Of a DNA stretch of 64,000 nucleotides, positions 1 to 64,000 are shown piece by piece; position 1 is the stretch's first letter; every line of letters begins with the position of its first letter. The position numbers were made by a program, and so were the translations under genes. Where the stretch lies: the NCBI RefSeq assembly GCF_900230225.1, contig NZ_OCNH01000006.1, positions 311,702-375,701 on the forward strand. Reading direction: 5' to 3'. This DNA comes from Spirosoma fluviale. Lineage in GTDB: Bacteria; Bacteroidota; Bacteroidia; Cytophagales; Spirosomataceae. The notes beneath the pieces were generated by a model. It ran no database searches and had not been told where the DNA came from. It was given only the letters and a program-made list of their open reading frames with translations.

Positions 1-2507
1 TGCGCCAGATCGGGTTTCTGGTTCCAGGCCTCTTTCTCGGCCTCGGAGACAAAGCGGTGGAGGCTGTTCTGGGTGATGCGGGTGGGATCCAGGGCGCTAA
101 TCCAGGCGGGGTTGGTGTAGGAACCGGTGGTCTTGACCACGTTTTCGCTCAGGCGGGCATCGTCGATGGGCCCCGTCTGGACAGCGGTAATGGCAGTAAC
201 GGCAGTCAGTTGGGTTTGCAGGGCACTTAGGCTGGCCGCATTGGTGGCGATATCTACTGTGTTGGTGGCGATGTTAGCGTTGGTCTGGTTGATAGCTTTG
301 GCAACAGCGGCATTGGCAATGGCGTTGGGTGAGGCAACACTCAGGACCGTATCGACCGGCATGGAAGCGCCCCCACCCGAGGGAATGGTAACAGTAGTGG
401 AGGTGCCCGAACTGGTCACGGCGGCATTGACGAAGGTGTAGGTGCGGGTGCTGTCTTTGATGGCCAGTTTAACCTGTGCCAGATCGGGTTTCTGGTTCCA
501 GGCCTCTTTCTCGGCCTCGGAGACAAAGCGGTGGAGGCTGTTCTGGGTGATGCGGGTGGGATCGAGGGCACTGATCCAGGCGGGGTTGGTGTAGGAACCG
601 GTGGTCTTGACCACGTTTTCGCTTAAGCGGGCATCGTCGATGGGCCCCGTCTGGACAGCGGTGATGGCAGTAACGGCAGTCAGTTGGGTTTGCAGGGCAC
701 TTAGGCTGGCCGCATTGGTGGCGATGCCTGCTGTATTGGTGGCAATGTTGGCATTAGCCTGATTAATGGCTTCCGTATTGGTGGCGATGTTGGCATTGGT
801 CTGATTGATGGCTTTGGCAACGGCGGCATTGGCAATGGCGTTGGGCGAGGTAGCACTCAGGACCGTATCGACCGGCATGGAAGTTCCCCCACCCGAGGGA
901 ATGGTGACGGTCGTGGAGGTGCCCGAACTGGTCACAGCGGCATTGACGAAGGTGTAGGTGCGGGTGCTGTCTTTGATGGCCAGTTTGACCTGCGCCAGAT
1001 CGGGTTTCTGGTTCCAGGCCTCTTTCTCGGCCTCGGAGACAAAGCGGTGGAGGCTGTTCTGGGTGATGCGGGTGGGATCGAGGGCACTGATCCAGGCGGG
1101 GTTGGTGTAGGAGCCGGTGGTCTTGACCACGTTTTCGCTCAGGCGGGCATCGTCGATGGGCCCCGTCTGGACAGCGGTAATGGCAGTAACGGCAGTCAGT
1201 TGGGTTTGCAGGGCACTTAGGCTGGCCGCATTGGTGGCGATGTTAGCGTTGGCCTGACTGATGGCTGCCGTATTGGTGGCCACGTTGGCATTGGTCTGAT
1301 TGATGGCTTTGGCAACGGCGGCATTGGCAATGGCGTTGGGCGAGGTAGCACTCAGGACCGTATCGACCGGCATGGAAGCGCCCCCACCCGAGGGAATGGT
1401 GACGGTCGTGGAGGTGCCCGAACTGGTCACGGCGGCATTGACGAAGGTGTAGGTGCGGGTGCTGTCTTTGATGGCCAGTTTGACCTGCGCCAGATCGGGT
1501 TTCTGGTTCCAGGCCTCTTTCTCGGCCTCGGAGACAAAGCGGTGGAGGCTGTTCTGGGTGATGCGGGTGGGATCGAGGGCGCTGATCCAGGCGGGGTTAG
1601 TGTAGGAACCGGTGGTCTTGACTACGTTTTCGCTTAAGCGGGCATCGTCGATGGGCCCCGTCTGGACAGCGGTGATGGCAGTAACGGCAGTCAGTTGGGT
1701 TTGCAGGGCACTTAGGCTGGCCGCATTGGTAGCGATGTTGGCCGAGTTAGTGGCCACGTTGGCGTTGGTCTGGTTGATGGCTTTGGCAACAGCGGCATTG
1801 GCAATGGCGTTGGGCGATGCCGTGTTCAGGACCGTATCGACCGGCATGGAAGTTCCCCCACCCGAGGGAATGGTGACGGTCGTGGAGGTGCCCGAACTGG
1901 TCACGGCGGCATTGACGAAGGTATAGGTGCGGGTGCTGTCTTTGATGGCCAGTTTGACCTGCGCCAGATCGGGTTTCTGGTTCCAGGCCTCTTTCTCGGC
2001 CTCGGAGACAAAGCGGTGGAGGCTGTTCTGGGTGATGCGGGTGGGATCGAGGGCGCTAATCCAGGCGGGGTTGGTGTAGGAGCCGGTGGTTTTGACCACG
2101 TTTTCGCTCAGGCGGGCATCGTCCAGCGTGCCTGACGTTAATGAACTGGCATTAGTTGTCACGGCGGTTTCGCTGCTGCCTGTACCTGATGTGGCTGGAA
2201 GATTCAGCAAGTAGGCGTTTATGGCTGAGCTGACTGTAGTTCCGTATGGAATCCCCTGGTCATTCAGAAAAAGAGAAGGAAGGTAATAGGATGTACTTCC
2301 GCTTACGATACTTACCTCTATCAGGTCATTAATGGCACGTACATTGACATTTCCATAAGAATAGCTGACTGGATTGGAGCCATCCCCTTCTGCCCTGACC
2401 AGATGATCGTTGACTCGATAGAGCCGGATCGCCGTCGTTTCAGACACCTGAGCTTTTAAGGAAATCACGCTGGCAAAAAAGAAGAACAGAAAGAATACGT
2501 GTTTCAT
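1..2507 (-). CDS. Secreted tail-fibre-like repeat protein, N-terminal part (C-terminus beyond window)
   Basis: The frame is open from an ATG at 2507 (minus strand) to the left edge, 835 codons without a stop. It starts with a signal peptide (MKHVFFLFFFFASVISLKAQ). After about 125 residues of unique sequence come long tandem repeats whose anchor recurs at 7, 481, 997, 1492 and 1966, giving units of 474, 516, 495 and 474 bases (158, 172, 165 and 158 residues). Each unit carries a DDARLSENVV motif, then FVSEAEKEAWNQK, then a Thr/Val-rich segment, then an Ala/Asn heptad stretch (AINQTNANIATN). The first two motifs resemble phage and bacterial tail-fibre repeats, and the heptads suggest a trimeric coiled coil. 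The size differences are whole heptads (21 bases). Function is inferred only: a surface fibre or adhesin. The C-terminal anchor or sorting domain is outside the window. Confidence 0.8.
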   Translation of the reverse strand, partial: MKHVFFLFFFFASVISLKAQVSETTAIRLYRVNDHLVRAEGDGSNPVSYSYGNVNVRAINDLIEVSIVSGSTSYYLPSLFLNDQGIPYGTTVSSAINAYLLNLPATSGTGSSETAVTTNASSLTSGTLDDARLSENVVKTTGSYTNPAWISALDPTRITQNSLHRFVSEAEKEAWNQKPDLAQVKLAIKDSTRTYTFVNAAVTSSGTSTTVTIPSGGGTSMPVDTVLNTASPNAIANAAVAKAINQTNANVATNSANIATNAASLSALQTQLTAVTAITAVQTGPIDDARLSENVVKTTGSYTNPAWISALDPTRITQNSLHRFVSEAEKEAWNQKPDLAQVKLAIKDSTRTYTFVNAAVTSSGTSTTVTIPSGGGASMPVDTVLSATSPNAIANAAVAKAINQTNANVATNTAAISQANANIATNAASLSALQTQLTAVTAITAVQTGPIDDARLSENVVKTTGSYTNPAWISALDPTRITQNSLHRFVSEAEKEAWNQKPDLAQVKLAIKDSTRTYTFVNAAVTSSGTSTTVTIPSGGGTSMPVDTVLSATSPNAIANAAVAKAINQTNANIATNTEAINQANANIATNTAGIATNAASLSALQTQLTAVTAITAVQTGPIDDARLSENVVKTTGSYTNPAWISALDPTRITQNSLHRFVSEAEKEAWNQKPDLAQVKLAIKDSTRTYTFVNAAVTSSGTSTTVTIPSGGGASMPVDTVLSVASPNAIANAAVAKAINQTNANIATNTVDIATNAASLSALQTQLTAVTAITAVQTGPIDDARLSENVVKTTGSYTNPAWISALDPTRITQNSLHRFVSEAEKEAWNQKPDLA
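7..1965. repeat. Four long in-frame tandem repeats (474-516 bp) inside the fibre gene
   Basis: Near-identical units begin at 7, 481, 997 and 1492, and a fifth partial copy begins at 1966. Divergence is low, mostly silent changes, except in the Ala/Asn heptad block. There the units differ by 0, 42 or 21 bases relative to the shortest, so the frame is always kept. This suggests recent duplication or ongoing homogenisation by recombination. Confidence 0.9.
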
Positions 2508-4289
2508 ATTGAATGCAATTGAGTTAATTAAGTAAACGACCACGTTAGCGCTAACGTGGAGAATCGAGGTCGGCCAGCCGTCGACACCTGTGCAGCATGT
2601 AGCCATAGCAACTAAGTATGGCTGTGTTTGAGTGAATCAAGCCACAACTGTACTTTAGGAAGTTGTTGGAATAAAGCCGAATACTGACCTTGTGGTATAT
2701 ACGGAACAGGCCGGTTGAACGGACTGCCTACCAGGAGCTGCTTCTAGTACGTATATGTAGGAATGACAGTAAAAACAAGGAGCAGCCTACGTTTACAGAT
2801 GCCTGATTCTACGATTGGTGCGTTTTCCCGATAGGAGCTTCCAGACAGTACATGTTACTAATCCACCAGACAGGTTGGCAGGCACCATACCAGTTGGGTA
2901 GATGTTCGTTTACAGAGCTCCTGAAGAAATAACGCAGGCGCAAAGCATACCCTGGGTCTGGTAGGCTCTGATGACTTGACGGGTACATTTTTTTTGAGTT
3001 ACTCATATCCGTAAGGTTGGTGTTTAATGAATAGCCTTTGCTGTTTTAGCAGTAGCCATTCACTGGATAGACTTGTTAATTCACTGGCAGACGCCTGTAG
3101 TTAGTCCAGACTTCAACACTAATTATTTTCTGCTTCGACACGTTCATCAATCATCCAGTTTTTACTCAACGCTCTGTTAGTAGATGCGCTGTAAGCAAAA
3201 TCCGCTCACTTAAATCTGTATACGAAGTGTGAATTTTTTGAACATAGAGTAGTCGATATTTTTCATCTTTGTCATGTCATGTTAGGTGATAATTAGCTTC
3301 CATTTTTAGACTAAAAAAATGCATTAGCTATATCATCAAAAGCCTGGCAACTGGCTAATAAAACCAAGTATGAAAGGTGAAAAAGAAGATCAGAAAGAAA
3401 CAATATTCTGTAAACACTCGAAACAAATGTTCAATCTACTCAGTCCTTGTTTAGCACTACGACTTGAACAAAAATAAGTGCTGCTTTTATGTTGGCAAAA
3501 AGCTGCTGTACGGTTAAGAGGTTTTTAATGTACTCTTAGTATAAAATAAGTATATATTTTTACTTATAATGAGTATTAATTTATATATCGATTAAAATAT
3601 AATATATAGGTAAAGTTCGTTGTCGAATAAAGTTAATTAACCCGCTCCGGGTAGTTACGGTCCTGATAAATAGCGATAAAAATGATCTGCAGGGCGGATT
3701 AATAGCTGGTAATCAATGCTATTTGATAAAAAGCACTTATAAATTATTAGGCATAAAATACTGTATTTCAAGTTTTTGATTTTAGGTAGTAGAGGCAATA
3801 TCAGGACTCTGTGAACTTGATTTTCAACTGGTTTCGCTAAATGGATACTTATCTTTATTAGCGTGTGACTTCACTTTTTTTATACTAAAAGAGCCCGCCT
3901 GATATATACGTGAGCACCATTTTTTTTTCTTCTAAAATGATGTAGTAAAAAGAATCGAAAGTTACTAAGCGGTTAGTAAAAACGAGTTTAATTGTAGTTC
4001 TACTTCAGTGTTGTAAGATTTATAACGTCTATTTTTGCGGACGATAAAATAAAGGCATTGGCAGAGTTATGGCTGTTTAGAAAAATATTCCCATAATTTC
4101 AGTCTATCGGCCCTGGTTTAAACTCCCGAAAGAGGGAAAAAATCGTTAATGTCCACACTGCTAAATTAACAGGGTATGACCCATATACTAAAGCAAGCTA
4201 TACTTGAAAATTTCCGGTTGTTATATCCAGTAAGTGATCGTTCAGGTACAGATTTACGTCAATATAGCTTGTCCCCCTCGTCAGGGGCT
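2508..4289. other. Long AT-rich intergenic stretch without a supported gene
   Basis: Apart from the palindrome at 2540-2559 I see no convincing gene in this 1.8-kb gap. A minus-strand frame of 65 codons at 2809-3006 has no recognisable motif and unconvincing composition. From about 3200 to 4150 the DNA is strongly AT-rich, with many stops in all frames. It probably holds promoter and leader sequence for the divergent secreted proteins on either side and perhaps decayed genes. Confidence 0.5.
2540..2559. promoter_or_regulatory. Perfect 20-bp palindrome upstream of the fibre gene, LacI-type operator candidate
   Basis: The sequence CCACGTTAGCGCTAACGTGG is a perfect palindrome without a loop, 32 bases upstream of the fibre gene start. 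The GTTAGCGCTAAC centre resembles sites bound by LacI-family sugar regulators. No LacI-family gene lies in the window, so the regulator is unknown. The position fits an operator overlapping the promoter or 5' leader. Confidence 0.45.
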
Positions 4290-5783
4290 ATGGCTTTAGT
4301 GAGAAACATACGTTTGTTGTATGCGCTCATGTTTCTGGTGTTTAGTGTTCAGTCTAAAGCGGCTTATTCTAAACCTCCGCTACCCACCAATAACAGCACA
4401 GCTGCATGGACTGAAAATGAAACACCGGTTATCACGACGAATGGAAACATAACCCTTCCCAATGATGCCGGTAAGCGTGGCGCTACGGTTGTCGTATCTG
4501 CTTCCGCAACGTGCAACTGCTCGGTTGGTCGACCCGTTGGCGTACGCAGTGATGGCAAGCCTTTAACGGCCGAGTACCCGGTGGGCACAACAGTCGTTAC
4601 CTGGAATGCTAAAGACACTAACGGAAATGCAGTGACCCCCGTTATGCAAACCATCACGGTAGTTGACAAAGAAGCGCCGGTTATCAAGACTAATGGCAAT
4701 AAAACGTTTACGTATAAGACGGGTAAGTGTGGGGTTTTCTTTGAGGCACTCGCGTTAGCTACCGACAATAGCTCGGTGGGCAAACCCAAAGCGGTACGTA
4801 GCGATGGGAAGCCCTTAACGGCTGAGTATCAGGCGGGGGTTACAACCATCGTCTGGAGCGTTACAGATGCGAATGGCAATCCTGCATCCACTGTTACGCA
4901 GACCGTCACAGTAATTGATAACGAAGCACCGGTTATCAGCACCAATGGCAATAAAGTGCTGGCGAACGATGCCGGGAAGTGTGGGGCCGTTGTTGACCTG
5001 TTTGCTTTGGCTACGGATAACTGCTCGGTTGGTCAACCCATTGGTGTACGTAGCGATGGGAAGCCCTTAACGGCCGCTTATCCGGTAGGCACAACAACCG
5101 TTACCTGGAATGCCAAAGACATTAACGGAAATGCAGCGACCGCCGTTACGCAAACCATCATGGTTACTAATACGCACCCCGTTCTAAGCCTGATCAAAGC
5201 ACCTAATGACCCGGTAAAAGTAGGTAGCGAGGTAAACCTCAGTGTTAATTTTACCGATAACAATGGTTGGCAGGTTATATGGTACTGGGGAGACGATACA
5301 TCGTCGGTTGGAACCATAGAAGGAACTGCCGGGCGGGGCGCTCATCGGTATACCAGGGCTGGCGTTTACTCGGTTACCGTTATGTTGACAGACATGTGCG
5401 GTAAATCGGCCAGTCAGGTACATCACTATGTTGTTGTCTATGATGCCAGTACCGAATCAGCAATCGGCGGGAGCTCGTCAGTTTCATCTGTCGGTGCCAG
5501 GGAGGCCGCAAAGACGCTGAACGATGCCTTCTTACTAAGGAACTATCCTAACCCATTTGCGACAAAAACCGCTATTGAATTTATCCTTCCCAACGGAGGA
5601 GACTATGTGTTGAGCATTCTGGATATGAAAGGAAGTATACTGCGTACACTTCAGACCGGGAAAGCCCAGGCCGGTGCCCTCAATCGCGTAATCTGGGAGG
5701 TCAAAGACTTGCCGGGGGGGCTTTACATTGGGCGGTTAACGACTCCGCAGGGCGTCAAATCCATAGAGCTGCTGGTTGAGTAA
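4290..5783 (+). CDS. Secreted HYR/PKD-domain protein with T9SS type A sorting domain
   Basis: I chose the ATG at 4290 because it begins directly with a signal peptide (MALVRNIRLLYALMFLVFSV); the frame extends upstream to 4176 without adding anything signal-like. The 497-residue product has three HYR-like beta-sandwich repeats (about residues 25-107, 110-190 and 193-275), each with a segment like VRSDGKPLTAEYPVGTT and ending in TWNAKD or a relative. Next come a PKD-like domain (about 280-370, WYWGDDTSS and HRYTRAGVYSVTV) and a C-terminal T9SS sorting domain (about 420-497) with the typical LRNYPNPFATKTAIEF start. It is probably exported by the type IX system and held at or released from the cell surface; a ligand cannot be deduced. 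Confidence 0.85.
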   Translation: MALVRNIRLLYALMFLVFSVQSKAAYSKPPLPTNNSTAAWTENETPVITTNGNITLPNDAGKRGATVVVSASATCNCSVGRPVGVRSDGKPLTAEYPVGTTVVTWNAKDTNGNAVTPVMQTITVVDKEAPVIKTNGNKTFTYKTGKCGVFFEALALATDNSSVGKPKAVRSDGKPLTAEYQAGVTTIVWSVTDANGNPASTVTQTVTVIDNEAPVISTNGNKVLANDAGKCGAVVDLFALATDNCSVGQPIGVRSDGKPLTAAYPVGTTTVTWNAKDINGNAATAVTQTIMVTNTHPVLSLIKAPNDPVKVGSEVNLSVNFTDNNGWQVIWYWGDDTSSVGTIEGTAGRGAHRYTRAGVYSVTVMLTDMCGKSASQVHHYVVVYDASTESAIGGSSSVSSVGAREAAKTLNDAFLLRNYPNPFATKTAIEFILPNGGDYVLSILDMKGSILRTLQTGKAQAGALNRVIWEVKDLPGGLYIGRLTTPQGVKSIELLVE

Positions 5784-5796
5784 GGCCGCGGCCACG

Positions 5797-6252
5797 CTAG
5801 GTACAGCCCGATGCGTTGGGGGGGAGCACGGCTGTTTTAAACCAATGGGTAGCGATAGCCTGACAGTCCGCCACCAACTGTTGAAAATCGTCTGATCTAA
5901 TCAGATGAGCACTGATAACAGATTCATATAAAGCCTGTACACTGGCTAACTCGGCGGGTGAACCCACGGCAATGACCGGAATAGAGGGCCTTGATGCATG
6001 TGAAGGGTAACTTCGCAGGTGCGCGAGAGCCTCTATTTTAGCGGCAGGGGTTAAAAAACGTACACTTAGGAAAATCAACCAGGGTGTCTCGTGACTCCTT
6101 TCTTCAATACGACGTAGGTAGTCTATCAGGCCAGGATGATCATTAACTATCGCCAACTGGACGTTTGGCACGCTTTCTTCGAGGGCCAGACAAAGTTCGA
6201 CCGCATCGACGGGATTATCCTCAAGCAGAAGAATACGGGGGTTAAGGTACAT
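5797..6252 (-). CDS. Receiver-like protein lacking the phospho-acceptor Asp
   Basis: The 151-residue product has the length and fold pattern of a stand-alone CheY-like receiver: an opening ILLLEDNPVD with acidic residues E11 and D12, and a later VPVI-type strand. In the strand that should end with the phosphorylated Asp it reads WLIFLSVRFL, so Ser63 occupies that position. The usual Lys of the last strand appears as Arg-Ser. It is therefore either a phosphorylation-independent pseudo-receiver or a decaying gene. It faces the HYR protein convergently, and a CheB remnant lies just upstream, so it may be left over from a sensory locus. Confidence 0.7.
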   Translation of the reverse strand: MYLNPRILLLEDNPVDAVELCLALEESVPNVQLAIVNDHPGLIDYLRRIEERSHETPWLIFLSVRFLTPAAKIEALAHLRSYPSHASRPSIPVIAVGSPAELASVQALYESVISAHLIRSDDFQQLVADCQAIATHWFKTAVLPPNASGCT

Positions 6253-6541
6253 GAAGTCGTTAGCTAATTGTGGATTTATTGCAAATGTACCAAAGTGATT
6301 TTAGCTCTGTATGGAGCCAGGCATGACTTTGCAAGCGGTTGATAGTCAATTGTATAGTCTTCTATTTGGATAGACTTTTCGAAATGGATTGATAATAAGT
6401 GACTTAGGTAGAAATAACTACAGACCTCGTAAGGGCTTGCTACTTAGGCACATTCACTTTTTTTAGTTTGGGGTACAGTTTATTGCACGAATAGTACAAC
6501 GTGATCTTCAAGTACGCCTATCCACGAGGCTACTTCCTCAT

Positions 6542-6810
6542 TATTACACGGGTATTGCTGCGGGGGTATATGCGCGTAAGAAACTAGTTGCTGGCTTGAC
6601 GCTCAATTTCCCGGCCACAATTTTTGTTGTCCAGCATGTAGCGGCCGATGCACCAAGTTACCTGCCTCGGAGTACCAGACTCAGATCAGCCAGGCTAAAT
6701 GGAAATTGAGAAGCTGCGTCCGCTGGTGTTTGCCGACCAGGCAACCCTTTTGAAAACCCATGACGAATCCCAAAGGATCGTACCTGGTAGTTGAGGCCCA
6801 TTTAGGCACC
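6542..6810 (+). pseudogene. Degraded CheB methylesterase remnant
   Basis: In the plus frame beginning at 6542 the reading is YYTGIAAGVYARKKLVAGL followed by TLNFPATIFVVQHVAADAP and SYLP, ending at a stop near 6705. This resembles the start of a CheB methylesterase domain (GASAGG motif, Leu-Pro-x-x-Phe-Pro-Ala, VVxH). The GASAGG serine motif is destroyed (GIAAGV), there is no start codon in a sensible place, and the rest of the domain can be followed only in other frames (for example PKGSYLVVEAHL near 6770). It is a broken gene, not a functional esterase. Confidence 0.6.
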
Positions 6811-6830
6811 TCATAGAAGCCACCTGTTCG

Positions 6831-7544
6831 TTAAAGTATGAAACTTTCAATTTGCTTGTAGATTACTGCATGCCCTTTATCATTTGGATGGATGCCATCC
6901 TCACTCAGCAGTTCCGACTTTATTAGATTATCCGGGTTTGCGACCGGGTCAAAAATGTTGATAGCAAACGGGGCATAGTTTTTCATAACCAGATCTCGTT
7001 GACGCAGCAATTTGGTCGTAACCTCTTCATTGAACCGACGCGGTATAGGCGTTGTAATTAGTACACTGGCTACACCAGCGGCCAAAGCACCACTCCTGAT
7101 GGTATTGAAATTGGCTATGATCTCATCGACATCATAGCCAGCAACGGCATCATTGGACGATATACTAATGATCAACAGGGTGGGCTTTTCCTTAAGAGCA
7201 GCGGTTATGTTTCGCAGTGTATCTGCATCCGGCCGGTTAGCAGGACGACTGGCGCTTGTTGGCAAAAGTTGATAACTAGTATAGCCTCCTCTTGCCAGAT
7301 TAACAATGCGACTGGTTGATAATCGCCGGGCGAGCGTTCCCGCCCATGAATTTTTGTACTCCGAGGCACCCCAGCCTTCTGCCGTAGACGAACCAAGTAT
7401 GACAATTGTGTCTGTAGAGGGTTTTGGGCTCCCGTTGCCTCCTGTTGTTGGCGGATTGACGGCAATTGGGGTGGGCTCTACTGTAGTTCGCGTACAACTT
7501 AATACAAAAGCTATAATAAGTATTAAAAAGGTGACCTTTTTCAT
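6831..7544 (-). CDS. SGNH/GDSL-family esterase lipoprotein
   Basis: The start at 7544 gives a compact lipoprotein signal (MKKVTFLILIIAFVLSC) with the lipid-modified Cys at residue 17; the frame extends upstream to 7604 without benefit. The 237-residue protein carries the SGNH hydrolase blocks: VILGSSTAEGWG with the likely nucleophile Ser53, an Asn in SISSNDA, and DGIHPNDKGH near the end giving Asp216 and His219. Family members cleave esters of lipids, acetylated sugars or peptidoglycan; the substrate here is unknown. It stands alone between the CheB remnant and a divergently oriented glycosyltransferase. Confidence 0.85.
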   Translation of the reverse strand: MKKVTFLILIIAFVLSCTRTTVEPTPIAVNPPTTGGNGSPKPSTDTIVILGSSTAEGWGASEYKNSWAGTLARRLSTSRIVNLARGGYTSYQLLPTSASRPANRPDADTLRNITAALKEKPTLLIISISSNDAVAGYDVDEIIANFNTIRSGALAAGVASVLITTPIPRRFNEEVTTKLLRQRDLVMKNYAPFAINIFDPVANPDNLIKSELLSEDGIHPNDKGHAVIYKQIESFIL

Positions 7545-7681
7545 AAAGAATGAGTTTTTGTAAACTTTTTGTTTGCAAAAATGATAAAATATGAACTTTG
7601 TCAAAAATTACTTACGTAGAATTTTTGTGTTTAACTGTATTTTTAACGAATACCGGTCTACCTCCCTTGAAGTTCATGTTG

Positions 7682-7702
7682 GGGGGCTGCTCTTCAGCCC
7701 CC
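7682..7702. repeat. GC-rich hairpin in the 7545-7892 gap
   Basis: GGGGGCTG, a five-base loop and CAGCCCCC form an 8-bp perfect stem. There is no T-run on either side, so it is not a convincing terminator. The rest of the 348-bp gap between the SGNH lipoprotein and the glycosyltransferase shows nothing recognisable beyond divergent promoter space. Confidence 0.35.
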
Positions 7703-7892
7703 GAAGGCTGATTCTGGTTTAAAGTCGCTGTGGTGAATGTCTCCTCTTTAAGATAAGGCTGGGGGCCGTTTGCTCACCAATTCAGTCGATTACCGGAAAG
7801 TAGGAGCCATAGAACAGTTCAATAGCCACGATCACGCCAGTCCGGCAGGTTTTACAGGGTATGTAGCTTGCTGTCGGCTTAATGAATAGCCA

Positions 7893-9110
7893 ATGAATTA
7901 TTTTGTTAACAAGTCCGCCAAGAGTAGTGCCTTACAGCCCCAACCGGAAAAGGTACTCGTTAAAAATAGCGTAGCTTCCTACGCCTTTGCCAATTCGCCC
8001 GAGGTTCAGGATCTGATCTGTTTTTCACACCTGCGCTGGGATTTCGTTTATCAACGTCCGCAGCACCTGCTCAGCCGTGCCAGTAAACAATGGAAGGTCT
8101 GGTACATAGAAGAACCTCAGTGGAGCGAAACCCTGCGGCTCGATATCCGGTCGGTCGATGACCAGATTCGGGTCGTTGTACCGCATCTGCCGCACGGCAT
8201 CGACGACGAAACCGCCGTTCGGTTGCAGCGCCAGCTGGTGAATCAGTTTCTGGAACAGGAACGGCTCACCAACTTTATTGCCTGGTACTATACCCCCATG
8301 GCCCTTCGTTTCAGCAGCCACCTAAAACCCCGCCTGACGGTCTACGACTGTATGGACGAACTATCCGCTTTTTCGGGAGCCTCCCCGCTACTGCTCGATC
8401 AGGAAGAAAAGCTCATCCGTCGGGCCGATCTGGTGTATACCGGTGGGTATAGCTTGTACGAAGCTAAACAAAACCGGCATCCGCAGGTGTTCGCGTTTCC
8501 CAGTTGCATCGACGCCCATCATTTTCTGCCCGGCCGGGCTGACATAGCCGACCCCGACGATCAGCGGGCCATTGGCGGCCCCCGCATTGGTTTTTGTGGT
8601 GTTATCGACGAGCGCCTTGATCTGAACCTGCTCCGGCAACTGGCCCAGCGTCGACCCGACTGGCAGTTTGTTCTGTTGGGGCCGGTCGTGAAGATCGATC
8701 CTGACAGTTTGCCCCAGGCACCCAACCTGCATTACCTGGGCATGAAAAACTACCGCGATCTGCCCGCCTATTTTGGCAACTGGCAGGTGGCTATGATGCC
8801 TTTTGCCATCAACGAAGCTACCCGCTACATTAGCCCGACCAAAACACCCGAATACCTGGCGGCTGGCCTGCCCGTTGTGTCGACGCCCATTCGGGATGTG
8901 GTACGCTCGTATGGCGGTTGGGGTCCGGTACTCATTGGCGATTCGGCCGTTACGCTCGAAAAGGCCATTGAGTTTGCCCTCAAAGCCGGTCATGATGCCG
9001 ACTGGAAAGCCATTGACGCTCAGCTGAAAGAACAATCCTGGGATAACACCTGGCAGCAAATGCAGCGGCTTATGAATTCGCAGCTAAAGGGAGTTTTGGC
9101 GGAGCAGTAG
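7893..9110 (+). CDS. Glycosyltransferase, GT-B fold, group 1-like
   Basis: The 405-residue soluble protein reads like the TuaH-type group of family 1 glycosyltransferases: an N-terminal half with FSHLRWDFVYQRPQHLLSR, a linker with YDCMDELSAF, and a C-terminal nucleotide-sugar half with IGFCGVIDERLDLNLL and the SPTKTPEYLAAGLPVVSTP donor-binding segment. It probably transfers a sugar from an activated donor to a surface glycan or exopolysaccharide precursor in the cytoplasm. It is monocistronic, with a strong terminator just after it. The acceptor cannot be deduced. Confidence 0.85.
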   Translation: MNYFVNKSAKSSALQPQPEKVLVKNSVASYAFANSPEVQDLICFSHLRWDFVYQRPQHLLSRASKQWKVWYIEEPQWSETLRLDIRSVDDQIRVVVPHLPHGIDDETAVRLQRQLVNQFLEQERLTNFIAWYYTPMALRFSSHLKPRLTVYDCMDELSAFSGASPLLLDQEEKLIRRADLVYTGGYSLYEAKQNRHPQVFAFPSCIDAHHFLPGRADIADPDDQRAIGGPRIGFCGVIDERLDLNLLRQLAQRRPDWQFVLLGPVVKIDPDSLPQAPNLHYLGMKNYRDLPAYFGNWQVAMMPFAINEATRYISPTKTPEYLAAGLPVVSTPIRDVVRSYGGWGPVLIGDSAVTLEKAIEFALKAGHDADWKAIDAQLKEQSWDNTWQQMQRLMNSQLKGVLAEQ

Positions 9111-9178
9111 AGGCCATAAACCAGTTCGTTTCCCGATATCAATCAGCCTTTCGCAAGCTATTTGTACTTACAGACATA

Positions 9179-9218
9179 AAAAATCGCAGCTCAATCCGTC
9201 GACTGAGCTGCGATTTTT
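9179..9218. terminator. Bidirectional intrinsic terminator
   Basis: The arms AAAAATCGCAGCTCA (9179-9193) and TGAGCTGCGATTTTT (9204-9218) are perfectly complementary around a 10-base loop, with A/T runs on both outer edges. It lies between the convergent glycosyltransferase and prolyl oligopeptidase genes and can serve both. Confidence 0.9.
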
Positions 9219-9232
9219 CATTCATGCGAAGA

Positions 9233-11374
<2,142 letters not shown>

Positions 11375-11576
11375 TGGGGCGTTTTTTAGACGGTTAGGGG
11401 AATCTACGCGAATTACGGGGCTGGCGATGAAAAAGCAAATAATCTAATTCGAATGGAGTAGATCGCCATTAGGAACATCAATTATTTATTTACATTTAGT
11501 CCCAAATCAAGTCAAAAAATACTATATAAGTGACTTATTCATAAGTCATTATTGTCATGTTCGTTGTTTAGTAACG

Positions 11577-14500
11577 ATGCGAATCCTGCTGTGCATTTGT
11601 ATTCAAGTCATTATCTGTTGCCAGTTGCATCAGACAGGGCAGGCACAGGCAGTTGGATCGGGTACCGCTCCGGTTTTTCGGGTCGATCACATTGGCGTGC
11701 GTGACGGGCTGACCCAGGGGTCGGTCTATTACATGCTGAAAGATAGCCGGGGCTTTCTGTGGTTCGGCACGCAGGACGGGCTCAATCGCTACGACGGACG
11801 TCAGTTTCGAACGTACCGGCCCGCCCTTGGGAAAGAGGGGGCTGTGGTGCCGGGCTCCATCCGGGGTATTAATATTTTCGGTATTGTGGAGGACCCCGAC
11901 GGTAATTTGTGGATAGGTACCGAAGAAGGACTCAATCGTTATGACCGGCAACGCGACCGGTTCGATTGCTTTTTTGCGAATCGGCCGGGTGCAAGCCAGA
12001 AACGGCTTGCCAGCCGAATCCTGCCGTTCTTCGTCGATACGAATGAACTTCTCTATCTAAGTGATGCCGAAGGGCTGGTGCAGTATCAGTACCGAACCCA
12101 GCGTAAGACCGTTCTGGCGTCGGTCCCGCATCTAGCGAAAGAGTACGATTTGCAAAGTTCGACAGTTCGCACGCCCTCGGGCGATGTCTGGCTGCATGCC
12201 TCAACCGGGCTAATGCGCTACAATATTCGGAACCGGACGCTATCCCGTTATTTCAGCGATCATCCCGACAATCAGTTTGGCTCCGTTCAGAATGTCTTCT
12301 CCTTCTTTGTTGATGCCGATGATATTGCCTGGATTGGCACCGGAAATGGATTGATCCGGTTCGACCATCGCCGGAAAATGGCCCAGACCTACCAAACCGT
12401 TGGTACCAAACTCATCAGCGAAATCTATAGCATTGCCTCCGACCAGCGTAGTCAGCTCTGGTTAGGTACCCAGAGCGACGGGGTGCTGTACTTCGACAAG
12501 CGATCCCGGCTGTTTGGGCAGGTAAATCGGTTTACCCAGGATAGCCGCCAGTTGAGTGAGTTGAAAATCAGTAAAGTGTATGTTGACCGGCAGGGAATGA
12601 TTTGGGCTAATATGGATCCCGACGGGCTGGCCAGAATCGTGCCCAATGCCTTTCTGTTTGGCGGACTTGTTAAAGCGGTCGCTTACGATACCTTGTCGGC
12701 TAATCAAAAACTGAGCAGTTATACCGTTCGAGGATTTATGGAGGAGCGGTTCGACCGATTATGGGTGCTTACCGAAAACGGTATTAATGTGTTTAACCCC
12801 CGCACAAACCGGATAGTAGAGCGTTTTCTGACGCGAAAACCGTCGGGCTCGGGCCTGGTAAACCCGCAGGTCAGATGCCTCTATCGAGACCCGAAACGGC
12901 AGATCTGGTTGGGAGTTCGGGGGGGCGTACTGGTCTACAGCCCGACGGCCAGTGTGTTCGAGTCCATTCGTTTTGAATCGTCCATTCCAGATCTGCCAAC
13001 GGACGACTACGTCCGGAACTTGGTCAGTATTTCGGATACCGTGCTGATTGCTGCCACCGAGAGCGGTTTATACGCGCTGAATACCCAACGGCGTTTGTGG
13101 TCGAAAGTGTCGACGCTGGCTAATCAGAACGTATTTAGTCTTTACTATAACTCATTGACCCGGCAACTTTGGGTCGGCACTTTTCTGAATGGCTATTACT
13201 GCTATCAATTAGACGGAGCAAACAAGGCGTGGCGGTTTGTCCAGTCCGGTCTGAAAGGCTACACCATATTAAACATTCGGCCCGACGACCGCCATCCTAC
13301 TCTCTGGCTCTCCAGCGACCGGGGGCTGGTTAATCTGACGGATAAAAGTAATCGATTCCGGCTGTATACGGAGCGACAGGGGCTGGCCAACTCATTTGTG
13401 TACGGAACTCTGTCCGATGCAGACAATAACATCTGGATGAGTACAAACCGGGGCATCTCCCGACTTGACCCGTCTACGCAGATGATCAAGAATTTTATGC
13501 CGAATGATGGGCTTCAGGGGTACGAATTCAATGGAAATGCCTTTTTGAAGACGGCTTCCGGCGAGTTGTATTTTGGAGGTGTCAGTGGATTCAACCGGTG
13601 CCTGCCCAATATGTTTCGGCCTAGTTCTTATAATCCGTACGTATCAATTCATTCGCTGAACATTAACGAGGAGCCTTTTATGGCTGATACCTACGTCGGC
13701 GAAGCCAGGCGCATTCGGCTCCGGCATACACAAAACACCCTGTCGCTGGAGTTTGCTGCTTTGGACTACGCCAGCAACGGCCATAACAGTTACCAATACC
13801 AGCTTTCCAAGTACGATGACCACTGGGTAATGGCCGGTGAACGAAACTATGTCCGCTATGCCAATCTACCGCCCGGTGCCTATACGTTTCAGGTGAAAGC
13901 CGCCAATCAGGATGGGCATTGGAGTGTCCATATACGTACGCTGGCTATTTACATTGAACCCCCTTTCTGGCGGAAAGGGCCTTTTGTTATTCTCGTCCTA
14001 CTGATTCTGGCGGCACTGGTGTGGGTGTGGATTATCCACCGCGAAAATGCCATTCGTACCCAGCAGGCCGATCGGGTTCGGTTGGCATACGACATACAGG
14101 AACAGGTAAAGAAAGAAATCGCCCGGGACATACACGACGAAATCGGAACCCGGCTGGCAACCATTAAACTCTACACAACCCAGCTTACGCAGCTTGCCGG
14201 TGAAACGCCGGGTATTCTTGCGCTTAAAGCAACCATATTTCAGTTGATCAACGACACCATCGGTGATGTGCGGAATATGCTTCGGAAATTAAATCCCCAA
14301 ACATTGGAGCGGCATGGGTACATAGCCGCCGTGGATGAACTGTTTTCCCGGATTACGGCCAGTGGCATTGTGCATGCCCAATATTCGCTGGATGGAATCT
14401 CGGAACAAGAAAACCGGCTCCTGGCCGAAGTGGAGGTAATGCTCTATCGAATTACGCAGGAACTGGTCAGTAACTCCCTCAAGCACGCCAATGCCACAAT

Positions 14501-14768
14501 GATCGACCTGAGCATAACCCAGATGCCCAATCGGATCGTGCTGGTCTATCAGGATAACGGACGGGGTTTTAACTACGAGCAAACGCAAAAAAAAGCATCG
14601 GGGCTGGGTATAGGAAATATTGAATCGCGGGTGGCCATCTTAGGCGGTCACATTAGCTGGAAAAGCCAGGTCGATAAAGGTGTACAGGCTACGATAGATG
14701 TGCCCGTGAGGCCGTTGGTCAAACATACGTTTTCTGCACCGCAATCAAATCTGCCCCTTTCGGGTTAG
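11577..14768 (+). CDS. Membrane sensor histidine kinase with periplasmic two-component propeller
   Basis: The 1063-residue protein begins with a signal peptide and about 700 residues of propeller repeats (LKDSRGFLWFGTQDGLNRYD, then LWIGT and IWMSTNRG repeats). These are followed by a Y_Y_Y domain (NSYQYQLSKYDDHW, PGAYTFQVKAAN), one transmembrane segment near residue 800, and a kinase core of the HisKA_3 type. The phospho-accepting His lies in EIARDIHDEIGTRLA. The ATPase domain shows ELVSNSLKHANA, DNGRGFNYE and GLGIGNIESR. There is no receiver or DNA-binding domain, so it differs from the hybrid regulators of Bacteroides polysaccharide loci and needs a separate response regulator, not seen next to it. 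Its stop overlaps that of the convergent exonuclease by four bases. Confidence 0.92.
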   Translation: MRILLCICIQVIICCQLHQTGQAQAVGSGTAPVFRVDHIGVRDGLTQGSVYYMLKDSRGFLWFGTQDGLNRYDGRQFRTYRPALGKEGAVVPGSIRGINIFGIVEDPDGNLWIGTEEGLNRYDRQRDRFDCFFANRPGASQKRLASRILPFFVDTNELLYLSDAEGLVQYQYRTQRKTVLASVPHLAKEYDLQSSTVRTPSGDVWLHASTGLMRYNIRNRTLSRYFSDHPDNQFGSVQNVFSFFVDADDIAWIGTGNGLIRFDHRRKMAQTYQTVGTKLISEIYSIASDQRSQLWLGTQSDGVLYFDKRSRLFGQVNRFTQDSRQLSELKISKVYVDRQGMIWANMDPDGLARIVPNAFLFGGLVKAVAYDTLSANQKLSSYTVRGFMEERFDRLWVLTENGINVFNPRTNRIVERFLTRKPSGSGLVNPQVRCLYRDPKRQIWLGVRGGVLVYSPTASVFESIRFESSIPDLPTDDYVRNLVSISDTVLIAATESGLYALNTQRRLWSKVSTLANQNVFSLYYNSLTRQLWVGTFLNGYYCYQLDGANKAWRFVQSGLKGYTILNIRPDDRHPTLWLSSDRGLVNLTDKSNRFRLYTERQGLANSFVYGTLSDADNNIWMSTNRGISRLDPSTQMIKNFMPNDGLQGYEFNGNAFLKTASGELYFGGVSGFNRCLPNMFRPSSYNPYVSIHSLNINEEPFMADTYVGEARRIRLRHTQNTLSLEFAALDYASNGHNSYQYQLSKYDDHWVMAGERNYVRYANLPPGAYTFQVKAANQDGHWSVHIRTLAIYIEPPFWRKGPFVILVLLILAALVWVWIIHRENAIRTQQADRVRLAYDIQEQVKKEIARDIHDEIGTRLATIKLYTTQLTQLAGETPGILALKATIFQLINDTIGDVRNMLRKLNPQTLERHGYIAAVDELFSRITASGIVHAQYSLDGISEQENRLLAEVEVMLYRITQELVSNSLKHANATMIDLSITQMPNRIVLVYQDNGRGFNYEQTQKKASGLGIGNIESRVAILGGHISWKSQVDKGVQATIDVPVRPLVKHTFSAPQSNLPLSG

Positions 14769-15310
14769 CGGGCGTTGTACTCGATACGAGATGTGATGCG
14801 CGGAATCAGGCCCTGCGCGTCGCTTTTTAACAGCATCTCGAACAACAGGACCGTAGCTGCTGCGTCGCCCATTGCCCGGTGACGGCCGTTGAGCGGGATT
14901 TCGAGTGAGCGGCAAAGCTTGCCCAGGCTGTACGAAGGATGGCCCGGCAGTAATTTCCGGCTGGTGCGAACCGTACACAGTGTTCGACGGAAAAAATCAT
15001 GGCCCAGCCAGTTCAACTCCTTCTGAATAAAATTAAAGTCGAAGCCAACATTATGGGCCACAAAAATAGCGTCCTGAGTGATGTTCAGCACATCTTTGGC
15101 TACGTCTGCGAAGGTGGGTGCGTCCTGCACCATTTCGTCGGAAATGCCGGTCAGGTGTCGAATAAACGGTGGAATTGGGCAGCCGGGGTTAAGCAGTGAG
15201 TGGAATGAATCAACTACCTGCTGACCGTCGTGGCGGAAGATGGCAATTTCGGTAAGGCGAGTAGGGCCTTTCACGCCCCCAGTCGTTTCAACGTCAACGA
15301 TACAATACAC
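14765..15310 (-). CDS. DnaQ-like 3'-5' exonuclease (DEDDh)
   Basis: The 181-residue protein is a bare exonuclease domain. It carries motif I DVETTG (Asp6, Glu8), motif II HNVGFD (Asp91) and motif III HRAMGDA (His144, Asp149), the full DEDDh set for two-metal hydrolysis of nucleic acid 3' ends. The length fits a stand-alone epsilon-like or exoribonuclease-like enzyme with no extra domains. The family includes the DNA polymerase III proofreading subunit and RNase T relatives; which role applies cannot be told from sequence alone. Confidence 0.88.
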   Translation of the reverse strand: MYCIVDVETTGGVKGPTRLTEIAIFRHDGQQVVDSFHSLLNPGCPIPPFIRHLTGISDEMVQDAPTFADVAKDVLNITQDAIFVAHNVGFDFNFIQKELNWLGHDFFRRTLCTVRTSRKLLPGHPSYSLGKLCRSLEIPLNGRHRAMGDAAATVLLFEMLLKSDAQGLIPRITSRIEYNAR

Positions 15311-15442
15311 AAAAGAAAAGTTTACGGGAAGCGTTCACTTCTTCGGCTAAAGCAGACATGATCGTCAGAGACTTGACGGTAATCCGTAAATTTTAGCCGG
15401 ATATCGTAAACGATGAACCGAATACCCTATAAAGGTACGGTT

Positions 15443-16954
15443 TTACCGCGAAGCCTGCAACGACCGGTCGCGAATCGGTTGTTTATCCAGCGCCGGCCGA
15501 ACCACCACGCCCTCCCGGATAAGCCGCAATGTATACTCCAAAATATAGTCCCGATTGGCCATCAAATCGTCGAAATTGCGGGTAACGATAAAATCGGGTT
15601 CGACGGTAAAGCCATTGGCCCGCTCGGTGTTGACCGCGTGCGTCAGTTTTTTGAGCGGAATCCGCACCTGAAGCCGGGAGTTGGGTAGCGTTACAGTTTT
15701 GAAGTGCCCGGCGAAGTCGCCCCAGTACGCACTACCGCTCGCTTCGCCAACGAAGGTGCCCATACCAGCGTCGAGGGTTTTAGCCAGCACCGTGGTGGTT
15801 GCCGAAAAAGACGCGCCATTTTGCATGAAGTAAATGTTTCCATGAAACGCATCCCGGTGTCGGGGCCGATAGCGCCGGTTGCCGGAGCGGCTGGCAAATC
15901 CACCGGATTTATCGGTTCGGTATTGCAGACTGAAATTCAATGCCGAGAATGGATTCCAGCGGGTAACCAGCTCTGCGCGGGCGGCTTGCTTCATTTCTTC
16001 GTGGTCCATAATCCGGAACGGTTTCGGCATCCAGTACCGAAGCAACCGCGCCGAGTTTACCACGATACCACCGCCGTTACCCTGCATATCGACGATTAAG
16101 TTCTGAACATTCTGCTCGCGTACTGTTTTGAACGCCCGTTTCAGTCGTCGGTTGAACGCCCATTGAAACGGGTCATTCTTTTTGACGCCCATAAACGACG
16201 AAACCCGTAGCACCGCCGTCCGGGTCAGCGTATCGACGATCCGAACGGACAGGTTAGGACGATGGGCGAGTTCCGCTCCGTACCGACGCTGGATGGTAGA
16301 CCGGAAATTAGCCAGACTCAAACACCGAACCCGCGCTTGCCGAACGAGGGTATCGTCGGTGAGCCGGTAGGTGATTTTAACCGAATCGGCCGAGCCGAAC
16401 CAGGCTGCGTAATAATCGGCAAATTGAACCATGCTCCACTGCCGCCGTCCGGTGAGGTTGTCGCCATCGGAGCCGGAGTGATCCGTATTCATGAGTTCGC
16501 GGTGAACATCGGCCACCGGTCTGCCATTAATAGACAGCAACTCAGTACCGCGTTGCAGGGTGGTGTCGGCCGATACGTTGTGGCTTATGTAGTACTGCGA
16601 ATCGACCAGCCGGATGTAGAACGGGATGAAACGCGTAGACTTGCCGATGTAATTCTTTCGATGGTTCAGATTCGTGTGTCCATCTTTAATAGCCGCTACC
16701 AGTGGACTGACGTGGTGGAAAAATGCCATGTAGTCGTAGGGAGCCGTTAGCCGATTGTATAACGAATCATACAACTGCTCCATCCGGGGTTGTGGCGTGT
16801 AGTAGCCCATGCCGGGATGGAGCAGGTCGAGCTTTCGCTTTAAGTAACTGAGGTCGGCGCGAGCCTGGGCTGGCGTAAGCGTCTGGGCTGAAAGAATCTG
16901 ATAACTTAAGCCGACAAATAGACCTATTAAAGTAAATGTTTTACTAATCTTCAT
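15443..16954 (-). CDS. S41-family (tail-specific/tricorn-like) peptidase, secreted
   Basis: The 503-residue protein has a signal peptide ending near ILSAQ, an N-terminal helical region, a PDZ-like segment (ISHNVSADTTLQRGTELLSI) and an S41 catalytic domain. Visible catalytic-domain elements are VDMQGNGGGIVVNSARLLRY and the nucleophile region MQNGASFSATTTVLAK. Such enzymes process or degrade proteins in the periplasm. The usual S41 Ser context (SASA) is present as SFSA, so activity is likely but the substrate is unknown. A 132-bp gap separates it from the exonuclease gene downstream. Confidence 0.88.
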   Translation of the reverse strand: MKISKTFTLIGLFVGLSYQILSAQTLTPAQARADLSYLKRKLDLLHPGMGYYTPQPRMEQLYDSLYNRLTAPYDYMAFFHHVSPLVAAIKDGHTNLNHRKNYIGKSTRFIPFYIRLVDSQYYISHNVSADTTLQRGTELLSINGRPVADVHRELMNTDHSGSDGDNLTGRRQWSMVQFADYYAAWFGSADSVKITYRLTDDTLVRQARVRCLSLANFRSTIQRRYGAELAHRPNLSVRIVDTLTRTAVLRVSSFMGVKKNDPFQWAFNRRLKRAFKTVREQNVQNLIVDMQGNGGGIVVNSARLLRYWMPKPFRIMDHEEMKQAARAELVTRWNPFSALNFSLQYRTDKSGGFASRSGNRRYRPRHRDAFHGNIYFMQNGASFSATTTVLAKTLDAGMGTFVGEASGSAYWGDFAGHFKTVTLPNSRLQVRIPLKKLTHAVNTERANGFTVEPDFIVTRNFDDLMANRDYILEYTLRLIREGVVVRPALDKQPIRDRSLQASR

Positions 16955-17095
16955 CTTTTCACGTTACGGTATAAGAAATCCTATAGAATTTCTCGGTATT
17001 CATTTCGTGAAGATAAAATTTAGCGCAACTAAAATCAATAGGAATTGTTTGTTACCTCATTAAAATTTTGTTTTCGGTCGATTTAACCGCGTCAA

Positions 17096-17305
17096 TTAGT
17101 TGTCTTTCCGATGCGGAATAACCGTCCAGTGCTTTACGCTGGGCATATTCTCGGCCACGATAGCGCCCGCTACTTCTTCCAGATTTTCTTCGTTGGTTGT
17201 AAAGAACAGACTCTTTGTCTGATCGTTGTCCTGAGTGATACGCACTTCATAATATTCATTATGGTGCTCAATGGTGTGCTTTTCGACAAGCTGGTATTGT
17301 GCCAT
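17096..17305 (-). CDS. Small conserved-looking hypothetical protein
   Basis: I place the start at 17305 (MAQYQLVEKHTIEHHNEYYE), which gives 69 residues and avoids the overlap with the transporter gene that the longer 88-codon frame needs. It is acidic and beta-rich in appearance, without a signal peptide or membrane segment. I do not recognise the family. It lies directly downstream of the EamA transporter on the same strand and may be co-transcribed with it. Confidence 0.6.
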   Translation of the reverse strand: MAQYQLVEKHTIEHHNEYYEVRITQDNDQTKSLFFTTNEENLEEVAGAIVAENMPSVKHWTVIPHRKDN

Positions 17306-17354
17306 GGTAGAGAAAAGTAGTTTGGTAACGATAACTCGGAAGATAGATAGATGG

Positions 17355-18260
17355 TTATCCAAGCAATGTAATCAGCACGGCGCCCCCAACCATAATGCCC
17401 GCGCCGATCAGCTTCCTCAAAATTCCCTGTTCATTAAAAAACTGATACCCGAACAACACGCTGATCAAAGCCGATAGTTGAAACAGTGCCAGTGCATAGC
17501 CGACGGGCATATTGGCCAGTGCGATGTTACTCATCAACTGCGAAATACCCGCCGTTGCGCACAAGGCCAGATACATCGTCTTTTGCGAAAAAACTACGCT
17601 CATCTGCGTCCACCACGTTGCCCGCATGGCTATGACAATCCAGATAAACGAGAAGATGAAGCCAAACAGGCACCAGTAAAAGAAGGCGATGGTTGGTGTT
17701 GAGAGCAGAATGGATTTTTTGAGAAAAGTACCGTCAATCGCCGAAAAAACCAGTGCCGCCAGCCGCAGTTTTATTTCCGGCCTTTTCCAGAGAGGGACAT
17801 AATCGGCCTGCGTCGACGACGTTCGGGATTGCCGGTCTGCCAGCACAACGTAGCTGCCGGTAATGATCAGAAGAATGCCGGCCAGGCCCCACCATCCCGG
17901 AATTTCGTGCAGCAGAAAAATACTGAATACCATGCCAACCACGGCTTTATAGGCATTGATTGGCCCCAGTACCGACAAATCGCCCAGCCCGATTGCCCGA
18001 ACCAGGAAGACATTTCCGAACATGGCAAATAAACTGGTCGCCAGAATAGTTTGCCAGAAAGCTGAAGGCAAGCCAGCAAACTGAAGTTGGGGCCAGAACG
18101 CCAGGCAAACAATTGCCAGTACGCCATAGGTTGTCGACATAATGAACAACGGATTGGCCATTCGTTGTGTCAACTGTTTCTGGAAGACATTTTGAAGCGG
18201 ATTGACCACAATGCGGGTCAGAACGGCCAGGTATGTAACGGTGGTAATGGTCAGGATCAT
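17355..18260 (-). CDS. EamA/DMT-family transporter
   Basis: The 301-residue protein has about ten hydrophobic segments arranged as two five-helix halves, the EamA pattern. Typical features are the glycine-rich helix ends (GDLSVLGPINAYKAVVGMVF in the first half, PVGYALALFQLSALISVLFG in the second). Family members export metabolites or amino acids across the inner membrane; the substrate cannot be predicted. It is divergent from the yceD-rpmF operon, with the intervening 130 bp holding both promoters. Confidence 0.85.
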   Translation of the reverse strand: MILTITTVTYLAVLTRIVVNPLQNVFQKQLTQRMANPLFIMSTTYGVLAIVCLAFWPQLQFAGLPSAFWQTILATSLFAMFGNVFLVRAIGLGDLSVLGPINAYKAVVGMVFSIFLLHEIPGWWGLAGILLIITGSYVVLADRQSRTSSTQADYVPLWKRPEIKLRLAALVFSAIDGTFLKKSILLSTPTIAFFYWCLFGFIFSFIWIVIAMRATWWTQMSVVFSQKTMYLALCATAGISQLMSNIALANMPVGYALALFQLSALISVLFGYQFFNEQGILRKLIGAGIMVGGAVLITLLG

Positions 18261-18352
18261 AGCGAATTGCCTAAAAGTCCACTATAAAACGGATAAATCA
18301 AGAAGTAAAAACCTTTTTTCGCACATCACTTTCCTGATTCACAAACGTTTCG

Positions 18353-18360
18353 TACCTTTG
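18353..18360 (+). promoter_or_regulatory. Bacteroidota -7 box for the yceD-rpmF operon
   Basis: TACCTTTG matches the TAnnTTTG consensus of the main Bacteroidota sigma factor and lies 29 bases before the chosen yceD start. A clear TTG -33 box at the expected distance is not obvious. Confidence 0.6.
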
Positions 18361-18389
18361 CGGTCTTATTTTTGAGGAGGAGATACGAG

Positions 18390-18938
18390 GTGAACCCACT
18401 ACGCGCATACGACATCCACATTGTCGGCCTTGACAACAAACGCCACGAGTACGATTTCACATCGGACAGTACGTTTTTTGCTGCGCTTGAGCAGGAGTTG
18501 ATCAAAGCAGGCAATGTTCAGACGCATCTGGTGCTGGAAAAGTCAGAAACCATGATCCGTCTGGATTTTCACATCGTGGGTACCGTCGAACAAACGTGCG
18601 ACCGTAGCCTTGATGAATATGATGAATCGGTCGATACCCAGCGCACAATGCTGCTGAAGTTTGGCGACCACAACGAGGAACTGAGCGACGAGATTGAACT
18701 CATTGAGCGCAATACGTCGACTATTAATGTAGCCCGCTACATTTTTGAGTTCATAAGCCTGTCGTTGCCCATGAAGCGGCTCCATCCCCGGTATCGGGAT
18801 GAGGACGATCAGGACAACGACGACCAGAACGGTAAACTTATTTACCGTTCGGACACCGCAACGAGTAATGACGATGCAGACGACCAGAAGGATATGGATC
18901 CTCGCTGGGCCGCTTTGCGAAAACTGAGTGATAATTAA
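18390..18938 (+). CDS. yceD: YceD/DUF177 family protein
   Basis: The likely start is the GTG at 18390 (VNPLRAYDIHIVGLDNKRHE), nine bases after a GAGGAGG sequence that would be a good ribosome-binding site. An alternative TTG at 18372 would overlap that site. The 182-residue protein matches the DUF177 family in length, position and its acidic C-terminus (DEDDQDNDDQN). It precedes rpmF, the classical arrangement. The family is linked to 23S rRNA maturation and the balance of ribosome and lipid synthesis genes. Confidence 0.85.
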   Translation: MNPLRAYDIHIVGLDNKRHEYDFTSDSTFFAALEQELIKAGNVQTHLVLEKSETMIRLDFHIVGTVEQTCDRSLDEYDESVDTQRTMLLKFGDHNEELSDEIELIERNTSTINVARYIFEFISLSLPMKRLHPRYRDEDDQDNDDQNGKLIYRSDTATSNDDADDQKDMDPRWAALRKLSDN

Positions 18939-18967
18939 ACGGTTGTTGCCTACCGGCCCCGACCGAA

Positions 18968-18995
18968 AACTGATAACTGACAACTGTAAACTGAT
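18968..18995. repeat. Four tandem heptamers abutting the rpmF start codon
   Basis: AACTGAT, AACTGAC, AACTGTA and AACTGAT run without gaps up to the base before the rpmF ATG at 18996. No inverted partner is seen here, unlike the other arrays in this operon. The array forms the entire translation-initiation leader. Confidence 0.75.
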
Positions 18996-19190
18996 ATGGC
19001 ACACCCCAAACGACGCCACTCCAGCACCCGGCGCGACAAGCGCAGAACGCATTACAAGGCTACGCCTGTTGCGCTTTCAACCGACGCCCAAACCGGCGAA
19101 GTACACGAGCGGCATCACGCCCACGTTTTTGAAGGCAATCTGTTCTACAAAGGACAAATGATCATTGAGAATTACGCAAAAACAGCTTAG
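18996..19190 (+). CDS. rpmF: 50S ribosomal protein L32
   Basis: The 64-residue basic protein begins [20 protein letters not shown], the highly conserved L32 start, and has the full family length. The zinc-binding Cys residues found in some L32 proteins are absent, so it belongs to the Cys-free form. It follows yceD and precedes plsX, the common bacterial order coupling ribosome and membrane synthesis. Confidence 0.97.
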
Positions 19191-19205
19191 TTCTTATCCA
19201 TTTTT

Positions 19206-19256
19206 GAAAAGTATTTCGCTGACGTCTTTCCCAAGATGAACGTGAAATACTTTTTT
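19206..19256 (+). terminator. Intrinsic terminator or attenuator between rpmF and plsX
   Basis: GAAAAGTATTTCGC and GTGAAATACTTTTTT form a stem with a loop of about 22 bases, followed by a T-run, 16 bases after the rpmF stop. It can end the ribosomal-protein transcript while letting part of it read into plsX. Confidence 0.65.
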
Positions 19257-19336
19257 ATTGCCTGTCACCTCCCTATTTTTACGCGCATTTAGTAAAAAAA
19301 CCAGCTTAACTGGAGGGTATTGAACAAACAGAGTCA

Positions 19337-20278
19337 ATGAAAATTGCAGTGGACGCAATGGGTGGCGATTTCGCTCCCAACGCTATTATAGAGGGAGTCC
19401 TGATGGCCGCTGCTGAATTGCCGGATAATGTAGCCATTGTGCTGATTGGCAAGCAGGCTATAATGCAGGAGTTAATCAAGAAGCATACTGCGGAAGCCGT
19501 TGCCAATATAGAGTTGGTAAACGCCGATGATGTTATTGATATGAGTGAGCACCCAACCAAGGCGCTCTCGCAGAAACCCAATTCCAGCATCGGGGTTGGG
19601 TTTAAACTTTTGAAAGAAGGTAAGGTCCAGGCGTTTTGTAGTGCCGGCAATACCGGTGCTATGCACGTTGGTGCTTTATTTAGCATAAAAGCCATCGAAG
19701 GTGTACTAAGGCCGTGTATTGCGGGATTTGTTCCGCAGCTGACCGGCGGCTATGCCGTTATGCTCGACATTGGAGCCAATGCCGATTGTAAACCTGAAAT
19801 GCTCGCTCAATTCGGGCACATAGGGTCCATTTACGCACAATCGACCTTTAACATCGACAAGCCGCGTGTGGCACTGATGAATATCGGTTCTGAGGAGCAG
19901 AAAGGCTCTTTGGTAGCGCAGGCAGCCCATCAACTTCTGAAAGAAAATCACCGGATCAATTTTATCGGTAATATTGAAGGCGGAGATTTCTTCGGCGGAC
20001 ATGCCGATGTTATTATAACCGACGGTTTTACCGGAAACGCGATGTTTAAGCTGGGCGAGTCGTTCTACAAAGTAGCGGCACAGCGCGGGATCAGCGATGA
20101 GTTCTTAGATAAAACCAACTACGAATCGGTTGGAGGAAGTCCAATTCTGGGCGTTAACGGCAATGTGATTATTGCCCACGGCATTTCATCTCCGTTAGCG
20201 ATTAAAAACATGATTGGTCTGGCCATCCGGCAGGTTGAGTCCGACGCATACACGAAAATTGCACAGGCACTCAGTTAA
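19337..20278 (+). CDS. plsX: Phosphate acyltransferase PlsX
   Basis: The 313-residue protein begins [20 protein letters not shown], the signature PlsX N-terminus, and continues with [16 protein letters not shown] and the [15 protein letters not shown] segment typical of the family. PlsX converts acyl-ACP to acyl-phosphate for the first step of phospholipid synthesis with PlsY and PlsC. It is a peripheral membrane enzyme without transmembrane helices, as here. It sits directly before fabH, a conserved pairing. Confidence 0.96.
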
Positions 20279-20369
20279 CGATGACCAGGCATCGGCAGCA
20301 GGATTTACCCCGCTACTTCGCTGATACCTGTTCATACGGTACTGTTTATTGATAATTGTACTATCTCCT

Positions 20370-21353
20370 ATGAGTAAAGCTGCCATAACTGGAATCCACG
20401 GCTACGTTCCAGACTACATACTGACCAATGCCGAATTGGAGCGTATGGTAGATACAAATGATGAGTGGATTACCAGCCGAACGGGTATTAAAGAACGGCA
20501 TATTCTGAAAGGCGAAGGCATGGGGTCGTCGCACATGGGGGCAAAAGCCGTGGCAGGTTTGCTCGAAAAGCTGGCTATTAAACCCGAAGAAGTCGACCTG
20601 CTAATCTGCGCGACAACCACGCCCGACTATCTGTTTCCATGTACGGCAAACCTTATTTGCGACATGGTTGGTATTCGAAATGTGGGTAGCTTTGATATCC
20701 AGGCTGCCTGCTCGGGCTTCCTGTACGCTCTCACGGTGGGTTCTCAATTTATAGAATCCGGGAAGTATAAGAAGGTAATCGTAGTTGGTGCCGATAAAAT
20801 GTCGGCCATTACGGATTATACCGACCGAACCACCTGCGTGTTGTTTGGCGATGGAGCCGGGGCCGTCATGCTTGAGCCCAATACCGACGGTTTCGGTATT
20901 TTGGACACGATCATCAAGTCGGATGGTACCGGGCAAAACCACCTGTTCCAGAAAGCCGGGGGAAGCCGCTATCCACCCACCCACGAGACTGTCGAAAAAC
21001 GCTGGCATTATGTGTATCAGGACGGCCCGTCGGTCTTTAAATTTGCCGTGAAAAACATGGCCGATGTATCCGCCGAAATTATGGAGCGTAACCACCTGTC
21101 GGGCAGCGACGTTGCCTGGCTGGTACCGCACCAGGCCAACAAACGCATTATTGACGCAACCGCGCATCGAATGGGTATTCAGTCCGATAAAGTGATGCTG
21201 AATATTCATAAGTACGGAAATACGACAGCCGCTACCATTCCACTTTGCCTGTTCGACTACGAATCGCAGTTAAACAAAGGTGATAATCTGGTACTGGCCG
21301 CGTTTGGCGGGGGCTTCACCTGGGGAGCCGCCTACGTAAAATGGGCGTATTAA
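20370..21353 (+). CDS. fabH: Beta-ketoacyl-ACP synthase III
   Basis: The start at 20370 ([20 protein letters not shown]) is the family N-terminus; seven extra upstream codons are probably leader. The 327-residue length is typical of FabH. The catalytic triad is visible: Cys in [13 protein letters not shown], His in [11 protein letters not shown], Asn in [12 protein letters not shown]. The final [13 protein letters not shown] is a FabH hallmark. The enzyme condenses acetyl- or branched acyl-CoA with malonyl-ACP to start fatty acid synthesis. It is followed by efp, accB and accC in the same direction. Confidence 0.97.
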
Positions 21354-21357
21354 TTTT

Positions 21358-21433
21358 ATGTATGATGTATGATATAGGATATATGCTTTGACCAGCAAAC
21401 TAGCTCATACATTATACATCATACATCATATAT
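21358..21433. repeat. Inverted heptamer-array element between fabH and efp
   Basis: The left arm is four heptamers (ATGTATG, ATGTATG, ATATAGG, ATATATG; 21358-21385). The right arm is four heptamers of the opposite sense (CATACAT, TATACAT, CATACAT, CATATAT; 21406-21433), around a 20-base loop. The element fills the gap and ends eight bases before the efp start codon. Confidence 0.8.
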
Positions 21434-21441
21434 TTTTTAAC

Positions 21442-22005
21442 ATGGCAACGACCGCAGATATCCGTAACGGATTGGTTCTTAATTACAACAACGACCTATT
21501 TCAAATAACTGAATTTCAGCACGTAAAGCCGGGCAAAGGCGCAGCTTTCGTTCGTACGAAATTGAAAAGCCTAACCACAGGCCGGGTAATTGACAACACC
21601 TTCAACTCAGGGGCAACAATTTACCCTGTTCGTGTAGAGCGTCGGAAATTCCAATACCTTTACAAAGACGAAGCCGGGTTTAACTTTATGGACCAGGAGT
21701 CGTTTGATCAGATTAACCTCGATGAAAAACTCATTGACGGAGCTGATCTGATGAAAGAAGGGCAGGAAGTTGAAATTTTAATAAATGCTGACAGCGATAC
21801 ACCGCTTTCGTGCGAGCTGCCTCCGTTCGTTGAACTGGAAGTAACCTACGCTGAGCCGGGTATTAAAGGCGATACCGCAAACAGCCCTAAAAAGCGGGTT
21901 GAAGTGGAGTCGGGTGCCAAAATCATGGTTCCCCTCTTTATTGAGTCAGGTCAGAAAATCCGCGTCGATACCCGAACCAGAGATTATGTAGAACGAGTGA
22001 AATAA
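21442..22005 (+). CDS. efp: Translation elongation factor P
   Basis: The start at 21442 (MATTADIRNGLVLNYNNDLF) gives the standard 187-residue EF-P; the frame extends upstream through the repeat element and that extension is spurious. The KOW-like first domain has the tip loop HVKPGKGAAFVRTK, with the Lys that may be modified, followed by two OB domains ending in RVDTRTRDYVERVK. EF-P relieves ribosome stalling at polyproline. No modification enzyme (EpmA or YmfI type) is encoded nearby. It lies between fabH and accB. Confidence 0.96.
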   Translation: MATTADIRNGLVLNYNNDLFQITEFQHVKPGKGAAFVRTKLKSLTTGRVIDNTFNSGATIYPVRVERRKFQYLYKDEAGFNFMDQESFDQINLDEKLIDGADLMKEGQEVEILINADSDTPLSCELPPFVELEVTYAEPGIKGDTANSPKKRVEVESGAKIMVPLFIESGQKIRVDTRTRDYVERVK

Positions 22006-22007
22006 CC

Positions 22008-22092
22008 GAGGAGTTAGGGGCGAGGAGTGAGGAGTGAGAAGACGCAATGTCTGGATTACTCCGCACTCCCCACTCCTCGCTTCTCACTCCTG
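22008..22092. repeat. Inverted heptamer-array element between efp and accB (GAGGAGT family)
   Basis: The left arm is GAGGAGT, TAGGGGC, GAGGAGT, GAGGAGT, GAGAAGA (22008-22042). The right arm is ACTCCGC, ACTCCCC, ACTCCTC, GCTTCTC, ACTCCTG (22058-22092), ending four bases before the accB ATG. The left arm runs into the core GACGCA, which also occurs in the elements near der. It can fold into a long imperfect hairpin in the mRNA. Confidence 0.85.
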
Positions 22093-22096
22093 AACT

Positions 22097-22567
22097 ATGA
22101 GCACACAAGACATACAGCAACTTATCGACTTCATCTCGCGATCTGGTTTAGACGAGGTTAACATCGAAACAACTGACCTGAAAATCAGCGTCAAACGGTA
22201 TGGTTCCGGCGCACCTGCAGCACCAGCCGCATCTGTAGCCGTTGCACCAGCCCCTGTACAACAGGCGGTAGCCGCTCCGGCGGCACCCGTTGCTGCTCCA
22301 GCCGCGCCTAAAGCAGACACCTCAAACTACATCACGATTAAGTCGCCGATGATCGGAACGTTCTACCGGTCGGCAAATCCAGACTCGCCGATGTTCGTTG
22401 AAGTTGGCGATACGGTGAGTGAAGGTAAAGTGGTTTGTATCATTGAAGCTATGAAGCTCTTCAACGAAATTGAATCGGAAGTTTCGGGCCGTATCGTGAA
22501 AATTCTTGTCGAAAATGCCACGCCAGTCGAATACGACCAGCCGCTGTTTTTGGTAGAACCCATTTAA
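22097..22567 (+). CDS. accB: Biotin carboxyl carrier protein of acetyl-CoA carboxylase
   Basis: The 156-residue protein has the AccB layout: an N-terminal segment ([20 protein letters not shown]), a flexible Ala/Pro linker (about residues 40-72), and a C-terminal biotinyl domain with the biotinylation motif [12 protein letters not shown], Lys being the biotin carrier. It carries CO2 between biotin carboxylase and carboxyltransferase in malonyl-CoA synthesis. It is followed by accC; accA and accD are not in the window, as is usual. Confidence 0.97.
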
Positions 22568-22575
22568 TTTAATTA

Positions 22576-22652
22576 GTGAATGAGTGAATGAGCGAATGAG
22601 TGAATAGTTGATTTAGAATTATTCACTCATTCACTCATTCACTCATTTATCA
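22576..22652. repeat. Inverted octamer-array element between accB and accC
   Basis: The left arm is GTGAATGA, GTGAATGA, GCGAATGA, GTGAATAG (22576-22607). The right arm is ATTCACTC three times plus a degenerate ATTTATCA (22621-22652). The repeat period is eight rather than seven, and the loop is 13 bases. It ends eight bases before the accC start and fills most of the gap. Confidence 0.85.
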
Positions 22653-22660
22653 TTTATATC

Positions 22661-24004
22661 ATGTTCAAAAAAATATTAATCGCCAATCGGGGAGAGATCG
22701 CGTTGCGGATTATCCGTACGTGTCGTGAAATGGGTATTAAAACGGTGGCTGTTTACTCAACTGCCGATCGCGATAGCCTGCACGTACGTTTCGCCGATGA
22801 GGCCGTTTGCATTGGCCCGCCCACTAGCAAACTATCTTATTTAAGTATTCCCAGCATTATTTCGGCGGCCGAAGTAACCGGTGCCGATGCCATTCACCCC
22901 GGCTACGGCTTCCTTTCCGAAAACGCTGAATTCTCCCAGATCTGCGCCGATTATGGTATCAAATTCATTGGAGCTACCGCCGAGCAGATCAATGGTATGG
23001 GTGATAAATCGACGGCCAAAGCAACGATGAAAGCGGCTGGTGTTCCGGTTATTCCCGGTTCGGACGGACTACTTGAATCCGTGGAGCAAGGCAAGCGATT
23101 ATCAGCCGAAATGGGTTATCCGGTTATTGTGAAAGCAACCGCTGGTGGTGGTGGCCGTGGTATGCGGATTGTTCGGGCAGAAGAGGACTTCGAAAAAGCG
23201 TGGAACGACGCCCGTACAGAAGCGGGTGCTGCCTTTGGCAACGATGGCCTCTATCTGGAGAAATTCGTTGAAGAACCCCGCCACATCGAAATTCAGATTG
23301 TGGGCGACCAGTACGGCAAAGTGTGTCACCTGTCGGAGCGGGATTGTTCCATTCAGCGTCGTCACCAGAAACTGATTGAAGAAACCCCATCGCCCATCGT
23401 CTCGCCCGAACTTCGGGAGAAAATGGGTGAAGCTGCTATCAAAGGGGCGCAGGCTATCGGTTACGAAGGTGCCGGAACAGTCGAGTTTCTGGTCGACAAG
23501 CACGGGGATTTCTATTTCATGGAAATGAACACCCGAATTCAGGTGGAGCACCCCATCACCGAAGAGGTAACGGATTTCGACCTGATCAAAGAGCAGATTA
23601 AAGTAGCCGCCGGTGCCGAAATTTCGGGCCGTAACTACACCCCGAAATTATTTGCCATGGAGTGCCGGATTAATGCCGAAGACCCCGCCAACGGGTTCCG
23701 GCCATCGCCCGGTAAAATTACAAACCTGCACTTCCCCGGCGGACACGGCGTCCGGATCGACAGCCACGTGTACAGCGGCTATACCATTCCGCCCAACTAC
23801 GACTCTATGATCGCCAAGTTGATCGTATCGGGTCAGTCGCGCGAGGAAGTCATCACGCGGATGAAGCGGGCGTTGCAGGAGTTCGTAATTGAAGGCATTA
23901 AAACCACGATACCATTCCATATTCGACTAATGGATGACCCTAAATTTCAATCTGGTCAGTTTACAACGGCTTTTCTGGAAACGTTCGATTTCAGTAAGAT
24001 ATAG
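22661..24004 (+). CDS. accC: Biotin carboxylase subunit of acetyl-CoA carboxylase
   Basis: The 447-residue protein begins [20 protein letters not shown], has the ATP-grasp glycine-rich loop [14 protein letters not shown] and the catalytic region [20 protein letters not shown], and ends as expected for AccC without a fused biotinyl domain. It uses ATP and bicarbonate to carboxylate the biotin on AccB. It is the last gene of the yceD-accC run, closed by the terminator at 24042. Confidence 0.97.
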
Positions 24005-24041
24005 TAGGCTTGCCAGAGCACTGGCAGGCGGTATACATTAG

Positions 24042-24087
24042 AAAAAACGGGGTGTCTTGCTTTAGTGGCAAGACACCCCGTTTTTTT
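24042..24087 (+). terminator. Strong intrinsic terminator after accC
   Basis: AAAAAACGGGGTGTCTTGC (24042-24060), a 7-base loop and GCAAGACACCCCGTTTTTTT (24068-24087) form a perfect long stem with a T-run. It ends the lipid operon 11 bases before the SSS symporter start. Confidence 0.95.
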
Positions 24088-24098
24088 GTACTTACTGC

Positions 24099-25736
24099 AT
24101 GAATCACCTCGCTACGGCCGATTACATCGTTTTCTTCGTTTACTTCATTATTGTTGTTGGCTACGGCTACTGGGTCTATCGGCGCAAACGCCAGGCCCAG
24201 ATGAATACAACTGACTTTTTTCTGGCCGAAGGGTCATTGACCTGGTGGGCTATCGGTGCCTCGTTGATTGCCTCTAATATTTCGGCCGAGCACTTTATCG
24301 GGATGGCTGGTTCCGGCTTTGCAATGGGCCTGGCCATTTCTTCCTACGAGTGGTTTGCTGCGGCCACCCTGATTATCGTGGCCGTTTTTTTTATCCCGAT
24401 TTATCTCCGAAATCACATCTATACCATGCCACAGTTTTTGGCGCAGCGGTATAGCGATACCGTTAGTACCATTCTGGCGGTGTTCTGGCTGGTGGTGTAT
24501 GTGCTGGTCAACCTGACGTCCATTTTGTACCTCGGTGCTATTGCTATCGAGTCGCTGGTAGGTATTTCGTTCACGACCTGCACCATTGGTCTGGCCCTGT
24601 TTGCCATTTTCATTACGCTGGGCGGTATGAAAGTGATCGGGTATACCGATGTTATTCAGGTGGTTGTATTGATCTTTGGAGGCCTGGTCGTCACCTATCT
24701 GGCTTTGCAGCTTGTGGCGCAGGAGTCGGGTATATCGGGTGTCTGGACTGGGTTGGTGACAATAAAAGAACAGGCCGATAGCCATTTCCACATGTTTTTC
24801 CCGAAAGGGCATCCGCATTACGAGGTACTGCCGGGTATGGCACTGGTTACGGGCGGCATGTGGATCAATAATCTCTCTTACTGGGGCTGTAATCAATACA
24901 TCGTTCAGCGGGCACTGGGGGCCGATCTGAAAACGGCTCGTTCCGGAATCCTGTTTGCCGCTTTCCTCAAGCTGTTTATTCCGGTCATTGTCGTTATTCC
25001 CGGTATTGCCGCGTATGTTTTGTACCAGAGTGGTCCCTTCCACGATGCCATGACCGATGCGTCGGGCGTTGTAAAACCCGACCATGCATACCCGGTGTTG
25101 ATGAATCTGCTGCCCATTGGCATGAAAGGCCTGGCTTTTGCGGCTCTGACGGCTGCCGTAGTGGCCTCGCTGGCGGGCAAATGCAACTCGATCTCGACGA
25201 TTTTTACGCTCGATCTCTACAAGAAATACATCGATAAAACAGCGTCGGAGCAGAAACTGGTTAATGTAGGGCGCTGGGCTATTGTCGCGTCGTTTGCCGT
25301 GGCAATTGTACTGGCACCCATGCTGCGGTCGCTCGATCAGGTGTACCAGTACATTCAGGAATATACCAACTTTATTACGCCGGGCGTATTTGCCATTTTC
25401 CTGCTGGGTTTCTTCTGGAAACGGGCTACCAACCGGGCCGCTCTGACGGTGGCTATCATGACCATTCCGTTTTCGACCCTGCTTAAATTCTGGCCGGAAG
25501 TAATGGGCCTGTTCGATGTGCAGGTCGATACCATTCCCTTTTTACACCGGACCACGCTGGTTTTCTGCATCGACATGGTTCTGATGGTCGTAGTATCGCT
25601 CACTGACCCGGCCGGATACAAAACCGGCAAAAGCATAATTGTTGACCAGAAGCTGTTCCGCGTTACGCCTTCGTTCGTCATCGGGTCGGTTGGGATTTTG
25701 GCGATTCTGGTAGTCCTGTACACCAAGTTTTGGTAG
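24099..25736 (+). CDS. Sodium:solute symporter (SSS family), SGLT-like
   Basis: The 545-residue protein has about 14 hydrophobic helices. The first has YIVFFVYFIIVVGYGYWVYR, followed by the characteristic DFFLAEGSLTWWAIGASLIA and SNISAEHFIGMAGSG. It closely resembles SGLT-type sugar/polyol symporters, including the GGMWINNLSYWGCNQYIVQR segment that SGLT proteins carry. It moves a solute into the cytoplasm with sodium. The nearby myo-inositol oxygenase makes a cyclitol or sugar plausible, but this is inference. It overlaps or nearly touches the next gene. Confidence 0.92.
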   Translation: MNHLATADYIVFFVYFIIVVGYGYWVYRRKRQAQMNTTDFFLAEGSLTWWAIGASLIASNISAEHFIGMAGSGFAMGLAISSYEWFAAATLIIVAVFFIPIYLRNHIYTMPQFLAQRYSDTVSTILAVFWLVVYVLVNLTSILYLGAIAIESLVGISFTTCTIGLALFAIFITLGGMKVIGYTDVIQVVVLIFGGLVVTYLALQLVAQESGISGVWTGLVTIKEQADSHFHMFFPKGHPHYEVLPGMALVTGGMWINNLSYWGCNQYIVQRALGADLKTARSGILFAAFLKLFIPVIVVIPGIAAYVLYQSGPFHDAMTDASGVVKPDHAYPVLMNLLPIGMKGLAFAALTAAVVASLAGKCNSISTIFTLDLYKKYIDKTASEQKLVNVGRWAIVASFAVAIVLAPMLRSLDQVYQYIQEYTNFITPGVFAIFLLGFFWKRATNRAALTVAIMTIPFSTLLKFWPEVMGLFDVQVDTIPFLHRTTLVFCIDMVLMVVVSLTDPAGYKTGKSIIVDQKLFRVTPSFVIGSVGILAILVVLYTKFW

Positions 25737-25741
25737 AGTCA

Positions 25742-26830
25742 ATGAGGACGTTTTTGCCAGCGGTATTTCTGTTTATGAGCTTGTCAACAATAGCGCAAGT
25801 GACAGAGCGACTCGATTCCGTTATGCGGTCAATGAACGCACCGACTGAGCCGGGAGCTGCCCTGCTGGTGCTGGTGAACGGAAAAACGATCTATAAAAAC
25901 GGGTACGGACTAGCCAACACCGAAACAAAAGCACGCATTACGCCCGAAACGAACTTCCGCATGGCATCGGTCTCCAAGCAGTTTACGGCCATGTGTATTC
26001 TGTTGCTGGAAAAAGAGGGGAAGCTATCGTTGAAAGATCCATCGACCCACTTCTGTCCGGATTTTAATCCGACTGTGGGCCAAAAAGTACGAATCCGCCA
26101 CCTGCTGACACATACGTCGGGCATTTTTGATTATGAGTCCGTGATGAACCCACAACAACGGGAGCAGTTACTGGATGCCGATGTGCTGACGCTGATCAAA
26201 AATCGGGATTCACTTTATTTCGAACCCGGGACACAATTTAGGTACAGTAATTCGGCCTATTGTCTGCTGGCGTTGATTGTTGAACGGGTTTCCGGTCAGT
26301 CGTTCGCGTCGTTCGTTCGGCAACGGATTTTTCAGCCTTTGCACATGAACCAGTCGACTGTATACGAAGCTGGAAAGCCAATTAACAAGCGTGCAATGGG
26401 TTACCGAAAGGAGGGTAGTCAATTCGTTTTCTCCGATCAAAGTGTAACGAGTGCGACCAAGGGTGATGGGGGAGTGTATACGTCCCTGATTGACTACCAG
26501 AAATGGAGCGATGCGCTTTCTACCAATAAACTGCTTGATCTGAAGGTAGCGCTGGCACGAACAGGCAAGGCAATTTCGCAAACGGGGGATAGCTTTTACG
26601 GGGCTGGCTGGTTTTATCAGCAGCCCGAAAAGTCAATACTATTTCACTCTGGTAGTACCTGCGGCTTTAATAATTACGTTGTCAGTATACCGTCGGAACG
26701 GTTTTTAATGGTTTGCTTCTCGAATAAAGCGAACAACAAGCCGAACGCCCTGGCCATTATGAAGGTACTGGCTGAATCCGGGTATTCGAAGGCTGCTGAT
26801 ATACTGGCGCTGGACGATCTGACACAGTGA
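25742..26830 (+). CDS. Secreted serine beta-lactamase-like hydrolase
   Basis: I chose the ATG at 25742 (MRTFLPAVFLFMSLSTIAQ), which starts with a signal peptide. The 362-residue protein has the class C/PBP4*-like motifs: SVSK (in FRMASVSKQFTAM) with the nucleophilic Ser, YSN (FRYSNSAYCLLALIVE) as the YxN motif, and HSGST replacing KTG. Such proteins are usually esterases or peptidases rather than antibiotic-degrading enzymes. It starts six bases after the SSS symporter stop, so the two are probably co-transcribed. Confidence 0.88.
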   Translation: MRTFLPAVFLFMSLSTIAQVTERLDSVMRSMNAPTEPGAALLVLVNGKTIYKNGYGLANTETKARITPETNFRMASVSKQFTAMCILLLEKEGKLSLKDPSTHFCPDFNPTVGQKVRIRHLLTHTSGIFDYESVMNPQQREQLLDADVLTLIKNRDSLYFEPGTQFRYSNSAYCLLALIVERVSGQSFASFVRQRIFQPLHMNQSTVYEAGKPINKRAMGYRKEGSQFVFSDQSVTSATKGDGGVYTSLIDYQKWSDALSTNKLLDLKVALARTGKAISQTGDSFYGAGWFYQQPEKSILFHSGSTCGFNNYVVSIPSERFLMVCFSNKANNKPNALAIMKVLAESGYSKAADILALDDLTQ

Positions 26831-26859
26831 TAAATTCTAGGAATAACTTTTGCTCTATC

Positions 26860-26892
26860 TTGCTGGTTGACAGTAATAAACTTTTAAATTTG
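26860..26892 (+). promoter_or_regulatory. Bacteroidota promoter before the inositol oxygenase gene
   Basis: A TTG at 26860-26862, a 22-base spacer and TAAATTTG at 26885-26892 match the -33 and -7 elements of the main Bacteroidota sigma factor. The gene start follows 20 bases later, so the inositol oxygenase can be expressed apart from the genes upstream. Confidence 0.7.
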
Positions 26893-26912
26893 CCCTCTTA
26901 ACTATTTTGGAC

Positions 26913-27767
26913 ATGATCAGCGAAACTGCCCCTCTTACCAGCCTCGATCAGTGGGAAGACGACCTGCTGAGTCGCTACCCCGAACCCGAGCACAAATCGA
27001 AAGAAGATTACCGAAATTATGACTCACCGGAGCGCGATACCGTACGGGAGTTCTATCGGTTAAACCACACCTACCAGACCTACGATTTTGTGCGGGAGAA
27101 AGAGCGCGAGTTTCTGGCTTTCGACAAAAAAGAACTGCCGGTTTGGGGGGCAATGGAGTTTTTGAACACCCTCGTAGATGACTCCGATCCTGATACGGAT
27201 CTTGACCAGCTTCAGCACCTGCTGCAAACCGCCGAAGCCATCCGCGCCGACGGTCACCCCGATTGGTTCGTCCTGACGGGCTTTGTACACGACATGGGTA
27301 AAGTCCTTTGTCTGTTCGGTGAGCCACAGTGGGCCGTTGTGGGCGATACCTTTCCGGTGGGTTGCCAGCACTCCGACAAGATTGTTTACCCAGAGTACTT
27401 CGCCAACAACCCAGATTCGAAAGATGAGCGGTACAACACGAAATATGGCGTATATGAGCCCAATTGCGGTCTGCGTAACGTGCATATGTCGTGGGGTCAC
27501 GATGAGTACTTGTACCAGATCATGAAAGACTACATGCCCGAACCGGCTCTGTACATGATGCGGTATCACTCATTCTATTCCCAGCACCGTGAGGAGGCTT
27601 ATAACCATCTGATGGACGAGCACGACCATGAGATGTTCAAATGGGTTCGGAAATTCAATCCGTATGATCTGTATTCAAAGAGCCCTAAACCTCCAGTCGT
27701 GAGCGAATTGAAGCCTTATTATGAAGATTTGATTGCTAAGTATTTACCGGCTACGTTGCGGTTGTAA
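26913..27767 (+). CDS. Myo-inositol oxygenase
   Basis: The 284-residue protein (start at the ATG 26913; an in-frame TTG six bases earlier is less likely) matches the inositol oxygenase family over its whole length. The di-iron ligands are recognisable in order: HDMGK (GFVHDMGKVLCLFG), HMSWGHDEYLYQ, RYHSFY and FNPYDLYSK. Also present are FPVGCQHSDKIVY and YGVYEPNCGLRNVHMSW, typical of the eukaryotic-type enzyme. It oxidises myo-inositol with O2 to D-glucuronate, feeding glucuronate breakdown in the cytoplasm. It lies between two SSS symporters, which could supply inositol. Bacterial copies are uncommon outside a few groups including Bacteroidota. Confidence 0.95.
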   Translation: MISETAPLTSLDQWEDDLLSRYPEPEHKSKEDYRNYDSPERDTVREFYRLNHTYQTYDFVREKEREFLAFDKKELPVWGAMEFLNTLVDDSDPDTDLDQLQHLLQTAEAIRADGHPDWFVLTGFVHDMGKVLCLFGEPQWAVVGDTFPVGCQHSDKIVYPEYFANNPDSKDERYNTKYGVYEPNCGLRNVHMSWGHDEYLYQIMKDYMPEPALYMMRYHSFYSQHREEAYNHLMDEHDHEMFKWVRKFNPYDLYSKSPKPPVVSELKPYYEDLIAKYLPATLRL

Positions 27768-27821
27768 CTACTTCTTCTTATAATTGTACAAAGAAGACCG
27801 ACACCGTAAAAACAAGGCTAT

Positions 27822-28124
27822 ATGTACCTGGAAGATCGCATTGAGCAGGTTGAGAAACAAAATAAGATGACCGCTCATGCGGTGGCTGACCTTACAGTTG
27901 ATGTACGCGCTATTCGCCGGGATGTAACAGAAGGGTTTAAGCAAGTCAATGCCCGACTTGATAACCTGGAAGCGGATGTGAGCGTCCTCAAGCAGGATGT
28001 TAGCGTCCTCAAGCAGGACGTGAGTATCCTCAAGCAGGATGTGAGCATCCTCAAGCAGGACGTAGGCACCATCAAGCAAACCTTACAGCTAGTCTTGGCT
28101 TATTTGCACGAAAAACTGCCGTAA
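27822..28124 (+). CDS. Small coiled-coil protein with DVSVLKQ heptads
   Basis: The 100-residue protein is predicted almost entirely coiled coil. After MYLEDRIEQVEKQNKMTAHA it carries five near-identical heptads of the type DVSVLKQ or DVSILKQ (about residues 51-85), encoded by 21-bp tandem repeats around 27974-28080. It has no signal peptide or membrane segment. It is reminiscent of the small coiled-coil proteins in many bacteria whose heptad number varies between strains. Function is unknown; it follows the inositol oxygenase gene by 54 bases. Confidence 0.75.
   Translation: MYLEDRIEQVEKQNKMTAHAVADLTVDVRAIRRDVTEGFKQVNARLDNLEADVSVLKQDVSVLKQDVSILKQDVSILKQDVGTIKQTLQLVLAYLHEKLP
27974..28080. repeat. 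21-bp tandem repeat coding for coiled-coil heptads
   Basis: About five copies of a unit like GATGTGAGCGTCCTCAAGCAG run in frame inside the small coiled-coil gene, differing by a few bases. Gain or loss of a unit would change heptad number without shifting the frame. Confidence 0.85.
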
Positions 28125-28209
28125 ATAGGTGGTTACGATGTAATTTGAAGGCACAATGTGTACAAAGCTAATTTGTATGCGTTGTGCCTTTTTGTTTAAC
28201 TCCCCGCCA

Positions 28210-29604
28210 ATGCTTCTCTTTTTCATAACACTGTATCTACTCTCCAACGTAGCCGTCGGTGCATGGGCAGCCCGGCGGGTAACCACTTCTCAGGATTTTG
28301 TACTGGCTGGGCGACGACTGCCGCTGTTGCTGGCGGCTTCGGTGACTTTTGCCACGTGGTTTGGTTCCGAGACGATTATGGGCGCTCCGGCAATGTTCGT
28401 GGAAGGTGGATTCCTGGCGGTTATCGAAGAACCGTTCGGTTCTGCGTTGTGCCTGTTTCTGGTTGGTGCCTTTTTCGCCCGGCCACTTTACCGGCTCAAT
28501 ATCACGACCTTCTGCGATTATTTCCATATCCGTTTTGGTCGTTCGGCAGAGTTACTGTCGGCCATTATGGTTATCCCGTCTTACTTTAGCTGGATTTCGG
28601 CGCAACTCGTCGCTATTGGAATCGTGTTGAGCGTGGTGACGGATATACCTCGGGAGTACTGTATCATTGGCAGCGCGGCAATCGTTATGGCCTATACCCT
28701 GTTGGGTGGTATGTGGTCTATTTCGGTTACTGATTTTTTTCATAACCTGATTATCATTCTGGCCCTGGCGGTGCTGGGCGTTATGCTCTGGAATGAGGTA
28801 GGTGGCTGGGAAACGATTGAGAAACGTACTCCGGAAGGCTTCTTCCGTGTTCTGCCCCAGTCAACCACTAAAGACTGGCTTACGTACATAGCGGCCTGGA
28901 TAACCATTGGCCTGGGCTCCATTCCACAGCAGGACGTTTTTCAGCGTGTGATGGCCGCCAAGACGGAAGAGACGGCCGTTCGGGCCTCGTTTCTAGCCTC
29001 GGGAATGTATCTCACCATTGCCATGCTGCCGCTGTTTATTGCGCTAAGTGCCAAACTACTTCACCCCGATCTGCCCAAAGATAATCAACTCATTATCCCG
29101 AATATGGTCATGCGGCACGGTAGCCTACCCCTACAGGTGTTGTTCTTTGGTGCCGTAACATCGGCCATACTGAGTGTATCGAGCGGGGCCATACTGGCTC
29201 CGGCAACCGTTTTTGGAGAAAACGTAATGAAGTTTTTTCGACCCGACATTAGCGACAAAGCTTTGCTACAGACGATTCGGTGGGTGGTCGTTGTTATTAC
29301 CGTCATCTGCGTAATTATGAGCACAACGCGTGATGCGAATATATTCGATCTGGTGGGCGAGTCGTCGGCGTTTAGTCTGGTATCTCTTTTTGTGCCCTTA
29401 GCGGCTGGTATTTATTGGAAACGGGCCAATTTGACCGGTTGCCTGTATTCGATGCTGGTTGGCTTTGGCGTCTGGCTTGCCTGTCTGTGGCTGGATACGG
29501 AATACTCGCCGATGCTTTGGGGATTATTAGCGAGTACCGTGGCCATGATCGTCGGAAGTTTAGCGAATAAGGCGAAATCTGTAAAAAGCAAAGGGAGCAG
29601 CTAA
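28210..29604 (+). CDS. Sodium:solute symporter (SSS family), second copy
   Basis: I chose the ATG at 28210 (MLLFFITLYLLSNVAVGAWA) because it begins with the first membrane helix; longer frames from 28156 add an unlikely leader. The 464-residue protein has about 13 helices and the SSS hallmarks TTSQDFVLAGRRLPLLLAAS and ATWFGSETIMGAPAMFVEGG. It is closer to the proline/pantothenate type than the SGLT-like copy at 24099. The substrate is unknown. It ends before the convergent DinB-like gene. Confidence 0.9.
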   Translation: MLLFFITLYLLSNVAVGAWAARRVTTSQDFVLAGRRLPLLLAASVTFATWFGSETIMGAPAMFVEGGFLAVIEEPFGSALCLFLVGAFFARPLYRLNITTFCDYFHIRFGRSAELLSAIMVIPSYFSWISAQLVAIGIVLSVVTDIPREYCIIGSAAIVMAYTLLGGMWSISVTDFFHNLIIILALAVLGVMLWNEVGGWETIEKRTPEGFFRVLPQSTTKDWLTYIAAWITIGLGSIPQQDVFQRVMAAKTEETAVRASFLASGMYLTIAMLPLFIALSAKLLHPDLPKDNQLIIPNMVMRHGSLPLQVLFFGAVTSAILSVSSGAILAPATVFGENVMKFFRPDISDKALLQTIRWVVVVITVICVIMSTTRDANIFDLVGESSAFSLVSLFVPLAAGIYWKRANLTGCLYSMLVGFGVWLACLWLDTEYSPMLWGLLASTVAMIVGSLANKAKSVKSKGSS

Positions 29605-29611
29605 CGTTTGG

Positions 29612-30058
29612 TCAGCTATCCAGCAATCGACGATGGTAGTTGATCTGGCCTAAATGATAGCCGAGGTGGGTTTCCAGATGCACCAGAAAATACCCCGTCG
29701 ATGTCTTTTCGTCAAAGACCAGCAACGGATATTCTTCCTCCAGTTGACTATCGGTAACCGTATTCAGTGCATTATCGACAACGAGAATGGTTTCGTCTAT
29801 TTTCTTCAGAAGTTCGGCCCTGGGAATATCCTTTAGGGAAAATTCCAGCTCTCTATGACGAACATAGCCCGTTTTACCAAGTTCGGCCCCTACATAGGTA
29901 TTCAGATTACCGATCAAATGCAGGCAGAGATTACCCGCTGAGTTGGCAATGCCGCGTTCAATCTGCCAGATAGTTTCTTCGCTTTTGTAGGCGTCTACTT
30001 CCGTTCGTAAGCGGCTTAGATCACGACGGAAGAGGGTTTTTAAGGTTTGAATGAGCAT
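29612..30058 (-). CDS. DinB/DUF1572-like four-helix protein
   Basis: The 148-residue protein has the DinB-like four-helix pattern with three well-spaced His residues that could bind a metal: CLHLIGNLNTYVG, YFLVHLETHLGYHLGQINYH. It begins MLIQTLKTLFRRDLSRLRTE. Family members include metal-dependent thiol transferases and proteins of unknown role. It is the last gene of a short minus-strand group starting with the 91-residue unknown protein and Nudix hydrolase. Confidence 0.8.
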   Translation of the reverse strand: MLIQTLKTLFRRDLSRLRTEVDAYKSEETIWQIERGIANSAGNLCLHLIGNLNTYVGAELGKTGYVRHRELEFSLKDIPRAELLKKIDETILVVDNALNTVTDSQLEEEYPLLVFDEKTSTGYFLVHLETHLGYHLGQINYHRRLLDS

Positions 30059-30108
30059 GTGGTTTGGTGGGTTAGCTATAAATAAACAGCTGGAGCCTGC
30101 TTCTACCT

Positions 30109-30561
30109 CTACTCGAAGTACTTCTGCTCAATCCGGCCGACATAGCCCAGATAGGTGGCGCTGCTAAACCAGGGTTGGAGCCGGGCCCCAATGTTTGGAT
30201 AGAGATTGTACTGATCCAGATCGGCAACGGGCAACCAGACGAGGTCGAGCGCGGTAGTTTCGTCGGGGTTCAGGACGGGTTCGCCTTTGAGGTTGCGGGC
30301 TGCGAACACGACATGTAACACATCGTCATTGCGCTCTGACAGGAGCATTTCGCCCGCCAGAATCATCTCGCCCAGATCGACCGAAACACGCAGTTCTTCC
30401 TGGATTTCCCGGATGACCGTTTCCGTCAGAATCTCGCCCCTATCGGGGTTGCCGCCGGGTAAGGCGTACACATCCTGCCCGCCGTAAGAGTAGCGCATAA
30501 ACAAGACTTGAGTCTGGCCGTCAAACTGACGCCAGATAAGAGCAGACGGACGAACTTTCAT
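30109..30561 (-). CDS. Nudix hydrolase
   Basis: The 150-residue protein carries a full Nudix box: ALPGGNPDRGEILTETVIRE followed by IQEELRV, giving the Gx5Ex7REUxEExGU pattern with the catalytic Glu residues present (the final Gly-U part is slightly altered). Such enzymes hydrolyse nucleoside diphosphates linked to another group, often as housecleaning. The exact substrate cannot be told. Confidence 0.9.
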   Translation of the reverse strand: MKVRPSALIWRQFDGQTQVLFMRYSYGGQDVYALPGGNPDRGEILTETVIREIQEELRVSVDLGEMILAGEMLLSERNDDVLHVVFAARNLKGEPVLNPDETTALDLVWLPVADLDQYNLYPNIGARLQPWFSSATYLGYVGRIEQKYFE

Positions 30562-30596
30562 AAAAACAAGGGTTTAAAGCAGGAAACCCCGGCAAA

Positions 30597-30872
30597 TTAA
30601 CAATCGCAGGAGTAATTACCATAGCCGGGATAGCGGGGCGACAAATTACCCGAAACACTTACTACACGGTCCAGCGGTACAACGTCACCGGTGGCTAGTT
30701 CCAGCGATTCAATTCCGTTCCCGTTTAGAATTTGCTTGATGGTTACGTCGGCTTTTATGAACTCATTCAGGTCGGTGAGGTACTCAAGCCGCACAAATTT
30801 GCCGGGGATAATCGCGGCTCTGAAGGCCGTTTCGTCGGCAGTAAAATCAGAATTAATCAGGTTCGTTTCCAT
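30597..30872 (-). CDS. Small protein of unknown function, possible SH3-like barrel
   Basis: The 91-residue protein (start METNLINSDFTADETAFRAA) is predicted beta-rich, with VRLEYLTDLNEFIKADVTIK and a repeated VVPLDRVVSVSG ending. It ends in a Cys-containing tail, YSCDC. The strand pattern faintly resembles Rho-binding antiterminator-like small barrels, but the similarity is too weak for a name. It stands downstream of the DUF349 gene, separated by a perfect 19-bp terminator hairpin. Confidence 0.6.
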   Translation of the reverse strand: METNLINSDFTADETAFRAAIIPGKFVRLEYLTDLNEFIKADVTIKQILNGNGIESLELATGDVVPLDRVVSVSGNLSPRYPGYGNYSCDC

Positions 30873-30890
30873 ATCAATAGAACAAACCCC

Positions 30891-30936
30891 CTAAACGAAA
30901 CGTGCCCCGATTAAAACCGGGGCACGTTTCGTTTAG
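30891..30936 (-). terminator. Perfect 19-bp hairpin terminator after the DUF349 gene
   Basis: CTAAACGAAACGTGCCCCG (30891-30909) and CGGGGCACGTTTCGTTTAG (30918-30936) are perfectly complementary around an 8-base loop. Reading the minus strand, it lies 12 bases after the DUF349 stop and before the 91-residue protein, so it ends the DUF349 transcript. Confidence 0.85.
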
Positions 30937-30948
30937 AACAAGGGTAAA

Positions 30949-32226
30949 TTAAAAGCCAGCCGTTTCCAGTTGCTTCTGAAACTCGCGGAGAATGGTTTCT
31001 TTCATCGCGATTTTGCGCTTCTGGGTATTGATCTTGTTCAGAATTTGTTTGTCTTCGTCCTTATTGGGGTCGAGGCCATCAGCGTCCTGTAAGGCAAACT
31101 GAAGGTCGTTTTTCTCGCGTTTAACGAGGTATTCCATCTCCCTAATCTTTGTCCGAATCTGCTCCGACTGGCTTTTGAGTTCAAACGCCGGGTATTTGCG
31201 CGTAAGTACGCGGCCGAGGTAGCTCAGCTCGAAAATCTTGTCGCAGGCGGCCCGGAAGCGTTCGTTTACAACTTTATCCTGAAGCTTAAACGGCACCCGA
31301 ATTTCTTTCCAGCTGTTGAGTAGCACTTTGGCTCGTTCCGCAGCCGCGAAAATATCCGACTGTTTCGACAGCTTTTCGGCTTCGTCGGCCATTTTCATCT
31401 GCTGCTCGATACGCGGGTCAATTTTCGGTACGATCACAATGCCCTTCGCGTCGTTGTACTTGGCGTAGAACATGGTCGTCGCCTTCTTGAACTGCTTGTA
31501 GAGTTTGCCGCTTTTCTTAATAGGCACCTCACCAACCTGTTTCCAAGCATTGTTCAGTTTGCGTACTTCCTGAAATGCCGCATCCAGATCGCCCAATCGG
31601 TTAGCGCGGAATGCCAGTCGAATCAGCTCATCGTACTTATCAAGCCGCTCCTGAATAACCTTGTTCTGTTCATTGAAGAACTCACGTCGGCGGGTAAAGA
31701 AACCATCCAGAAGCTCCTGAAAGCGGCCTTCTACCTCCGCTTCGGCGGTTTTGTCGACGGGCCCTGTTTTAATCCATTTGACCTTGATTTCCTGAAGGGC
31801 ATCGGCCGTATTACGCCAGTCTGTGCTATCGGCCAGGGCTTCTGCTTCGGCAATCAGGGCTCGTTTGATTTCAAGGTTTTTCAGCTGATTGACCGTAATT
31901 AGATCAGCTAGTAGCTTTTCCTGCTCATCCAGCCGTTCGAGCAGGGGCGGGAAATCGCCCAGCGCGTCGAAACCAAGGAGCTTCTTGCGAAGCTGAACCA
32001 GTTTTGTCAGATAAGAGCCTTTATTCTGGGCCTCTTCAATATCTTTTTCTAACTGGCTGACTTTGTTTTCAGCGATGATGAAGCGATTCTTGAAATAATC
32101 GAGCGCTTCCTGCTCGGTGCGTTTGACTTCGCCAATCTGGCGGTCTTCGTAATTCAGGTAGCCTTTCAAAAATACCTTTCCGTCTTTGACGTAACCGTAT
32201 TCATCTACCAGTGAAGCGTTTTCCAT
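30949..32226 (-). CDS. DUF349 domain protein
   Basis: The 425-residue, highly charged and mostly helical protein has several DUF349-type segments (for example LQEIKVKWIKTGPVDKTAEA, LNNAWKQVGEVPIKKSGKLY and LNSWKEIRVPFKLQDKVVNE) and a long coiled-coil C-terminus. Members are cytoplasmic, frequently beside DNA-repair or stress genes; the molecular role is not established. It is divergent from ettA, whose promoter lies in the short gap. Confidence 0.85.
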   Translation of the reverse strand: MENASLVDEYGYVKDGKVFLKGYLNYEDRQIGEVKRTEQEALDYFKNRFIIAENKVSQLEKDIEEAQNKGSYLTKLVQLRKKLLGFDALGDFPPLLERLDEQEKLLADLITVNQLKNLEIKRALIAEAEALADSTDWRNTADALQEIKVKWIKTGPVDKTAEAEVEGRFQELLDGFFTRRREFFNEQNKVIQERLDKYDELIRLAFRANRLGDLDAAFQEVRKLNNAWKQVGEVPIKKSGKLYKQFKKATTMFYAKYNDAKGIVIVPKIDPRIEQQMKMADEAEKLSKQSDIFAAAERAKVLLNSWKEIRVPFKLQDKVVNERFRAACDKIFELSYLGRVLTRKYPAFELKSQSEQIRTKIREMEYLVKREKNDLQFALQDADGLDPNKDEDKQILNKINTQKRKIAMKETILREFQKQLETAGF

Positions 32227-32234
32227 TACTGTGC

Positions 32235-32265
32235 TTGGTTAAGGCTGCGCTGTGGGTTAAATTTG
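32235..32265 (+). promoter_or_regulatory. Bacteroidota promoter of ettA
   Basis: TTGG at 32235-32238, a 19-base spacer and TAAATTTG at 32258-32265 match both Bacteroidota promoter elements closely. The ettA start follows 35 bases after the -7 box. Confidence 0.8.
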
Positions 32266-32300
32266 AGGATTAATGCTAACCGCAAATCTATCAGAAATTA

Positions 32301-33968
32301 ATGAGCCAGGAAACCATAATTTTCTCTATGGCAGGCGTGAGTAAAAATATTCCGCCTAACCGACAAATCCTAAAGAACATATACCTTTCCTTCTTTTATG
32401 GTGCTAAAATTGGTGTTTTAGGGCTTAACGGTTCTGGTAAATCTACTTTATTACGCATCATTGCCGGTATTGATAAAAATTACACCGGCGAAGTCGTTTT
32501 CTCGCCCGGCTACTCGGTGGGTATGCTGGAACAGGAACCCCAATTTACACCCGGCCGTACGGTTCGCGAAATTGTTGAAGAAGGCGTTCAGGAAGTAGTT
32601 AATCTGTTAAAAGAATTTGATGAGATTAACGAAGCTTTCGGCGACCCCGATGCCGACTTCGATAAGTTGATTGCCCGGCAGGGTGAAGTACAGGAAAAAA
32701 TTGACCATTTCAACGGCTGGGAACTCGATCAGAAACTGGAACGGGCCATGGATGCCCTGCGCTGTCCGCCCCCCGAGGCTGTAATCGATAACCTGTCGGG
32801 TGGTGAAAAACGGCGGGTGGCTCTTTGCCGACTGCTGCTTCAGCAACCCGATGTTCTGCTGCTCGACGAACCGACCAACCACCTCGATGCGGAGTCGGTA
32901 TTGTGGCTCGAAGAACACCTACGCCTATACACGGGAACGGTCATTGCCGTAACTCACGATCGTTACTTTCTCGATAACGTAGCGGGCTGGATTCTCGAAC
33001 TCGACCGGGGCGAGGGTATCCCCTGGAAGGGAAATTACTCATCCTGGCTGGAGCAGAAGCAAAACCGCCTGGCTAAGGAAGAAAAGACCGAGTCGAAACG
33101 GCAGAAGACACTTCAGCGCGAGTTGGAGTGGGTAAAAATGGCTCCCAAAGCCCGGCAGGCGAAATCGAAAGCCCGTTTGGGTGCTTACGAAAAACTGCTG
33201 AACGAAGATGCTAAACAACGCGACGATAAGCTCGAAATCTTTATCCCGGCCGGACCACGTCTGGGGTCAAAAGTGATCGAAGCGGAGGATGTTGCCAAGG
33301 CCTTCGGCGACCGGCTATTATTTGAACACCTGGGTTTCCGACTGCCACAGGGTGGCATTGTAGGGATTATCGGACCAAACGGCGCTGGTAAAACGACACT
33401 TTTTAAGCTTATAACAGGCCGTGAAAAACCCGATGCCGGTACGTTTGATGTAGGTGATACTGTAAAAGTCGCTTATGTCGACCAAGAGCACGACGGCCTT
33501 GACCCGAACAAAACCGTATTTGAGACAATTTCGGGCGGGAGTGAGTGGATTATGATGGGGGGTAAGCAATCGAACGCCCGCGCGTACGTGAGCCGGTTCA
33601 ACTTTGCCGGAGCCGATCAGGAAAAGAAGATAGGTATGTTGTCGGGTGGGGAGCGGAACCGCGTTCACCTGGCTATGATCCTTAAAGAAGGTGCCAACCT
33701 GCTGCTGCTGGATGAGCCCACCAACGATCTGGATGTAAACACGCTACGGGCGCTGGAAGAAGGATTAGAAAACTTTGCCGGATGCGCCGTAGTCATCAGC
33801 CACGACCGCTGGTTTCTGGACCGGATCGCTACGCACATTCTGGCCTTCGAAGGCGACTCACAGGTTTACTGGTTTGAAGGCAACTTCTCGGAATACGAAG
33901 AAAACCGGCGCAAACGACTTGGCACCGAGGCTACACCGACTAGGATCAAGTATAAGAAGTTGGCCTAG
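32301..33968 (+). CDS. ettA: ABC-F protein EttA, translational throttle
   Basis: The 555-residue protein has two ABC ATPase domains without membrane segments: Walker A motifs GLNGSGKST and GPNGAGKTT, signature motifs LSGGEKRRVALCRLL and LSGGERNRVHLAM, and Walker B DEPTNHLDAES and DEPTNDLDVNT. Length and the opening MSQETIIFSMAGVSKNIPPN match EttA rather than other ABC-F groups. EttA binds the ribosomal E site and controls the first elongation step by energy status. Confidence 0.95.
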   Translation: MSQETIIFSMAGVSKNIPPNRQILKNIYLSFFYGAKIGVLGLNGSGKSTLLRIIAGIDKNYTGEVVFSPGYSVGMLEQEPQFTPGRTVREIVEEGVQEVVNLLKEFDEINEAFGDPDADFDKLIARQGEVQEKIDHFNGWELDQKLERAMDALRCPPPEAVIDNLSGGEKRRVALCRLLLQQPDVLLLDEPTNHLDAESVLWLEEHLRLYTGTVIAVTHDRYFLDNVAGWILELDRGEGIPWKGNYSSWLEQKQNRLAKEEKTESKRQKTLQRELEWVKMAPKARQAKSKARLGAYEKLLNEDAKQRDDKLEIFIPAGPRLGSKVIEAEDVAKAFGDRLLFEHLGFRLPQGGIVGIIGPNGAGKTTLFKLITGREKPDAGTFDVGDTVKVAYVDQEHDGLDPNKTVFETISGGSEWIMMGGKQSNARAYVSRFNFAGADQEKKIGMLSGGERNRVHLAMILKEGANLLLLDEPTNDLDVNTLRALEEGLENFAGCAVVISHDRWFLDRIATHILAFEGDSQVYWFEGNFSEYEENRRKRLGTEATPTRIKYKKLA

Positions 33969-33980
33969 GGTAAAAATAAA

Positions 33981-34008
33981 AGAGGGCCGATGTCAATATC
34001 GGCCCTCT
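33981..34008. terminator. Bidirectional terminator between ettA and porP
   Basis: AGAGGGCCGAT (33981-33991) and ATCGGCCCTCT (33998-34008) form a perfect 11-bp stem around a 6-base loop between convergent genes. An A-rich stretch precedes it, giving a T-run for the minus-strand transcript. Confidence 0.85.
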
Positions 34009-34027
34009 CTCGTTAATAAATAGCTTA

Positions 34028-35059
34028 TTAAAACTTCGGACAGGGCAGCTTCTTGCTGCGCCGTTTAACTCCGCCCCGTCGTGCTTCCGGTTTGTCAAAC
34101 ACATAGGAGAGGGATAACTCGTGTGAGCCACCGCTGTTGCCGAGCGTGGAGACCGTAATGTCGTAACTGTACCCAATAGAGAATTTTTCCATCCGCCAGC
34201 CAATCAATGCGGCAACGGCATCGTGGTTATTCAACGTCTGGTTGTATTTCTTGAAGGGAATGCCCCGGTAATAGGCACCAACAGTTAGCGGGGAGTAGGT
34301 CAGGTAAGCGCCTATGTCTAGCTGATCGTATTTGCCCTGATGCTTATACATCAAAACGGGTGAAAAGCTGATTTCACGATCCTCTTCGTCTGCTAATCCC
34401 GTGAAGCCGCCCAGTGGAATGCGTAATCCGGCCTGAATGCTTGTTTTCATGGGTAGTCGATCCTGGTCTCCGGCAAAGAAGCCCTGCTCGGGACGGTTGA
34501 TATGATGAGCTGCTGCACCAATCCAGAACCAGTCGGAGTAAAAAAGGCCCCCAGTCGAAAAATCCACGTATTTTTTAGTGGGTAATCCGCCCTGTAAGGT
34601 TGGGTCACCAGAGATACTGCCCGTAATGAAACCCCGATCAGTAAATTGATCGCCCGTTGTCAGACCAAAATAGTTGATACTTCGGTTCACGTAAGAGCCT
34701 TGTAACCCAAGACGCACAAACGCCGATTCGCTTACCTGAAACTGGTAGGCATATTGCAACCCTATGTCTGTCGATTGAATCCTTCCCTGTCCCTGATTAT
34801 CGCTTTGAATTAGTAAACCAACACCGCTGTTGTACTTTTCGATGAAGTGATCCACACCAACCATCGTTGTCACGTAATTCGTAATAGCCGGCCATTGGTT
34901 CCGGTAGTTCGCCGTTACGCGTGGTGCCAGTGCCGAGCCTGCAAATGCCGGGTTCAGATACTGTGGGGCCGCATAAAATTGAGTGAACTGGGGGTCCTGA
35001 GCAAATACAGGGCGGCTCAGGGTCAGCACCAAAACTGTTAGTATAAATCTGTTAAACAT
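34028..35059 (-). CDS. PorP/SprF family type IX secretion outer-membrane protein
   Basis: I chose the ATG at 35059, where a signal peptide begins (MFNRFILTVLVLTLSRPVFA). The 343-residue protein has the PorP/SprF hallmark DPQFTQFYAAPQYLNPAFAG, an outer-membrane beta-barrel signature region, and the closing SHELSLSYVFDKPE. Members form beta barrels that work with T9SS cargo ending in a type B (gliding-motility-type) domain. The adjacent divergent giant PKD protein is such a candidate cargo, as in many Bacteroidota. Confidence 0.93.
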   Translation of the reverse strand: MFNRFILTVLVLTLSRPVFAQDPQFTQFYAAPQYLNPAFAGSALAPRVTANYRNQWPAITNYVTTMVGVDHFIEKYNSGVGLLIQSDNQGQGRIQSTDIGLQYAYQFQVSESAFVRLGLQGSYVNRSINYFGLTTGDQFTDRGFITGSISGDPTLQGGLPTKKYVDFSTGGLFYSDWFWIGAAAHHINRPEQGFFAGDQDRLPMKTSIQAGLRIPLGGFTGLADEEDREISFSPVLMYKHQGKYDQLDIGAYLTYSPLTVGAYYRGIPFKKYNQTLNNHDAVAALIGWRMEKFSIGYSYDITVSTLGNSGGSHELSLSYVFDKPEARRGGVKRRSKKLPCPKF

Positions 35060-35290
35060 ATGGCTAGAGCAAGGCAAAGACTGGGCCAATAATAGTGTTG
35101 CAACGTTTGTAACGTAAACCAAGTATTTATCAGCACAACAACCTCTAAAATTAGTTGGATTTTAGGCGCTTTTGTGGCTACTGTCGGATAAAATTTTAAC
35201 GGGACAATGTCGTTTATACTAACGTAATGCCCCTGTTGTTGTTATGTTGAGTATCGAATTTGCGTGGGCGGACTTCATTCAACGTTTTTC

Positions 35291-38200
35291 ATGTCAATCT
35301 TTAATAAGCATATTCGGGTAGTTGGGCTTTGGGCCGTGCTGTTTCTGCTGGCGGGGCTCTCTGTGGCTCTGGGGCAGTCGGGCACAGGCTTTAAAGTCAG
35401 TGGTAAATTTTGTGTACCTGATGTGGAGTGTAGTGCGGATTCTGCAACGTTCACAGATAGTATACTGACGGGTGTGACAACGCGTGTCTGGGATTTTGGA
35501 GACGGCACTACGATCACAAAACAGCGGGATTCCGTTGCTAAGCACGTGTATCAGCAAGCCGGTAGGTATACCGTAAGGTTGACTCGAACGGTTAACGGCG
35601 TATCTGTTACGTCAACGAGGGATATTACAATTGGTAACCGCCCCCAGTCTTTCGTGAACTGGCGAACGGATACCACTATTTGTAAAGGCGAGGTTATCAC
35701 CCTGGACCCGTATGCGGGAGGACCTCCACAATCGGGACTTCGGTTTATATGGTATCCTAAAGGAGATACCACCCAGAGTATTCAGATTGACAGCTCGGGC
35801 TGTTACTCTGTAGAGGTAATCAACTCGCTGGGGTGCTCCTATCAGGATCGGATCAATGTCGATGTGTGCGGAGAAAAGAAAGAATCGCAGGGGGTAAAGT
35901 GGTATTTCGGGCAGAACGCCGGTCTGGACTTCAGTGGCGGGGGCTCTCCTCAACCCATTACGGATGGTAAGCTGAACACCATCGAGGGTTCATCGTCCAT
36001 TGCCAATACAAAGGGGATCTTATTGTTCTACTCTGACGGGATTACTATTTACGACAAAGATGGTAAACCCATGAAGTCCCTGGTGCCGGGCGATACGCTG
36101 GCTACGCAGGTGCCGTTAGGAGGGAATAAAAACTCGACCCAGTCGGCATTGATCGTACCAAAACCAACCTGCCGGGGTTGCGAATACCTCTACTACGTCT
36201 ACACGACTTCTGAGATCAGGGGCCAGAAGACCCTGACGTATAGCGTGGTAGACATGCGTCAGAACGGAGGGAAAGGAGCTATTGTTGAAAAAAACATTCC
36301 GCTTTCCGGTCAGAGTACTGAGCAGTCGGCATCGGTGGCGAATACACGCGATTCTACTTACTGGGTCATTACCCGGAAGTACGGAACCAATCAGTTCGAG
36401 GTTCGCCATTTGACCCGTGGCGATAACGTTGATCCTATAACGTATACGGGTGGTCAGGTAATCGACTCCCTGGCCAATGCCGAAGGATACATTAAAATTG
36501 GCCCTGCCGATACTACCGGTGGTAACCAGGGTAATCGCCCCATGGCGGTCGTTATTCCTGGCCCCCCCAAAAACTCTATTGACCTGTATACCTTTAATGA
36601 CTCGACGGGCGTATTGAAATTTGACCGGACGATTGATATAGGACCGGCACCACCGAAAGCTTACGGGGTTGAGTTTTCGCCCGACGGTAAAAGCCTGTAC
36701 GTGAGCATGCTGGCCGATACAAACGCCGACGGCAGCCAGAAGGGGTCTTCCTATATTCTGAAATATGACTTAAATCAACGGGATTCTCTGTTGACTCGCT
36801 CAAAAACAGTTGTCGACAGCAGTACCACCCGGCAGTACGGTTCGCTTCAGATTGGACCCGACGGCCGAATTTACGTTGCCATAAAAGGCAGTACCTCCCT
36901 GGGAACTATTGAAAACCCCAATGGCGGTCTGCTCGATAGTCTGATATTTAACCCCTCCGGGCAATCGCTGGGCGGGCAAACCAGCCAGTTGGGTTTGCCG
37001 AACCTGGTGGCGAATTTCAACGACCAGTCCAGCGGACCCGGATTAACCTATTCAGATACCTGTGCTAATCAGCCAACCGTATTCCAGGTCAGTCCGAACT
37101 GCCCGAAGCTGAAAGAAACTTACACCCTGAATTTTGGCGATGGAAGTCGACCAACGTCAACGACATCAACGCAGCCAATTACACATACCTATACAAGGCC
37201 GGGTTCGTATACGGTGGCGCTGTCAATTATTACACGAACAAGCGCGGGCAACATTTGCCAGACATTTGACAGTACCTATGCACTAACCATCCTGGAAACC
37301 CCGCCCGATATAAAGCTGGGTGCCGATACGGCCATTTGTAATAAGCAGGGCATTACACTCGACATAAAAGTACAAGCCAAAGTATATGTCTGGGTGGTTA
37401 ACGGGGCCGTTGTAAGTAGGCAACGGACCCTCACACTCACCAGGCCAGGCTATTACTTTGCCGTTGGGTTAGCCGCTAATGGCGAGTGCTTCAAAAGCGA
37501 TACCATTGAGGTACAGGTAAAACCGGTACCCTCTCTCGACCTGGGACCAGATACGCTTTTCTGTTATCGATCGAAAGTTGATGTAACTGTGCCACAGAGA
37601 ACCTGGACACAGTTTCAGTGGAGCAACGGCGCAAATACGCAGACAATTTCGGTGAGTACATCCGGCGTATATTCTGTAACGGCACAATCGACTGTTAATG
37701 GAACAACCTGCGTCAATTCGGACACGATTCGGGTTACGGAGTTGCCCAAAATCAGGGTACAGGCGGCTCTGAGCGGCCCAACCGCGTGTACCTCGACCGA
37801 TGGTTCTATCGTTCTAACACCCACTCCGGCGGGTAATTACCAGTACGTCTGGACGGGTGTAGATGGAGCAACGCTAAGGGATAGTTCAAACCAACAGGCG
37901 AATCTGGCCGAGGGTGGCTACAAGGTGAATGTGACCGATACGCTGCATGAGTGTAAAGTAGATACAGCCTTCGTGTTAAAATCACCAGCCAACCAGTTAC
38001 AACTCACGCCCAGAGTAAGAGATGCGCTCTGTGCCGTACCGAATAGCGGTACCATTACTCTGACGGTAACGGGCGGAACCCCGGCTACGTATGCCTGGCT
38101 GGACGCAACGAACAAAGTTGTATCCACAACGGCTGTATTTGGCGAAGCCGCACCAGGATTATATACCGTTCAAGTGGTAGACATTAACGGATGCAAAGCA

Positions 38201-38962
38201 CTTGAAGACAGCATAAAGGTAGGACTGGATAGTACAGGCTTTGCCCGATTGGGGCCCGACACTCTCAAATGTAATGGTGTTGCCGTGGCGCTTGTTCCCC
38301 TTATCGGCGACATACCTGGCAATGTGTATCAATGGAGTACGGGGGCCACCACGCCAACTATTTCTGTGGCGCAGCCGGGTTCCTATAGTCTCGTCCTGCG
38401 AAACACGTTAAACGGCTGCGTTGGCCGGAGTAGTATTCGCGTGGGCGACCGACCACCGCCAGCGTTTTCATACACCCAGAAAGCGGCTCTTTGTGAGGGC
38501 GACCAAGGTACGACTACTCTCTCGGCCAATGGAGCAACTGGCTTGTCGTACTTGTGGGTAAGCCGTAACGATACGACCAAAACCATAACGGTTCAGCGTG
38601 CGGGCGACTATCCCATTCGAGTTACCGATCCCCTGGGCTGTACAGCTACGGCGGTTGCCAAAGTCCTGAACCTATGTGAGCCGCGCGTTAATGTGCCGGA
38701 TGCGTTTACCCCAAACAGCGATGGCACGAACGACCTGCTTCAAGTGTTTACTGCCTACATCACCGATTACGAATTCCGGATCTACAATCGCTGGGGCGAA
38801 GTCATCTTTTCCAGCAATAACCCCGAGCAAAAATGGGATGGAACGTACAAAGGGAGCACTTATCCATCCATGATTTACCCGTATGTTGTTACCTATAAAA
38901 GTGAGTTTTTCCCGGAACGGGATAGGGCTGTAAAGCGCGGCTCCGTCCTCCTGATACGCTAG
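35291..38962 (+). CDS. Giant PKD-repeat protein with gliding-motility-associated C-terminal (T9SS type B) domain
   Basis: The start at 35291 (MSIFNKHIRVVGLWAVLFLL) gives a signal peptide and a 1223-residue product; the frame extends nine codons upstream from a GTG. PKD-like segments appear early (VWDFGDGTTITKQ, HVYQQAGRYTVRLTRT) and later (TLNFGDGSRPTS, HTYTRPGSYTVAL). A propeller-like middle portion (about residues 200-580) reads FSPDGKSLYVSMLADT. Repeated Cys-containing Ig-like segments (for example LDLGPDTLFCYRSKVDV) follow. The end is a gliding-motility-associated domain: VPDAFTPNSDGTNDLL, YNRWGEVIFSS, YPYVVTYKSEFF. It should be exported by type IX secretion; the PorP/SprF gene beside it is the likely partner. 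Confidence 0.93.
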   Translation: MSIFNKHIRVVGLWAVLFLLAGLSVALGQSGTGFKVSGKFCVPDVECSADSATFTDSILTGVTTRVWDFGDGTTITKQRDSVAKHVYQQAGRYTVRLTRTVNGVSVTSTRDITIGNRPQSFVNWRTDTTICKGEVITLDPYAGGPPQSGLRFIWYPKGDTTQSIQIDSSGCYSVEVINSLGCSYQDRINVDVCGEKKESQGVKWYFGQNAGLDFSGGGSPQPITDGKLNTIEGSSSIANTKGILLFYSDGITIYDKDGKPMKSLVPGDTLATQVPLGGNKNSTQSALIVPKPTCRGCEYLYYVYTTSEIRGQKTLTYSVVDMRQNGGKGAIVEKNIPLSGQSTEQSASVANTRDSTYWVITRKYGTNQFEVRHLTRGDNVDPITYTGGQVIDSLANAEGYIKIGPADTTGGNQGNRPMAVVIPGPPKNSIDLYTFNDSTGVLKFDRTIDIGPAPPKAYGVEFSPDGKSLYVSMLADTNADGSQKGSSYILKYDLNQRDSLLTRSKTVVDSSTTRQYGSLQIGPDGRIYVAIKGSTSLGTIENPNGGLLDSLIFNPSGQSLGGQTSQLGLPNLVANFNDQSSGPGLTYSDTCANQPTVFQVSPNCPKLKETYTLNFGDGSRPTSTTSTQPITHTYTRPGSYTVALSIITRTSAGNICQTFDSTYALTILETPPDIKLGADTAICNKQGITLDIKVQAKVYVWVVNGAVVSRQRTLTLTRPGYYFAVGLAANGECFKSDTIEVQVKPVPSLDLGPDTLFCYRSKVDVTVPQRTWTQFQWSNGANTQTISVSTSGVYSVTAQSTVNGTTCVNSDTIRVTELPKIRVQAALSGPTACTSTDGSIVLTPTPAGNYQYVWTGVDGATLRDSSNQQANLAEGGYKVNVTDTLHECKVDTAFVLKSPANQLQLTPRVRDALCAVPNSGTITLTVTGGTPATYAWLDATNKVVSTTAVFGEAAPGLYTVQVVDINGCKALEDSIKVGLDSTGFARLGPDTLKCNGVAVALVPLIGDIPGNVYQWSTGATTPTISVAQPGSYSLVLRNTLNGCVGRSSIRVGDRPPPAFSYTQKAALCEGDQGTTTLSANGATGLSYLWVSRNDTTKTITVQRAGDYPIRVTDPLGCTATAVAKVLNLCEPRVNVPDAFTPNSDGTNDLLQVFTAYITDYEFRIYNRWGEVIFSSNNPEQKWDGTYKGSTYPSMIYPYVVTYKSEFFPERDRAVKRGSVLLIR

Positions 38963-38982
38963 TAAATTCGGCTGTTTTTTCG

Positions 38983-38990
38983 TAAATTTG
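38983..38990 (+). promoter_or_regulatory. Bacteroidota -7 box for ruvB
   Basis: TAAATTTG matches TAnnTTTG exactly and lies 70 bases upstream of the ruvB start, after the stop of the giant PKD gene. A clear -33 TTG is not obvious. Confidence 0.5.
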
Positions 38991-39060
38991 AGGTAAACGA
39001 CCCGGCAAAATCTGCCCGTTTCAGGGCAATTACTGAATAGGGTTTGTCCCAATCAAAACC

Positions 39061-40089
39061 ATGCGAAACGACTTTTTGAAAGGTTCAGCCGACGGGATGA
39101 CCGCTACCGATAAAGAAATTGAACGGGCGCTTCGGCCCCTTTCGTTCGAAGACTTTACCGGTCAGGCCAAAGCGCTTGAAAATCTGGAGGTCTTTGTTAA
39201 AGCTGCCATGCAGCGAGGGGAAGCCCTGGACCATGTACTGCTTCACGGACCTCCGGGATTAGGTAAGACAACGCTCTCGCACATCATCGCTAATGAGCTG
39301 AATGCGGGTATTAAGATGACCTCTGGCCCGGTACTCGATAAACCCAGCGACCTGGCGGGGCTGCTCACGAACCTACAGCCTAATGATGTTCTGTTCATTG
39401 ACGAAATACACCGGCTTAACCCCATTGTGGAAGAGTATCTGTATTCGGCAATGGAGGATTACAAGATTGATATTATGCTGGACTCCGGTCCTAATGCCCG
39501 AACGGTACAGATCAAACTGAATCCGTTTACGCTCATTGGCGCTACGACCCGTGCGGGTATGCTGACGGCTCCCTTGCGGGCACGATTTGGCATTAGCTCC
39601 CGACTGGAGTACTACGACGCCCAACTGCTCACAACGATTGTGCAGCGATCGGCGGCTATTTTGGGAACACCCATTGACGAAACCGGCGCGTATGAGATTG
39701 CCCGCCGGAGCCGGGGTACACCACGTATTGCCAATAACCTGTTGCGCCGAACCCGGGATTTTGCCCAGGTTAAGGGTAACGGTTATATTAACGTCGATAT
39801 CGCCGAGATTGCGTTAAGTGCTCTCGAAGTCGATCAGAACGGATTAGACGAGATGGATAACCGGATTTTGATGACGATTATCGAAAAATTTAAGGGTGGT
39901 CCGGTTGGTTTATCGACGATTGCAACGGCCTGTGGTGAGGAGTCAGAAACCATTGAAGAGGTGTACGAGCCTTTCCTTATTCAGGAGGGTTTTTTGAAGC
40001 GAACGTCTCGTGGACGGGAAGCTACCGAGCGGGCCTATATCCATCTGGGCATTGTTCCTCCTTATAAAGCTGGTGAGCTTTTTGGATAA
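39061..40089 (+). CDS. ruvB: Holliday junction branch migration helicase RuvB
   Basis: The 342-residue AAA+ ATPase has the RuvB opening ([20 protein letters not shown]), Walker [14 protein letters not shown], Walker [12 protein letters not shown], sensor 1 [19 protein letters not shown], and a C-terminal winged helix with [20 protein letters not shown]. It forms hexamers that drive branch migration with RuvA. RuvA and RuvC genes are not beside it. It ends just before a hairpin terminator and the convergent ArsR gene. Confidence 0.97.
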
Positions 40090-40110
40090 AAAAACACTGA
40101 AGATAGAGAA

Positions 40111-40150
40111 AGCGCCCTAATACAGACTACTAGTCTGATGTTAGGGCGCT
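40111..40150. terminator. Terminator hairpin between ruvB and the ArsR gene
   Basis: AGCGCCCTAA (40111-40120) and TTAGGGCGCT (40141-40150) pair, with an inner near-palindrome CAGACTACTAGTCTG (40123-40137). It lies between convergent genes and is followed by a short T-containing stretch. Confidence 0.8.
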
Positions 40151-40173
40151 TTGTGTTGTCAAAGAGTGCCGAA

Positions 40174-40482
40174 CTAATTCAGAATCTTGCTCTTGTAAAT
40201 GCATTCAATCACATCGGCTACGGCGGTATCGACCAGAAAGTAATAGATATTTTTTCCACTACGTCGAATATCCAGTATCCCTTTGTCGCGCATGTTGATC
40301 AGATGGTGAGAGATAAGAGATTGTTCGGCATTAAGATTTTTGTAAATCGCCGACACATTCAATTCTTTGTTATCGTTCAACATTTGAATGATTCTAATAC
40401 GCAGGGGATGCGCTACTGCTTTAAGAACATAAGCAGCTTTATCAATCCGCTTCTCGTCATCAACTAGTTTATCAGTTGCCAT
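40174..40482 (-). CDS. ArsR-family winged-helix repressor
   Basis: The 102-residue protein is a lone winged helix-turn-helix: KAVAHPLRIRIIQMLNDNKE, NAEQSLISHHLINMRDKGIL and the wing ISRRSGKNIYYFLVD-like region (DIRRSGKNIYYFL). It lacks the CxC metal site seen in ArsR or SmtB, so the signal it senses is unknown. It is convergent with ruvB; the 457-bp gap upstream of it could hold its target promoter. Confidence 0.85.
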   Translation of the reverse strand: MATDKLVDDEKRIDKAAYVLKAVAHPLRIRIIQMLNDNKELNVSAIYKNLNAEQSLISHHLINMRDKGILDIRRSGKNIYYFLVDTAVADVIECIYKSKILN

Positions 40483-40939
40483 AAAAAAGTCTTTAGTCTA
40501 TAAGGTATAGTAATGAAAGGTGTTGCATATTAATCACTAACGCTCTGAAAGTGAGCAGGAATTTATTTAATGGTTGTTTTTAAAATCCTATCATAAGATG
40601 ACCATTTGTTGATTTTCCCGCTTGGTAACTTTTTGGTAAGAAATGAACGTTATATTTTGAGCAATAATACCTAATCTTATAATTATTGGCAAATTGTATC
40701 TTACCATGTCAGGTAATTAAACAGTGTCTGCCAGTATAGAAAGGGTATGTACCAGCTGTTCAATACTGCCCACTTCGTGCAATATAATTGTTATCAATAC
40801 AATTGCGAATTTAGACTCAGCATGGTAATAATTAAGGTACTACCTCCATTACCACAACTGGCAAAAAGTTGTTAATTGTGCAAAAAAAGGTCAGGAATTA
40901 GTTAAAATCCCTGACCCTGTTCAGATAGTGTAATAAAAC
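40483..40939. other. AT-rich gap before ArsR with the der terminator
   Basis: No gene is visible in this 457-bp gap. At 40887-40916 the minus strand has GGTCAGGGATTTT paired with AATTCCTGACC and then a run of T, a terminator for der. The remaining sequence is AT-rich and may carry the promoter of the ArsR gene and its operator. Confidence 0.6.
40887..40916 (-). terminator. Intrinsic terminator of der
   Basis: Reading the minus strand, GGTCAGGGATT, a short AT loop and AATTCCTGACC form a stem with one mismatch, followed by TTTTTT. It lies 24 bases after the der stop codon. Confidence 0.8.
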
Positions 40940-42247
40940 TTATTTCTGTCTGAAAAACACTGTAATGGGAACGCCCGTAAAGTCGAAGTGGTCACGGAGC
41001 CGGTTTTCCAGAAAGCGCTGGTACGACTCCTGAACATACTGGGGCAGGTTACAGAAGAAGATAAACGTAGGCGATGGTGTTGGCACCTGAACCATGTATT
41101 TTATCTTCACGAATTTCCCTTTAAGTGATGGTGGCGGGTACTTTTCAATTTCTGCCTGCATCGCTTCGTTTAGTTTCGACGTTGCAATTTTCTTGGTCTT
41201 GTTTTCATAGACTTCCATCGCCTTCTCCATAACCTGGAAGATGCGTTGTTTTTCGTGAACCGACGCGAAAATGATGGGTACATAGTCAATGGGCATCATC
41301 CGCTGAATCATCTCTTTGCGCAACACATCAGCCGTGCGGTGGTCTTTCTCAACGGCGTCCCACTTATTCACCATGATCACCACGCCTTTTTTGGCTTTGA
41401 TGGCCTGACCAATAATATTCAGGTCCTGCGCTTCCAGCCCGCGGGTAGCGTCCAGCATGATAATACAAACGTCGGAGTCCTCCATCGCCTTGATCGAACG
41501 CAGCACCGAGTAAAACTCAATGTTGGAGTCGACCCGGGCTTTGCGCCGGATACCCGCTGTATCGGTCAGGATAAAATCTTTCCCGTAAGCTTTATAGCGC
41601 GTGTTGATGGCATCGCGGGTGGTACCGGCAATGTCCGTAACAATGCTACGCTCCTGGCCCGTGAGGACATTCAGGAACGATGATTTACCTACGTTCGGCC
41701 GTCCCAGAATAGCGATTCGGGGAATACCCGCGTCGGGATCTTCGATACCCGGTGTCTGGAAGTGCTTCACCACTTCGTCCAGCAGATCGCCGGTACCGGT
41801 ACCCGTCTGCGACGAGATCGGGTAAGGGTCGCCCAGACCAAGTGCGTAGAATTCGGCGGCTGTGTGCGCCCGTTCGGCCGTTTCAGCTTTGTTCGCCACC
41901 ACATAAACCGGCTTTTTCGACCGGCGGAGTACGTCGGCGAAGTCCTGGTCCAGCCCGGTAATGCCCGTTTGAGTGTCAACGACGAACAGCAGCAGGGTTG
42001 ACTCCTGAATAGCCATTTCGACCTGCTCACGAATAGACTCTTCGAATACATCCTCCGAACCCACTACATAACCACCCGTGTCGATGACGGTAAAATATTT
42101 ATCGTTCCACTCGGCGGTGCCGTAATGGCGGTCGCGTGTAACACCACTTTCATTATCCATGATGGCCTGGCGCTGTTCCGTCAAGCGGTTAAACAGCGTG
42201 GACTTGCCCACATTTGGGCGGCCAACGATTGCAACTATGTTTGCCAT
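40940..42247 (-). CDS. der: Ribosome biogenesis GTPase Der
   Basis: The start at 42247 (MANIVAIVGRPNVGKSTLFN) is the family N-terminus; the frame extends upstream into a repeat element. The 435-residue protein has two tandem GTPase domains, each with a P-loop (GRPNVGKST and GRPNVGKSS), a DTAG/DTGG switch and NKAE or NKWD specificity motifs, and then a KH-like C-terminal domain. Der is essential for 50S assembly. It is followed upstream in the minus direction by era, separated by two repeat elements. Confidence 0.97.
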   Translation of the reverse strand: MANIVAIVGRPNVGKSTLFNRLTEQRQAIMDNESGVTRDRHYGTAEWNDKYFTVIDTGGYVVGSEDVFEESIREQVEMAIQESTLLLFVVDTQTGITGLDQDFADVLRRSKKPVYVVANKAETAERAHTAAEFYALGLGDPYPISSQTGTGTGDLLDEVVKHFQTPGIEDPDAGIPRIAILGRPNVGKSSFLNVLTGQERSIVTDIAGTTRDAINTRYKAYGKDFILTDTAGIRRKARVDSNIEFYSVLRSIKAMEDSDVCIIMLDATRGLEAQDLNIIGQAIKAKKGVVIMVNKWDAVEKDHRTADVLRKEMIQRMMPIDYVPIIFASVHEKQRIFQVMEKAMEVYENKTKKIATSKLNEAMQAEIEKYPPPSLKGKFVKIKYMVQVPTPSPTFIFFCNLPQYVQESYQRFLENRLRDHFDFTGVPITVFFRQK

Positions 42248-42255
42248 TTTTTTAG

Positions 42256-42350
42256 AAGGAGTGAGGAGTGAGGAGCGAGGAGTGAGGAGTTGCTGACGCA
42301 AGTTATGCCAATGGGCATTTCCTTACTTCGCGCTTCTGGCTTCTACTTAT
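42256..42350. repeat. Heptamer-array element A upstream of der (GAGGAGT family)
   Basis: Heptamers of the type GGAGTGA, GGAGCGA and GGAGTGA run from 42259 to about 42290, followed by a core containing GCTGACGCA, and then a degenerate partner arm rich in CTTC and CTTCTGG (to about 42350). It stands between era and der, directly upstream of the der start codon. Confidence 0.75.
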
Positions 42351-42351
42351 T

Positions 42352-42440
42352 TAAGGAGCGAGGAGTTAGGAATGGGAAGTGAGGAGGGCTGACGCACGCT
42401 GTGCCGCCGGATGGCTCCTCACTACTCGCTCCTAACTCCT
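42352..42440. repeat. Heptamer-array element B between era and der
   Basis: The left arm (AAGGAGC, GAGGAGT, TAGGAAT, GGGAAGT, GAGGAGG) and right arm (CTCCTCA, CTACTCG, CTCCTAA, CTCCTAC) are inverted. The core GCTGACGCACGCTGTGCCGC, continuing into CGGATGGC, is nearly identical to that of the element at 53939-54056. Confidence 0.85.
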
Positions 42441-42446
42441 ACATAC

Positions 42447-43367
42447 TTATTCATCATATCCGAGCCGCTTGAGCATGCGCTCTTTTTGCCGCCAGTCGGG
42501 TTCTACTTTAACGAACTGTTCCAGATATACTTTCTTGCCGAAGAAACGTTCGAGTTCTTCACGAGCCATGATACCCGTTTTCTTAATCATTCTACCGCCT
42601 TCGCCGAGCAGGATCGCCCGTTGAGTGGCCCGCTCCACCAAAATCTCAGCCTGAATGACGATGATGTCGTCTTTCTCTTTGAAGCCTGTTACTACCACTT
42701 CGCTGCTGTAGGGAACTTCTTTCTTGTAATTCAGAAAGATTTTTTCCCGAATTATTTCCGACGCAAAGAAACGCTCGGGTTTGTCGGTCAGTTCACTCTT
42801 AGGAAAATAGGGTGGGTGTTGCGGTAGGCGGCTGATTATGCCTTCAAAAACGCGATCGACGTTGAAATCGTTAAGGGCCGAAATAGGGATTATTTCCGTA
42901 GCCTTAAATCGTTCTTCCCAGTATGCAATTTTCTCGATTACCTGGTCTTGCGTGGCCTGATCTACCTTATTGATCAGCAAGAGAACCGGCACTTCGGATT
43001 TTTGTAATCGCTCGATCACATCGTTTTCGTCGTGCTGCTCAAAAATGTCGGTTACGAACAGCACCACGTCGGCATCTTCAATAGAACCACGCACGAAGCT
43101 CATCATGGACTCATGAAGCTTGTAGAGCGGCTTGATAATGCCGGGGGTATCGGAGTAAACGAGCTGGAATTCTGTGCCCTCGTGGGTTCCGTTAAGGATA
43201 CCCATAATGCGGTGGCGGGTGGTCTGCGCTTTAGCGGTAATAATGGATAACCGCTCGCCGACGAGTTGATTCATCAGGGTGGATTTGCCGACGTTTGGCT
43301 TTCCAACGATACTGACGAACCCAGCCTTATGATCGGCCGGGAAATTTTCTATAGTTTCCGTATTCAT
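42447..43367 (-). CDS. era: GTPase Era
   Basis: The 306-residue protein begins with a P-loop GKPNVGKSTLMNQLVG, switch sequence KAQTTRHRIMG, DTPGIIK and NKVD, then a C-terminal KH domain (ERATQRAILLGEGGRMIKKT). Era binds 16S rRNA and couples 30S maturation to cell growth. It lies on the same strand as der, with two repeat elements in the gap, so the two GTPase genes are probably transcribed together. Confidence 0.97.
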   Translation of the reverse strand: MNTETIENFPADHKAGFVSIVGKPNVGKSTLMNQLVGERLSIITAKAQTTRHRIMGILNGTHEGTEFQLVYSDTPGIIKPLYKLHESMMSFVRGSIEDADVVLFVTDIFEQHDENDVIERLQKSEVPVLLLINKVDQATQDQVIEKIAYWEERFKATEIIPISALNDFNVDRVFEGIISRLPQHPPYFPKSELTDKPERFFASEIIREKIFLNYKKEVPYSSEVVVTGFKEKDDIIVIQAEILVERATQRAILLGEGGRMIKKTGIMAREELERFFGKKVYLEQFVKVEPDWRQKERMLKRLGYDE

Positions 43368-43469
43368 TCGTAGGTGATCCCGCTGGCTGATTACCAGCGG
43401 CTTTAGACAACAACTCTCTCCCGGCAGAAAACGTTTCGACAGGGGTTAAAACTTTTTTTACAAAGATAA

Positions 43470-43499
43470 TTGTATTTCTAGAAAGTCGTCGTACATTTG
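43470..43499 (+). promoter_or_regulatory. Bacteroidota promoter of the intron-split tRNA
   Basis: TTG at 43470-43472, a 19-base spacer and TACATTTG at 43492-43499 match both Bacteroidota promoter elements. The tRNA begins 13 bases after the -7 box, a normal distance for a start of transcription just before a tRNA gene. Confidence 0.85.
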
Positions 43500-43511
43500 C
43501 AGTCCCAACAG

Positions 43512-43891
43512 CGCGGGATGGAGCAGTTGGTAGCTCGTTGGGCTCAAGTTTACCGGTAAGACGGTAATGGCAATGTCAACATTAGTTTAATTAGGAAGCA
43601 CGTTTCTAATTAGCGAATTGAAAGATTCAAATGATTGACTTGATGGGCGGTACCGGGGGAAACGCCGGTATGTTAACTTGCCAAATTCGGGGAAGCCGGT
43701 AGTGCGGTAATCCCGAGCCAAGCCCGAAGGAAACTTCGGGAAGGTGTAGAGACTGAATGGTAGGCACCCTAACGCATCATGGCGAGGGCGAAGAGACAGT
43801 CCAGACTACAAATTCTGCCAACGCAGGAGCAACGAAAGTTGTAGTAGTAAGCATAACCCAAAGGTCGCTGGTTCGAGTCCAGCTCCCGCTA
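43512..43891 (+). tRNA. tRNA-fMet (CAT), split by a group I intron
   Basis: The 5' exon (43512-43544, bases 1-33) and 3' exon (43852-43891, bases 34-73) join to a 73-nt initiator tRNA. It has acceptor CGCGGGA/TCCCGCT, D-arm GAGCAGTTGGTAGCTC, anticodon stem TTGGG/CCCAA with loop CTCATAA, and T-arm CTGGTTCGAGTCCAG. The anticodon is CAT. Initiator features are the G-C base pairs of the anticodon stem and a mismatch at 1-72 (C-T). CCA is not encoded. The intron falls between U33 and C34. A Bacteroidota promoter and an intrinsic terminator flank the gene, so it looks functional if the intron splices. Confidence 0.9.
43545..43851 (+). ncRNA. Group I self-splicing intron in the tRNA-fMet anticodon loop
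   Basis: The 307-nt insert follows the group I rule: U before the 5' splice site and G (43851) as last base. The core elements read in order: P/Q region CGGTAATCCCGAGCCAAGCC, with TTCGGGG upstream pairing as P4; R region GGTGTAGAGACTGAATGG; S region GAAGAGACAGTCC, which pairs with GACT to form P7. A hairpin CCCGAAG-GAAA-CTTCGGG (about 43723-43740) has a GNRA loop. A P9-like stem CTACAA/TTGTAG (43806-43844) precedes the 3' end. A tentative P1 pairs the 5' exon with GGTAAGACG (43555-43563), placing U33 opposite G, but it contains two mismatches. No reading frame lies inside. The subgroup is probably the bacterial tRNA type (IC3), by resemblance. Confidence 0.88.
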
Positions 43892-43897
43892 CTAAGT

Positions 43898-43926
43898 AAA
43901 AGCCACTGAAATTCAGTGGCTTTTTT
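43898..43926 (+). terminator. Intrinsic terminator after tRNA-fMet
   Basis: AAAAGCCACTGAA and TTCAGTGGCTTTTTT form a tight stem with a very short loop and a T-run, seven bases past the tRNA 3' end. It separates the tRNA transcript from the nuclease gene. Confidence 0.9.
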
Positions 43927-43957
43927 GCGTTTAAGCCTTTTTTGTTAGTTTTCAACT

Positions 43958-44434
43958 ATGATAACGAAGCAAAAAGGAGACATTGCTGAGCAAGCTGTCA
44001 TTTTACAGGCTCTGCGCTTGGGCTGGGGTGTTTGCAAACCCGTTGGCGACAGGCTACCTTATGATTTAGTGTTTGATATAGATGGGTGTTTATTGAAAAT
44101 CCAGGTTAAAAGTGCCTGGTTTGATGATAGCCGAGGAAACTATGTCGTTGATAATCGACGCACCAAAACGAATAGACGTGCGATGGTGCGGGAAAATTAC
44201 TGCCTGACCGACTTCGATTTTGCGATTATTTATCTTGATACGTTGCACGTCTTTTACATAATGCCCGTTGCTGATTTTATTGGGTATGGCTCCGAAATTC
44301 ACCTTGTAGAAGCCGATAAGCGGCAACGTAAACCCAAATCCGCATCTTTTCGGGAAGCCTGGCAACTTTTACAGACGGCATTAGTGGCCGGAACATTACC
44401 TGATCAACGCAGTCCGACTCCGTCAATCCTGTAA
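43958..44434 (+). CDS. PD-(D/E)XK nuclease of the I-Ssp6803I homing-endonuclease type
   Basis: The 158-residue protein begins MITKQKGDIAEQAVILQALR and contains GDRLPYDLVFDIDG followed by LLKIQVKSAWFD. Glu11, Asp36, Gln49 and Lys51 form a PD-(D/E)XK active site, at the same residue numbers that I recall for I-Ssp6803I, the homing endonuclease of the Synechocystis tRNA-fMet intron. The rest (YVVDNRRTKTNRRAMVRENY, FDFAIIYLDTLHVFYIMPV) fits the same family. It lies outside the intron, 66 bases past the tRNA 3' end, behind the terminator. That is unusual. It would cut intronless tRNA-fMet genes and promote intron spread; this is inference. It is convergent with mreB. Confidence 0.85.
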   Translation: MITKQKGDIAEQAVILQALRLGWGVCKPVGDRLPYDLVFDIDGCLLKIQVKSAWFDDSRGNYVVDNRRTKTNRRAMVRENYCLTDFDFAIIYLDTLHVFYIMPVADFIGYGSEIHLVEADKRQRKPKSASFREAWQLLQTALVAGTLPDQRSPTPSIL

Positions 44435-44465
44435 ACCACAGTACGATGTTCATGCCCAACCAACC

Positions 44466-45491
44466 TTAACGAATAAGGATGGACTGGTACATTTCCAGGT
44501 TCTTGATGATTACCCCCGTTCCTTTTACGACCGCTTTGAGGGGATCGTCGGCGATGTGAATCGGAAGCTTGGTCTTGGCCCGTAAACGTTGGTCGAGGCC
44601 GTGCAGCATAGCCCCACCGCCGGTCAGATGAATGCCATTGGTGTAAATGTCGGCCGATACCTCGGGGGGGGCCATTTCCAGCGCTTTCAGGGTCGCTTCT
44701 TCAATCTTAGCAATGGATTTGTCGAGGCAGTACGCAATTTCACTGTACGTTACTTTAATCTCTTTGGGAATACCCGTCATCAAATCGCGTCCCCGAATCT
44801 CGTAATCCGCCGGTGGGTTCGCTAGTTCGGAAAGGGCAGAGCCTACCGACATTTTAATCTGCTCGGCCGACCGCTCGCCAATGAGCAGATTGTGTTCCCG
44901 ACGCATGTAATCGACAATATCGCGGGTGAAAACATCCCCCGCAATCCGGATGGATTGTTCGCAGATAATTCCCGACAGAGCAATGACCGCAATCTCGGTT
45001 GTGCCTCCACCAATGTCGACGATCATGGTTCCATTAGGTTGCGTAATGTCGATACCGATGCCAATGGCAGCCGCAATGGGTTCATATACCATATAGACCT
45101 CCTTGGCCCCGGCATGTTCGCAGGAGTCCTTCACGGCCCGTTTTTCGACTTCCGTGATACCCGATGGAATGCTCACCACCATCCGATGCGACGGTAAGAA
45201 AAGCCGGTTGCCTGGTTTGAGCAGTTTCACCAGTCCCCGAATCATCAACTCGGCAGCGGTGAAGTCGGCAATCACCCCGTCTTTCAACGGACGAATGGTT
45301 TTGATGCTGTCATTGGTCTTGCCGTGCATTTGCATGGCTTTATGCCCAATGGCCAGAACCTTGCCGCTAACTTTATCTATTGCAATGATGGATGGTTCAT
45401 CGACCACTATCTCATCGTTCAAAATAATCAGGGTATTGGCCGTGCCCAGGTCAATGGCAATATCACTGGTTAACAAATTAAAAAATGCCAT
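44466..45491 (-). CDS. mreB: Rod shape-determining protein MreB
   Basis: The 341-residue actin-like protein begins MAFFNLLTSDIAIDLGTANT and carries the phosphate-binding loops DLGTANTLII and MIVDIGGGTTEIAVIALSG, and adenosine-binding GGGAMLHGLDQRL. It polymerises under the inner membrane to guide cell-wall synthesis. The neighbouring mreC, mreD or rodA genes are not in the window. The 64-base gap upstream gives little room for a separate promoter with the next minus-strand gene. Confidence 0.97.
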   Translation of the reverse strand: MAFFNLLTSDIAIDLGTANTLIILNDEIVVDEPSIIAIDKVSGKVLAIGHKAMQMHGKTNDSIKTIRPLKDGVIADFTAAELMIRGLVKLLKPGNRLFLPSHRMVVSIPSGITEVEKRAVKDSCEHAGAKEVYMVYEPIAAAIGIGIDITQPNGTMIVDIGGGTTEIAVIALSGIICEQSIRIAGDVFTRDIVDYMRREHNLLIGERSAEQIKMSVGSALSELANPPADYEIRGRDLMTGIPKEIKVTYSEIAYCLDKSIAKIEEATLKALEMAPPEVSADIYTNGIHLTGGGAMLHGLDQRLRAKTKLPIHIADDPLKAVVKGTGVIIKNLEMYQSILIR

Positions 45492-45555
45492 AAATGGGTA
45501 GTACCAAAATAAGGATGAACTATAGACGCTGTAGAATATTTCTTCAGGTTTATGG

Positions 45556-45834
45556 TCAATAGCGGGGTATCGTTCCCGTTAGCGGACTGGGATTATCCGG
45601 CTTTTGGGCCAGCGCAGGTGCGCTTAAGCTGGTTAGTAGATGAAAGTCTGTTTCAACAACAGGAGTACCCACGGGCGTTCTGGATGCCTGACTGAGCAGC
45701 GTCCGTCCGGCAATGGTGTTTGGCAGTAAAAGAGGGCCATAACTGCGTATAACACCGTCTACTGTGCAGGGTCCATATACCTGGTGCTGAACCTGCTGGC
45801 CCTGTTCGAGTTGATAGATTTGCTTGAAATTCAT
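45556..45834 (-). CDS. Small hypothetical protein
   Basis: The 92-residue frame begins MNFKQIYQLEQGQQVQHQVY and contains a Pro/Ser-rich C-terminal half. There is no signal peptide or recognised motif. It lies upstream of mreB on the same strand. The composition is coding-like, but I do not recognise the family. Confidence 0.5.
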   Translation of the reverse strand: MNFKQIYQLEQGQQVQHQVYGPCTVDGVIRSYGPLLLPNTIAGRTLLSQASRTPVGTPVVETDFHLLTSLSAPALAQKPDNPSPLTGTIPRY

Positions 45835-46245
45835 TTAGTTATGCCGTGAAGCCATTTATGGTTAACAACGGTATTGTGTTAGCATACGTTCATCGGTATA
45901 GGCGTGGTTGTATGCCGAAAGGGAATTGATGGCCTGCCGGGAGAAAGTAATTCACTTATTTTAAATCGTTTTCTCTCTGGTAGTGTTCACTTATCAACAA
46001 ACATATGTAACAGCGTTAAGCCGATCGATCCATCAACTAGTAGTGATGAAGTTGTTGGGCTATTTATGGAATAACTTCCTTCTCCGCGAATCAGGAATCC
46101 CTGCCTTACCTGATACTACTTAGTTGGACCTCACTGATAATTGACTGATGGGCAATGTGTACCCTTGTGGGTTGAGGTTAGCTCTTACCGGAGCACCTCT
46201 CTGTGTCTACTTCTATTGATCACCGACTAGTAAACAGATTCAATT
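45835..46245. other. Non-coding gap upstream of the small basic protein
   Basis: No gene or strong hairpin is visible in these 411 bases. They probably hold divergent promoters for the 92-residue minus-strand gene and the plus-strand small basic protein. Confidence 0.4.
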
Positions 46246-46398
46246 ATGGCCAACCATCAGAAAGATATTAAAAAAGTAGCGACCAAAGCGCCTAAGAAAC
46301 AAGGTGCAGTTAAATTACCTAAGTACGCTCAGCGCGAAGCGGCCATTACCACTGGACTTGTGCCACCCTCGGGTAAGGCCGCCACAAAGGGTAAATAA
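46246..46398 (+). CDS. Small basic 50-residue protein
   Basis: An ATG at 46246 opens a 50-codon frame, MANHQKDIKKVATKAPKKQG and onward, ending in a Lys-rich AATKGK at a TAA at 46396. It has 12 Lys residues and no Cys or membrane segment, the look of a nucleic-acid-binding or ribosome-associated small protein. The next gene starts 38 bases later on the same strand. Function is unknown. Confidence 0.6.
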   Translation: MANHQKDIKKVATKAPKKQGAVKLPKYAQREAAITTGLVPPSGKAATKGK

Positions 46399-46435
46399 AG
46401 CTCGACGCCAGTTCATTATTTTTAACAATATTGAT

Positions 46436-46909
46436 ATGTTATACTCTGATAATCAAGTTGAACAACGCTTTAGCCGGATTCATCAATTGCTGGATTCGCC
46501 CGAGTTCAAACACGATGCGGATGGAGTAAATCCATGGCAACCGAAATTTGCTGAATTAATCATTCTGGTAGATTACATACTGCTACGAGCGCAGCATGAA
46601 GGCAAGCGAATCGACTTTTACGAAGGTGTGGGTGTTCACGGTAAAATTCAGGATATTACCTCGCTGGTGAGCTGGCTGCGTGCAGGTTTACCAAACATCA
46701 GCGTGAATCCACAGGTGTACGCTACTAATCCCCGTTTCAATTGGTACTTCAATCGAGGAACGGGCTATTTCGCTAACGGCGTATTCTTTACTACTGAATT
46801 TGAGGGTGATCTCGCCTTTTTCCTGGATGACCAACGCATCTATTTAAATCGGCAAATTCGGCGGGCAATTGCGGAAGCCGAATTGGCTTTGCAAGGGACG
46901 TCAAACTAG
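46436..46909 (+). CDS. Hypothetical cytoplasmic protein
   Basis: The start at 46436 (MLYSDNQVEQRFSRIHQLLD) is preferred because the longer frame from 46304 runs through the small basic gene in another frame. The 157-residue product has no signal peptide. Features include WQPKFAELIILVDYILLRAQ and a Gly/aromatic-rich middle (YFNRGTGYFANGVFFTTEFE). It follows the 50-residue protein closely and ends before a strong terminator. I do not recognise the family. Confidence 0.7.
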   Translation: MLYSDNQVEQRFSRIHQLLDSPEFKHDADGVNPWQPKFAELIILVDYILLRAQHEGKRIDFYEGVGVHGKIQDITSLVSWLRAGLPNISVNPQVYATNPRFNWYFNRGTGYFANGVFFTTEFEGDLAFFLDDQRIYLNRQIRRAIAEAELALQGTSN

Positions 46910-46991
46910 TTGTCCTGTTTATACCCAGTGCGCTTATCATCCAACGCTACCCTTCAGGAAAACCCTGAAGGATGGTGATCTAAACAATCAC

Positions 46992-47052
46992 TCCACAATA
47001 AAACACCGTACTCTTCTTGCCATAGCAAAAGAGTACGGTGTTTTGTTGTGGA
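46992..47052 (+). terminator. Long inverted repeat, terminator after the 157-residue protein
   Basis: AAAACACCGTACTCTT (47000-47015) and AAGAGTACGGTGTTTT (47029-47044) pair perfectly, extended by TCCACAA (46992-46998) and TTGTGGA (47046-47052), around a 13-base loop. The T-rich right edge fits termination. Confidence 0.8.
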
Positions 47053-47149
47053 ATTTTATCCGTTGCGTATATACTCTCCGGAAGTCGATCCATTCCTTGT
47101 ATATTACAAGTCTCACTCAGTTTATGACCCTACCGTTACTGCCTCTTAT

Positions 47150-47575
47150 ATGAAAACAACCTACAATGTTCTGGTCGTTGATGATGACTACGATGACCAA
47201 TTTCTCGTTAAAATGGCTTTTGAGAAAGATTCAGGCCGTTATATCGTTCAATTTGCTGCCGATGGAACGGATGTTCTGGAAGGTATCGAAAGCCCCGCGT
47301 TCTTACCGGACTTGATTTTGCTGGATTTGAACATGCCCGTTATTAATGGGTTTGAAGTACTCTATCATTTAAAGCAATCGGTTTTTTATCGCCACGTTCC
47401 CATTGTTATTTTAACGACGTCGTCTAACGAAGCAGACATAAACAAAGCTTACCAGTTGGGCGCCAATACGTTTATTACTAAACCGCACAACCACCAGGAA
47501 CTAGTTCATCTGGCCGAACAGATACGACTTTACTGGTTTGAACTGGCTAAAATTCCAACTCGCCGTACCAATTGA
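47150..47575 (+). CDS. Stand-alone response regulator receiver
   Basis: The start at 47150 (MKTTYNVLVVDDDYDDQFLV) gives a 141-residue CheY-like protein; the frame extends upstream over the terminator. The phosphorylation site is intact: Asp11/Asp12, Asp59 in DLILLDLNMP, a Thr in VILTTSS and Lys111 in FITKPHN. There is no output domain, so it acts by protein contact. It is the rcp1-like type often paired with phytochrome-like or hybrid kinases; the nearest kinase is at 48549. Confidence 0.92.
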   Translation: MKTTYNVLVVDDDYDDQFLVKMAFEKDSGRYIVQFAADGTDVLEGIESPAFLPDLILLDLNMPVINGFEVLYHLKQSVFYRHVPIVILTTSSNEADINKAYQLGANTFITKPHNHQELVHLAEQIRLYWFELAKIPTRRTN

Positions 47576-47586
47576 TTGCCCTCGGG

Positions 47587-47865
47587 TTAGAGGGTTCCCG
47601 TTAATATTGTTACTACCACGCTGGTATCACTCCTCCAATCCTTGTAAAGTTGCCGTTCGGTTGGACCATGTATCCATAGAAATTTCTGCTGTCGACCCTC
47701 ATCAAGCCATAAAGTCAGGGTTGGCGTGGATGGGCAAACTATGAATTTATGGGAGAAATCGCAGCCTTTGTATTCATGTATATCAACATGCAGTATCCGT
47801 TTGGTTTTGGTCGAATCAGATATGCATCTCGTCTGGCTAGTTGTAGAGTATAATTGGTTTGTCAA
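47587..47865 (-). CDS. Possible small hypothetical protein
   Basis: A 92-codon minus-strand frame (starting MTNQLYSTTSQTRCISDSTK) fills the gap between the response regulator and the next minus-strand gene. The middle (FIVCPSTPTLTLWLDEGRQQ) and KFLWIHGPTERQLYKDW look coding, but I recognise no family, and the opposite strand also has an open frame. It may be real. Confidence 0.35.
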   Translation of the reverse strand: MTNQLYSTTSQTRCISDSTKTKRILHVDIHEYKGCDFSHKFIVCPSTPTLTLWLDEGRQQKFLWIHGPTERQLYKDWRSDTSVVVTILTGTL

Positions 47866-47913
47866 GTAAGTTAGAAACTTCTAACGCTATTTACATCCTG
47901 ATAGCTACTCTTG

Positions 47914-48468
47914 TTATCGTACAGACGGATCATTATTAATCTGCTGTAAGCGAATCATGTTCTTCTGGCGATTTAATTTGGTCTTTCTGTACATACGCTT
48001 ATTGCTCTTAAGAAGGGAATCATACTGATCATTCATGAGCAGACGTAATGACTCGTTCGACTGGCTGATCAACATCAACGACTTTCTTTTTTCCAGCGAC
48101 ACAATCATCTTCTCCAGGTGAAGCAGCATATCGTCATAGTAGGCATCCAGATGAAGGTGCCAGCTTATAAATTGTTGCTGCCTGAGCGCGATTGATGAGT
48201 TAGTTTGGTCGTTGTTGCCGCTGTTGTTCAGAATCAGCTCCCACTGACGTTGCAACATGCGGATATGAGCCTGAATAGGCTCACCGTCGATGGCTTTTAT
48301 CGGAACATCAAGCCGATCCTGACCGTCCACAATGGTAGCTTCCTGCAAGATCCAGTTATCAGTAACGAGCTGCGTCAATAACTCAAAAGCCAATTCATAG
48401 TCGTCGACCCAGTACCCTACATGAGCACATTCAACGCCTTCATAGATTCCATTTATAAAAAGTAACAT
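47914..48468 (-). CDS. Hypothetical protein, helical
   Basis: The 184-residue protein begins MLLFINGIYEGVECAHVGYW and is mostly charged and helical, with FISWHLHLDAYYDDMLLHLE in the middle and a basic C-terminus (RMYRKTKLNRQKNMIRLQQI). It has no signal peptide. It lies next to the RsbRD-type kinase on the same strand, so they may be functionally linked. I do not recognise it. Confidence 0.65.
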   Translation of the reverse strand: MLLFINGIYEGVECAHVGYWVDDYELAFELLTQLVTDNWILQEATIVDGQDRLDVPIKAIDGEPIQAHIRMLQRQWELILNNSGNNDQTNSSIALRQQQFISWHLHLDAYYDDMLLHLEKMIVSLEKRKSLMLISQSNESLRLLMNDQYDSLLKSNKRMYRKTKLNRQKNMIRLQQINNDPSVR

Positions 48469-48548
48469 AATTGTGTGACGCTAAATTCTGAATAGATGTT
48501 ACCTGACAGATAGCTTGGGTATAGGTAGATAAGAACGGTGAATTCAAT

Positions 48549-49865
48549 TCAGGAGGAAGGCTGCATAAGCATACGAACACGGAAGAGCGTTCCCCGACCC
48601 GGCGTCGATTCAATTTCCAGACTAGCGCCTATTGATTCACAAAGCCGCTTGACAATCTGTAAGCCAATGCCTTCTCCTTTGTCCGTCAATGCGCCGGGTG
48701 GCGTTTCCGTTAAGGGATCGTCTGGTACTCGGTGTTCGTCGTTTGGCAAGGCTGCTGCGGGTTGAGCCGCATCCGGCGCTAGTGTGCTGGTTTCCTCAAC
48801 AATGGGCTTGAGTTGCTTATGAAATACTTCCAGCAAACCCGCCGGTAAGCCCGGCCCTGAATCCTGAACGCTGAAGCCCCATCGCCAATCGTTCTCCGCC
48901 GACCAGGATATGGATATCAGGCCGGGGCGGTCTGGAAGAGAAGGGGTATATTTCAGCGCATTCGTCAGTAAATTCTGCGCAATGCGGTATAGCTTGAGCC
49001 GGTCTGTTTTTACCACCATGGAAGCCGGACCATCGGCACGCAGGATAAGGCTTCGCTCGGCAGCGATGGGCTGAACACCCGTTACCAAATCGGTTAACAG
49101 GTGAGCGGCATCAAACTCCTGTAGTTGTACGGGTTCATGACCAGCCTCCAGTCGGGCCAGGTCCATCAGGCCCGTAAGCAGTGACTGAACGTTCGTAAGG
49201 TTACGCGTCAACATGTCAGCGTACTGCTGCCTTTCTTCGGGGCTTAGGTCGTCCATCTGTAAAAAATGGGCAGCCCCCATACTCAGGCTCAGGCCGCTTC
49301 GCAAATCGTGCGACGATGTTCGCAAAAAATCGCCCCGCTGCCGGGAGAGGTCTTCCATCTCCTGCAGGGCCTGTTCCAGGCTGGCGGCCCGGTTGGCTGC
49401 TTCCAGCCGCTGAAGTTCATCGTGCTTGGTGATACTGCCCAGCATAGTTTCGTGCATGAACACCAGAACTTTTTGCTGCACCTGTAAAATAGCATCCGGT
49501 TCCGATTGTGGAAACAGTTGACGAAAGAGCTTTAATTCATCAAATATAATGACGGATAAATGACTCAACTCGGTTAATAAATCCGGCAAGTCGAGCGACT
49601 TTTGCCAGCGCTGCAAGCCATGAGACTGTGCTGCTATGGCCGGATTTACCTCTAACTTTTTCCCCAGTAACTGTTGCTCTAAGCTATCAAGAATAATAGG
49701 GACAATATTGTTGAACTCTTCACGACTAAGTGCTGATATTTTCTTGAGAGAGGGGTCTGCCTCGCAAGCTGTACGCCAGTTATTTAACAGTGTTTCCCGC
49801 CGGTTAAACAAAAACGCAGCTATTTCGTCGAGCGTGTGTGAATAATCAAACGAATGGTGAGCCAT
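48549..49865 (-). CDS. Cytoplasmic sensor histidine kinase with RsbRD-like N-terminus
   Basis: The 438-residue protein has no membrane segment. The N-terminal half (about residues 10-150) resembles an RsbR-type four-helix sensor (LLNNWRTACEADPSLKKISA). Then follows a kinase dimerisation helix with His in FLRTSSHDLRSGLSLSMG, and an ATPase domain with NLLTNALKYTPS, VQDSGPGLP and GEGIGLQIVKRL. Between the G1 box and the G2 box there is an insertion of about 50 residues rich in Pro and Ala. It may signal to the receiver at 47150. Confidence 0.88.
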   Translation of the reverse strand: MAHHSFDYSHTLDEIAAFLFNRRETLLNNWRTACEADPSLKKISALSREEFNNIVPIILDSLEQQLLGKKLEVNPAIAAQSHGLQRWQKSLDLPDLLTELSHLSVIIFDELKLFRQLFPQSEPDAILQVQQKVLVFMHETMLGSITKHDELQRLEAANRAASLEQALQEMEDLSRQRGDFLRTSSHDLRSGLSLSMGAAHFLQMDDLSPEERQQYADMLTRNLTNVQSLLTGLMDLARLEAGHEPVQLQEFDAAHLLTDLVTGVQPIAAERSLILRADGPASMVVKTDRLKLYRIAQNLLTNALKYTPSLPDRPGLISISWSAENDWRWGFSVQDSGPGLPAGLLEVFHKQLKPIVEETSTLAPDAAQPAAALPNDEHRVPDDPLTETPPGALTDKGEGIGLQIVKRLCESIGASLEIESTPGRGTLFRVRMLMQPSS

Positions 49866-50046
49866 GCCAAACAGAAAATTAAGAGTTATGCTCTCATCTT
49901 ATGGCTTTAGTATAAAGATGAATAGGTTATACACACACTTAACTAACAAAGGCACCAAGTGTACCGAAAAAATTGTGTAAGCTGAGGAAACGGCTCAAAT
50001 AAAGTCAAACAAATAAAGTGATCAGCCAGTTAGCAGGCATCAAACA

Positions 50047-50104
50047 AAAAGGGTTCATCAACCTCCGGACACATGGTGTCATTATGGTTAATAAACCCTT
50101 TCTG
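50047..50104. terminator. Possible imperfect terminator hairpin
   Basis: AAAGGGTT, an intervening AACC/GGTT pair and AACCCTTT form an imperfect stem in the 260-bp gap between the kinase and the next minus-strand gene. It is weak evidence for termination. Confidence 0.35.
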
Positions 50105-50125
50105 TTGTACCATTGACGATTGGTA

Positions 50126-50740
50126 TTATAAATGCACCAGGTAATCGGTCAGGAGTTGCCACTGTAACTTTTGATAAAAGAGCCAGCCTCCTTCGGCAAT
50201 GACGGTGTTTACCAGGGCGCGGCCAATACTACCGGCCTCGGGCTGCTGGTTGTTAATGCTTTCGTCCTTCCCAATTTCGGCAGCGCGAACCGTATTGCCC
50301 AGCAATTCGACCCGAAATGTGCTACGCGCCTGTTCGCTAAAGAAGTGCTCCGTTTGTTCCGGATGGCTGCTGCCGGGGTCATGGCTTGGCTGGACCGTGA
50401 ACTGCACACACCTTGCGCTGGAGGCTACCTCCGTAACATGTACCCAGTTTTCGGGCATAGGGCCAGGCAACAGGATTTGAATAAAGTCGCCCTGCTGTAC
50501 CGGCCCGTTAGGCTTCTCCCTGCCGGTGGAGTCATACAACGAAAAGTCGGCGGTGAAAGCGGATAGCCCCGACCAGCCATTCACATTCAGCAACTTCTCC
50601 ACCGACCGGGCAAAGGCTTCCCGGGCGGCAGCTTCGTCAGGAAAGGTATTCTGACTGGAATAAGTCTTGTCCTTACTGGCATCACCCTGAACCGCTTTTG
50701 TCTCGTGCTGAAGCTGATCGATGGCTGGTTTAAGTTTCAT
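50126..50740 (-). CDS. Hypothetical protein
   Basis: The 204-residue protein begins MKLKPAIDQLQHETKAVQGD and has no signal peptide. A beta-rich middle (DFIQILLPGPMPENWVHVTE) and QFTVQPSHDPGSSHPEQTEH are visible. It is followed upstream by the 174-residue membrane-anchored protein and the zinc dehydrogenase on the same strand, forming a likely operon. I do not recognise it. Confidence 0.65.
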   Translation of the reverse strand: MKLKPAIDQLQHETKAVQGDASKDKTYSSQNTFPDEAAAREAFARSVEKLLNVNGWSGLSAFTADFSLYDSTGREKPNGPVQQGDFIQILLPGPMPENWVHVTEVASSARCVQFTVQPSHDPGSSHPEQTEHFFSEQARSTFRVELLGNTVRAAEIGKDESINNQQPEAGSIGRALVNTVIAEGGWLFYQKLQWQLLTDYLVHL

Positions 50741-50784
50741 AAGTGGATTGATAGCATGGGTAATCTGCCAGCTACTGAATGGTG

Positions 50785-51309
50785 TTAATTTGAAATCGTC
50801 TTTTTCAGCCTTGTGAAAGCCGTTTCTTTCTTGTTGCGATTGATGAACGCAAAGACAAGAGCGGTAGCGGCTACACCAATCACTACATTCTGTACCAGTC
50901 CGGCGCGGTTGTGCTTCCAGTCGGCTTTCCAGCCTTTTTCAGCAAAAATATTCGGAATATGCCCGTGGGCTAAATCATCCACAATACCTTCTACCACATT
51001 GACGCGGTCGGCCAGTAACAGCGGAAGCCAGTGGCCGTATTCTGATTCACTGAACCTGAACGCAAACCGGCGAATGACGCCACTCAGACCCGATGGGGGC
51101 GAAGAGGTACCAAAAACCGCCGTCAGGTTCGGACGTTCGTTAGAGTGAAGAATTTCTACCGTTTGAACTTGTTGCGGGGGCCTTTCCCAATTTAGCCGCT
51201 GGTGGTCGTCGCCGGTGTAGTTCTTAAGCGGGTATGTCGGCTCATTGTTGGGATCGGCATCTATTCCCCAGCCGTTAATATGCGAGTAATCGGTTGCTGT
51301 TGGTTCCAT
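50785..51309 (-). CDS. Hypothetical protein with one C-terminal membrane segment
   Basis: The 174-residue protein starts MEPTATDYSHINGWGIDADP and ends with one hydrophobic helix (VQNVVIGVAATALVFAFINR) and a basic tail. The N-terminal part resembles no family I know. It lies eleven bases downstream of the zinc alcohol dehydrogenase gene, so the two are almost certainly co-transcribed. Confidence 0.7.
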   Translation of the reverse strand: MEPTATDYSHINGWGIDADPNNEPTYPLKNYTGDDHQRLNWERPPQQVQTVEILHSNERPNLTAVFGTSSPPSGLSGVIRRFAFRFSESEYGHWLPLLLADRVNVVEGIVDDLAHGHIPNIFAEKGWKADWKHNRAGLVQNVVIGVAATALVFAFINRNKKETAFTRLKKTISN

Positions 51310-51320
51310 AATGCGCGTTG

Positions 51321-52475
51321 TTATTGTCTGGCGGATGGGGGGATAAGAATGGGCTTGATGCAGTTGTCGAGTTTGGCCGAAAAGATGTGATAAGCATCCG
51401 ATACTTCTTCCAATGGAACGCGGTGCGTTATAATCTCTTTCGGATTCAGCCGACCCGCCTGGATATGGTCGATGAGCCGGGGCAATAGCCGCTTGACGGA
51501 AGCCTGATTGGCCCGGATGGTAATGCCTTTGTTAACGACGTTACCTATGGGGACGAGGTTATCCGTAGGACCATAAACACCTACAATGGAGACAATGCCG
51601 CCCTTCTTGACCGAGTTTATAGCCCAGTGAAGTGCGGTCGCGGAACCCGCCTGAATCATCAGTTTTCGGCCCGTAATGGTCTGCAGGGCGCTACCGGCTG
51701 CATCGCCACCCACGGCATCGATACAAACATCAGCCCCAAACCAGTCGGTGGTTTTTTTGATGAACAGAACCGGATCTTCCATTGACCGAAAGTTGTAGGC
51801 TTCGCACTGCGCGTACTTCTTGACAAAGTCGAGCCGATATTCGAGGTGGTCGATCACAATAACCCGTCCCGCACCAAACAGCCAGGCCGATTTAGCGGCC
51901 ATAATACCCACCGGGCCAGCTCCGAATACGACCACAGTATCGCCTTTTTTTATACCGCCCATCTCGGCTGCCTGATAGCCAGTGGGTACGACATCGGTGA
52001 GCAGTACGGCATCGTCGTGGTCCATCCAGTCGGGAATGATTGTCGGGCCTACATCGGCATAAGGAACCCGTACAAACTCGGCCTGTCCGCCGTCGTAGCC
52101 GCCGGCGGTGTGGGAGTATCCAAAAATGCCGCCTACTGCGGTGGCTTCGGGGTTGGATTCGTGGCAGTTGCCGAATAGCCCCTGCTTACAAAAGGCACAT
52201 TTACCACAGGCAACGTTAAAGGGTACGATCACGTTATCGCCTACCGAGAGATTCTGAACCGACGACCCAATTTCTTCCACTACCCCGATAAACTCATGGC
52301 CGAAGGTCATTCCAACGCGTGTGTCGGGGACCAGCCCGTGGTAAAGGTGTAGATCGGACCCGCAGATACAGGAACGGGTGACCCGAACAATGGCATCGCC
52401 CGGATGCAGGATTTCTGGATACGGTTTTTGGGCGGCCCGGACTCGGAACGGCCCCCGATAATTCATAGCTAGCAT
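51321..52475 (-). CDS. Zinc-dependent alcohol dehydrogenase, glutathione-independent formaldehyde-dehydrogenase-like
   Basis: The 384-residue medium-chain dehydrogenase has a catalytic zinc Cys in SCICGSDLHLYHG, the zinc-binding His in TFGHEFIGVVEE, and a structural zinc cluster CGKCAFCKQGLFGNC. The Rossmann fold has VVFGAGPVGIMAA. Its long form and absence of a signal peptide fit the FDH-like group that acts on formaldehyde or simple alcohols with NAD. The start could be the first or the fourth codon (MLAMNYRG). It is the first gene of a minus-strand run with the two unknown proteins downstream. Confidence 0.9.
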   Translation of the reverse strand: MLAMNYRGPFRVRAAQKPYPEILHPGDAIVRVTRSCICGSDLHLYHGLVPDTRVGMTFGHEFIGVVEEIGSSVQNLSVGDNVIVPFNVACGKCAFCKQGLFGNCHESNPEATAVGGIFGYSHTAGGYDGGQAEFVRVPYADVGPTIIPDWMDHDDAVLLTDVVPTGYQAAEMGGIKKGDTVVVFGAGPVGIMAAKSAWLFGAGRVIVIDHLEYRLDFVKKYAQCEAYNFRSMEDPVLFIKKTTDWFGADVCIDAVGGDAAGSALQTITGRKLMIQAGSATALHWAINSVKKGGIVSIVGVYGPTDNLVPIGNVVNKGITIRANQASVKRLLPRLIDHIQAGRLNPKEIITHRVPLEEVSDAYHIFSAKLDNCIKPILIPPSARQ

Positions 52476-52516
52476 ACGCGTGTTCGTTCGTTTAGTTGTT
52501 GTTTATCTGTTGAAGG

Positions 52517-52894
52517 CTACTGGTTGCTCGAACCCGAACCTTTGGGCGGTGTGCCTCCCGATTTTGTACCGGTTTTAGTGCCCGACGAGTTGTTTCGTTT
52601 AGCGGTAGCAGGTGCCGATGCGGATGCCGATTGCCCCCGGTTAACCGTTGGTCCGCCCGTGGTGGAGGTCGACCCGCTGGCTATGGCTCGTTTCTGTTCT
52701 GCGTCTTTATTATAGGGAACCCCATTGCCCATCGTCTGGCTCGTATTGGCCTTTCGGGCATTATTCTGAGAAGAGTTTCCCTGTCGTCCGGCGTTGCTGC
52801 TGTTGCCGCTATATTTTCCTCCGGCTGCCTGGGCGTTAACGGTGGCCACACCGATCAACAGGGTCATGGCCAGGGTGATGATGATAGTTTTCAT
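52517..52894 (-). CDS. Secreted Ser/Gly/Asn-rich low-complexity protein
   Basis: The 125-residue protein begins with a signal peptide (MKTIIITLAMTLLIGVATVNAQ) and continues with low-complexity Ser, Gly, Asn and Thr, and a basic pattern (TAKRNNSSGTKTGTKSGG). It has no enzyme motif. It is probably periplasmic or extracellular. A 25-bp hairpin lies immediately upstream of its start. Confidence 0.75.
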   Translation of the reverse strand: MKTIIITLAMTLLIGVATVNAQAAGGKYSGNSSNAGRQGNSSQNNARKANTSQTMGNGVPYNKDAEQKRAIASGSTSTTGGPTVNRGQSASASAPATAKRNNSSGTKTGTKSGGTPPKGSGSSNQ

Positions 52895-52904
52895 AGGTTA
52901 TTTA

Positions 52905-52969
52905 CTCAAATGAGTCGGTTTAGATACAGACACTTATTGAAGCGCTGTATCTAAACCAACTCATTTGAG
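52905..52969 (-). promoter_or_regulatory. 25-bp stem-loop in the leader of the Ser/Gly-rich gene
   Basis: CTCAAATGAGTCGGTTTAGA, continuing to TACAG (52905-52929), and its partner at 52945-52969 pair over 25 bases with one mismatch, around a 15-base loop. The stem ends ten bases before the start codon at 52894, so it may fold over the initiation site. It could also end the upstream lipoprotein transcript. Confidence 0.7.
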
Positions 52970-53024
52970 GCATCTATTGCCATAAGAAGTAAGGGAACGG
53001 TACGGTAAGAACCGGGAGATAGAC

Positions 53025-53804
53025 CTACCCGTGATTAGCGTCGCTGGGGTCGTCGAGGGAGTTGGTAATTAATTTAGCGAGGCTGATGGCTCCCTGTTTT
53101 GCTTGATCAATGCTACCGGGCGCCTGTACGACAACGCTGAAAACGTGATTGTTATACAAAACGTGCAGTGCTTTTTTGCCCGGTTCCCAGATGGCTTTAT
53201 CACCCACTTCGGTTACGGCTTCGCCAGTTGCCGTGTTTTTGGCAGGTGTAGCAATGGGCGGACTTGGAGCGGTGATACCTGCCAGCGGAGCCGATGGGTC
53301 GCCCCCTCGGGTTGAATCCTGCTCCGGAGTAGTGGACTCCGTCGTAGCCGGGAATTCGGCACCGGTTCCTTCAGGTGCGGGGCCGTAAATTGTTGGCTTA
53401 GGCTGGTTAGCTTGTTCCTCGGCTACATTGGCCTGTGGTTCAAACAGCTTGTTAAAATGATACTCAGACTGAAACGTAGACTCAAACGGCTTCTTGCTTT
53501 CCAGATAGAAGGCAATTTTGTTGTTCCCCCAGCGAAGTTCGCAGTTGTTAAGCCCGCTGTACTTCGCCAGTTCGACGTCTTCGCCGAGTTTGAAGAGGTT
53601 CTTGACAAACTCTTCGGGCAGGTAGTTGCACCGTTCCTGATAGCGATAATCGGTGCTGAGCAACCAGGTACCGCTAACGCGTCTGGCTAGTTTACTGTCG
53701 GCGTCTCCGGCACCGGCGGCATTGAGGGTTTCTAAATTATCCCGACTTTGGGTGGAACAGGCAGCCAGGCACAGTCCCATAAATAATAGCTTTACTTGTT
53801 TCAT
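53025..53804 (-). CDS. Hypothetical lipoprotein
   Basis: The 259-residue protein has a lipoprotein signal (MKQVKLLFMGLCLAACSTQS) with Cys16 in LAAC. The middle is Pro/Thr-rich (ATTESTTPEQDSTRGG), flanked by an N-terminal domain (SGTWLLSTDYRYQERCNYLP) and a C-terminal beta-rich domain (ALHVLYNNHVFSVVVQAPGS). No known family was recognised. It precedes the Ser/Gly-rich secreted protein on the same strand. Confidence 0.75.
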   Translation of the reverse strand: MKQVKLLFMGLCLAACSTQSRDNLETLNAAGAGDADSKLARRVSGTWLLSTDYRYQERCNYLPEEFVKNLFKLGEDVELAKYSGLNNCELRWGNNKIAFYLESKKPFESTFQSEYHFNKLFEPQANVAEEQANQPKPTIYGPAPEGTGAEFPATTESTTPEQDSTRGGDPSAPLAGITAPSPPIATPAKNTATGEAVTEVGDKAIWEPGKKALHVLYNNHVFSVVVQAPGSIDQAKQGAISLAKLITNSLDDPSDANHG

Positions 53805-53938
53805 CCGTTTTTTAGGTCAGACTGGAGTAGAACACCGGTTGTACTTGACGGATGCAATCCACTCATCAACGGGTAAACCCGCAGCAGCTGGCAAAGAGGA
53901 TAAAGTTTGCTCGAATTGTGAGGGAAAGGGGAAGTACA

Positions 53939-54056
53939 AGGAGTTAGGAGTGAGGAGCGAGAAGTGAGGAGGGCTGGCGCACGCTGTGCCGCCGGATGGC
54001 TCCTAACTCCTAACTCCTAACTCCTCACTCCTAATACTAATACTAATACTACCTTC
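53939..54056. repeat. Heptamer-array element C between the M28 peptidase and lipoprotein genes
   Basis: Left heptamers AGGAGTT, AGGAGTG, AGGAGCG, AGAAGTG, AGGAGGG (53939-53973) precede the core CTGGCGCACGCTGTGCCGCC and GGATGGC. The right arm is TCCTAAC three times, TCCTCAC and TCCTAAT, then a short TACTAA hexamer run. The core is almost identical to element B at 42352. Confidence 0.85.
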
Positions 54057-55652
54057 CTACTGCTTATTACTATCCACCACCAGGCGCTGCTCGCGGTTGG
54101 CGATTTCCCAGGCGGTGTAGAACACGAGCCGGGCGGATTTTTCGGCCAGTTTGAAGTCGATCTTCTCGATGTCGTCCGTTGGTTTGTGGTAATCCGGGTG
54201 TAGCCCGTTGAAATAGAAAATAATGGGAATCTGGTGCTTGGCGAAGTTATAGTGATCCGAGCGGTAATAAATGCGCTGGGAATCCTGCGGATCGTTGTAC
54301 TTGTAATCCAGCTCCATGTTAATGTGCTTCTTGTTGGCTTCCTCGCTGATCTTGTGCAGATCCGACGAAAGCTTGTCCGAGCCGATCACATAAATGTAAT
54401 TGTCGGATTTGCCCAGGTGCAGGTCATCGACGCGGCCTACCATGTCGATATTCAGGTCGGCCACGGTTTTCTCCAGCGGAATAACCGGGTTCATGTCGGC
54501 GTAGTATTGCGAGCCGAGCAACCCTTTTTCTTCGCCCGAAACGGTCAGGAACAGAATGGACCGACGGGGGCCTTTGCCGGCGGCTTTGGCTTTGGCAAAC
54601 GCCTGCGCAATTTCCAGAACGGATACCGTTCCCGAGCCATCGTCATTCGCGCCGTTGTTAATCTGCCCATCGGCGCTGATGCCAATATGGTCGTAATGCG
54701 ACGAAACAACCAATACTTCGTCTTTCTTGTCCGTTCCCTCAATGAAACCCAGCACGTTCGACGATTCGGTTTTTTCATCGACGCGGTCGGCTTTCACGGC
54801 TACCTTGCCTGCAAGGGTCGACGATACGGGTTTAGCTGATTGAGCTACCTGGGTCATGGTTTGCGTTAAGGTAGCGGTGGTTGTATTCAGCAGACTGGCA
54901 GCCATGTCGGCAGTGACCAGAAACACACCCATTGTCCCTACATTTTCAGCACCAGCCTTCAGGCTGAGCCGGTTAAACCGAGCCTGCATGGCACTACGCT
55001 GGGTGAGCAACTGCTTGAACGCTTCTGCGGATTCGGCCGAAACGATGAACAATTGAGCCACGCCTTTCTCCTTAGCCAGCAAACTTTTGGCCCGCCAGCC
55101 GTCCGGGCCACCCCATTTAGAGGCTTCGGTGGTGCCACTGACTAGTTTTTTGCCATCGGCGGTTTTTGGCTCATCATCCAGGATTACGAGCGCTTTGCCT
55201 TTCAGGTCGCGCCCGGCATAGTCGTCGTAATTGGCGTCGCCGATTCCATAACCTGCAAAGACCGTTTCGTAGCTTGTTTCGGTAGGGAGGTACAATAGCC
55301 CATTCGGCATGAAGTCTTTGGATGGTTCGAAGCGTTTGCCGCCTGCGCTGACGTAGAAATCTCCCCAGTTTTTCTTGTAAAGCGTGTAGGGTTGCTGATA
55401 AACAAGTTTTCCATCGTCGGCCTTGACGATAGGTTTCAGACCCTCGGCGGCAAACTGGGTAGCAATGTATTCGGCGGCTTTACGTTGCCCACGGGTTCCG
55501 GTTTCGCGGCCCTCCATGTCATCGGCGGCCAGCACGCGGAGGTGTTTTTCGAGGTCGCTGGCGGTGATGGTATTGGCAAATTTTTCCTGCGCACTACTCA
55601 CAAAAGGAAGGGAAATGAGCCCGGTGGCCAGCATTAGTTGTTGAAATGTCAT
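54057..55652 (-). CDS. Secreted M28-family metallopeptidase with PA domain
   Basis: The 531-residue protein has a signal peptide (MTFQQLMLATGLISLPFVSS), a PA-like inserted domain (about residues 125-230), and an M28 catalytic domain. Zinc and catalytic residues are in SSHYDHIGIS, GANDDGSGTVSVLEIA, TVSGEEKGLLGSQYY, NIDMVGRVDD and the late HPDYHKPTDDIEKID. It would release N-terminal residues from peptides in the periplasm. Element C follows its stop codon. Confidence 0.93.
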   Translation of the reverse strand: MTFQQLMLATGLISLPFVSSAQEKFANTITASDLEKHLRVLAADDMEGRETGTRGQRKAAEYIATQFAAEGLKPIVKADDGKLVYQQPYTLYKKNWGDFYVSAGGKRFEPSKDFMPNGLLYLPTETSYETVFAGYGIGDANYDDYAGRDLKGKALVILDDEPKTADGKKLVSGTTEASKWGGPDGWRAKSLLAKEKGVAQLFIVSAESAEAFKQLLTQRSAMQARFNRLSLKAGAENVGTMGVFLVTADMAASLLNTTTATLTQTMTQVAQSAKPVSSTLAGKVAVKADRVDEKTESSNVLGFIEGTDKKDEVLVVSSHYDHIGISADGQINNGANDDGSGTVSVLEIAQAFAKAKAAGKGPRRSILFLTVSGEEKGLLGSQYYADMNPVIPLEKTVADLNIDMVGRVDDLHLGKSDNYIYVIGSDKLSSDLHKISEEANKKHINMELDYKYNDPQDSQRIYYRSDHYNFAKHQIPIIFYFNGLHPDYHKPTDDIEKIDFKLAEKSARLVFYTAWEIANREQRLVVDSNKQ

Positions 55653-55753
55653 GTAACGGATTTGTTTGAGAATCTAATCAATCCACAATATACGATGGTG
55701 ATAACGATAAATGGAACAGGTTATAGCTAGTAAAGGCTCCGTTTTTCCGGCGT

Positions 55754-56755
55754 TCATACGTCCCGCTCCAAAGGGGTTGGCTGTTTGCGTTGCTGCACCA
55801 GTACCGGGACGATCAGGAAACTCAGGCTACTGAACAACAGGTTGAACCCAAAGCTAACGGCGTGCATGAACGTTGCCAGCGAAACCCCTTCTGTGGTGCT
55901 GAATCCATACAGCACCAGCGCCCGGCTGACCAGAAAATGGTAGGTACCTATGCCGCCCTGCGTTGGTATGGCCAGCCCCCCCAGCGAACTGACCGCCAGA
56001 ATGGTAAGGGCCGCGGTAAGGGGCAGGTGCTGCGTGCTGTCGGTAGCTAGCAGCAGGACATAAGTTGTTAGCCAGGCGAAAACCTGAATGAGCAGGGTAA
56101 TTGAAACGAACAGGCCGGGCCTGGGAAGTTGCCGAATGGCCATAAATCCCCGGCCGAACCCCCGGATCAGGTTAGTTAATTTCAGAACAAAGGGGCGGTT
56201 TTGTGCCGCTGGATGCCTGAGCATCTGCCAGATGATGAGGGCTGCCAGCAAGGCCAGTATCAGGCCCACTACCAGTATCACCGTACCCGGCAAAGCCAGT
56301 GTCAGGTTGGAAAAGTACGTTTTTGCCCGGCCGAATTCCAGCAGGATAGTCAGCAGAAGCACAAGAACCAGCATGAACAAGTCGATGATCCGCTCGGCGA
56401 CTACCGAGCCAAGTCCCTGCGAAACCGGGATGCCATCCGTTTGCTGAAGTGAGCCGCACCGGGTCAATTCACCGGCTCCCGGCACGATCATACTGGCCAG
56501 CGATCCGGCCAGGAGTGCCACCGTGGCCCGGAAGAGCGATGGTTTATAGCCAATAGCCTGGAGGGTAAGCTGCCAGCGGGCCGCCCGGAGAACATAAAAC
56601 AGGCCAATCAGCAGACCTACCAGCCCCAGCAAGCCGTAGTCGGCTTTTCTGAACTGGTTGCCAATTTGGGTCAGTGGTACATCGTTCAGAACATACCAGA
56701 GTAAGCCAGTGGCTAGTAAAATCGGCACTACCTGCCGCATGACCCGTTTATTCAT
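55754..56755 (-). CDS. Flippase-like integral membrane protein (lysylphosphatidylglycerol synthase TM/UPF0104)
   Basis: The 333-residue protein has about eight to nine membrane helices and the family hallmarks: LRAARWQLTLQAIGYKPSLF, an IVPGAGELTRCG segment and VVAERIIDLFMLVLVL. Family members are found with glycosyltransferases and may flip lipid-linked glycans or move aminoacyl-lipids. It is divergent from the 695-residue membrane protein and the glycosyltransferase run, which supports a glycan role. Confidence 0.85.
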   Translation of the reverse strand: MNKRVMRQVVPILLATGLLWYVLNDVPLTQIGNQFRKADYGLLGLVGLLIGLFYVLRAARWQLTLQAIGYKPSLFRATVALLAGSLASMIVPGAGELTRCGSLQQTDGIPVSQGLGSVVAERIIDLFMLVLVLLLTILLEFGRAKTYFSNLTLALPGTVILVVGLILALLAALIIWQMLRHPAAQNRPFVLKLTNLIRGFGRGFMAIRQLPRPGLFVSITLLIQVFAWLTTYVLLLATDSTQHLPLTAALTILAVSSLGGLAIPTQGGIGTYHFLVSRALVLYGFSTTEGVSLATFMHAVSFGFNLLFSSLSFLIVPVLVQQRKQPTPLERDV

Positions 56756-56875
56756 GTGGCCAAATTACCGATTTTCGGAAAGAAAATGCCCGATGTTGGC
56801 AAACTGGCATGGTATTAGTAAGTTTGATTGCGCGTACTGCTAACCCATTCCGAAAATTCGTTCATTGCCTTTCTT

Positions 56876-58963
56876 ATGTCAAAGAAACAAAAAGGCCGGG
56901 CCGCTGTTGTCAGTGCCAGCCCAGCCCCGAAACCCCCGACTCCCGCCAGCCCCACCTCGTCACAGCCCACAACACAACCCGTTGACTCCGACGAGAGTGC
57001 GTCTGGTTTTGACTTGATTCGGTTTACAAAGCGGGTGAAAATCACCCTCGGGGTGTTTGTCGGCCTGTTTCTGTTGTTTGTCCTGTTCAAATGGCACTAC
57101 GTGTCGCTGCCCATCTGGAACACAATTCTGCCCGACGGATCCCCAACCACACGTGGCCTGGTTACCGGAACACCCAAACAGATCCGGATGGACGATTATG
57201 CTGTGGCGGCTCCGTGGATTTTGTCCAATGCCACCAACGGCTTTGCGCAGGAAAATGAAGCCATCGGCGGACTGAACTCCTCGCTGATACTTTTACCAAC
57301 GCATCACGTGGTTACGCTGTTCAGGCCAGGGCACTGGGGATTCATGTTCCTCGACACCGAACGGGGGTACAGTTGGATTTATGACATCAATCCGCTCATT
57401 CTGCTGGTTGGTTCGTTCCTGTTCTTCCTGTTGATCACGCGCAATCAATACGGGTTGTCGCTGGTGGGAGCGCTTACGTTGTTATTATCGTCCGGAACGG
57501 TTCGCTGGTCTTTTATCCCGTCGGCCATGATCGGGTATTGCTGTGCGGCTTTTGTCACGGTTGTCTACCTGTTACACGAAAAGAAACCGGCGCGGGTGGC
57601 CCTTTTTGCTCTCCTTCTCGTTTGGTTAGTCTGTTCCTTTGCCCTGATCCTGTATCCGCCTTACCAGCTGCCCATGGCTTATCTGTTCGGCTTTGCGCTG
57701 ATCGGGTATCTGGCCAATAACTACCGCAGCATTTTTCCGCTCAAAGCTGTTGTGGTCAAGCTGGCTTCGCTGGCCGTTGCAGCTGGTCTGGCGGGCGTTG
57801 TGCTGTGGCTGTTTTTGGGCGATGTACAGGAAACGCTCAAGGCGGTGACCGGTACGGTGTATCCGGGTCAGCGCAGTGAAAGCGGTGGTACAGGCTTTGT
57901 GGCTAACTGGTATTCAGAGTATTATAGCTGGTTTTTTGATGATCAGAAAGTGCCTAAAGGATGGCTTAATATTTGCGAATTGTCGCATTACCTTAATTTC
58001 GCACCGGTCATTATTCCACTGATGATTCTGCTGTTTGTGCTTAACCGGAAAATCGACTGGATGCTGGCGGCAACGGCCCTATTTGTTGTACTGATGTGGA
58101 TCTGGGTGGAGGTGGGCTTCCCGTCAGGACTGGCTAAAGCCAGCCTAATGAGTATGGTTCCTACGCGTCGGGCACAGATTCCGATGGGCGTCGGGGGAAT
58201 TATTCTGCTGATTTCCTACCTGGGGGCCATCCGGGACAGTGCCCTTCGTGACCTGTACCGTCGGGTTCCGGTTTGGGGTAACGCCCTGGCGCTGACCGCT
58301 ATCGTTGGCTTCGTCGTCTACACCGCCTATGTGAATGTCAACGATTCGGATGGCTTAATTAAGCCCTATCAGACATTCGTGCCGGTCGTATTTTTTGCGC
58401 TCATGAATGCGCTGCTGCTGTTCACCATTCCGGTTCGTTACCGGGTAACTATTTTTTGCGCCGGTCTGCTGATTTTTCTGTTGCCAAACCTGAAAGCCAA
58501 TCCCCTGTCGAAAGGGCTGAGCCCCATTACCGATAATGTATTTTACAAAACCGTCCGGCAACTGGTGGAGCAGGACCCGCAGGCCCGTTGGCTGGTAAAT
58601 GGTAGCCAGTACCTGACCTATATGGTTACGGCAACGGGGGCCAAACAGATTACGGGCGTAAAATACCTGCCCGACAGAAAGCACGTTCTTAAGGTGCTGG
58701 ACCCGGAAATGAAGCGGGATTCGGCCTATAACCGATACGCCCACGTAACGAATCAAAGCTACATCAATGGCCGGGATTCGGTGATTCTGTTCAATCAGTT
58801 CGAAGATGCTTACGTAATTGCCATGGACCCCTGTTCGCCCCGGATGAAGCAGCTGAACGTTAAATATCAGGTTTTCGACCACCAGCCGCAACCGGTAGAA
58901 GTGCGTTGTATGAAATCGGTCGCTACGCTGGGTTCGCTCACTATTTATCAGGCTAATCCTTAG
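56876..58963 (+). CDS. Large polytopic membrane protein, GT-C-like
   Basis: I chose the ATG at 56876 (MSKKQKGRAAVVSASPAPKP); the frame extends upstream only from a TTG. The 695-residue protein has a Ser/Pro-rich cytoplasmic start, about twelve membrane helices and a C-terminal soluble part. The first loop (about residues 90-160) has RMDDYAVAAPWILSNATNGF, an acidic position typical of GT-C enzymes. The family is not certain. It starts the block of glycosyltransferases and probably handles a lipid-linked sugar. Confidence 0.75.
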   Translation: MSKKQKGRAAVVSASPAPKPPTPASPTSSQPTTQPVDSDESASGFDLIRFTKRVKITLGVFVGLFLLFVLFKWHYVSLPIWNTILPDGSPTTRGLVTGTPKQIRMDDYAVAAPWILSNATNGFAQENEAIGGLNSSLILLPTHHVVTLFRPGHWGFMFLDTERGYSWIYDINPLILLVGSFLFFLLITRNQYGLSLVGALTLLLSSGTVRWSFIPSAMIGYCCAAFVTVVYLLHEKKPARVALFALLLVWLVCSFALILYPPYQLPMAYLFGFALIGYLANNYRSIFPLKAVVVKLASLAVAAGLAGVVLWLFLGDVQETLKAVTGTVYPGQRSESGGTGFVANWYSEYYSWFFDDQKVPKGWLNICELSHYLNFAPVIIPLMILLFVLNRKIDWMLAATALFVVLMWIWVEVGFPSGLAKASLMSMVPTRRAQIPMGVGGIILLISYLGAIRDSALRDLYRRVPVWGNALALTAIVGFVVYTAYVNVNDSDGLIKPYQTFVPVVFFALMNALLLFTIPVRYRVTIFCAGLLIFLLPNLKANPLSKGLSPITDNVFYKTVRQLVEQDPQARWLVNGSQYLTYMVTATGAKQITGVKYLPDRKHVLKVLDPEMKRDSAYNRYAHVTNQSYINGRDSVILFNQFEDAYVIAMDPCSPRMKQLNVKYQVFDHQPQPVEVRCMKSVATLGSLTIYQANP

Positions 58964-58973
58964 TGCAAGCCAA

Positions 58974-59705
58974 ATGACTCCTCAATCACGTATTCTGGTT
59001 ATCGTACCCTGTTATAATGAGCAGGGCGCTATTGCCAATGTGGTCCATGAACTGATGGCCGTGCGGGATCGGGAAGGGTATAAACTGGACATTCTGGTCG
59101 TCAATGATTGCTCGACGGATAACTCACTGAGTATTATTCGGTCGCTGCCCTGCTCGTACCTGAACCTGCCGGTCAACCTCGGCATTGGCGGGGCCATGCA
59201 CAGCGGCTACCGGTACGCCTACCAAAACGGGTATGACATAGCTGTACAGATGGATGGCGACGGCCAGCATCCGGCAAACGAACTGCCAACGGTATTACAG
59301 CCTATTTTTCAGCAGGAAGCCGACGTGTCCATCGGGTCCCGGTTTATCAGCCGAGAGGGGTTTCAGTCGTCGTTCAGCCGCCGGTTGGGGATTCAGTATT
59401 TTCGCTGGCTGAATCAACTACTCATCGGCGAAACTGTACACGACAGTACATCGGGGTTCCGGGCGTTTAACCGGAGAACCATCGAGATTGTAAATCGTTA
59501 TTATCCCGACGAGTACCCTGAGCCAGAGTCGATTGTGCAGTTTGGTTTGCAGGGGCTTCGCATCCGGGAAGTGCCCGTTCGGATGCGCAATCGGGCAGAG
59601 GGTGTATCGTCCATCAACACCAGTCGGGCGTTGTACTACATGCTCAAGGTGTCGCTGGGGATCGTGTTTATGTATTTTCGTCTGAACAATAAACGGCATC
59701 GCTGA
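58974..59705 (+). CDS. GT2 glycosyltransferase, dolichol-phosphate-mannose-synthase-like
   Basis: The 243-residue protein has the GT-A pattern VIVPCYNEQGAIANVV, the donor Asp in VVNDCSTDNSL, DGDGQHP as the DxD metal site, and a SGFRAFNRRTIEI acceptor region. It lacks membrane helices, so it is the soluble type that loads sugar onto a lipid carrier. Its TGA overlaps the next ATG by one base. Confidence 0.93.
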   Translation: MTPQSRILVIVPCYNEQGAIANVVHELMAVRDREGYKLDILVVNDCSTDNSLSIIRSLPCSYLNLPVNLGIGGAMHSGYRYAYQNGYDIAVQMDGDGQHPANELPTVLQPIFQQEADVSIGSRFISREGFQSSFSRRLGIQYFRWLNQLLIGETVHDSTSGFRAFNRRTIEIVNRYYPDEYPEPESIVQFGLQGLRIREVPVRMRNRAEGVSSINTSRALYYMLKVSLGIVFMYFRLNNKRHR

Positions 59706-60112
59706 TGGCTTCTGTACCCATAACCATTCAGATTATCAGCCTATTGAGCGCATTGTTGTTTCTGCTCTTTATTTTTCGGCTGATTGTAAAAGGAAAACTG
59801 CGCGAGGAGTACTCGATCTTATGGATCGTCTGCACCGTAATCCTGATCATCTTCTCGATCTGGCGGAAAGGTCTTGAACAGATTTCACTGGCGCTGGGCG
59901 TATTTTACCCACCTTCGCTGATCTTTCTAGGGGCCATTTTTGCGATTACCATTTTCCTGGTTCACCTGTCGGTTGTGGTTTCCCGGCAGCAGAACCAGAT
60001 AAAAGTACTGACGCAGGAAGTGGCGCTGCTGCGAAACGAACTCAAGAACCGGCATGTGATCAACGAGCCGGAAACCAGCGCAGCGTCGCCATCGGCGGCT
60101 CTTACCAATTGA
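59705..60112 (+). CDS. DUF2304 small membrane protein
   Basis: The 135-residue protein has three hydrophobic helices (IISLLSALLFLLFIFRLIVK, SILWIVCTVILIIFSIW) and a C-terminal coiled-coil end, the DUF2304 pattern. Such proteins are found right after GT2 enzymes like the one at 58974 and are thought to act as their membrane partner. It overlaps its neighbour by one base, which supports translational coupling. Confidence 0.88.
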   Translation: MASVPITIQIISLLSALLFLLFIFRLIVKGKLREEYSILWIVCTVILIIFSIWRKGLEQISLALGVFYPPSLIFLGAIFAITIFLVHLSVVVSRQQNQIKVLTQEVALLRNELKNRHVINEPETSAASPSAALTN

Positions 60113-60114
60113 TT

Positions 60115-60879
60115 ATGCAACCCCTTATTAGCGTTATCACTCCGTCGTACAACCAGGGCAAGTTTATTCGGCAAACGGTGGAATCGGTGCTCTCGCAAGA
60201 CTACCCCCGTGTCGAGTATATTGTGGTGGATGGGTTGTCGACGGATGACACGCTATCGATTGTGGGCGAGTATGCCAATCGGCTCACGCTGATTGCCGAA
60301 CGGGACAACGGCCAAACCGACGCCATCAACAAGGGATTGCGTCGGGCTACCGGCGATATTGTCTGCTGGCTGAACTCCGACGATTACTTTCTGCCGGGTG
60401 CACTGGCTACTGTCGGGGATTTCTTCGCCCAGCATCCCAATGCGCTTTGGCTCACCGGTGACTGTCAGATTGTCGATGAGGCTAGCGTACCGATTCAGCA
60501 GCCGGTGCGGCACTACAAACGGCTGCTTCGTTCCCTGACACCGGCTCTGTATCTGGGCATGACCAATGCCATTTGTCAGCCCGCTACTTTCTGGCGACGA
60601 GATGCACACGCCCAACTGGGGTACCTGACGGAGTCGCTGCATTTTACGATGGATTACGACTGGTGGTTACGCCTGCAAACGCTCCAGCCCCCGGCCATCC
60701 TGCCGCAACCGTTAACGGCTTTTCGAATTCACGCCAATTCCAAAGGCGGCAATCAATACACGCTTCAGTTCGATGAAGATTACGAGACCTGCTGTCGATA
60801 CTGGTCCGGAACTCCCATTCGATTGCTCCACAAACTGCACAACCGGGCTATAACCTCCGTTTATAACTTCGTAAAGTGA
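60115..60879 (+). CDS. GT2 glycosyltransferase
   Basis: The ATG at 60115 begins MQPLISVITPSYNQGKFIRQ; an upstream TTG is ignored. The 254-residue protein has the GT-A start, DGLSTDDTLS as the nucleotide-binding site, and CWLNSDDYFLPG as the DxD-like motif. DYDWWLRL is the usual acceptor or catalytic region. It adds a sugar to a growing surface glycan. Its stop overlaps the next gene by one base. Confidence 0.92.
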   Translation: MQPLISVITPSYNQGKFIRQTVESVLSQDYPRVEYIVVDGLSTDDTLSIVGEYANRLTLIAERDNGQTDAINKGLRRATGDIVCWLNSDDYFLPGALATVGDFFAQHPNALWLTGDCQIVDEASVPIQQPVRHYKRLLRSLTPALYLGMTNAICQPATFWRRDAHAQLGYLTESLHFTMDYDWWLRLQTLQPPAILPQPLTAFRIHANSKGGNQYTLQFDEDYETCCRYWSGTPIRLLHKLHNRAITSVYNFVK

Positions 60880-62084
60880 TGCTCAAGCGGTTTATCCGGC
60901 TCCTCAAAACGTCCCCGCTGCTGCTACCTCTACTGGCATCCATTGACCTTGTCCTGTGGCTGGTTGACCGGCTGGCCGTACTAACCGTGCGCACACCGCC
61001 AAAGCCGCTTTCACTGGTGGTGATTCGGCTGGATGTGATGGGTGACTACCTGATGTTTCGGAATTACCTGCGTCAGATCAAAGAGTCGGACCGATACGGA
61101 AACCATTCGATCACGTTGTTTGGTAATCTGGCCGTGAAATCGCTGGCCGAAACGTTTGACAACGCGCTGATTGATCACTTTATCTGGGTCGACATATACA
61201 AGTTATCGACGCAGCCGCTTTATCGGTTCAGGGTTGCGCGTCAGTTGCGTTCTCAGGGATTTTCGGTGGTTCTCTGCCCGACCTACAGCCGGGTGCTGGT
61301 GCTGGACGATTTCATGGCCTGGGCAACCGGCGCTTCGGAACGGGTAGGCTGCCGGACGGACTACATCAACATAGCGCCCTGGGAAGCGGCTTTGGGCGAC
61401 CGGTTGTACACGCGCCTGATCGACTCCGGGCCAGGCATTCTGTTTGAAATGGAACGCGACCGGCGAATTGTGGAAGGGTTCGTACAGGAGCCGGTGGCGG
61501 TTCATCCCCCGCTTCTGGACAGCCACTCTGCCAACGCCCTAACTGTTCCTGAGCGATACATTGTGCTCTCGTTAGGAGCCGGACAGGAATTTCGGATATG
61601 GCCCGCCGACCGATTTGCGGAGGTCGCCCGGTTCGTTTCAGTGCAGTATCCAGCCTATAAACTCGTTTTGACTGGAGCACCGAGTGAGAAGATTTATACC
61701 GAATCGTTCCTGAAACAGCTGCCCGACACGTCGGACGTTGTTGATCTAACGGGTTCACTGTCCATTCCTCAATTGGTCTATGTATTGACAAAAGCTGATT
61801 TGCTGATTGCCAATGAAACGGGCATCGTGCACATAGCGGCTTCCACGCAAACGCCCTCTATCGTCATTTCGCAGGGAAAATCATTGGTGCGCTGGCACCC
61901 GTATCCAGCCGAGTTTGGGGAAATGATAACCTATCTGTACCCGGATTACATTGAGCAGCATCGGGCCGACTTGTCCGCTATCGCCCCCGACTTTAACCCT
62001 GAATCTCCGCTCTCCATCAATGAGATAAGCGTTGAGCGGGTGAAAATAGCTATTAAGTCTATGCTTACAGAGAGCGAATACTAG
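60879..62084 (+). CDS. GT9 (heptosyltransferase-like) glycosyltransferase
   Basis: The ATG at 60879 overlaps the previous stop by one base; the 401-residue protein begins MLKRFIRLLKTSPLLLPLLA. It has a short hydrophobic N-terminal segment and a GT-B body with VIRLDVMGDYLMFRNYLRQI, SLGAGQEFRIWPADRFAEVA and LIANETGIVHIAASTQTPSI, hallmarks of the heptosyltransferase family. The substrate is probably a core sugar of the outer-membrane glycan. Confidence 0.9.
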   Translation: MLKRFIRLLKTSPLLLPLLASIDLVLWLVDRLAVLTVRTPPKPLSLVVIRLDVMGDYLMFRNYLRQIKESDRYGNHSITLFGNLAVKSLAETFDNALIDHFIWVDIYKLSTQPLYRFRVARQLRSQGFSVVLCPTYSRVLVLDDFMAWATGASERVGCRTDYINIAPWEAALGDRLYTRLIDSGPGILFEMERDRRIVEGFVQEPVAVHPPLLDSHSANALTVPERYIVLSLGAGQEFRIWPADRFAEVARFVSVQYPAYKLVLTGAPSEKIYTESFLKQLPDTSDVVDLTGSLSIPQLVYVLTKADLLIANETGIVHIAASTQTPSIVISQGKSLVRWHPYPAEFGEMITYLYPDYIEQHRADLSAIAPDFNPESPLSINEISVERVKIAIKSMLTESEY

Positions 62085-62090
62085 TTTGTG

Positions 62091-62948
62091 CTATCGGGTA
62101 GCCTGAAAAACCAAATTGATATATCGATTAAGGGGCTTCTTGCCTAAGTCAAACAAGGCATCGTACGTCGTAGCGACCACTTCGTTTTTCTCCTCATCAA
62201 TTTGACTGACACCGTAGCCCAGGTCCTGCATCATCGACAGGTAATCGGCGGGAGAAGCGCCACTGTTGTATAACCCACGCGGCCAGAACTCACTAATGAC
62301 AATGGGCATGTACTTCGCTAAAAGAGCCTTGCCGCCTTTGAGAACAAAATACTCAAACCCCTGAACGTCAATCTTGATGAGGTCGACCCGTTCCCTAACG
62401 GTATCATCGAGCCGTAGTGTTGGCACATCGACGTATTCGGTAAAATCGCCGTCGTTGTACAGGCGATAATCACCAACGTTGAAGGGGTGTTTATACAGCC
62501 GGAGCGTCTCTTTCTTATCAGACAAAGCTGCATTGTACGCCGTTACGTTCGTCAGGTTATTGAGGGCCAGGTTTTTCTGGAGGGTAGCAAAATTGCCGGG
62601 GTCGGGTTCAAAGGCAAGCACTTTGCCCTGTACAGCTTTCTGGCCAACCCGGATGCTGTAAAAACCCATGTTAGCACCAATGTCGAGCATGACCGTATCG
62701 GCCTTCACGAACGAAAGAATGGTCTGGGTTTCGGTCTCTTCGAACTTCCCGGAGTTGATGATCTGGAGCGTATCGTGTGGATCCACGTACATCGAAAAGT
62801 CACCGAAATTGTACGGCTTACTGTTGTCGATTGATCCCTTTAAGCCTAGTTTATGGGCTAAAATGGCCGTTTTAAACAGCACACGATCACCATCAAAACC
62901 TAGTTTGTCGAGGGCTGTCGATACCGTATTAAGGAGGGCCTGTTTCAT
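62091..62948 (-). CDS. FkbM-family methyltransferase
   Basis: The 285-residue protein has the SAM-binding motif [20 protein letters not shown], then VLAFEPDPGNFATLQKNLAL and VDLIKIDVQGFEYFVLKGGK, the FkbM signature. It methylates a hydroxyl, often of a sugar, which fits the adjacent glycosyltransferases. It is convergent with the GT9 gene. Confidence 0.92.
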   Translation of the reverse strand: MKQALLNTVSTALDKLGFDGDRVLFKTAILAHKLGLKGSIDNSKPYNFGDFSMYVDPHDTLQIINSGKFEETETQTILSFVKADTVMLDIGANMGFYSIRVGQKAVQGKVLAFEPDPGNFATLQKNLALNNLTNVTAYNAALSDKKETLRLYKHPFNVGDYRLYNDGDFTEYVDVPTLRLDDTVRERVDLIKIDVQGFEYFVLKGGKALLAKYMPIVISEFWPRGLYNSGASPADYLSMMQDLGYGVSQIDEEKNEVVATTYDALFDLGKKPLNRYINLVFQATR

Positions 62949-63061
62949 ATAAATGCGTTGATAGAGGGTTAGATACTGGATAAAAACAGGACATCAATGT
63001 ATGTTCCAAACGAAAGTTAACAACTAATGTGCCGAATCCGCCGACTTCGCACGTTTTGCCG

Positions 63062-63069
63062 TAAATTTG
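63062..63069 (+). promoter_or_regulatory. Bacteroidota -7 box for gcvP
   Basis: TAAATTTG matches TAnnTTTG exactly and lies 36 bases before the gcvP start, in the gap divergent from the FkbM gene. A clear -33 element is not obvious. Confidence 0.6.
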
Positions 63070-63105
63070 AGTTTCCATTAAAACGAAAAGGTGGGTGATC
63101 CCGGC

Positions 63106-64000
63106 ATGAAACTAAAACTTCAACAGACAGACCTATTTGAAGACCGACATCACGGTCAAACCGACGCGGCACTGGCCGAGATTCTCCAGACCGTTGGCGT
63201 GGAATCAATTGATGAGTTAATTAGCCAGACAGTACCCGACGCGATTCGGCTGGCCCATCCCCTGAATCTGCCCGAACCAAAATCAGAAATGACCTTTCTG
63301 ACTGATTTTAAAAAAGTTGCCGGGCAAAACAAAATCTTTAAATCATACATCGGCACGGGCTATTACGACACCCTGACACCGAACGTTATCCTCCGGAACA
63401 TTCTCGAAAATCCAGCCTGGTATACCGCCTATACGCCCTATCAGGCCGAAATTGCGCAGGGACGACTCGAAGCGTTGCTGAACTTCCAGACGGTAATTTC
63501 CGACCTGACAGGAATGGATCTGGCCAATGCGTCGCTACTCGATGAGGCCACCGCTGCTGCCGAAGCCATGCACATGCTGTACGCCATGCGTCCGGCCCAG
63601 AAAAAATCGGCGTCCACGTTCTTTGTATCCGACCGGTGCCACCCGCAAACCATCGACGTATTATTGACGCGGGCTACCCCCATTGGCGTGAAGGTGCTCA
63701 TTGGCGATCACCGCACAGTCGACCTGACCAGTGGCGATATCTTCGGGATGCTGTTGCAATACCCCGCTTCGGATGGTGAAGTATTCGACTACACCGATCT
63801 GATTGCCTCCGCCCATGAGCTGACTATTACCGTTGCCGTTGCCGCCGATCTGCTGGCGCTGACTTTATTAACTCCTCCCGGCGAAATGGGAGCCGATGTA
63901 GTGGTTGGCTCATCACAGCGGTTTGGTGTTCCTATGGGCTATGGTGGTCCACATGCCGCCTTCTTCGCAACCCGCGATGCCTTCAAACGGCAGATTCCGG
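63106..64000 (+). CDS. gcvP: Glycine dehydrogenase (decarboxylating), N-terminal part, runs off the window
   Basis: The frame from 63106 ([20 protein letters not shown]) stays open to the right edge, 298 codons. It contains GcvP N-terminal landmarks: [56 protein letters not shown] and [20 protein letters not shown]. The PLP-binding Lys of the C-terminal half lies beyond the window. GcvP is the P-protein of the glycine cleavage system, which decarboxylates glycine and passes the aminomethyl group to lipoyl-GcvH. Confidence 0.95.

Follow-up and report, generated by a model that had tools for sequence, protein, structure and literature searches.

The window, the whole 64,000-nt stretch of the Spirosoma fluviale genome that we analysed, contains at 43512-43891 a tRNA-fMet gene with a group I intron; all of its features described here lie on the + strand. 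The 5' exon (43512..43544, position 1 to U33) and the 3' exon (43852..43891, C34 to A73, with CCA not encoded) were placed from the cloverleaf of the joined exons and from alignment with the intact gene of a relative (G026), and once joined they fold into tRNA-Met(CAU) bearing the marks of an initiator: the CAU anticodon, an unpaired C1/U72, and three G-C pairs in the anticodon stem. Bacteroidota promoters have the consensus -33 TTTG / -7 TAnnTTTG, which a candidate promoter read by eye upstream of the gene appears to resemble (43470..43499; TTG at 43470-43472 and TACATTTG at 43492-43499); at the equivalent place G026 carries TTG..TACTTTTG. The gene is followed by a terminator-like hairpin seen directly in the sequence (AAGCCACTGAAATTCAGTGGCTT, then a T run; 43900..43926), and similar hairpins stand 3' of the tRNA in other genomes of the genus. 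Beyond the hairpin, 66 nt past the tRNA, begins a gene for a 158-aa putative homing endonuclease of the I-Ssp6803I family (43958..44434), which the first-pass annotation had overlooked.

The 307-nt intron (43545..43851, ending in G) was delimited by its match to RF00028, by its exact absence from G026, and by covariation. The RF00028 match (43595-43844, +) covers model positions 1-253 of 253 at 56.6 bits (E 1.1e-11; cut-off 50), a margin of 6.6 bits that we count against the two-part cassette proposed below; the seven fMet introns that we found in the genus score between 55.0 and 63.3 bits, all above the cut-off. G026, the intact relative with the highest Era protein similarity (98.7%), aligns with both flanks of the insert, lacks exactly 307 nt, and has an identical tRNA body. 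Because the intron and the 3' exon each start with CA, three cut points are possible from the sequence alone; the cut between U33 and C34 is the one that ends the intron in G and places a U.G pair at the splice site, and in the genus introns that start with UA (G007, G010, G017, and G030) it is the sole cut that leaves a CAU anticodon. The 5' splice-site U.G pair expected of group I introns forms in 55/55 aligned introns, and the final base is G in 102/102 introns among the matches listed, a G that the search pattern itself required. Introns in tRNA genes are expected to belong to subgroup IC3.

The internal guide sequence, UGGGC (43644..43648), lies 100 nt beyond the 5' splice site, and relatives carry an invariant GGGC immediately 5' of the core. 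It pairs as P1 with G31, C32, and U33 and with the first two bases of the intron (G31-C, C32-G, U33.G, C+1-G, A+2-U), and as P10 with C34 and A35; in the window intron, U36 also pairs in P10 with A43643. In an alignment of 55 introns, picked from about 120 for diversity and size, the four inner P1 pairs form in every intron and the fifth in 40, and in P10 the pairs of C34, A35, and U36 form in 55/55, 39/55, and 38/55, respectively; the outer pairs missing from P1 (15 introns) and from P10 (16 and 17 introns) count against our best explanation. As the same guide bases serve P1 and P10, the first bases of the intron copy the start of the 3' exon. Candidate guides closer to the splice site (around 43574-43585) were rejected: mismatches remain there, and the relatives favour the GGGC beside the core. 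Between the P1 strands lie 97 nt of peripheral P1-loop domain (43547..43643), the place of the homing endonuclease gene in relatives.

The ribozyme core, P2 to P9.1 (43651..43842), was placed from the alignment of relatives, pairing, and covariation, and includes the P7 pseudoknot (43751-43754 with 43798-43801). The aligned introns (n=55) share 12 helices (9 in the intron and 3 in the tRNA), whose 56 pairs are formed at 97.3%, and 31/56 pairs change on both sides (24/41 in the intron and 7/15 in the tRNA); 0/500 shuffles matched the observed pairing or the count of both-side changes, and shifting the partner by one column lowers pairing to below 50%. The core helices P3 to P8 and the P3/P7 pseudoknot that define group I introns are present with covariation, P7 being 100% paired with both-side changes in 2/4 of its pairs, each in a single sequence. 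The first-pass annotation had described an initiator tRNA gene in which a group I intron obeying the U/G splice-site rule separates U33 from C34, with exons that fold into a proper tRNA-fMet; the significant RF00028 score, the empty site in G026, and the covariation bear out the split, the spliced fold and its initiator marks bear out the exons, and the rule holds in every aligned intron. Its P1, drawn with two mismatches, is replaced by the guide at 43644-43648 with its four perfect inner pairs.

The product of 43958-44434 is predicted to be a PD-(D/E)XK homing endonuclease of the I-Ssp6803I type: it matches PF11645 (E 3.6e-48), and its sole match among solved structures is PDB 2ost_A (E 4.7e-60), which we take to be I-Ssp6803I. 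E11, D36, Q49, and K51, presumably the catalytic residues, are kept in 46/46 aligned relatives, and in both its sequence and these residues the protein agrees with the PF11645 family; the family's usual location, inside the intron that it mobilises, is not found here, where the gene lies outside the intron in a variant arrangement. The gene is under purifying selection in the two pairs of genomes that can be measured (dN/dS 0.03 for G000-G035 and 0.10 for G007-G010, where G000 is the genome of the window); silent sites are saturated in the other 13/15 pairs. A profile test of the 7 genus introns detected neither an endonuclease gene nor a remnant of one in their P1 loops; the same test found remnants in 5/84 introns of at most 480 nt (L034, L053, L078, L061, and L125), with 0 of 84 shuffled and 0 of 84 reversed controls at E 0.01.

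Scanning a collection of species genomes with the intron-type 3' half gave at least 114 stretches, and the counts that follow are among the matches listed. A tRNA-fMet 5' half lies ~190 to 950 nt upstream in 103/114, 102 of them with the core motif; these 103 loci are assigned to 17 phylum names at NCBI, led by Cyanobacteriota (29), Bacteroidota (22), Nitrospirota (12), and Omnitrophota (11), although many are metagenome assemblies, so that individual phylum assignments may reflect misbinning. Related tRNA-fMet introns at the same site are present in scattered members of many phyla; within Spirosoma, carriers include S. sordidisoli and S. oryzae. Among the matches listed, the endonuclease gene lies within the intron in 23/103 loci, 3' of the tRNA and in its orientation at ~50 to 135 nt in 20/103, inside as pieces only in 4/103 (L026, L034, L053, and L078), and elsewhere in 1/103 (L071, Omnitrophota, where it stands upstream of the tRNA and antisense, a fourth arrangement); it was not seen in the stretch fetched for the remaining 55/103. 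An automated count among the matches listed (n=102) gave 22 inside, 17 downstream, 1 other, and 62 with none; it differs from the manual count in that L045 failed the core motif, L080 and L105 were dropped as repeats of G010 and G030, L048 is in two pieces, and gene pieces were ignored. A tree of 46 endonucleases (24 inside and 22 outside the intron), whose bootstrap had not settled, shows 8 changes in the place of the gene, at least 4 of them forced by well-supported branches.

Ten of the 11 listed loci without a reachable 5' half were put to Rfam (L127 was left out): L028, L077, and L128 score above the RF00028 cut-off, L038, L046, L050, L063, and L065 fall short of it, and the other two, L099 and L134, are the altered tRNA genes described below. 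Of further loci, L031, L042, L074, L095, and L103 pass, and L045 and L116 fail; for most of the 103, then, the core motif and the alignment, and not Rfam, are the grounds for group I identity. The fMet introns of L042, L063, L065, L077 (Acidobacteria), and L128 share a distinct 3' end, TCA(C/T)CGAAAGGTGAGTCAGATCG, and may represent a second lineage of introns there. Two stretches were rejected as introns, being tRNA-fMet genes with changes at U33 or beside it: L099 (a Lachnospiraceae MAG) is intronless with G at position 33, and L134 is intronless with a shortened anticodon loop; each may be a variant, a pseudogene, or an error.

We consider it probable, at roughly three chances in four, that a self-splicing intron and the endonuclease gene make up a two-part homing cassette that flanks the 3' exon, although the terminator-like hairpin ahead of the endonuclease gene counts against it. 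Traces of an earlier place of the gene were sought in the ends of the proteins. Genes inside the intron can read through the guide and the core (LISQWAAQKETYARTSVKFGEA, in L119, is an example of such a tail), and nine read-through tails, chosen for reaching the guide or core, served as the reference against which the tails of downstream proteins were compared. Strong ribozyme-core tails were found in 7/17 testable downstream proteins, with 0 to 5 of 2000 shuffles as good (L031, L035, L044, L096, L122, L123, and L124; all are cyanobacterial, and the genes of L122 and L124 are broken); L132, L092, and L076 have weak tails (57, 269, and 294 of 2000 shuffles, respectively), and the tails of a further 7/17 carry no ribozyme trace. 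In addition, DNA of the locus's own intron matches the gene end in L044, L096, and L123 (3/24 tested). As these seven cyanobacterial downstream copies keep a translated ribozyme core, the gene moved outward there and took a piece of the ribozyme with it.

We lean towards the broader reading that this is a homing intron that has come apart, with the endonuclease in the 3' flank in several bacterial groups and the pieces still moving jointly by conversion. For Spirosoma itself, it is possible but doubtful that the downstream endonuclease arrived free-standing, was never intronic in this lineage, and merely shares the target of the intron, which would be collaborative homing in the original sense. 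The five testable Spirosoma tails, in which no ribozyme remnant was found (592 to 1786 of 2000 shuffles as good), and the 7 genus introns, whose P1 loops are free of detectable gene remnants, would both agree with such an arrival; however, the seven cyanobacterial copies with their translated core, and the presence of the same family inside the intron in many phyla, argue against it.

Intron and endonuclease co-occur in the genus. Of 36 Spirosoma genomes, 7 match the intron-type 3' half pattern and 29 the intact-gene pattern (one mismatch permitted), without overlap, and the endonuclease gene is present in 6/7 intron genomes vs. 0/29 intact ones, the exception being G017 (Fisher p 3.6e-6, a value that ignores kinship). 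In a tree of era, the gene adjoining the tRNA, which covers 35/36 genomes (G002 was left out because its locus holds too little era), intron presence changes at least 4 times, a single clade of intron-bearing genomes is rejected (p-AU 7e-7), and the intact G026 groups with the intron-bearing G035 (support 100/97). Comparing G030, which has intron and endonuclease, with the intact G022, we found that the intron and a ~540 nt endonuclease block are jointly present or absent, and that the flank past the endonuclease becomes collinear again at 604 nt in G030 vs. 68 nt in G022 (86.7%), and at 605 nt in G030 vs. 65 nt in G020 (77.3%); the intron and endonuclease blocks therefore come and go as discrete pieces. 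Between G000 and G026 no downstream homology was found, so this pair demonstrates the intron alone. Among phylogenetically independent pairs, 3.7/4 show a joint change of intron and endonuclease and none a change in opposite directions (median p 0.125), the sign test being unable to reach significance with 4 pairs.

Across the phylum, the intron pattern matches 9/395 sampled Bacteroidota genomes (the S. fluviale genome and 8 of one other family), and the endonuclease is found in 2 at E 1e-10 or better (again S. fluviale, and G338, whose endonuclease gene sits within an fMet intron missed by the DNA pattern); with G338 added, the intron occurs in at least 10/395. The genus introns form one group beside those of Fibrella and another member of the Cytophagales (SH-aLRT 96; short search, 172 columns), a grouping that fits old residence with losses or exchange within the group, and intron losses could also account for the patchy distribution. 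Because the genus introns cluster with other Cytophagales, a recent import from cyanobacteria is unsupported. A phage or plasmid carrier was likewise rejected: 21 phage records gave partial matches of less than 60% identity, plasmids gave no matches, and no viral contig had the exact intron-type pattern.

We judge it unlikely that the intron is an ordinary resident, inherited vertically in the Cytophagales and occasionally lost, with the endonuclease a relic or passenger that has no present role in mobility. Its grouping beside Fibrella would suit a resident, as would the absence of the endonuclease from 1/7 intron genomes and the many loci elsewhere at which the gene went unseen; indeed, G017 and the 55/103 such loci indicate that the intron persists without the endonuclease. 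However, a relic would not be expected to keep its presumed catalytic residues throughout the 46 relatives or to be under purifying selection in both measurable pairs, the endonuclease without the intron was not found in the 36 genus and 395 phylum genomes, and close relatives would have required a separate recombination to lose both blocks precisely.

The first-pass annotation had pointed out that splicing would be essential if this were the only tRNA-fMet copy. Searching the 7.8 Mb genome (18 contigs, 99.98% complete) with a tRNA model recovered 40 other tRNA genes, two of them with a CAU anticodon and neither with the initiator stem, and in this search no intact tRNA-fMet copy was found beside the intron-bearing gene; tRNA-Ile(GAU) and tRNA-Ala(UGC) are absent from the 40, which shows the draft to be incomplete for tRNAs. 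An intact copy was also not found in G017, an intron-bearing genome assembled as a single contig, nor in any of the 7 intron genomes (0/7), such that in these members of the genus an essential initiator tRNA gene would rely on a ribozyme. The unspliced gene (43512-43891) received no ARAGORN call when the program was run without intron mode, and tRNA finders used in this way can miss such fMet genes. It is highly improbable that the gene is a decaying, non-splicing copy and that another initiator tRNA is in use, an idea to which the missing ARAGORN call and a draft that lacks at least two expected tRNAs lend something, but against which stand the missing intact copy in all 7 intron genomes, including the 99.98% complete genome and the single-contig G017, and the kept core pairings. 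Separately, ARAGORN reports in the same S. fluviale genome a tRNA of unknown type with a four-base 'anticodon', gaaa (L212; G000:C4:1655451-1655564).

On the two-part cassette, we infer the following course of events. The guide UGGGC would pair with G31-C32-U33 as P1, with U.G at the splice site, and a guanosine would attack after U33 to start splicing; U33 would then attack after the terminal G, with P10 keeping the anticodon in place through the same guide. Having removed itself from the precursor in this way, the intron would leave a normal initiator tRNA. The endonuclease, to judge from its family, should cleave tRNA-fMet genes that are intact, at the anticodon, and repair from this locus would carry over the intron together with the 3' exon, the terminator, and the endonuclease gene as a single tract; a resident intron would abolish the cut site and so protect the cell. 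The series seen at this one site (endonuclease inside, fossil inside, outside, and none) makes gain, relocation, and loss orderable and testable, and the fossil ribozyme in moved genes provides evidence on a direction that is usually only guessed.

Other intron-bearing tRNA genes were noticed along the way. Seven genus genomes have group I introns in tRNA-Leu(UAA) (L007, L010, L011, L013, L014, L015, and L017), at what we take to be the place known from cyanobacteria, and by eye the sequence before the core in L011, L014, and L015 resembles an HNH endonuclease. Group I introns are also present in a tRNA-Arg gene, probably UCU (L012 and L016), the long insert of L012 perhaps containing, again by eye, an endonuclease ORF on the opposite strand. 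The two top RF00028 scores, 93.1 bits (L001, in G051) and 86.7 bits (L002, in G015), belong to introns in a non-initiator tRNA with a CAU anticodon, inserted between U36 and A37 and with HNH-like sequence before the core by eye. G003, G007, G015, and G017 each have more than one intron-bearing tRNA gene.

The kind of system is already known, from cyanobacterial tRNA-fMet introns and from collaborative homing in phages (PMC3984707, to the extent of its available text). The first-pass annotation knew of no such intron described in the Bacteroidota, and none was found in the literature searched, outside which lie key cyanobacterial papers; nor did that literature yield a description of the split, outward-moved arrangement, the 2001 endonuclease paper and a 1997 survey of tRNA introns in cyanobacteria being outside it. 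Group I introns in bacterial tRNA genes are also known from Nostoc (tRNA-fMet; available text of PMC5987646) and from Beggiatoa and Thiomargarita (tRNA-Leu and tRNA-Arg; available text of PMC4853749): with the first, the window shares the tRNA-fMet gene in a different host, and with the others, bacterial tRNA introns in different hosts, and the available text of the two papers mentions no endonuclease gene beside the tRNA. In Synechocystis sp. PCC 6803, according to the available text of PMC1995217, a 655-nt tRNA-fMet intron goes with the 150-aa I-Ssp6803I, and its insert is in the size class of the relatives with the endonuclease gene inside; the host gene and the endonuclease family are common to both, whereas in the window the endonuclease gene is outside the intron, beyond the tRNA and the terminator. 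In phages, introns and free-standing endonucleases engage in collaborative (trans) homing, one case being psbA by a title cited in the available part of PMC3984707, and the window has in common with them an ORF-less intron and a separate endonuclease gene with one target, but differs in that its host is a cellular tRNA gene. The direction of movement differs as well: the move in the cyanobacterial cases ran from the intron to the outside, whereas the phage model, as given in the same available text, proposes an inward step.
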